The notes: generated by a model not told the origin, from the sequence alone. DNA of 33,747 bases from Gammaproteobacteria bacterium (GCA_024277575.1 JAJRUX010000090.1:1-33747); one strand, 5' to 3'. Counted from the stretch's first letter, positions 1 through 33,747 are shown. Numbers and translations are program-made.

Positions 1-512
1 ACAGTGATTTTTGGGTTAGTTGATACATGCCAAAATTATAGCCTTGAATGCAACGATAAAAATATATGATATCCCGACTCTGAGGAGATACCACCAAAAA
101 TACCGAATCACCAAATAGCCCTTCATACAATATGGTTTTTTTTTCATGTTTGGCATGTTAATCAGCAAGATATGAGTGGTACCACCCATACCGCCAAAGT
201 GGTATTCATGCTTATTGGGTTAAATGGGTATCCCTTGCAACATCCGTTTCCCTGTCGTTAAATCCATTCTAGAGCGGAGATAGGCACGTAGCTTCGTTAT
301 TTAAGTAGCTGGCAACATAGCAGGTGAAGATGAACTTAAGGTGCCGTACATACGCACCCTAACTCTATCCGGGGCCGGAATGTTCCTTGATACAATCAAC
401 TGTTTATTCTGCTGCCTTAGTGTCAAATGATTTATTTCCGTCGTAACGTTAAGTCTTGAGGTTTAGGCGACACCCGATTCGGTACACCACCACTACCAAA
501 GGGTAAAAAAAT

Positions 513-1877
513 ATGGCTATCAAAACACACAAAGTAGAACAGCTTATCATGGCGGCAGTGGCATTTTTCTGGTGCTTTCTGCTGTGGTTTTCCAGCGCAG
601 CGTTCGTCCCCACCATAGCGTCGCAGTTCGACCTCAGTGTGAAAGGGGTTGCACTGTTGGCGAGCTCTGCGATATGGACAGCACCGATCGCGAGACCGCT
701 GGCCGGATGGGCCGCGGATAAATTTGGTGCGCCAAGGGCTTTTGTGCTGATCCTGGTGACATGCGGAGGTTTCAGCATACTGTCAGCTCATGCTGCTACC
801 TTGGGGCCTGCAATAGGGGTATCAGAGTATCAGTTTCTGTTCTGGACCCGGGTGATTGTGGCTACTGCCGGCATTTCATTTGTGGTTGGCATTCAACATG
901 TCGCGCAATGGTTTGAGTCTGAAGAGATGGGTACAGCCCAAGGACTCTATGCAGGCACCGGTAACGTCGGTGCCGGGGTTGGTGCGCTGTTGTTACCCAG
1001 AATTTATGGGCTCGATTATCAAACTGCGTTCACTCATCTCGGTATTGTTGCTTTTGTCATTGCAGCCTGGATTCTTATTCGTGGCGTCTCTGCCAAAAGT
1101 GTGGAACAGGCGGCCATGGCCAAGAAAACCGCTACGTTTCGTGATACCGCCTTCGTCTGGACCCGCCATGCAGCAATCGCGCTGATGTTTGCATACGCCA
1201 TGTGCTTTGGACTCTAAATTGGTATGAATGCGTGGTTGCCCGGGTACTATAAAATGGGTTTTGAGGAGGCAATACGGCAGCTTGGTTTTGAAACCCTCAA
1301 GGATGTTCAAATTGCGGCTGGCTCTTTTGCAGCAGTGCAATCGTTCAATGCCTCACTGTTCCGTCCCTTCTCCGGCTGGATATCAGATATCTGGCAACGC
1401 AACAGATGGACACCATTCCCTCTGATCTCCAAGAAGCTGGAATACGCTCCAAGAATTCACTGGCTGATGTTTGCGCTGGTAGCAATTACCACAACAATGA
1501 TTCTGCTGACTGTAGCCGGGTTGCAGAACAACCTTGTGCTTTCAGTTCTCATCCTGGCAGTGTTTGGAATAACGGTGAGCTTTGGGACCGGGGGAACCTT
1601 CGCTATTGTTCCTCTGATGTTCCGGGAGCGTCCGGGAACGGCAACCGGCTTCATCGGGGGCGTGTCCTGTGCCGGTGGCATCATCTATCCGCTCATTTAT
1701 GGCGAGGCAGCTGGCTGGTTTGAAGTGGGTGGTATCCACTGGGGTTATGCGCTGGTCGCAGTATTTATGTTTATCCCCTTTATCCTATACTTTATCTGGG
1801 CAATGCATTGGGATGTTCATCCTGAAGACCATGGTTTTGGCAGCAAAGAGAAATGGCTGGGTAAACAAGCATCATAG
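513..1877 (+). pseudogene. narK: NarK-type nitrate/nitrite MFS transporter (NarK1), interrupted by an in-frame TAA at 1215-1217
   Basis: ORFs 513-1217 and 1224-1877 share one frame (711 nt offset) and together form one full-length ~454-aa MFS protein; only one TAA separates them. Located upstream of narK2 and narGHJI. Confidence 0.85.
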
Positions 1878-1889
1878 GCCAGAGATAAA

Positions 1890-1914
1890 TGCTGCGGCAG
1901 TCATTGCCGCAGCA
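1890..1914. terminator. Intercistronic hairpin, perfect 10-bp stem (TGCTGCGGCA-GTCAT-TGCCGCAGCA)
   Basis: Perfect inverted repeat 13 nt after the narK1 stop; not followed by a strong T-run, so it may be an RNA-processing or stability hairpin rather than a terminator. Confidence 0.55.
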
Positions 1915-1944
1915 CCTTTAAAATGATTGTTGGAGGTACATGTT

Positions 1945-2196
1945 ATGGGCGGAGTTTCTAAACCTGACAAGGCATATGAATATGAGCCGTGGTATAAGTA
2001 CGGTGTTGGATTTCTCTTCTTTGAAGCAGCTATTGCAATAGGGGTCAGTATATACGCTCTGTCGATGGCATTCTCCGGGCAGGCCGTGCAGTTCAAGAAG
2101 AAGGTGACGTTTGATAAGCCCCAGGCGGCAGTTGAAGCGGAGGCACCGGCAAAAGAACAGCAGGATCACAGCACCATCACGGTACCAGCGAAGTAA
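1945..2196 (+). CDS. Small single-TM protein of unknown function in the nar cluster (83 aa)
   Basis: ORF with TTGGAGGT SD-like sequence upstream of ATG 1945; one hydrophobic segment (GVGFLFFEAAIAIGVSIYALSMAF) and a charged/Ala/Pro tail. Confidence 0.75.
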   Translation: MGGVSKPDKAYEYEPWYKYGVGFLFFEAAIAIGVSIYALSMAFSGQAVQFKKKVTFDKPQAAVEAEAPAKEQQDHSTITVPAK

Positions 2197-2280
2197 AGAG
2201 TAGCTGGCACTGATATCTATAAACAGCGATACAGGGCTGCTCTTTTACTAACTGTTAATGTTGTTAAGAGGTCAAAGACA

Positions 2281-2700
2281 ATGGCGGTATTCAAAAAGAT
2301 TTTGGTTCCTTATGATGGTTCGCAAGTCAGCAACAGCGCCGCGGAGAAAGCGATAGCAATTGCCGCTGATCAGGGAGCGGAACTTGTCGGCCTGAAGGTT
2401 ATAGCGTTTGAAGGCGAATTAGTAGCTCCCTCAGATCGGCTTTGGGCTACAATTATCGAGGATCTTGAACAAAAAGGCAGAGATATTCTTGATGAATTTG
2501 AGTCTACGGCAAAAGCGAAAGGAGTAAATGTTTCGCTTGAAGTGAAAGTGGGCTATGTAGAAGAGGAGATTGTCTCTGTCGCAAACAAGATCGGTGTTGA
2601 TCTTGTTGTGATGGGGGTTGGTGAAAAAATTGGCATGCATCGTGTCAGCATACGCAGGCTTGTTAAAGAGGCGCCCTGCCCCGTGATGATAACCCATTAG
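2281..2700 (+). CDS. Universal stress protein (UspA family)
   Basis: MAVFKKILVPYDGSQVSNSAAEKAIAIA ... VVMGVGEKIG..RRLVKEAPCPVMI is a typical Usp pattern. Confidence 0.9.
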   Translation: MAVFKKILVPYDGSQVSNSAAEKAIAIAADQGAELVGLKVIAFEGELVAPSDRLWATIIEDLEQKGRDILDEFESTAKAKGVNVSLEVKVGYVEEEIVSVANKIGVDLVVMGVGEKIGMHRVSIRRLVKEAPCPVMITH

Positions 2701-2729
2701 TTTCGTGAACAGGTTTTTTAACTTCTATT

Positions 2730-2861
2730 ATGAACATTGAAAAGTTTATACCGGTGGTGGCAGTGCTTGGTTTCACGGGGTTGGTTGTGAGCTTGTATCT
2801 GCTTTCGGATTATTCAGTACCATTATTGAATCTGGTCGGTGATTTTTTGAATAGCTTATAA
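2730..2861 (+). CDS. Putative 43-aa small membrane protein (not in ORF track)
   Basis: Read directly: ATG 2730 to TAA 2861, MNIEKFIPVVAVLGFTGLVVSLYLLSDYSVPLLNLVGDFLNSL; one TM helix; located 29 nt after uspA; weak SD. Confidence 0.45.
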   Translation: MNIEKFIPVVAVLGFTGLVVSLYLLSDYSVPLLNLVGDFLNSL

Positions 2862-2988
2862 CTATTCAACCTCCCTTCCATCGTCCTAGTGATATCCATA
2901 TTTATCGCTGTGGTGGGGTGCTCGAATATTGAATTCTGTGTGGACGGGCGGATTGCTGGTGCGTCCCGCCGATTCAGCTGGTAATCAG

Positions 2989-3240
2989 CTAACCTTCTTC
3001 GTCTTTTGCTGTGTTCTTCCCCAACAGCCCGTAAATGGGGCAGTGACCAATGAGTCCGGACATGATACCCAACCACCCCAGGGCAACAAGCCAGAACTCC
3101 TGAGAAGGAGTGACGGAATCTGAAAATGAGAGTCCTACCAGAGCAAGACCAACTATCAGGCGGATATTCCGCTCGGATTTCCCAACATTTTTTGGAAAAC
3201 TTTTTCTGAAAAAATCTGCCGCCTTTCCCAATATACTCAT
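2989..3240 (-). CDS. DUF2892 (YgaP-TM-like) inner membrane protein
   Basis: NVGKSERNIRLIVGLALVGLSF...LGWLGIMSGLIGHCPIYGLLGKNT matches the DUF2892 pattern. Confidence 0.85.
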   Translation of the reverse strand: MSILGKAADFFRKSFPKNVGKSERNIRLIVGLALVGLSFSDSVTPSQEFWLVALGWLGIMSGLIGHCPIYGLLGKNTAKDEEG

Positions 3241-3613
3241 ACTGTTTCTCTAAGTTAATGCGTTAATGATGATCTCTTTTCCCAAGAGCGCTTTCTTGCG
3301 AAGACTATAGCATTGGCGTGCCAAGCCTGCATTGTTATGTCATTTCAGGGCAGTTAGTTCGGGGTACCCACAAAAAACCAAACACCGGTGTTTATTGTGT
3401 GAAATAGTTATTGATCACCGAAAAAAATACTTATTATCATGGTGTTATCAAAATTACCGCCTCTACCCATTTGTGGGTAAATTTGGTGGCCTTGCTCCTT
3501 TTCCCCCCATTGTATTAAAAGGCCGTTCATGGTTCTTTACACACTACAACGGCTATGAAGACCGGGAGCTTCTCGGTTTTTTTAATAATGTAGGTGAAGA
3601 GAGGAAACAAACC

Positions 3614-5218
3614 ATGTCAGATCTAACTAAATGGGATCCTGAAGACACCGAGTTTTGGGAGAAAGAGGGCAAGAAGATCGCGTATCGCAATCTGTGGATA
3701 TCGATTCCTAGCCTGCTGTGCGCGTTTGCCGTATGGCTGTACTGGGGAATTATCACGGTACAGATGATTAATCTGGGGTTTCCGTTTACCAAGCCGGAGT
3801 TATTTACTCTGGCCGCTATAGCAGGTCTGACGGGTGCGACCCTGCGTATCCCCAACAGCTTCTTCATCCGTATCGCCGGCGGTCGTAACACTATCGTATT
3901 TACTACTGCGCTGTTGATTATTCCAGCTCTCGGTGCCGGTTTGGCGCTGCAAAGCAAGGATACCCCGCTGTGGGTTTTCCAGATTCTCGCCTTTCTGTCA
4001 GGAATCGGCGGCGGTAACTTTGCCTCATCCATGTCCAATATAAGCTTCTTCTTTCCAAAACGGATGCAGGGATTGTCATTGGGGCTGAATGCGGGCTTGG
4101 GTAATGCTGGCGTGACCACCATGCAGATTGTAATACCGCTGGTGATGACTGTCGGTATTTTTGGTGGTGTTCCAATGATTCTTGAGAACACCTCCGGTAC
4201 CCTGATCGGCAAGATTCCGGCCGGTTCTGAAACCTGGATTCAAAATGCTGGTTTTGTCTGGTTGTTGGCGCTGATTCCGCTCGTTATCATCGGCTGGTTC
4301 GGAATGAATAATATTCGTACCGAGCATGTGTCCCCCCATATCGGTGGTTTCTTTAACAGTGCGGGCAAGATCACCGGCATGTTGCTGGTGGGCTTCCTCA
4401 CCGCTGCTATCGGCCTGTACATCATCCTGCCCGCACCTGTGGGGCTGGGGGCACCGGGCTGGGCCAAGTGGCCGGTAATTGCTGCAATAATTGCTGCAAC
4501 GGTTTTCTTGCTCAAGATGATCCCGGGTGATATCAAACCCATCCTGCAACGCAGCTACTCTATCTTCAACCATAAACACACCTGGATCATGAGCATCATC
4601 TACACTATGACCTTCGGCAGCTTTATTGGCTATTCCGCAGGCTTTGCCCTGGCTATCAAGGTGGTATTTGGTTTCCAGCACGTTATGGTGGATGGAGTGA
4701 TGACTCATGATATCGCCAATCCCAACGGTCCTTCCGCACTGATGTATGCCTGGATGGGGCCATTTATCGGTGCTCTGATTCGCCCTCTTGGCGGCTGGAT
4801 GTCAGACAAAGTAGGGGGCGCTAAAGTAACCCAGTATGTTGCCATCATTATGATCGCATGTGCCCTCGGCGTCGCCTATTTTCTGAAGGCCGCCTACCAG
4901 TCGGAAGCGCCGGAAGAATACTTCGTGCCCTTCTTCGTTCTGTTCCTGATTCTATTTGCCGCAACCGGCATCGGCAACGGATCCACCTTCCGTACCATCG
5001 CCATGGTATTTGATAAGGAGCAGGCCGGACCGGTGCTTGGTTGGACCTCGGCGGTAGCTGCCTATGGTGCATTCATCATACCCAAAGTATTTGGTGAGCA
5101 GATCAAGGCAACCACACCCGAAGATGCACTTTACGGTTTTGCCATCTTCTACTTTGTCTGTTTGGTCCTGAACTGGTGGTACTACCTTGGACCAAAGAGG
5201 GAATATGACAATCCCTGA
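3614..5218 (+). CDS. narK: NarK-type nitrate/nitrite MFS transporter (NarK2)
   Basis: ATG 3614 with AGAGAGGAAAC upstream; ~534 aa MFS protein; directly upstream of narG. The longer ORF start at 3332 looks spurious. Confidence 0.9.
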   Translation: MSDLTKWDPEDTEFWEKEGKKIAYRNLWISIPSLLCAFAVWLYWGIITVQMINLGFPFTKPELFTLAAIAGLTGATLRIPNSFFIRIAGGRNTIVFTTALLIIPALGAGLALQSKDTPLWVFQILAFLSGIGGGNFASSMSNISFFFPKRMQGLSLGLNAGLGNAGVTTMQIVIPLVMTVGIFGGVPMILENTSGTLIGKIPAGSETWIQNAGFVWLLALIPLVIIGWFGMNNIRTEHVSPHIGGFFNSAGKITGMLLVGFLTAAIGLYIILPAPVGLGAPGWAKWPVIAAIIAATVFLLKMIPGDIKPILQRSYSIFNHKHTWIMSIIYTMTFGSFIGYSAGFALAIKVVFGFQHVMVDGVMTHDIANPNGPSALMYAWMGPFIGALIRPLGGWMSDKVGGAKVTQYVAIIMIACALGVAYFLKAAYQSEAPEEYFVPFFVLFLILFAATGIGNGSTFRTIAMVFDKEQAGPVLGWTSAVAAYGAFIIPKVFGEQIKATTPEDALYGFAIFYFVCLVLNWWYYLGPKREYDNP

Positions 5219-5323
5219 TGTCGCTGAGCAGATCTGTTTTCGGTTATCCGGGAATGGTTCTGCTCTTCCTTTTCTAGCAACATTTGACACAAAACAGTTC
5301 GGTTAATCAGGAGAATCAACAAA

Positions 5324-8300
5324 ATGAGTCACTTTCTCGACCGATTGAGATACTTCAAAAAAGTCCAGGAAACTTTTTCCGATGGGCATGGCATTACCAC
5401 TGATGATGATCGCCAATGGGAAGATGCCTATCGTAATCGCTGGCGTTTTGACAAAGTGGTGCGTTCTACCCACGGCGTAAATTGTACCGGTGGCTGTTCC
5501 TGGAAAATCTTCGTCAAGAATGGTCTGGTGGCCTATGAGATGCAGCAGACCGACTATCCCCGCACCCGGGAGGATCTGCCCAACCACGAGCCCCGTGGTT
5601 GTCAGCGCGGAGCCAGTTTCTCCTGGTATCTTTACAGCCCCCATCGCATCAAGTATCCGCTTATGCGCGGTCGCCTGATGGATCTGTATCGCGCAGAACG
5701 TGCAGAAGGTAAAGATCCTGTAGAGGCTTGGGAGGCTATTCAATCCGATCCGGAAAAACGTAAGCGCTATACCGCTGTTCGCGGCCTGGGCGGATTTGTC
5801 CGCAGCGACTGGGAAGAGGTAACAGAGGTTATTGCTGCTGCAAATGTTTATACCATTAAAAAATGGGGTCCGGATCGTATCTACGGCTTCTCCCCCATCC
5901 CGGCCATGTCCATGATCAGTTACGCGGCCGGATCACGTTATCTATCATTGATTGGTGGTGCATGCGGTTCATTCTATGACTGGTACTGCGATCTGCCTGC
6001 TGCCTCCCCACAAGTATGGGGTGAGCAGACTGACGTGCCGGAATCCGCAGATTGGTACAACTCCAAGTACCTTATAATTTGTGGCGCCAACCTGCCCATG
6101 ACCCGTACCCCCGATGCCCATTTCGCGATTGAGTCTCGCTATAACGGCACCAAAGTCGTATCCATGGCTCCTGATTATGCGGAGTATGTGAAGTTCGCAG
6201 ATCTCTGGATGCCGGTCCGTCAGGGGACTGACTCGGCTGCCTTTATGTGCATGGCTCATGTTGCACTGAGAGAATTCCATATTGATAAACAGGACCCCTA
6301 TTTCACCGAATATGCGCGGACATATACCGATATGCCCATGCAGGTGATGTTGCGCAAAGATGGTGATCGTTATATTTCAGATCGCTTCCTGCGTGCCTCC
6401 GATTTTGATAACAGTCTGGGTGAAAAAAATAACCCGGAGTGGAAAACCATTGTTTATGACGCAAAAACCGGGAGCTTTGTCTGTCCTAATGGCTCTGTTG
6501 GTTTTCGTTGGGGCGAAGAAGGAAAGTGGAATCTTCTGCCAAAAAACTCGGCGGATCAATCCGAAATTGAGGCTGAACTCTCCTGCATCGAAAACCGGGA
6601 TGATGTGGTGCCGGTAGCATTCCCCCACTTCACTCCTGATGAAGATGACACCTTGATCCGCAATATTCCTGTGCGCAAACTGAACATCAATGGAAAAGAG
6701 GTGCTTGTCACCTCCGTATTTGACATGATGATCGCACAGTATGGTATCGACCGGGGACTGGGCGACAATCTCGCCACCAGTTACGATGATGCCTCTGTTC
6801 CCTATACCCCTGCCTGGGGTGAGAAAATTACCGGGGTCAAGGCCGCTGATCTGGAACGCACCGGCCGGGAGTTTGCTGATAACGCCTCCAAGACCAGAGG
6901 TAAATCCATGGTCATAATGGGTGCAGCCATTAACCATTGGTACCACAATGACATGGGCTACCGCAGCATCATGAACATGCTGCACATCTGCGGCTGTGTT
7001 GGTCAGTCCGGTGGTGGCTGGGCGCATTATGTGGGCCAGGAGAAACTTCGACCCCAGGCTGGCTGGGCTCCAATTGCATTCGCGCTTGACTGGCATCGTC
7101 CACCTCGCCACATGAACAGTACGACTTACTGGTATTTCCATACGGATCAGTGGCGCTACGAGAAGGTTGAGGCTGATGGTGTGCTGGCCTCTACCGCCAA
7201 GGCAAAATACAAGGGTTATCAGCTGTGTGACTACAATGTGGTTTCACAACGTCTTGGCTGGTTACCTTCTGCTCCCCATTTCAACAAGAACCCGATGGAC
7301 ATTGTTGCAGATGCTGAAAAGTCTGGTGCCACAGATGAAGCGGGTGTAGCCAGCTATATGGTTGACCAGCTGAAGAGTGGCGATCTGGCCTTTGCTGCTG
7401 AAGATATTGATGCCCCGGAAAACCATCCCCGCAACCTGTTTGTGTGGCGTGCCAATCTGTTGGGTTGTTCTGCGAAAGGGCATGAGTATTTCCTCAAGCA
7501 TCTGGTAGGCGCCCAGAACGGTGTAATGCAGGAAGGGATTGAAGGAAAGAACTCCAAAGAGATCAAGTGGCGTGAAAAATCACCTGTCGGAAAGCTGGAT
7601 CTGATGGTGGATATCAACTTCCGCCTCAACTCGACGGGCGCCTATTCGGATATCATCTTGCCCACAGCAACCTGGTATGAAAAGGCGGACCTCAATACCA
7701 CAGATATGCATCCGTTCATTCATCCGCTGGGCAAGGCTGTAGATCCGGCCTGGGAGTCCAAATCTGACTGGCAGATTTTCCGCAGCATCGCGAAGCGTTT
7801 CTCCGAGCTGGCGGAAACTCATTTGGGAACACGCAAGGATGTGGTTGCTTTGCCGATGCAGCATGACAGCCCCATGGCTCTGGCTCAACCGTTAGGGCAA
7901 GTCAAGGATTGGAAAAGAGGTGAGTGTGAACCTGTTCCGGGCAAGACGCTGCCACTGCTCAAAGTTGTTGAGCGGGACTATCCCAACACCTACAAAAAGT
8001 ACTCCTCACTTGGCCCATTGATGAACAAGCTGGGCAACAATATCAAGGGTCTTGACTGGAATACTGATCTTGAAATTTAACAGCTCGCTGAATTGAACGG
8101 GGTAATCAAGGAAGAAGGTGTTTCCAAAGGAAGACCCTCTCTTGAAGAGGATATTGCAGTATGTGACACTGTGTTGCGGATGGCTCCAGAGACCTGTGGC
8201 GAGGTGGCTCATAAATCCTGGAGTGCTCTCTCCAAGAAGACAGGCATCGATCACAGCCATCTCTATGAAGGGCGGCATGAGGAGAAAATCACCTATGCCG

Positions 8301-9082
8301 ATATCATCGCCCAACCCCGCAAAATCATTACCGCACCAACCTGGTCGGGTATCGAGTCGGAGAAGGTCAGTTACAACGCGGGATATACCAACATCCATGA
8401 GCATATTCCGTTCCGTACGCTGACCGGACGCGCCCACTTCTATCTTGACCACGAGTGGATGCTGGACTTCGGTGAAGGTCTTTGCTGCTTCCGTCCACCG
8501 CATGATCTGAAGGCACACACCAATCTGCCCAAGGAGCTTGCAGGAAAATTGCAGGGCAAGAAGACCCTGACCCTCAACTGGATTACCCCACACTCCAAAT
8601 GGGGCATCCACTCCACCTATCAGGATAACCTGCGGATGTTGACATTGTTCCGCGGCGGCCCGTACTTCTGGGTGGCCGAGGAAGATGCCAAGTCCATCGG
8701 CCTGAAAGACAACGACTGGGTGGAAGCGGTCAACTCCAACGGCGCAACGGTAGCCCGGGTTGTTGTAAGTCAGCGTGTCCCGCGCGGGATGGCGCTTATG
8801 TATCACGCTCAGGAGAAGAACGTCAACGTTCCCGGCTCCAATACAACCGGAAAACGGGGCGGAATCCTGAACAGTGTCACCAAAGTCATTATCAAGCCTA
8901 CCAATATGATCGGCGGGTATGCGCAACTCTCATACGCCTTCAACTATTACGGTACGGTAGGGTGTCAGCGTGATGAACACGTTATCGTTCACAAAATCGA
9001 GGACAAAGATATCGATTGGCTGGAACGGCCGTTGACGCCGGAGCGCGAAGTACAACTCAATCCGGTCGGGATCAAGAACTGA
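5324..9082 (+). pseudogene. narG: Respiratory nitrate reductase alpha subunit NarG, interrupted by an in-frame TAA at 8078-8080
   Basis: ORFs 5324-8080 and 8093-9082 share one frame (offset 2769) and together give 1252 aa, close to E. coli NarG. N-part has VNCTGGCSWKIFVKNG; C-part has SPTWSG-like, PHSKWGIHSTY, NYYGTVGCQRDE motifs. Confidence 0.95.
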
Positions 9083-9095
9083 GGAGAACAACAGC

Positions 9096-11045
9096 ATGAA
9101 GATTCGCGCACAAATTGCGATGGTATTGAATCTGGACAAGTGCATCGGTTGCCATACCTGTTCAGTGACCTGCAAAAACCTGTGGACCAACCGCAAGGGG
9201 GTCGAATATGCCTAGTTCAACAACGTTGAAAGCAAACCTGGCGTTGGATTTCCCAAAGAGTGGGAAAACCAGGACAAATGGAAAGGTGGATGGGAGAAAA
9301 AAGGTGGGAAACTGGAACTGAAATCCGGTGGCCGCCTGAGCAAGCTGCTCAACATCTTCAACAATCCGGATATGCCGGAGATTGATGATTACTATGAGCC
9401 CTTTGATTACGATTATCAGAAGCTGCAGAACAAGCCGCTTTCCGAGGCTGCCCCTACCGCCCGTCCGGTATCCCAGATTACCGGCGAACATATGGAGAAA
9501 ATCCATTGGGGTCCCAACTGGGAAGATGACCTGGCCGGTGAGTTTGAAAAACGCGCCAAGGACAAGAACTTTGATGGCATCCAGAAGCAGATGTATTCGG
9601 AGTTTGAAAAAACCTTCCACATGTACCTGCCGCGCCTGTGCAATCACTGCCTTAACCCGGCCTGTGTTGCCTCCTGCCCTTCCGGCGCTATCTACAAGCG
9701 CGAAGAAGACGGGATAGTGCTGATCGATCAGGATCGGTGTCGTGGTTGGCGGATGTGCGTCAGCGCCTGCCCCTACAAAAAGATCTATTTCAACTGGGAG
9801 TCAGGAAAATCCGAAAAATGCATCCTCTGTTATCCACGTGTGGAATCCGGTATGCCAATGGCCTGTGCCGAATCCTGCGTGGGCCGGATTCGCTATGTCG
9901 GTGTAATGCTCTACGATGCAGATCGCATCCTTGGTGCAGCGGAAACCGGCAGGGAGAAAGATCTCTATAATTCACAAATGGAAATCTTCCTTGATCCCAA
10001 CGATCCGGAGGTTATCCGTCAGGCTCGTGAAGATGGTATTCCGGATGCATGGGTTACCTCTGCGCAAAACTCTCCGGTATGGAAAATGGCAATGGAGTGG
10101 AAGATCGCATTTCCGATTCATCCCGAGTTCCGCACCCTGCCGATGATGTGGTATGTCCCTCCCCTGTCACCGGTACAGAGTCAACTTGATCAGGGTAATC
10201 TGCCAACCGAGGCAGACGGAGTCATTCCCAAGGCGGAAGCGCTGCGCTTCCCTGCCCGCTACCTTGCCAATCTGCTGACGGCGGGCGAAGAGGCACCAAT
10301 CATCAATGCGTTGAACCGCATGATGGCGATGCGGAGCAATCAGCGCTCCAAAGCTGTAGACGGCAAACCAAACAGTGCGGTACTTGAGACGGTGGGCCTC
10401 ACTGAGGCGCAGTCGGACGAGATGTATCGTTACCTTGGAATTGCCAATTATGAAGATCGCTTTGTTATCCCAACGGCCCATGAAGAGATGAAGCAGGAAG
10501 ATCCTTACGCATTCCAGGGCCAGAATGGTTTTTCAATCGGCAATACCAGCTCCCAAGGTAATAGCAAGGAGTTTTCACTGTTCCCAACCAGGCGCACAAG
10601 CTCGGTAACTCCGATGCAGTATATGCCAAGGCCGAAAAAGACCTCGGCACCTGTGGCGGTAGCGTCAAGTGCTGCTACCGCTGTTGCGGGGAATACCGCA
10701 CTTGCCGAACCAGCACCAGTTGAAGTTGAGGAAACAGTTCCGGTCGCAGAGGTTGCCCCCAAACCGGCTACTGCTGTTAGTGGTGAAGGTGATGATCTTA
10801 AAAAAATTGAGGGAATTGGTCCCAAAATATCTGAAATACTGAATAATAACGGTATTTCCACTTTTGCTGAGCTGGCTGCAATGGCGCCTGATGCGATTAA
10901 GGATATTCTTGTTGAAGCAGGACCCCAGTATAACCGCGCGGATCCCAGCACCTGGCCCGATCAGGCTGCCCTTGCCGCCAAGGGAGACTGGGATGCCTTG
11001 CAGAAATGGCAGGATGAACTCGACGGTGGTCGGCCAAAAGGCTAA
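9096..11045 (+). pseudogene. narH: Respiratory nitrate reductase beta subunit NarH with C-terminal HhH extension, interrupted by an in-frame TAG at 9213-9215
   Basis: ATG 9096 after GAGGAGAACAACAGC. MKIRAQIAMVLNLDKCIGCHTCSVTCKNLWTNRKGVEYA*FNNVESKPGVGFPKEWENQDK... matches E. coli NarH (GVEYAWFNNVETKPG); TAG replaces Trp TGG. ORF 9372-11045 continues the same frame. Confidence 0.95.
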
Positions 11046-11091
11046 CTGGAATCGACAGAGATACCCCTGATTGAATAGAGAGAGACTATTT

Positions 11092-11622
11092 ATGGAGACA
11101 CAATCCATGCAATTGTACCGACTGATTGCGCGTCTGCTTGACTACCCTCAAGCGGAACTGCTGGAGCATCTGCCGGTGTTTGAAGAGCTGCTGGACAGTA
11201 ATTTGGACATTACGGAGCACGAGCGCAAAACTATTAAGGATATTCTCGCTTGGATGCGCATGCACAATATCACCGGGCTGCAGGAGACCTACGTGCAGAC
11301 TTTTGATATGACTCCGGAACACGACCTTCACTTGACTCATCATCTGTTTGGGGATGATCGGGGACGTGGACCGGCCTTGGTGGATCTTGGTGAACACTAC
11401 AAGGCGGCCGGGCTGGAGGTTGAAGAAGGGGAGCTGCCTGACTACCTGCCGCTTATTCTTGAGTATATATCTACTCTGGATGATATGCAGGCCCGGGTTT
11501 TCCTGGGAGATGCGCTGAAGGTGTTGACTGTCCTGGCAGAAAATCTGGAAAAAGCCGGCAGCCCGTACAGCCGACTGATTCGAATCATCGAAAGCCGGGG
11601 CCACCTGGCCCAGGCAGCCTGA
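11092..11622 (+). CDS. narJ: Nitrate reductase molybdenum cofactor assembly chaperone NarJ
   Basis: METQSMQLYRLIARLLDYPQAELLEHL...DMTPEHDLHLTHHLFGDDRGRGPALVDL; position between narH and narI. Confidence 0.93.
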   Translation: METQSMQLYRLIARLLDYPQAELLEHLPVFEELLDSNLDITEHERKTIKDILAWMRMHNITGLQETYVQTFDMTPEHDLHLTHHLFGDDRGRGPALVDLGEHYKAAGLEVEEGELPDYLPLILEYISTLDDMQARVFLGDALKVLTVLAENLEKAGSPYSRLIRIIESRGHLAQAA

Positions 11623-11633
11623 GGAGAAAGCTC

Positions 11634-12323
11634 ATGAATGACTTTATATTTGGTGTCTATCCCTATATTGCGGGTACCATTTTTTTACTAGGTAGCTGGA
11701 TCAGGTTCGACCGTGAACAATACACATGGAAAGCTGACTCCAGCCAGTTCCTTAATAATGACAAAATGCGCCTGGCGAGCAATCTGTTCCATATAGGAAT
11801 TATCGCCGTATTTTTTGGCCATTTTTTTGGTATGCTTACGCCACACAGTGTATTTCTGGCCTTTGGAATATCTGATCTTGCCCATCAGAAAATCGCCATT
11901 GTTGCCGGAATAATATTCGGTGGCATGTGTCTGATTGGTGCAACCATGCTGATTATGCGGCGCATGAAGGAACCACGTATCGTGGCAACAAGCCGCAAGC
12001 GGGATTTGCTGGTTATCGGCTGGCTGTTAGCGACCGTTATTGTGGGGCTTCTTACCACGCTGGTTTCCATGAATCATGTATCGCATGGCGATGCGTCAAC
12101 GATGATTGCCTTGACCAGTTATGTGCAGAGTGTGGCCACCTTGCAGGCAGATCCAAGTTTACTGGTAGATGTGAATCCAATCTATAAGTTTCATATGCTG
12201 CTGGGGATGACAGTATTTCTAATATTCCCCTTCACGCGTCTTGTTCATATCTGGAGTGTTCCGCTGACCTACCTTAGCCGGGCCTACCAGATTGTTCGCA
12301 CCAAATATGTAACAGCTCGTTAA
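11634..12323 (+). CDS. narI: Respiratory nitrate reductase gamma subunit NarI
   Basis: MNDFIFGVYPYIAGTIFLLGSWIRFDREQYTWKADSSQFL..., ending FPFTRLVHIWSVPLTYLSRAYQIVR; typical NarI. Confidence 0.95.
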   Translation: MNDFIFGVYPYIAGTIFLLGSWIRFDREQYTWKADSSQFLNNDKMRLASNLFHIGIIAVFFGHFFGMLTPHSVFLAFGISDLAHQKIAIVAGIIFGGMCLIGATMLIMRRMKEPRIVATSRKRDLLVIGWLLATVIVGLLTTLVSMNHVSHGDASTMIALTSYVQSVATLQADPSLLVDVNPIYKFHMLLGMTVFLIFPFTRLVHIWSVPLTYLSRAYQIVRTKYVTAR

Positions 12324-12336
12324 AGCCATCTGAGCA

Positions 12337-12364
12337 ATCGTGGATCCCCAACGGGATCCACGAT
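12337..12364 (+). terminator. Hairpin terminator downstream of narI
   Basis: Perfect 12-bp stem ATCGTGGATCCC-CAAC-GGGATCCACGAT then ATCTTTCTT, 13 nt after the narI stop. Confidence 0.75.
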
Positions 12365-12373
12365 ATCTTTCTT

Positions 12374-12477
12374 ACCTGAATCCGTGGGTTCATGACGGCG
12401 CATAGCACAAACTCTTGATTCCACTGTGGAATCAATATCTTGCGCTCTGCATCCGCCCTGAACCCACGGATTCAGGT
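12374..12477. repeat. 104-bp inverted-repeat element with 19-bp perfect outer arms and a nested 9-bp hairpin
   Basis: ACCTGAATCCGTGGGTTCA (12374-12392) / TGAACCCACGGATTCAGGT (12459-12477); inner TTGATTCCA-CTG-TGGAATCAA (12415-12435). Confidence 0.8.
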
Positions 12478-12598
12478 TTCTTATTCTGTTGTTCACCAGA
12501 GCGATTCACACAAGGAAATATCAGTTCCGGTGCTGGCAAGCGGCAAAGGTCAAATAGATCGATTATTTTTTTTGTGTGGGGCCGGGCTAATGGTTCCG

Positions 12599-13798
12599 TT
12601 ATAGCGCTGATGCCTTTCCGGCTTTAGTATGCGAGCGTGAAGCCAATATTCCACTTTTTTCATTTGCCACCGGTAGCTGACTGTGTGTGCTACCTGCTTC
12701 TCGGTAATCACCATCACTATCTGCTGTGGTGATATACCAAGCTGATTGATCTGACATCAGTTCGCGGGTTAGCCCGGAGTTACTGTTTATGTTGGCCATA
12801 ATTCGTGTAAATGAGGGACGTTTACAGAAACCAAGAGGGTACAGGCGTTTACCCGCTTCGGGGAAGGCAGCTCTACAATAGACAGCAGCTATACCGCTAC
12901 GGCGCAGTATTTTCAAACAAACGGCCATGAGTGGAGCAATCAGGGAAGGTGGACAGAGAAAGTCTACAATGGTCGTAATTGCTACCCCGTCACGCACTGA
13001 ATTTCTTGCTACAATATAGCCGCAAATATCACCACCTTTATATAGATAAAAGCGCTGATAGTGTTGAGACTCTGCTATAGTGTCAAACCTCCATCGTAAA
13101 CTTTCAAAATCGCGTTTTGCTATAACCGGATAGAATTTGCTTGAAACCGCCCATACTTGATCTGCACGCTGATCAAATTGCTCTATTCGTTCCAGTTTGA
13201 CTCCTGAAAAACGGGCCACCAGATCACTACCCACATCCATTGCAGAAAGGAACGCATTGCAAAGCGTTGCAGCTGTCCAATGTACCAGGTTGTCTGGAGA
13301 ACGGTTAAATAACGGCAACATCCGTATGGCATCAAGTGGTCGTATAAAAACCGGCATCTTCCCCAGATTGATCCAGCCAGCGCGCAGGTAGGAGTGATAC
13401 GCATCGTCTGTTATACCAATCCCGACGGTGATATCACTATCCTGCCGGTGCGCTTCACTCAGGATATTGCCAATGCCACGCATACGAAATTCAGGCCTAA
13501 CCATAAGATCAACCGCCCAGGAGGCTGTATAGGGTTTTCCCTCCACCAGCAGTGAGAATGGAATGCCTGCCTGCTGTCCGTGGACAGTGCCGTCTTCTTT
13601 GCGATAGATCCAGAACTGTGGTCCGCCCGCCCGTTTATGGGGGTTTTTTTCATGGATCCACTGATAATGAAGTTCATCAAAAAGGGGTAAATCCGGATCC
13701 TGAATGTCTCTCTGGAATGCTACCAGTGCTGATTGAGCTTCGGGTGTTAGCCGCGTGATATTGCGTTTAATCCTGTCCAGATATTTCATTTCCTGCAT
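12599..13798 (-). CDS. GNAT-like acyltransferase family protein (paralog of 19265-20371)
   Basis: GNAT-like core: VDLMVRPEFRMRGIGNILSEAH...GITDDAYHSYLRAGW; shared blocks with 19265-20371 (QFWIYR, GQQAGIP, SW..DLM, RARGIG-like, RDFESLRWRFD). Confidence 0.75.
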   Translation of the reverse strand: MQEMKYLDRIKRNITRLTPEAQSALVAFQRDIQDPDLPLFDELHYQWIHEKNPHKRAGGPQFWIYRKEDGTVHGQQAGIPFSLLVEGKPYTASWAVDLMVRPEFRMRGIGNILSEAHRQDSDITVGIGITDDAYHSYLRAGWINLGKMPVFIRPLDAIRMLPLFNRSPDNLVHWTAATLCNAFLSAMDVGSDLVARFSGVKLERIEQFDQRADQVWAVSSKFYPVIAKRDFESLRWRFDTIAESQHYQRFYLYKGGDICGYIVARNSVRDGVAITTIVDFLCPPSLIAPLMAVCLKILRRSGIAAVYCRAAFPEAGKRLYPLGFCKRPSFTRIMANINSNSGLTRELMSDQSAWYITTADSDGDYREAGSTHSQLPVANEKSGILASRSHTKAGKASAL

Positions 13799-14109
13799 CC
13801 TGGCATTTTTCTGCCATTATTTGATGATGCAGCACTCCCAGCTGCCTTACAGAGAAAGCTGAAATCCGTTTCTGCTTGTTGCGGGGAATGGGCGCTTGAT
13901 AGCGAGAACGGCCGCGTTCACTGGCAAAGCAACGTCTCTTGCGAACAGTTATCAAGAATAAGCAGTCTGCTGAAAAACCAAACCAGCTCCCCCCCACCTA
14001 TTTTGGCTAAGTTTAACTGGATTTATAGCCTTGTCAACACAATAACCATCCGCTTTTCGTAAGACTGGAGGTGGCGAAAACTCGGCTCTTTACTGCAGTT
14101 GCTCCGATG

Positions 14110-15546
14110 TTACGATGAAGCATCAGAATCGATATCTATCTCCCCCAGCACGTTATATCCGTGCTCCGCACTCCAAATCTCTTCATTGGCAAAGCGGATG
14201 GAAAACCCGGGTTTGTCCCGTAGATGTTCTGATTCATCAGGTAACCAAAGAGCGAGCTTATATCTCCCGTTTGGTATTTCCGCTGGAAGTTGTACTGTTG
14301 CATTGAGCGATATCTCTTCTCCGGGACTCCACCAGCGGGGATCTACCTCCTCCAGCAGGAGATCAAAACGTTCTGTCCCGTTATCAAATACCACATAAAC
14401 CGGCCGCGGATTATACAGATTTGCCCAACCATCGTTACGCAAGGCAAGTTGCAGACTAACGGTGTTGCCTGGTTTAACTTCAGCTGAAATACGGGCGCTG
14501 TGTAACAGGAACCGGTAACCCAGCTTCCGTTGCATCACCTCATAATCACCCGTTGTCCGCCAATAGCTGATCATATCGGGATGATAGTAAACATTGATGT
14601 AGGTCCACCGCAGATATTCCATCTCTTGCAGGGCCTCGTTTTCACGCCCCATTATGCAGGACTCGCCTCCTACAGGAGTATAGAGTGCCTCTCGACGAAT
14701 ATACGCTTTCATCTTGTTGATATCATCCTGCGAGGCGTCGCTGTTCGGCAGATAACCTTCATCCTCGGTTGCTATTGCCAGAAAGCAGTCATTATGATGT
14801 CCAATTCGGGCGGCGTATTCCCCACTGTAGGCCAACTGTCTGTCCACCTCTCTGTCATAGAGTTGTTTCTTCCTGAATGGATATCGAATCTGGACCATTC
14901 GTGATTCAGGCAGCGCATCGAGTAGTGCTTCGATGATCTCCTTGCTGTCCTGTGGGTCATCCATCAATCTATTTGTGGAGTGATGCCATTCACCCCATGA
15001 GCCGATAAAACCTGCCGGAATATAAGCAATAACATCTGAATACTTATTAAATATTGGTTTTAACTGGCTAATATGCTTGAGTATTGTGTTCTTGTTTGCA
15101 TCGGGGCAATCGAAACAGCCGTTGTACGCAAAACGCAGGAGAACTTTAATTCCCGGGCTATTGCGAAGTGAGGCTAACCCCTCTTCCAGATTGTTCAGCA
15201 GTGATGCCGGAAGCTCTGATTGTCTATAATCATCGAGACGAACGGTAGCGGCTACCAGTGTTCGGCCATGTCTGACATCACTTTCATAATCCCCTTTTTC
15301 AAAACGATCCTGAAGAAGCCTGGAGCCGCCATAAAAGCCCCGCTCCGGATTGGGGAAAATTTCATTACTGGCAACGTATGTATAGCGCTCAATAAGGGCA
15401 CCGGATGTCAATGGGGAATTATCGCTGCCCTCCGAAATCTGTTGTGGATCGGACGAACCACTCTCACATCCGGAAAGAAAAAATCCCATGGCCAACAGAG
15501 AAATAATGATTAAGGTTTTCCAACTTCCCCGCCCTGCTTTATTCAT
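14110..15546 (-). CDS. DUF4874/DUF4832-type lipoprotein
   Basis: Lipobox FFLSGC; NPERGFYGG...LRFAYNG...IGSWGEWHHSTN...YPFRKKQLY; predicted start MNKAGRGSWKT at 15546. Confidence 0.75.
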   Translation of the reverse strand: MNKAGRGSWKTLIIISLLAMGFFLSGCESGSSDPQQISEGSDNSPLTSGALIERYTYVASNEIFPNPERGFYGGSRLLQDRFEKGDYESDVRHGRTLVAATVRLDDYRQSELPASLLNNLEEGLASLRNSPGIKVLLRFAYNGCFDCPDANKNTILKHISQLKPIFNKYSDVIAYIPAGFIGSWGEWHHSTNRLMDDPQDSKEIIEALLDALPESRMVQIRYPFRKKQLYDREVDRQLAYSGEYAARIGHHNDCFLAIATEDEGYLPNSDASQDDINKMKAYIRREALYTPVGGESCIMGRENEALQEMEYLRWTYINVYYHPDMISYWRTTGDYEVMQRKLGYRFLLHSARISAEVKPGNTVSLQLALRNDGWANLYNPRPVYVVFDNGTERFDLLLEEVDPRWWSPGEEISLNATVQLPAEIPNGRYKLALWLPDESEHLRDKPGFSIRFANEEIWSAEHGYNVLGEIDIDSDASS

Positions 15547-15863
15547 TACTACTCTCCACATATTAAAGATTCTTGAACATGAAAAGCACGATACTACAAG
15601 TCGTGGCTATTTAAACCGGGGTTCATCACATTTTTTTAAAAGAAAAAATGCCAAAACCCATGCCGCCAATATTTTGGCGAAAATTCAGCAAGTTCGTCTT
15701 AAGGTTAGACTCATGAATCCGGCCAATCCTGTTTGCGAATCACCCACAGTTCATATAGCATAGCCAGCATAAGATTGCGCCCCAAAACAAAAACAATAAG
15801 CTACCCCCCGCTGATAAATTTGGTTGCAAGCCTGTTTCTGGCCTGTATGAATAATAGTGAGCT

Positions 15864-17813
15864 ATGTGCGGAATAACCGGAATACTTAACCTGCGAGACC
15901 TGCCCTTCCCCTCACGGGAAGAGTTGCAACCGATGATTACCCGGCTGGCCCACCGCGGTCCCGATGGCTTTGGTTTTTACGTGGATAACCGGGTTGGTCT
16001 GGCCCATTCACGACTCAGCATTATCGATCTGCAGGGTGGCGATCAACCTATACATAATGAGGATAACACTATTCAGGTTGTCTTCAACGGGGAAATATTC
16101 AACTATATCGAACTCCGCAAGATGCTAGGACACCAAGGGCATCGCTTCTACACCCGTTCAGACACGGAGGTGATTGTGCATCTCTACGAGCAGTACGGAG
16201 ATGAATTTGTCACTCACCTTAACGGCCAGTTTGCCATCGCCCTGTGGGACAAAAAGCTTCAACGCCTGATTCTGGCTCGTGATCGCACCGGGATTCGCCC
16301 CCTGTTTTACTCTGTTACTGATGGCCGGTTGTTTTTTGCCTCTGAAGTGAAGGCGTTATTCGCACATCCTGCTGTCAAACGGCGTTTGGATCTCAAAGCC
16401 ATGGGGGAGATATTTACTTATTGGGCACCATTGCCGTCCCATAGCATATTTGAAGGGATCTCAACCCTCCCACCAGGCCATATAATGATAGTGGAAAAAG
16501 GGAAACTCGATATCAGGCAGTATTGGGATTGGGAGTTCCCTACCGATATTCCTGATCAGCGCTCTGCAGACGATCTGGCGGCTGAACTCAAAGAGTTGTT
16601 AATCGATTCAGTCCGGTTGAGATTGCGCTCTGATGTTCCGGTCGGGGCCTACCTTAGCGGGGGGCTGGACTCATCGGTTACCACGTCATTAATCAAACAC
16701 TATACCGATGTGCCGCTACGCACCTTTTCTGTCTCGTTTGAAGATGATGAATTTGATGAAAGCGATTACCAGAAGCAGCTGGTTGACTATCTCCATACTG
16801 ATCACAGCCATGTGCTGTGCAAAAAAAGTGATATCCGTGATCTGTTCCCCAAGGTAATCTGGCATACTGAATCGCCCATTTTACGTACTGCTCCAACACC
16901 CTTGATGATCCTTTCAGCAAAGGTGCGTTCCGAGGGATACAAGGTGGTACTGACAGGTGAAGGGGCTGATGAGGTTCTGGGTGGTTATGATATTTTCAAG
17001 GAGGCAAAGATCAGACGCTTCTGGGGGCGTTTCCCTGACTCAAAGATGCGCCCGATGATTCTGGACAGACTTTATCCCTATCTAAAAAACTCCCCCATGG
17101 CCAGCCGCGCTTATGCCCAGCATTTTTTCAAGCAAGGTATGGAACAGTTTGACAAACCCTATTTCGGACATACTCCCCGATGGATGACTACCCGTCGCAG
17201 CTGGCAGTTCTTCAGCCCTGACGTAAAGGCAGAACTGCAGGAGCATCACTCTTATGAAGCACTGGAAAAGATACTGCCGGCTGAGATTAATCAATGGAAG
17301 CCGCTTAACCGGGATCAGTATATTGAGGCACATACCCTGATGTCCGGTTATCTGCTTAGCTCGCAAGGGGATCGGGTTGCGATGGCCAGTTCCATTGAGG
17401 GGCGTTTCCCATTCCTCGATCATCGGGTGATCGAGTTTGCCAACCAGTTGCCGCTGCGCTATAAAATTATGGGACTTAACGAAAAATATCTGCTTAAAAA
17501 AGCAATGAAAGGGATTATTCCCGAGAATATCCGCAATCGCACCAAACAACCCTACCGGGCTCCTGATAGCCAGTCTTTCTTTATAAAAGGTAAACCGGTG
17601 GAGTATGTAGAACAGCTTCTGAGCAAGCAAAGAATAAACCAGACAGGCTATTTTGATGCGCAGGCCGTTACCCGACTGGTAAATAAATGTTGTAAAGGAC
17701 GAGCCATCGGGTTTGCCGACAACATGGCGTTTGTTGGAATCCTCTCTACCATGTTACTTGATGACATGTATATCCGGTCGTCATCAACCATGAGTGACAG
17801 TATGTCTTGTTAA
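15864..17813 (+). CDS. asnB: Asparagine synthase (glutamine-hydrolysing) / AsnB-type amidotransferase
   Basis: MCGITGILN (Cys2 nucleophile), HRGPDGFG, VFNGEIFNY, YLSGGLDSSV, LTGEGADEVLGGYD. Confidence 0.93.
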   Translation: MCGITGILNLRDLPFPSREELQPMITRLAHRGPDGFGFYVDNRVGLAHSRLSIIDLQGGDQPIHNEDNTIQVVFNGEIFNYIELRKMLGHQGHRFYTRSDTEVIVHLYEQYGDEFVTHLNGQFAIALWDKKLQRLILARDRTGIRPLFYSVTDGRLFFASEVKALFAHPAVKRRLDLKAMGEIFTYWAPLPSHSIFEGISTLPPGHIMIVEKGKLDIRQYWDWEFPTDIPDQRSADDLAAELKELLIDSVRLRLRSDVPVGAYLSGGLDSSVTTSLIKHYTDVPLRTFSVSFEDDEFDESDYQKQLVDYLHTDHSHVLCKKSDIRDLFPKVIWHTESPILRTAPTPLMILSAKVRSEGYKVVLTGEGADEVLGGYDIFKEAKIRRFWGRFPDSKMRPMILDRLYPYLKNSPMASRAYAQHFFKQGMEQFDKPYFGHTPRWMTTRRSWQFFSPDVKAELQEHHSYEALEKILPAEINQWKPLNRDQYIEAHTLMSGYLLSSQGDRVAMASSIEGRFPFLDHRVIEFANQLPLRYKIMGLNEKYLLKKAMKGIIPENIRNRTKQPYRAPDSQSFFIKGKPVEYVEQLLSKQRINQTGYFDAQAVTRLVNKCCKGRAIGFADNMAFVGILSTMLLDDMYIRSSSTMSDSMSC

Positions 17814-17939
17814 GGCTTCACATCGGATCTTTATTGCAATATCATTAGCAAATTATCATATCCCCGCCTTGCCCAAGTGATAAAAAGAGGGGGAGCGCGT
17901 TTTTTATTTTTCATTAACCAAATACGGAGAGAGGCGACA

Positions 17940-18188
17940 ATGGCAGAGGCCAAAACAGCCGTTAAAGCGTATATTTCAGAAAACTTTCTGATGGGTCAAA
18001 ACGATATAAACCTGGAGGATGAAACCTCTTTTCTGGAGCTAGGCCTTCTGGACTCCACTGGAGTTATTGAACTGGTCTCTTTCCTTGAAGAAGAGTTCAA
18101 AATTCAGGTAGAAGATGATGAAATTACGCCGGAAAATCTTGACTCGCTGAACAAGATTTCCAGTTATGTAGAGAGAAAATCAGCATAG
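17940..18188 (+). CDS. Acyl carrier protein (stand-alone, phosphopantetheine attachment motif LDSTG)
   Basis: ATG 17940 after GGAGAGAGGCGACA; FLELGLLDSTGVIELVSFLEEEFKIQVEDDEITPENLDSLNKI is an ACP signature. Confidence 0.9.
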   Translation: MAEAKTAVKAYISENFLMGQNDINLEDETSFLELGLLDSTGVIELVSFLEEEFKIQVEDDEITPENLDSLNKISSYVERKSA

Positions 18189-18209
18189 TTTAGGAATTGG
18201 GGGGAACTC

Positions 18210-19202
18210 ATGACTTCATCATCCTTGGGCAAGCAGGTTCTCGAACTCGATTGCGAGCGGGAAATCGAAAAAATCTGTAGCGCTCTTCAGGACTACAACA
18301 GAAAGTATCGCCGCCGTGGTGCAGTTATTGCCATGTCCGGCGGTATAGATAGCTCCGTCTGTGCGGCCCTATGCACCAAGGCTTTTGGACCTGGAAGGGT
18401 ACAGGCTCTGTTGCTTCCGGAACAGGACTCTTCCCAGAGCAGCTCGAGTTTGGGAGGCATGTTGGCCAAACATCTTGGATTGGAGTATATCGCAACGGAT
18501 CTTTCTCCCACGCTGGAGGCCATCGGTTGCTACCAGTGGCGGGATGAAGCCATTCGTACCCTGTTTCCCGATTATCAGCAAGACTGGAAAAGCAAAATTG
18601 TAATTTCAGGTGGAGCCAAAGGGGGCTTTCACTATTTCCGGTTGATAGTTCAAACTCCGGACGGCGAATTGCTCGAGAAACGTCTTCCTCACAAGGCCTA
18701 TCTGCAGATTGTAGCTGCTACCAACTTCAAACAGCGGATCCGCAAGACGATTGAATATTTTCATGCCGACCGCCTTAATTACAGCGTTATTGGAACACCT
18801 AACCGGGTTGAGTATGACCAGGGATTCTTTGTAAAAAACGGTGATGGTTCAGCCGATATCAAGCCAATTGCACATCTCTACAAGACCCAGGTTTATGCCT
18901 TGGCTCGGCATATGAACCTTCCGGAGGCGATCTGCACAACCACCCCCACTACAGATACCTACAGTCTGCCCCAGGGGCAGGATGAATTTTATTACGCCCT
19001 GCCCTACGACAAAATGGATCTGGCATTGTGGGCTCATAATCATGGGATTTCAGCAGAGGAATTGGCGCAAGCCCTTGATATCGAATTGGAGCAGGCGAAG
19101 CTGGTTTACGCTGATATTGAGGCAAAACGCAATACCACCAAATACATGCATGCCAGACCAAGCCTGGTAGAGCCCGTATCGGAGATTCAACCAGACAGCT
19201 GA
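18210..19202 (+). CDS. NadE-like NAD synthase family / N-type ATP pyrophosphatase amidase
   Basis: AVIAMSGGIDSSVCAAL (PP-loop), VIGTPNRVEYDQGFFVKNGDGSADIKPIAHLYKTQVYALARHMNLPEAI...PTTDTYSLPQGQDEFYYALPYDKMD; no glutaminase domain; strong GGGGG SD. Confidence 0.85.
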   Translation: MTSSSLGKQVLELDCEREIEKICSALQDYNRKYRRRGAVIAMSGGIDSSVCAALCTKAFGPGRVQALLLPEQDSSQSSSSLGGMLAKHLGLEYIATDLSPTLEAIGCYQWRDEAIRTLFPDYQQDWKSKIVISGGAKGGFHYFRLIVQTPDGELLEKRLPHKAYLQIVAATNFKQRIRKTIEYFHADRLNYSVIGTPNRVEYDQGFFVKNGDGSADIKPIAHLYKTQVYALARHMNLPEAICTTTPTTDTYSLPQGQDEFYYALPYDKMDLALWAHNHGISAEELAQALDIELEQAKLVYADIEAKRNTTKYMHARPSLVEPVSEIQPDS

Positions 19203-19264
19203 TAGAGAACGGGTAGCGTTCAGACTTTCCCGTCTGAATCAGTGATTATGTCCAGACCTATCTG

Positions 19265-20371
19265 GTGAGCAGCTATAAAGACAGAATTAGACAACACATC
19301 CGCAGGCTATTGCCCGCGGATATTCCAGAGTTGCGTAAATTTCAGTGTGAGCTGTTTGGTGGTCCGGACGCTATCCAGGTAAAGGAAGAGCATCATCAGT
19401 GGTTATTCGACCATAACCCATATAACGACAGAGATCTGCCGCAATTCTGGATCTATCGGGATGACAATGGCGTTATCCAGGGTCAGCAAGCGGGGATTCC
19501 CTATATTCTGCAGACGGGCAACGATTCATGGCGCGCATCATGGGGGATTGATCTGATGCTGTCACCCGAGTATCGCGCCCGTGGTATAGGTGCCGTTCTC
19601 AATAACGATTATATGCAGACCAATGAGGTTACCACCGCTATTGGTATCACTGAGGCGGCACGAAAGAGCCATTGTCGTGCCGGATGGTTCGATTTAGGTA
19701 CTATTCCCCTCTATGCCCGACCGCTTAGCATGGAAGGTATTCGAGCCGGTTTTTCCTCAAGTCATCTAAAGGGAAAACTTGTGGCCCCGTTTACCTGGCC
19801 ATTTTTGCGGCTATTGGAAAGTGGCTGGCTGTCCTATCTTCGCCTCAGAGGTATTCGCCTGGAACCAATCAAGAGATTTGATGAACGGGTTGATGCTGTC
19901 TGGGAGAGTCTCAGAAGAGACTATCCGCTGCTGGCACGGCGCGATCTGAAAAGTTTGCGCTGGAGATTTGATGCAGCTCCCGAACCGGAGCGCTACCGCA
20001 AATATTACCTCTATCAGGGATACCAACTGAGTGGATATGCGGTTATCTGTTTTGGAAAAAGGGGAGATCGGGCAGCGGCTGTGTTGACGGATTTTCTGTG
20101 TCTGCCGAACTTGCAGAAAGCGCTTTTTGCACTCTGTATAACAGCCAGCCGAATCGCCGGAGCCAACGATCTCCATTGTGCGGTGCTGTCACCTCATATC
20201 ACTGCGGCTGACATGAAGATGGTTGGTTTTCTCCCACTCCCACAGCGCTCTTACTTTATGGCTTTCGCAGACTCGACCAAGGGTCCTTCTCGCGCACTGC
20301 TTGCCAACCCGAAAAACTGGTTTGTCACCATGGCGAACAGCGATATGGAATGGATGTATTTCCTGGGATAG
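19265..20371 (+). CDS. GNAT-like acyltransferase family protein (paralog of 12599-13798)
   Basis: GTG start; WGIDLMLSPEYRARGIGAVLN...GITEAARKSHCRAGW; paralogy to 12599-13798 seen by eye. Confidence 0.75.
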   Translation: MSSYKDRIRQHIRRLLPADIPELRKFQCELFGGPDAIQVKEEHHQWLFDHNPYNDRDLPQFWIYRDDNGVIQGQQAGIPYILQTGNDSWRASWGIDLMLSPEYRARGIGAVLNNDYMQTNEVTTAIGITEAARKSHCRAGWFDLGTIPLYARPLSMEGIRAGFSSSHLKGKLVAPFTWPFLRLLESGWLSYLRLRGIRLEPIKRFDERVDAVWESLRRDYPLLARRDLKSLRWRFDAAPEPERYRKYYLYQGYQLSGYAVICFGKRGDRAAAVLTDFLCLPNLQKALFALCITASRIAGANDLHCAVLSPHITAADMKMVGFLPLPQRSYFMAFADSTKGPSRALLANPKNWFVTMANSDMEWMYFLG

Positions 20372-20558
20372 CAGTTTTATAACTGCTTTATTGTTTGGAA
20401 ATAGCGCCACGGGTTATTTTCCGATGATCCTTCAAGGAGTGGTTATGCTGGCGGCGTTGCGGTTCGTTGCAAATAGAATAATCATTACTTCTCACCGCAT
20501 CTCGCCAGGAAAAAATCTCGGAATTACACTTGCTCAGCCGGTCAGGAACGCCCCTCCC

Positions 20559-20921
20559 CTAGTTCGGAAACTTGGGGTCATTGGCAAATGTTTCACGCAG
20601 ATAGGCAATAACATCATCAATTTCCCGATCTGTCAGAAACTGGGGCGGCATCGCACCTGCCGTATAGTGTTTTCCGGGGGTTTGAAAACCGTTGCGAATA
20701 CTCTCCGCCAGCTCTTCATCGGATTTGGTGAAACGGTGCCACTCCTGCTGAAAGTTGGCGGCCATTCCATTATTACCATCACCATTCACCCCATGACACA
20801 TAGCGCATCGCTGGGAGTAAACCAGCTGTCCCCTTTCCGGATCGCCAAAAACCGCGTGTGATAAAGATGACACCCCCACCCATAGAGCCGCGGTTACGGC
20901 AAAAACTGAAACTGGCTTCAT
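20559..20921 (-). CDS. Secreted monohaem cytochrome c
   Basis: Signal peptide MKPVSVFAVTAALWVGVSSLSHA; RGQLVYSQRCAMCHGVNGDG (CXXCH); distal GAMPPQFL Met ligand region. Confidence 0.92.
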   Translation of the reverse strand: MKPVSVFAVTAALWVGVSSLSHAVFGDPERGQLVYSQRCAMCHGVNGDGNNGMAANFQQEWHRFTKSDEELAESIRNGFQTPGKHYTAGAMPPQFLTDREIDDVIAYLRETFANDPKFPN

Positions 20922-20930
20922 GTGTACCTC

Positions 20931-21581
20931 CTAGTTGGCCTTTTTTGCCGGTTTTGCATCCAACAACTCAATTTGCAGCTCGCTGCTGTTGAAGGTATTA
21001 AACTCCGGATAGTTTTTGAATACCCACCCTTTTGCCAACACCTTATCTCCCTTCGTCAAATGTACCAGTGCAGCTGGATTGTTCAAGGTATCTGAGGCAG
21101 AGGTGGCTTTTTCAAAATCGCTGGTATAATCCGGCAGGAACTCATCTACAACAACCACTATTCCGTCTGATACGTCCGTTTTTCCACCAATAGCAACTGT
21201 ATACTCGCTTTTGTCACTATCCTTTCCGCTAATGCCCAGTTGAACCGCTGTCCATTTTCCCTTGATGTTTTCAGGGATAACCACTTCAACCTCTTTGGTT
21301 TCGGATAACACCTGTGGAGGATGGCCCATCATTTCTGTTTCTGCTGCCATCTGGGCGTGATCAGCCGGCACTCCATTTTCTGCAATGGGGTCAAGGGGAG
21401 GATGATTTGGCGGCAATGGAGCACCTGGTTGATAGGGGTCATTTGCAGTTGCAACTGCTATGCTCTCCTTTGGAGTGGGAGTGGCCTGTTCCTTTCAGCA
21501 ACCACTCAATGAAACGAGTAAGGCAACGGAGCAGGTACCAACAATAAAAAGCCGCGAAATAAATCCTGTATTACTTCCCAT
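20931..21581 (-). pseudogene. Putative lipoprotein interrupted by an in-frame TGA at 21495-21497
   Basis: ATG at 21581 with GGAGAGAAT SD; MGSNTGFISRLFIVGTCSVALLVSLSGC*KEQATPTPKESIAVATANDPYQPGAPLPPNHPPLDPIAENG...; 55-codon offset to the tracked ORF (TTG 21416) is in frame. Confidence 0.75.
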
Positions 21582-21704
21582 ATTCTCTCCAGTTTCTTTC
21601 TGATTTGAACAATAATTTCAATTGTGCCCGGTATGGTTACTCCAGAACAGACAAAAAAGTTCAATAATAATTCCCCTGAGGCACTTTTTGGCCGACCTGC
21701 CACG

Positions 21705-22352
21705 TCAACCCGGTTTGTCTCGTGGCGGTTTGCCGGGCACCAACCGCGGTTCTTCCACCGTTTGTCCAAACAGTCGTGCCATTCTGTATAACATCCAGCG
21801 TATTCCCTGGTAAATACGGGGCAACAACCAGACCATGAATACGATAAAAAACAGCAACAGGATCAGGAATGCCCACGGATAGGTCAGTGCGCTCCACAAG
21901 CCGGCAAATACAGCGACATCTTCACTTACTGATGCCATCCAGTTGCTGACAGGTTCAGGTGAGCTGTTGATAATAACCCGGCTGCCGGCTTTGGTGGCAT
22001 GTGTGGCGGCAGTGAGACTACCGCCAAGCAGCAGCCCCGCCGCCTCTGCTGCCGGACTGATTTCGGCCATCCCCCCGGCCGCCAGCATGGCGCCCGCCGG
22101 AATACGGATAAAGGTATGAATGGCATCCCAGCCGCTATCTACTCCGGGGATCTTGTCGGTAAAAAACTCAACACAGTACATGATCCCTGCGGCGCCCATT
22201 ACCAGCGGATTGGTTAAAAACTGCAATTCCGGCGGCAAATCCATGTGCCCGGTTGAGCCCATAAAACCGAGAACAAAAACGGCTGCATAAAGATTGATAC
22301 CACTGGCCCAAGCAGCCCCCATGGAAAGCGCGACAGCTTCAGTGATCCCCAT
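21705..22352 (-). CDS. DUF4126 family membrane protein
   Basis: SGINLYAAVFVLGFMG...FFTDKIPGVDSGWDAIHTFIRIPAGAMLAA...LGGSLTAATHATKAGSR matches the DUF4126 pattern. Confidence 0.85.
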   Translation of the reverse strand: MGITEAVALSMGAAWASGINLYAAVFVLGFMGSTGHMDLPPELQFLTNPLVMGAAGIMYCVEFFTDKIPGVDSGWDAIHTFIRIPAGAMLAAGGMAEISPAAEAAGLLLGGSLTAATHATKAGSRVIINSSPEPVSNWMASVSEDVAVFAGLWSALTYPWAFLILLLFFIVFMVWLLPRIYQGIRWMLYRMARLFGQTVEEPRLVPGKPPRDKPG

Positions 22353-22446
22353 TCAAGAGGCCCCTTGTCTCACCATAGTAGGATCTATAATACCACAGCC
22401 CCGGTAGTGGTTGATTGGCACTTGGTGTGGTGTAACGTATAAATAA

Positions 22447-22614
22447 TTCCAGGAGTCTGTCGGGTTTGGGAATAACCTGCTGCACTGATGGGAGAGCGGC
22501 CAGAATGTCCCCGGTTTTTCGTTAAATAGGCCTATTCGCCTCAAAACCGGAAACATCTTTACTCGCTCTCCCACCAGCTCGCTATGATTACCCAAACCCG
22601 ACAGACTCCTGGAA
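22447..22614. mobile_element. 168-bp MITE-like palindromic element with perfect 24-bp terminal inverted repeats
   Basis: TTCCAGGAGTCTGTCGGGTTTGGG (22447-22470) / CCCAAACCCGACAGACTCCTGGAA (22591-22614); further internal imperfect pairing (GGGAGAGCG/CGCTCTCCC, CCGGTTTT/AAAACCGG) and central AATAGGCCTATT. Confidence 0.75.
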
Positions 22615-22616
22615 CG

Positions 22617-23789
22617 TCAGTTACGCATTCCTCGTTCAATATCTGTCTTTATATCAGAGATGGCTTCGAGACCAACAGAAATACGTATCAATCCATCGCC
22701 GATGCCGGCGCTGGCGCGAGCCTCAGGCGTCAGGCGTCCGTGCGTGGTTGTTGCCGGATGGGTAATGGTCGTCTTGGTATCACCCAGATTTGCGGTAATG
22801 GATATCATTTTTGTGCTATCGATAAGATGCCAGGCCGCCTCTTTCCCCCCTTTAAGCTCAAACGCAAGTACCCCGCCAAATGCGTGCTGTTGCCGTTTGG
22901 CCAGTTCATGTTGGGGATGGGAGGTGAGTCCCGAGTAGTAGACACGTTTAACCTGCGCTTGCTGTTCCAGCCAGTGAGCCAGATTTAGTGCATTGGCGCT
23001 GTGTGCCTCCATCCTCAGGCGCAAGGTTTCCAGCCCCTTCAGAAAGATCCAGGCGTTGAATGGACTCATGCTGGGTCCGGCTGTACGCAAAAATCCGAAT
23101 ACCTTCTCCATCTGCTCTGTACGGCCAATTACAGCTCCGCCAATAGCGCGCCCCTGACCATCTATATATTTTGTGGCTGAGTGAATCACGATATCCGCCC
23201 CCATCGCCAATGGTTGCTGAAGGGCTGGTGTACAAAAACAGTTATCCACCACAAGCAGGCAGTTGTGAGCATGCGCCAGCTCTGCAAGTGCGCCAATATC
23301 CGCAATTTCCGCCATCGGATTGGAGGGTGTTTCCACAAACAGCAGCCGGGTATTGGGTTGGATCGCCTGTTCCCAGGCATCCAGATCAGCAGGTGTAACA
23401 TAGCTGGTCTCGATGCCGAACCGGCTCAAATGATCGTTAAACAGCACTGTGATGGAGCCGAAAATGGCCCGAGATGACACGATGTGTTCACCGGCGTCGA
23501 GCAGGGCCATGCAGCAACTCAGGATGGCTGCCATTCCGGAAGCTGTGGCGACACAGCGTTCTCCTCCTTCCAGTGCGGCCAGGCGTTGTTCGAAAGTGCG
23601 CACCGTGGGATTGGTAAAGCGTGAATAGATGTTTCCAGGCTGCTCTCCCGAAAATACCGCGGCAGCTTCTGCAGCGTTTCGAAACACATAACTGGAGGTG
23701 GTAAAAATCGGTTCCCCCTGCTCTCTTTCATTGGTTCGTTGCTGGCCGGTCCGTACCGCCAGGGTATCAAATCCGGGTTCGTGATCCAT
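22617..23789 (-). CDS. metZ: O-succinylhomoserine sulfhydrylase (Cys/Met metabolism PLP enzyme)
   Basis: FDTLAVRTGQQRTNEREQGEPIFTTSSYVF, SRFTNPTVRTFEQRLAALEGGE, ATSGMAAIL, HSATKYIDGQGRAIGGAV (PLP Lys). Confidence 0.92.
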   Translation of the reverse strand: MDHEPGFDTLAVRTGQQRTNEREQGEPIFTTSSYVFRNAAEAAAVFSGEQPGNIYSRFTNPTVRTFEQRLAALEGGERCVATASGMAAILSCCMALLDAGEHIVSSRAIFGSITVLFNDHLSRFGIETSYVTPADLDAWEQAIQPNTRLLFVETPSNPMAEIADIGALAELAHAHNCLLVVDNCFCTPALQQPLAMGADIVIHSATKYIDGQGRAIGGAVIGRTEQMEKVFGFLRTAGPSMSPFNAWIFLKGLETLRLRMEAHSANALNLAHWLEQQAQVKRVYYSGLTSHPQHELAKRQQHAFGGVLAFELKGGKEAAWHLIDSTKMISITANLGDTKTTITHPATTTHGRLTPEARASAGIGDGLIRISVGLEAISDIKTDIERGMRN

Positions 23790-23847
23790 TTTTCTAATCC
23801 TGTGTTGAAGGTGCTCGGTAATACCGCCAATAATAAATGACAGACAT

Positions 23848-23879
23848 AAAAAAACCCGCTCAGCTTGGGCTAAAGCAGG
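23848..23879 (-). terminator. Intrinsic terminator in the metZ leader
   Basis: Minus-strand RNA CCUGCUUUAGC-CCAA-GCUGAGCGGG followed by UUUUUUU. Confidence 0.85.
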
Positions 23880-23884
23880 TTATG

Positions 23885-23937
23885 CCTCTCTTTAGCTGAA
23901 TTTGTTATGCGCCCGCAAGCTGAATCAAATCGGCGCA
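23885..23937 (-). promoter_or_regulatory. SAM-II riboswitch aptamer upstream of metZ
   Basis: Minus strand UGCGCCGAUUUGAUUCAGCUUGCGGGCGCAUAACAAAUUCAGCUAAAGAGAGG aligns by eye with the recalled crystallised SAM-II sequence (GCGCUGAUUU...UUGCAAGCGCGUGAUAAAUGUAGCUAAA); upstream of a Met biosynthesis gene. Confidence 0.88.
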
Positions 23938-23946
23938 GTACATAGT

Positions 23947-24702
23947 CTACGTGTACCCGCCTGGAGAAGCAACCTGGCCCGCCGCATCAGAATCCAGATA
24001 CATCTCAACCTGACCGGCCGGTTTCAACATCTGTACCGGAAGGCGTGGAGAGTACTGAGAGTCGGAAAGAATTTGTTGGACTACGGCTTGTTTGTCAGCT
24101 CCTGCAACCAGGAACAGGACATGACGTGCATGATTGATAACCGGAAACGTGATACTGACTCTCCAGGTGGATTTCTGTTTGACATAGACTGCATCCACGT
24201 AGCGTTCCTGCTGTTGCAGTATATCTGTATCGGGAAACAGTGAAGCAGTGTGACCATCCGGGCCAATTCCCAGCAGAACAAGATCAAACTGAGGAACTCC
24301 CTCTTCTGTTTCAGGAAGATTATTGACTAGCAGCTGCTCATAGTGGAGAGCCGCTTCCCGCATATCTCCCCTTTCTGTTTCTATCCTGTAGATGTTGGCA
24401 CGGGGAATCGGAACATGATCCAGCAGTGCCTCCTTTGCCATCCTGAAATTGCTATCCGGATGGTCAGGTGGAACAGCCCGCTCATCACCAAAATAGATAT
24501 GAACCCGCTGCCACTCTACCTGTTGTGAAATATCAGGTCGGGTCAGAAGTTGATAAAGCTGTCGAGGCGTCGATCCGCCGGCGAGAGCCACATGAAAAAC
24601 ACCATGTTTTGCAATGGATTCCCTGTACAAACTGAGCCATCGTTCTGCCGCGGAAGCACTAAGGCTTTGCCGATCATCATATATTTTTATCTCTATTTGC
24701 AA
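23947..24702 (-). CDS. pgl: 6-phosphogluconolactonase
   Basis: FHVALAGGSTPRQLYQLL, VHIYFGDERAVPPDHPDSNFRMAKEALL, LLGIGPDGHTASLFP. ORF-track start 24759 lies inside a terminator hairpin; likely start is TTG 24702. Confidence 0.88.
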   Translation of the reverse strand: MQIEIKIYDDRQSLSASAAERWLSLYRESIAKHGVFHVALAGGSTPRQLYQLLTRPDISQQVEWQRVHIYFGDERAVPPDHPDSNFRMAKEALLDHVPIPRANIYRIETERGDMREAALHYEQLLVNNLPETEEGVPQFDLVLLGIGPDGHTASLFPDTDILQQQERYVDAVYVKQKSTWRVSITFPVINHARHVLFLVAGADKQAVVQQILSDSQYSPRLPVQMLKPAGQVEMYLDSDAAGQVASPGGYT

Positions 24703-24722
24703 GATTTTTCCCCTCCCGAAAC

Positions 24723-24756
24723 AAAAAAACCGTCTGTTGCAAGCAACAAACGGTTT
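24723..24756 (-). terminator. Intrinsic terminator of the histone-H1-like gene
   Basis: Minus strand AACCGUUUGUUGC-UU-GCAACAGACGGUU + UUUUU; 13-bp stem with one G.U pair, ~22 nt after the stop. Confidence 0.85.
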
Positions 24757-24777
24757 CATTGACGTTATGAAAACCGC

Positions 24778-25491
24778 CTATTTTGTGGTTTTTACCCGGC
24801 GCTTTGCAGTTCGTGAAGTAGCAGATTTCGCGGCAGCCCGTGGGGTTTTGGCTTTTGTCACCCGTGGAGCCTTGGCCTTGGCGGTTTTGCTGGCTTTTGT
24901 CTTTTCTGCCTTTGGGTTTTTTGCTGACGCTTTCCGTGTGGTCTTTACCGGAGCTGCCGACACGGCTTTTGCGGCTTTTGCGCTCCGCTTCTTGCGCAGG
25001 CTGGCCTTTTTGCGGGCAGCTTTTTTCCTGGCCTTGCGGGCAAGCAAGCGATCATATCGTTTTTCCCATTGTGCAGCAAAGGTTGCAATCGCCTTGTTTT
25101 TGGCAATCTCTTTCTTTTCCGCCTGGATAACGGCTGCCATATCCTCTTTAACTTCAGCGGCCTTTTCACGAGCCTTGAGCTTTACCGCCGCTAGTGCAGC
25201 GGTAGCAGTAGCTGCCGCTGTACGTGTCCGCTCAACAGCACGTTTGGCAGCCAGGGTTTTCTTTGCCCTGTAATTTTCGGCTGCCATTTTGACTTTCTCT
25301 TTGGCAGCATCCGTTTTCTCTTGTGCCTTCGTTACAGCAGCCTCTGAGCGCTCAAAGGCGGTCAGTGACTTGGAAAGTTTTCTGATTGCTGCAACTTGAT
25401 CCTTGTTTACAGGTGTTTTTTCCAGCAGTTTTTTAACGGTGGTAACCAGGTTATCCGCCCGTTTTCTGGAAATTATCTTTTTCTTCGCCAT
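24778..25491 (-). CDS. Histone-H1-like / AlgP-like Lys-Ala-rich DNA-binding protein
   Basis: N-terminal helical half then low-complexity tail KKAARKKASLRKKRSAKAAKAVSAAPVKTTRKASAKNPKAEKTKASKTAKAKAPRVTKAKTPRAAAKSATSRTAKRRVKTTK. Confidence 0.8.
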   Translation of the reverse strand: MAKKKIISRKRADNLVTTVKKLLEKTPVNKDQVAAIRKLSKSLTAFERSEAAVTKAQEKTDAAKEKVKMAAENYRAKKTLAAKRAVERTRTAAATATAALAAVKLKAREKAAEVKEDMAAVIQAEKKEIAKNKAIATFAAQWEKRYDRLLARKARKKAARKKASLRKKRSAKAAKAVSAAPVKTTRKASAKNPKAEKTKASKTAKAKAPRVTKAKTPRAAAKSATSRTAKRRVKTTK

Positions 25492-25664
25492 TAGTTTTGT
25501 TACCCATATTGCTAAAAAATCAAATATATCTACATTGTGGATTATAACGGCCGTTTTTTTTATTTCAATTAAATAGCAAACATTTACCCAATAAAGCGGG
25601 AAGTTTGTAACTTTTTTCGCTATTTTTTGTATTTAAAACAAAACAGGCCAACATTAACCGTTTT

Positions 25665-27008
25665 TTACCGAATATCAGTGTTTTCTTTATAACGGCCGGA
25701 AACCACTAACTCTTTAATATTTTGTCTGGACAGATGTTTAGCCAATACTTTATTCAGTTCCCTAACGGAAATTTCCACCCTATCTACAGTGGGACCCCGT
25801 ACATGGATTTCCAGATCCGAATCTCCGGTTTGACGTACTATACGTATTATTTCGTCAAGCTGAATTGTCTCTATGTCTCTTCGAGGTAACCATGTAGGGG
25901 GATTTTCGTTACTGGAAACGATTAAGTGATGCTTTTCCAATAACTCAAGCAGTTCCTGAACATGGTTTTCGGGAACATTCAGAGCCTCGGAGAGCCCTTC
26001 CATTGTCCACTGCGGCTTATCATAATAAAAATGTTCGGCAATAAGCGACATGATCAGCAAGGTAACTTTTCCCTTGGCCTCCTCGCTCAGCTCATCAGCC
26101 ACACTCTCTTTCCGAACAGAACCGGGGTTCTGGATGTAATAAGCAGTTTGTGCCCCGATCAGCACGATTAACCAGTTCAGATAGAGCCATATCAGGAACG
26201 TTATCAAGATGGCAAAACTGGAATAGATCGCCGCATATTTTGTTGATGAGGCGACGAATGAGGCAAATCCCCAACCTGCTAGCTGCCATAGAATACTGGC
26301 AAGTATTGCCCCTCCCAGTGCAGCCCTCAGCTTAACCTTGGTGTTTGGAATGAATACATAGATAAAAGCAAATGCGAGTATGATTAACAGTTTGGGAACT
26401 GTTTTTCCCGCAAAATAGAGGGCGCTTCCGAATGGCTCGATGGTAAGGAGCTGCTGCACCAGGGTTGTACTCATCAGAGAAGCGCTTAGACCGACCGCAG
26501 AGAACATCAGTACCGGGCCGATCAGAATTACACTTAAATAATCGCTGAATCGCCGTCCGAAACTGCGGTTCTCCTCCACTCGCCAAGTGTAGTTGAATGA
26601 TTTTTCTATTTTATTAACCAGGCTGATAACGGTGTAGAAAAGCATGGCAAGACCGATTGATCCTAGAACCCCAACCCGCATATTGCTGACAAAACTGACG
26701 ATCTTGTCACCAATCTCCGCCCCTTTGGGACCAAGCGGTTCAAGAAACTGAAGCAATAAAGGTTCAAGCTGGTTATAAACACCAAAGGCCTGCAGAACGG
26801 AAAAACTTACCGCTAGTAAGGGAACCAGTGAGAGCAGTGTAGTATAGGAGAGACTGGATGCCCGCAATGTTAACTGCCCCTGCATCAAATCCCGGGCCAG
26901 CACATAAAATATCCGCAACAATCGGATGGTAATTTTTTTTACCGGACTGGCATGCTGTTGCATATCATTCCATATGTATCTTTTTATTCCGTGCAGTGAG
27001 AGATTCAT
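25665..27008 (-). CDS. YihY/BrkB family inner membrane protein with C-terminal winged-helix-like extension
   Basis: LTLRASSLSYTTLLSLVPLLAVSFSVLQAFG, YAAIYSSFAILITFLIWLYLNWLIVLIGAQTAYY typical of YihY. Confidence 0.9.
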   Translation of the reverse strand: MNLSLHGIKRYIWNDMQQHASPVKKITIRLLRIFYVLARDLMQGQLTLRASSLSYTTLLSLVPLLAVSFSVLQAFGVYNQLEPLLLQFLEPLGPKGAEIGDKIVSFVSNMRVGVLGSIGLAMLFYTVISLVNKIEKSFNYTWRVEENRSFGRRFSDYLSVILIGPVLMFSAVGLSASLMSTTLVQQLLTIEPFGSALYFAGKTVPKLLIILAFAFIYVFIPNTKVKLRAALGGAILASILWQLAGWGFASFVASSTKYAAIYSSFAILITFLIWLYLNWLIVLIGAQTAYYIQNPGSVRKESVADELSEEAKGKVTLLIMSLIAEHFYYDKPQWTMEGLSEALNVPENHVQELLELLEKHHLIVSSNENPPTWLPRRDIETIQLDEIIRIVRQTGDSDLEIHVRGPTVDRVEISVRELNKVLAKHLSRQNIKELVVSGRYKENTDIR

Positions 27009-30000
27009 TGGTCTGTTAAACGTTTGGCGAACAGGATGCGAAAAAAATGTCTCAGATCAAAAGAGACCGCCAGAATAGCCGGTATGGCAAGCAGCGTTAT
27101 AACGGTTGCAAATGCCAGTCCGGACGAGAGCGCGAGTGCCATGGGAGAAACAAACGGATCCATTCCACCCCAGCCATAGGCGGTGGGTAGCAGCCCCAGC
27201 ACTGTAGTAGCTGCAGTCAGTATGACGGCCCGCAACCGACGCCTGCCAGCCTGAATAATTGCCTCGCGCCAGGCTACCCCCTGTTCAATCGCCCTTTGCA
27301 CAAATACCAGTAGCACCAGTGCGCTGTTTACCACCACGCCGGAGAGCGCCACCATTCCCATCAGGGCAAAAAAGGATAGTGGCATGGGCTTCCAGAACAG
27401 GTCATGGAGATAGAAACTGACGATGATGCCGATAGTACCAAAGGGTATCGCCAGCAGGACAATCAACGGATAACCCAGACTGTTGAACTGAATGGCGAGA
27501 ATGAAAAATATCCCGACGATGGCAAACAGAAATGAGAACATCAGATCGCGCACCGATTCCTGATTTTTCTCTTCCTCTCCGCCGTAGTTTACTGTCACTT
27601 TGCCGTTTGCATCGCCCAGCCATTGCGCCTCTTTCTCTTTTACCAGCCGGTTGATTTCCACACTGGTGAGGCGATCCGTATCGATATTTGCGGTAACGGT
27701 CACAACCCGGATCCCTGCCTTGTGGCGGATGGTAGAGTAACCGGGATGCTCCTCAAAACGGGCAATTTTGGCCAGCGGAACCAGCCCGCCATGTTGATTC
27801 GGGATCTCCAGTTTGTTGATCTGCTCCAGCTGTTTTTTTCCGTAATCCGGAAAATGAATAGTGACATCGATCTCCTCGGTGCCCCGGCGCAGGGTGGAGA
27901 CTACCAGCCCGTCCACTGCTGCACGAAGGTGATTTGCTGCCGTGGCCAGATTGACGCCTGCATAGGCAGCCAGGGTCCGGTCCAGGACAAGATGCAGCTC
28001 ATCATCCCCTCGTTGCAGACCGCTTTCCACAGAGGTGACCCCTTCAACCTGCTCAAGAAATGTGATAAGACGTTGCGCAGCAGATTCACCCACCGCACTA
28101 TCATTGCTGCTGATCTCCACCTCCAGGGGACGTCCGGTGGGTGGGCCGCCCTTAACTTCTGTGAAGGCTATTGTGAGATTGGGAAACAGTGGCGGGATCG
28201 TTTTCGCCAGATGGTGCATATCCTTCATGGCATCATGCTCAGGCCGGGAAACCGCCGGTGTGTAAAGAACCCGGATCTGTCCATATCGCGAGCCGCGCTG
28301 GGTCAGTGGATCGCCCGCATCGAGGGCAATCTGTCCGGTTGTAATAATCGTGGCTTCCAGGTATTGAGGTTCAATGCTCTCCCTGACTTTTTGATCAACT
28401 TTCAGCAACTGTTCCTGCATCTTCTCAAGGGTGATTCCTGAAGGGGCAGTAATGCGCAGGATGTATTGATCCACACCTGCTGGAGGAAATAGTTGAAAAG
28501 ACATATGCGTTTTTGCAAGCCAGATACTGCCGGCCAGCATCGCAATCGAAATAATCACCGTGAGCCAGCGCAGTTTTAGCGCGATCTCCAGCAGTTTTGC
28601 ATAGCCGTTTTCCATTGCAACAATCCAGGCGCGCTCTTTGGGTTGTTTATGTGGGTGTGCAATATGCGCAACATGACTGGGCAGAATAAAAAAGGACTCC
28701 AGCAGTGATAGGAAGAGCATCAGAATCACCACTACCGGAATAGCGACAATAAATTTTCCGATGATTCCGCTCATGAACAGCATGGGCAGAAAAGCGACGA
28801 TGGTGGTGGTTACGGTAGCGGTTACCGGACCGATCAGCTCCATGGCCCCTTTTACCGCAGCATCCAGCGGTTTGAGCCCCTTCTCCATGTGATAGGTAAT
28901 ATTTTCGCCGATGATAATGGCATCATCCACCATCATTCCCAGCACCATGATAAAGCCCAGCATGGAGATCAGGTTGAGCGTAATCCCGGACAGATAGAGT
29001 ATGTAGAGACCGCCGAAAAAGATAATCGGAAGTCCCCAGGTGGTAGTGATGGCAACCGATGGGCGTAAAAACAGAAATAGTGAGAGAAATACCAACACAA
29101 TACCGGCCGCACCGTTGTTGGTAAGAACTCCCAGACGCATGCGGGTAAAGCGGGAAAAATCCTCGAAGGTCTCAATGTGAACCTGTTCACCATAGATTTC
29201 CGGTACCCTGTCCAGATAGGCGCGCAGGGTATCGACAACGTCAATAATATCCGCATCTGTTTTCTTCAGGATGATCATGCTGAGCGCACGCTCTCCGCTT
29301 ACGTTATACAACGTATGCGCATCAGCCAGCGTCTCATTGACGGTTGCGATATCACCGAGGCGCAGGGTATTTCCCCGATCATTGGCCCGCAAAACCAGAT
29401 TGGCCACATCCTCACTGCTTTTGAACTCACCTACGATACGCAGCGCTTTCTGTCCGCTGTTCGTGTCCAGATCACCAACGGGAGCATTGATATTCCAGCT
29501 GCGCAGCAGCTCGCTCACTTCAGCAATCGAGACATGCTGCCTGTGCATTTTGTCCGGGTCAACGACAATTCGCAGTTCAGCCTTCCGATCCCCCGGGATC
29601 TGCACCATCGCCACACCATCCAGGTTAAGCAGATCCTGCTCGATCTGATCTCCCAGCCGCTTGAGTTCCACCGGAGAGATCGGAGAATAGATGGCCAGAC
29701 GGATTACGGGAAAAACGGTTCCATCAATCTCAAGGACATAGGGCTGCCTTGGCAGATCATCCGGTAGCTCGGCACGATCCACCGCCAGTTGCACATCATT
29801 GGTGATGCGATCACGGTTGGTTGCATCGGGATCCAGATCCAGCGTAATAGTCCCTGAACCAGGAAAGGAGACCGAGATCATTTTATCGATGCCGTTTAAT
29901 GCCTTTATCTCCTGCTCAATCGGAGTGATCACCAGCCGTTCGACCTCTTCCGGTGTGGCACCGGGATAGGTTACGCCGATCTGAATTTGATCGAGATTGA

Positions 30001-30121
30001 CGTTGGGAAAGGCTTCCCGGTTTATTTCATAGGCGGCAAACAGTCCCAGTAACATGATTCCGATAGAGATCAGATTGACCAGCAGGCCGCGCTCAACAAA
30101 AAACCGAATCAGATTTGTCAT
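27005..30121 (-). CDS. RND-family efflux transporter (AcrB/MexF-like, 1038 aa)
   Basis: REAFPNVNLDQIQIGVTYPGATPEEVERLVITPIEQEIKALNGIDKM...GMMVDDAIIIGENI...GMVALSGVVVNSALVL. Confidence 0.95.
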   Translation of the reverse strand: MTNLIRFFVERGLLVNLISIGIMLLGLFAAYEINREAFPNVNLDQIQIGVTYPGATPEEVERLVITPIEQEIKALNGIDKMISVSFPGSGTITLDLDPDATNRDRITNDVQLAVDRAELPDDLPRQPYVLEIDGTVFPVIRLAIYSPISPVELKRLGDQIEQDLLNLDGVAMVQIPGDRKAELRIVVDPDKMHRQHVSIAEVSELLRSWNINAPVGDLDTNSGQKALRIVGEFKSSEDVANLVLRANDRGNTLRLGDIATVNETLADAHTLYNVSGERALSMIILKKTDADIIDVVDTLRAYLDRVPEIYGEQVHIETFEDFSRFTRMRLGVLTNNGAAGIVLVFLSLFLFLRPSVAITTTWGLPIIFFGGLYILYLSGITLNLISMLGFIMVLGMMVDDAIIIGENITYHMEKGLKPLDAAVKGAMELIGPVTATVTTTIVAFLPMLFMSGIIGKFIVAIPVVVILMLFLSLLESFFILPSHVAHIAHPHKQPKERAWIVAMENGYAKLLEIALKLRWLTVIISIAMLAGSIWLAKTHMSFQLFPPAGVDQYILRITAPSGITLEKMQEQLLKVDQKVRESIEPQYLEATIITTGQIALDAGDPLTQRGSRYGQIRVLYTPAVSRPEHDAMKDMHHLAKTIPPLFPNLTIAFTEVKGGPPTGRPLEVEISSNDSAVGESAAQRLITFLEQVEGVTSVESGLQRGDDELHLVLDRTLAAYAGVNLATAANHLRAAVDGLVVSTLRRGTEEIDVTIHFPDYGKKQLEQINKLEIPNQHGGLVPLAKIARFEEHPGYSTIRHKAGIRVVTVTANIDTDRLTSVEINRLVKEKEAQWLGDANGKVTVNYGGEEEKNQESVRDLMFSFLFAIVGIFFILAIQFNSLGYPLIVLLAIPFGTIGIIVSFYLHDLFWKPMPLSFFALMGMVALSGVVVNSALVLLVFVQRAIEQGVAWREAIIQAGRRRLRAVILTAATTVLGLLPTAYGWGGMDPFVSPMALALSSGLAFATVITLLAIPAILAVSFDLRHFFRILFAKRLTDQ

Positions 30122-31533
30122 GGATAGAGCTTTCCGCGTAGCAGAGCCAGTGTTGCGTATCGTTTCAGCAGCTCTACACGCTGCTGTTTCAGGGCCAGTT
30201 CGGCTGCCTGCAGCTCTGCCTCATGCTGTATTACTGTATTGGTATCAAGCCGCGCATCCTGATACAGGCGCTCCGATTCGTGATACTTGGCTTTTTCGCT
30301 GGCCAGGCGTTGTTGATAACCATCCACTGTTTTTTGGTTCTCCACTATCTCCGCAACCAGACTGGAGATCCGGTAGCGCAGTTGATAGCGTATATTTTTT
30401 ATCTCCTGCAATACTCTGTACCGCTCCAGTTGCGCCTGGTATAGCGCCGCATCAAATCCTCTGCGGTCAAGGGCCCGCTGATACTCAATATTGACCCCAC
30501 CTGCCAAATCGGTTTTATTCATGGAGTTTCTGCCGGTATCCCCCGCCAGATTACGCATGCCGGCGGAAACAACCAGATCCAGTGTATCCTTGCGTGCGTT
30601 CCTGCGACGTTCGATTACTGCACGAGCGATCTCCAGACGGCCCTGTTCCCGGTTGAGCGCAGGGCTGTGGGCATCTGCCTCGGCAAGGAAAGATTCGATA
30701 TCAGTTGTTGAGACAGGGAACTCCTCCAGTAAAGGAAGCAGGCGGATTTCATTATCCCAAGATGCTCCAATAAGGCGGTTAAGCGCCACACGCTGCTGCT
30801 TCTGAATTAACTGAAGAGAGCGATAAGAGGCCTGTTCAGCCCGGATCCGGGCGTTGGCCTGAAGATGATCTTTCTCTTCCGTCAGGCCCAGTTCAGCTCT
30901 TTTATCAATATATCTCCTCAGCCGCTTGGCGCGATTAATCGCATGTTGGCTGTTCTCAATCCGGTAGCGGGTAAACAGGGTGGAGTAAAACAGTTCAATT
31001 ACCTGGGCGGCGAGCTGATCCCGCTGCTCCTTGCGGTTGGCTTTCGCTATATCCACCTGTGTTCCCGCAATGATCAAACCCTGGTTAAAATCCGGATTTC
31101 CATTGCCCCGCCAAAAAGGTTTTCGATAGTTCAAATCGATATTGATATTGTTGGCCGGATTAGGGTAGCCGCGGAAAAAAGAGCCGCCGGAATTATCTTC
31201 GCGCCGGTATGAAGTAGACAGCCCGATATGTTCACCTGTTCTCAGTGTGCGGCTCAGTTCCCCCGCAACACTAAAACTATCGCTTGGGGTGCCGATAAAA
31301 GAGAGGTCACGAGAGTAACCGCTCTTTCCACCCAACACAAAACCGGTCTGGCTTTCTACCTGCGGCAGCTCCTGTCGGGCATGTTCTATATCCAGATCCG
31401 CCAGAGCCAGGTCAGGATAGTTATCCAGCGTTCTTTGTACCAGCTGAACCAGCGTCAATTCATCGACTGCGAATGCAAAAACGGGGGAAATCAGCAAACA
31501 GCTTGCAAACAGATAGAAAAAAATTTTCTTCAT
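30118..31533 (-). CDS. TolC-family outer membrane efflux protein
   Basis: Signal peptide, TLVQLVQRTLDNYPDLALADLDIEHARQELPQVESQTGF; TolC-like repeats; stop overlaps the RND start. Confidence 0.85.
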   Translation of the reverse strand: MKKIFFYLFASCLLISPVFAFAVDELTLVQLVQRTLDNYPDLALADLDIEHARQELPQVESQTGFVLGGKSGYSRDLSFIGTPSDSFSVAGELSRTLRTGEHIGLSTSYRREDNSGGSFFRGYPNPANNINIDLNYRKPFWRGNGNPDFNQGLIIAGTQVDIAKANRKEQRDQLAAQVIELFYSTLFTRYRIENSQHAINRAKRLRRYIDKRAELGLTEEKDHLQANARIRAEQASYRSLQLIQKQQRVALNRLIGASWDNEIRLLPLLEEFPVSTTDIESFLAEADAHSPALNREQGRLEIARAVIERRRNARKDTLDLVVSAGMRNLAGDTGRNSMNKTDLAGGVNIEYQRALDRRGFDAALYQAQLERYRVLQEIKNIRYQLRYRISSLVAEIVENQKTVDGYQQRLASEKAKYHESERLYQDARLDTNTVIQHEAELQAAELALKQQRVELLKRYATLALLRGKLYP

Positions 31534-31777
31534 TATTCGTTTAATAAGGGATTATAGCGTGTGTGTTTACACGGGTAATTTATTATAGCGGGTATATAAA
31601 CCCGTCATGAAGGAAAAACAGCGATAAAACCAAACATAAAATACCCGGGAAAAGTGCCATAATGCACTGAAATATAACGAATACGTTAATCCTGTATGCC
31701 GTAATTCGTATGGTTCTGACAGAAAATTGTTTGAAAAAAAGCTGTTCAATTTGATGGGAAGGATTCAGTTAAACAAT

Positions 31778-31870
31778 TGGCGGAGAGGGCGGGATTCGAA
31801 CCCGCGTGGGGCGTTAAAGCCCCCAACCGATTTCGAGTCGGTGCCGGTATGACCGCTTCGGTACCTCTCC
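31778..31870 (-). tRNA. tRNA-Ser(CGA)
   Basis: Minus strand GGAGAGGTACCGAAGCGGTCATACCGGCACCGACTCGAAATCGGT...GGGTTCGAATCCCGCCCTCTCCGCCA; anticodon loop CTCGAAA (CGA), long variable arm, encoded CCA. Confidence 0.97.
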
Positions 31871-32185
31871 AGTTGGTAAATAGGATACGCGTTTATATAT
31901 ATGACAACAAGTCAGGAATATCTCTCAATTCGCGAGAAACATTGAAAATTATTGATTCATCTTGTCAAACAAAAAGAAGCATGTTGCTCAAATTATGGAG
32001 TCGATCCTTCAAAACCGAAACATTCTGTAGCAGACTATTGGCATACTGCCTGCCAATGGCCGGAACTGCTTTCCGGATTTAGCGATCGACCCCATAGAGG
32101 ATGTAGAAAAATATTTGATGTGCACAATTATCGATTTCAGCCGAACGGCCAGCCAATAACCGTTAAACAGCAAGAATCCAGGATT

Positions 32186-33568
32186 ATGCGTACGCTCCTG
32201 AAAATTTTTCTTTTCTGTATGATTGTGCTGACTGGACTCCTCTGTGTTCGACCGACTGGGAAGTTAACTCAACTTGAAGATGTATTGCAGAACAATCGAC
32301 TGATAGTGGTAACTCGTAACGCCTCCAGCACCTATTATGAGGATCCATCCGGGCCAACGGGGCTGGAGTTTGACTTGGTGAAGATGTTTGCTGACCGGCT
32401 CAACGTAGAACTGAAATTTATTGTGGCTTCCGATCTGGAGCAAATATTCACTACTCTGGCACAGGGCAAGGCTCACTTTGCTGCAGCAGGGCTGACTCAA
32501 ACCCAGGACCGTGCAAAACTGCTGCGGTTTACCCCCCCATATCAGCACGTTGTACAACAGTTGATTTACCGTCAAGGCTCACCGCGTCCCAAAAATATCG
32601 CCGACTTGAATGGTGGTAAGCTGGTCGTGGTTGCCGGAAGCAGTCATATTGAGCGGCTGCATGAGTTGCGCCGGAAATATCCTGAACTGACATGGGAAGA
32701 GAGCCTCAAGTTCAGTAACGATGATTTGCTGCAGAAAGTGGAATCAAGGCAGATAGCTTATACTGTTGTAGACTCCAATGAGCTACTTCTCAGTCGCCGC
32801 TTTTATCCCCACGTGCGGGTCGCTTTTGAACTCAGTGAAAAACAGCCTGTCGGCTGGGCTTTTTCAGTCAAGACTGATGACACTCTGTACCGGCAAGCGG
32901 TCAATTTCTTTATAGATATATACAACAGCGGAGTCTTGGAGCAGATTCTGGAGCGTTACTATGGACACATTGGCGAGTTTGACTATGTGGCAACGACCGC
33001 CTTCAAGCTTCATATTCAGCAGCGGCTACCAAACTATCGTGAACTGTTTGAAATCGCCGCAGAAACCCACGGTTTTGATTGGCGTTTGCTTGCTGCCATG
33101 GCTTATCAGGAGTCACACTGGAATCCACGGGCAATATCACCTACCGGGGTTCGCGGAATCATGATGCTGACCCGGATTACCGCTAAACAGATGGGAATCA
33201 AAAAGCGCACCGATCCTGCACAAAGTATTCAAGGGGGTTCCCGCTATCTTCGTTTTCTGAAAGACCGGCTTCCCGATGAGATTGCGGAGCCAGATCGCAA
33301 CTGGTTGGCGCTGGCGGCATACAATATTGGTTATGGCCATCTGATGGATGCCCGTAACATTACCCGCCAAACAGGAGGGAATCCCAATCTATGGATGGAC
33401 GTCAAGAAAAAACTGCCACGATTGCGGGATGAAAAATGGTACCAGAAAACAAGGTATGGGTTCGCGCGTGGTGATGAGGCGGTACGATATGTAGAAAATA
33501 TCCGCAGTTATTACCAGATTCTGCTGAGAGAATTTGATTCCAGCACAGAGATAGCCGCGCGGGAGTGA
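32186..33568 (+). CDS. mltF: Membrane-bound lytic murein transglycosylase F (SBP domain + SLT domain)
   Basis: LIVVTRNASSTYYEDPSGPTGLEFDLVKMFAD (SBP_bac_3) and LLAAMAYQESHWNPRAISPTGVRGIMMLTRITAKQMGI (SLT). ATG 32186 is the likely start. Confidence 0.93.
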   Translation: MRTLLKIFLFCMIVLTGLLCVRPTGKLTQLEDVLQNNRLIVVTRNASSTYYEDPSGPTGLEFDLVKMFADRLNVELKFIVASDLEQIFTTLAQGKAHFAAAGLTQTQDRAKLLRFTPPYQHVVQQLIYRQGSPRPKNIADLNGGKLVVVAGSSHIERLHELRRKYPELTWEESLKFSNDDLLQKVESRQIAYTVVDSNELLLSRRFYPHVRVAFELSEKQPVGWAFSVKTDDTLYRQAVNFFIDIYNSGVLEQILERYYGHIGEFDYVATTAFKLHIQQRLPNYRELFEIAAETHGFDWRLLAAMAYQESHWNPRAISPTGVRGIMMLTRITAKQMGIKKRTDPAQSIQGGSRYLRFLKDRLPDEIAEPDRNWLALAAYNIGYGHLMDARNITRQTGGNPNLWMDVKKKLPRLRDEKWYQKTRYGFARGDEAVRYVENIRSYYQILLREFDSSTEIAARE

Positions 33569-33614
33569 GCATGTCAAGCACCAGTACTCTTTCAAGGTAA
33601 TAAATCAGGATTCA

Positions 33615-33747
33615 GTTGGTCTGTCAGCGTTCAGGGCAAGGCGCGCCTCACAGGGAATGGCCTTAGTCCTTGCCAAGAGGCGCAACGCAGCCATGGACGC
33701 TGACAGGCCAACCCTTCGGGCGCTCCTGTGGTGCTTCGCAGCGGCGT
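33615..33747. repeat. Interspersed-repeat-like element, truncated by window end
   Basis: GTTGGTCTGTCAGCGT (33615-33630) pairs with ACGCTGACAGGCCAAC (33697-33712), 15/16; GC-rich noncoding sequence after mltF. Confidence 0.5.

Follow-up and report, generated by a model that had tools for sequence, protein, structure and literature searches.

Organisation of the locus

The window analysed here is a 33,747-nucleotide stretch of DNA from a gammaproteobacterium (GCA_024277575.1, JAJRUX010000090.1:1-33747). Six open reading frames lie between positions 12,599 and 20,371 (Table 1); an ORF check of the window confirmed all six at the positions given in a preliminary description. Four of them form a co-oriented run from 15864 to 20371 on the plus strand, encoding an AsnB-type amidotransferase, an acyl carrier protein (ACP), a NadE-like protein and a tandem GNAT. 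A second GNAT and a lipoprotein with DUF4874 and DUF4832 domains are encoded on the opposite strand. The run and the family assignments of the preliminary description are upheld by domain searches and, as it also states, a glutaminase domain is absent from the NadE-like protein.

Table 1. Features of the locus and the basis for each assignment
Feature	Coordinates	Strand	Basis or remark
Second tandem GNAT, paralogue of the first	12599..13798	-	Pfam; 38% identity
DUF4874+DUF4832 lipoprotein, divergent from AsnB	14110..15561	-	Pfam; local neighbour outside the conserved module
AsnB-type glutamine amidotransferase, 649 aa	15864..17813	+	Orthologous to AsnB of the conserved cassette
Dedicated acyl carrier protein, ~82 aa	17940..18188 (probable start)	+	PF00550; start-site inspection; relatives
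NadE-like putative amide synthetase (NF002048/PRK00876 clade)	18210..19202	+	Profiles, alignment, model, tree
Tandem-GNAT putative acyltransferase, N-myristoyltransferase-like fold, final gene of the run	19265..20371	+	Pfam, model
Terminator-like hairpin, directly 3' of the final gene	20370..20387	+	Consensus match only

The intergenic gaps within the run are 126 bases between AsnB and ACP (counted to an ATG at 17940), 21 between ACP and the NadE-like gene and 62 between the NadE-like gene and the GNAT. The ACP reading frame opens at GTG 17877. This listed start is probably wrong and the true start is probably ATG 17940, because the latter has a good ribosome-binding site and gives a match to relatives of about 82 residues. 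The AsnB-ACP gap contains a promoter-like match (17817-17845); such matches are rarer than in shuffled sequence, so little weight is attached to it. Profile searches with Pfam and NCBIfam found no ligase, NRPS or PKS within the run, and no glycan genes adjoin the cassette within the window.

Proteins encoded in the window

The AsnB protein retains the catalytic Cys (MCGI...) and both the glutaminase and the synthetase domain. It matches Asn_synthase (321 bits) and GATase in Pfam, and TIGR01536 (526 bits, above the cut-off) in NCBIfam. Its scores against the XrtA/PEP-CTERM amidotransferase model TIGR03108 (476 bits, cut-off 816.9) and the AsnB equivalog NF006949 (336 bits, cut-off 499) fall short.

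The ACP matches the PP-binding family PF00550 over its cut-off (28.6 bits). The phosphopantetheine Ser of the LLDSTG motif is kept, and DS.G is conserved in 46 relatives. The solved structures nearest to it are peptidyl carrier proteins; the best include PigG and PltL. A weak match to NF052616 (60 bits, cut-off 130) prompted consideration of a link to ornithine-lipid OlsHI, which was dropped; the enzyme in the OlsHI paper (PMC12493201) is of GH3 type, and the text refers neither to an acyl carrier nor to an asparagine synthase.

Both GNATs give weak GNAT matches in Pfam, and neither matches an NCBIfam model at E 0.01, N-acyl amino acid synthase included. The predicted model of the GNAT that ends the run (pLDDT 93) is a double GNAT resembling N-myristoyltransferases and a tandem GNAT. 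L003, the closest relative, is the sole other locus with the second GNAT at this place. The lipoprotein matches DUF4874 and DUF4832 with 133 and 184 bits.

The NadE-like protein matches NAD_synthase in Pfam (164 bits) and NF002048 in NCBIfam (486 bits, cut-off 313). Besides this subfamily model it passes only the broad domain model TIGR00552 (148 bits, cut-off 64); it fails all the NadE equivalog models (PRK13980, 168 bits for a cut-off of 255; PRK13981, 84 for 479; PRK00768, 95 for 250). The N-type ATP pyrophosphatase motifs, a P-loop SGG(I/V)DS and GT.N..E..GFF.K.GDG..D, are present as SGGIDSS and GTPNRVEYDQGFFVKNGDGSAD. Their Gly, Asn, Glu, Lys and GDG..D residues are invariant in 43 relatives and can be aligned with canonical enzymes.

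In the same alignment, the NadE-like protein has about 50 more residues than canonical NadE between its two halves (within ~105-165), and a C-terminal motif, PTTDTYSLPQGQDEFYYALPY, where canonical NadE has P(S/T)..LW...TDE. In the predicted model (pLDDT 90) the extra segment contains three strands (residues 127-159); the best matches of the model are NH3-dependent NAD synthetases, with a TM-score of about 0.8-0.9 by target length. A tree separates the NadE-like proteins from canonical NadE (support 100/99), across very long branches. On these comparisons the protein belongs to a distinct clade with an intact ATP-pyrophosphatase site. Fold and site are common to it and to NH3-dependent NadE, from which it differs in the extra residues, the C-terminal motif, the presence of a second NadE in the genome and its genetic pairing with an ACP.

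A conserved four-gene cassette

Two samples of loci were compared. A scan of one genome per species gave 65 loci with NadE-like relatives, counted as 66 with the window (sample 1); these come from Gamma- and Betaproteobacteria, Myxococcota and other former Deltaproteobacteria, Bdellovibrio and Actinobacteria. Sample 2 consists of the 17 carriers detected when 369 gammaproteobacterial genomes were searched with a profile. The carriers score 465-511 bits, canonical NadE at most 92 bits and one decayed copy 260 bits; linkage counts for sample 2 refer to 16 carriers and the decayed copy. The samples overlap in part (G212 is L004 and G077 is L017). Neighbourhoods were read by homology-guided gene picking, and linkage was counted within 6 kb of the NadE-like gene.

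The order AsnB-ACP-ligase-NadE-like, in which the ligase is AMP-dependent, recurs in most of the 65 loci and again in most sample 2 neighbourhoods. Variants include ligase-ACP-NadE-AsnB in Bdellovibrio and NadE-ligase-ACP in Myxococcota, the latter without AsnB nearby in some myxobacterial loci. AsnB is linked to the NadE-like gene in 44/66 and 14/17 loci of the two samples, an ACP of the same family in 59/66 and 16/17, and the ligase in 50/66 and 13/17; several of the misses are due to contig ends. In a few loci, L021 and L053 among them, the NadE-like gene has no cassette partners. An association of these genes far beyond chance is confirmed. The preliminary description had named genes that do not travel together as evidence against its proposal; both samples contain a conserved cassette instead.

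When the cassette is broken up, ACP and the NadE-like gene usually stay adjacent. This is seen in L004, L058, L065 and L067, where AsnB and the ligase are absent nearby and the two reading frames overlap or nearly do so.

A GNAT lies near the NadE-like gene in 27/66 and 2/17 loci; other loci have FemAB-like or hexapeptide transferases. The GNAT is a lineage-specific partner, for which a final-step role is plausible but would not be universal. The DUF4832 lipoprotein had also been counted as part of the system. It is rejected as a module member, being near the NadE-like gene in 3/66 and 0/17 loci.

Co-occurrence and a ligase in trans

A phylogenetic profile was compiled for 50 genomes (17 carriers and 33 non-carriers), with orthologues called at E <1e-130 for AsnB and E <1e-100 for the ligase. 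The AsnB orthologue is present in 16/17 carriers and 0/33 non-carriers (Fisher p 3e-12); in the one carrier without it (G187) the cassette is cut by a contig end. The ligase orthologue is present in 12/17 carriers and 2/33 non-carriers (p 4e-6), and in the remaining five the ligase found beside the NadE-like gene is more divergent. The two non-carriers are G313 and G204. The G313 assembly is probably incomplete there, because a clear canonical NadE is also missing; G204 keeps the ligase orthologue without AsnB or the NadE-like gene and is a genuine exception.

The genome to which the window belongs encodes an AMP-dependent ligase (C198:1651-3195) that is 56% identical to the cassette ligase of L064. 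The contig is 4.3 kb long, and the ligase gene has a porin gene as its neighbour; the corresponding order is oligopeptidase, ligase, porin in the congener G212 and oligopeptidase, ligase in G313 (gene names assigned by eye). G212 has kept the ACP-NadE-like pair, AsnB and the ligase on three contigs, and the ligase is likewise separated from an AsnB-ACP-NadE run in G307 and G077, which belong to an unrelated family. Since the ligase is in trans here and dispersal is also found in these genomes, the window holds the cassette in a partly dispersed state and does not represent a smaller pathway. The earlier picture of a minimal pathway in which the NadE-like protein is the activating enzyme is contradicted by the ligase found in most loci and by its orthologue on C198.

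The top-scoring families for the ligase are long-chain fatty-acid ligases and the XrtA-associated acyl-CoA ligase; its score against the model of the latter, TIGR03098, is under the cut-off (396 bits, cut-off 592). Adenylation domains for alpha-amino acids typically have an Asp at a given position. By eye, this position falls in FYYSYG, which has no Asp, and alpha-amino-acid specificity is not favoured.

The same genome encodes a full-length glutamine-dependent NAD synthase of 554 aa on contig C132 (PRK13981, 798 bits). A full-length canonical NAD synthase is found in 16/17 carriers, this genome included; G072 is the sole carrier without one at the threshold used. NAD synthesis is therefore not the likely task of the NadE-like protein. 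This bears out the earlier view that the protein is not needed for NAD, and the outcome named against that view, a NadE-like protein as the only NAD synthase of its genome, is not what was found.

Glycan and exosortase context

Many cassette loci lie among polysaccharide genes of the XrtA/PEP-CTERM type, encoding an export protein, a kinase, deacetylases, FemAB, an ATPase and glycosyltransferases. The preliminary description's carrier-protein amidation system with an envelope or polysaccharide context is supported, as an interpretation.

The ACP-NadE pair of G212 lies near sugar genes that, read by eye, resemble those of nonulosonic-acid synthesis. On contig C69 of the window's own genome, glycosyltransferase and deacetylase genes are clustered with a further AsnB and GNAT.

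An exosortase is encoded on contig C170 of the same genome. Exosortases are found in 12/17 carriers and 16/33 non-carriers, a difference that is not significant (p 0.23); none was detected in five carriers, and 5/17 carriers have one no more than about 16 kb from the cassette. As exosortase is not significantly enriched in carriers, the cassette cannot simply be assigned to the PEP-CTERM system, and an obligatory association is rejected.

Proposed pathway and alternatives

NAD synthetases adenylate a carboxylate, which is then attacked by ammonia. With middling confidence, the locus is read as a local, partly broken-up accessory cassette that would build an amide-bearing acyl unit on a carrier for surface-polysaccharide modification. 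The pathway that we infer, in its substrates, order of steps and product alike, would run as follows. The AMP ligase, here in trans on C198, would adenylate a carboxylic acid and load it onto the phosphopantetheine of the ACP. Using NAD-synthetase chemistry, the NadE-like protein would amidate a carboxylate that is free on the ACP-bound substrate or on one derived directly from it; it is the adjacency of the ACP and NadE-like genes that suggests such a substrate. A dicarboxylic substrate would account for an amide synthetase beside a loading ligase. AsnB would give ammonia from glutamine and/or amidate a second carboxylate, e.g. that of a uronic acid, as WbpS does. Finally, an acyltransferase (GNAT here, FemAB-like or hexapeptide elsewhere) would transfer the acyl unit to an amine; the likeliest acceptor is an amino sugar within an exopolysaccharide or O-antigen. 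The lack of adjoining glycan genes in the window, the weak GNAT linkage in sample 2, the loci in which AsnB or all partners are missing nearby and the ligase orthologue that G204 keeps by itself weigh against this pathway.

A more specific form of this proposal is possible and is put forward tentatively: an enzyme of NAD-synthetase fold may have been recruited as an amide synthetase for ACP-tethered substrates, with the insertion as docking element and with an amide-bearing acyl product destined for a surface glycan or for the compound onto which exosortase transfers proteins.

It is rather unlikely that the cassette yields a small amide of an N-acyl amino acid, or a small aminolipid (a signal or surfactant), in place of a polysaccharide substituent. 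Ligase and ACP would in that case supply a fatty acyl group, with which the GNAT-fold enzyme would acylate an amino acid, and the NadE-like protein or AsnB would amidate the carboxylate. The best-scoring families of the ligase and the N-myristoyltransferase-like fold of the GNAT model would fit, and N-acyl amino acid synthases are mentioned together with PEP-CTERM/exosortase in passages of the literature. However, neither GNAT matches an NCBIfam model for N-acyl amino acid synthases, a GNAT is absent near most sample 2 loci, and the nearest solved relatives of the ACP are peptidyl carrier proteins.

An improbable explanation, by analogy with the Wbp/Vim sugar of Porphyromonas (uronamide plus aminoacyl group), is that the cassette makes the linking compound onto which exosortase transfers PEP-CTERM proteins. 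The exosortase gene on C170, the proximity of others to the cassette and excerpts of PMC7468200, which link WbpS, VimE and VimA to such a sugar and note the PEP-CTERM analogy, are consistent with it; the lack of significant enrichment and the carriers without a detected exosortase argue against it. For the NadE-like protein, a role as redundant NAD synthase merely located in a biosynthetic operon is very improbable: this view has the catalytic motifs, the TIGR00552 score and the NAD(+) synthase name of NF002048 in its favour, whereas the canonical enzyme of most carriers, the patchy presence (17/369 gammaproteobacterial genomes), the close linkage to ACP and the insertion, altered C-terminal motif and separate clade all speak against it.

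Relation to known systems and implications

DltA/DltC, PltF/PltL and PigI/PigG each pair a stand-alone adenylating enzyme with a discrete carrier protein. The cassette likewise has a discrete ligase and a discrete carrier, whose solved relatives include members of two of these pairs. It differs from such systems in that its ligase lacks the adenylation-domain Asp (by eye) and that amide synthetases belong to the set.

The XrtA/PEP-CTERM exopolysaccharide genes provide the second-best named families for AsnB (TIGR03108) and the ligase (TIGR03098), and many cassette loci lie among them. However, both proteins score too low against these models, exosortase is not obligatory, and we know of no NadE-like member in the described system.

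Nearest in logic among described pathways is the Wbp/Vim pathway of P. gingivalis, with an AsnB-type amidotransferase, deacetylation and a GNAT/FemAB-like acyltransferase acting on an amino sugar. According to the excerpts of PMC7468200, the linking sugar is made with the AsnB-type WbpS (uronamide), VimE and the FemAB/GNAT-like VimA, which determines its aminoacyl group. An ACP is not mentioned in that paper, and the excerpts name no AMP ligase or NadE-like protein; the present cassette adds all three.

A full-text literature search, with most subscription journals outside its scope, found no description of the AsnB-ACP-ligase-NadE set. Glycan-associated amidation is already known; the NadE-like protein is the unusual enzyme within it. 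NF002048 is widespread and annotated as NAD(+) synthase, and its members seem to be biosynthetic enzymes of a conserved four-gene cassette that ranges from Gammaproteobacteria to Myxococcota, Bdellovibrionota and Actinobacteria. If this is true, a common misannotation would be corrected and carrier-bound amidation would join the known uses of the NAD-synthetase fold; the cassette would also be a testable candidate for the source of amide-bearing groups, so far unexplained, on bacterial surface sugars or exosortase anchors.

Genes flanking the cassette in the window

A respiratory nitrate reductase set lies immediately upstream of the GNAT-to-GNAT region; its genes other than NarI were named by eye. 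The ORF for the iron-sulfur subunit opens at 9372, encodes 557 aa and ends in a helix-hairpin-helix-like stretch (DDLKKIEGIGPKISEILNNNGI). In the close relative L003, this subunit is encoded by a single ORF of 646 aa; the difference in length points to a possible frameshift 5' of 9372 in the window gene.

Coordinates of flanking genes and of a decayed NadE-like copy
Feature	Position	Strand	Remarks
Nitrate reductase set	window 5324-12323	+
NarI	window 11634-12323	+	PF02665, 262 bits
Small cytochrome c, unassigned 161-aa protein, DUF4126 protein	window 20559-22352	-	past cassette, opposite strand to it
Decayed NadE-like copy (L134)	G137:C8:107991-108506		half length, one stop

Variation among cassette loci

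A 3.4-kb contig labelled Candidatus Nomurabacteria (L061) has the gene order LIG-ACP-NadE-AsnB, which is that of Bdellovibrio loci; this contig is likely mis-binned. The GNAT adjoining the decayed NadE-like copy is intact and belongs to the same family as the cassette GNAT; an AsnB orthologue was not found in the host genome, G137.

Some variants carry additional genes. L006, L022, L032 and L122 contain an inserted PrmC/HemK-type methyltransferase gene beside the ligase or NadE-like gene, the L006 product scoring barely above the PrmC cut-off. A FabH-like ketoacyl synthase III is added in L016, L018, L020, L023, L024 and L039, all from Burkholderiales except one Pseudomonadales locus; its presence hints at a possible role for this enzyme in extending or transferring the acyl group held on the ACP.
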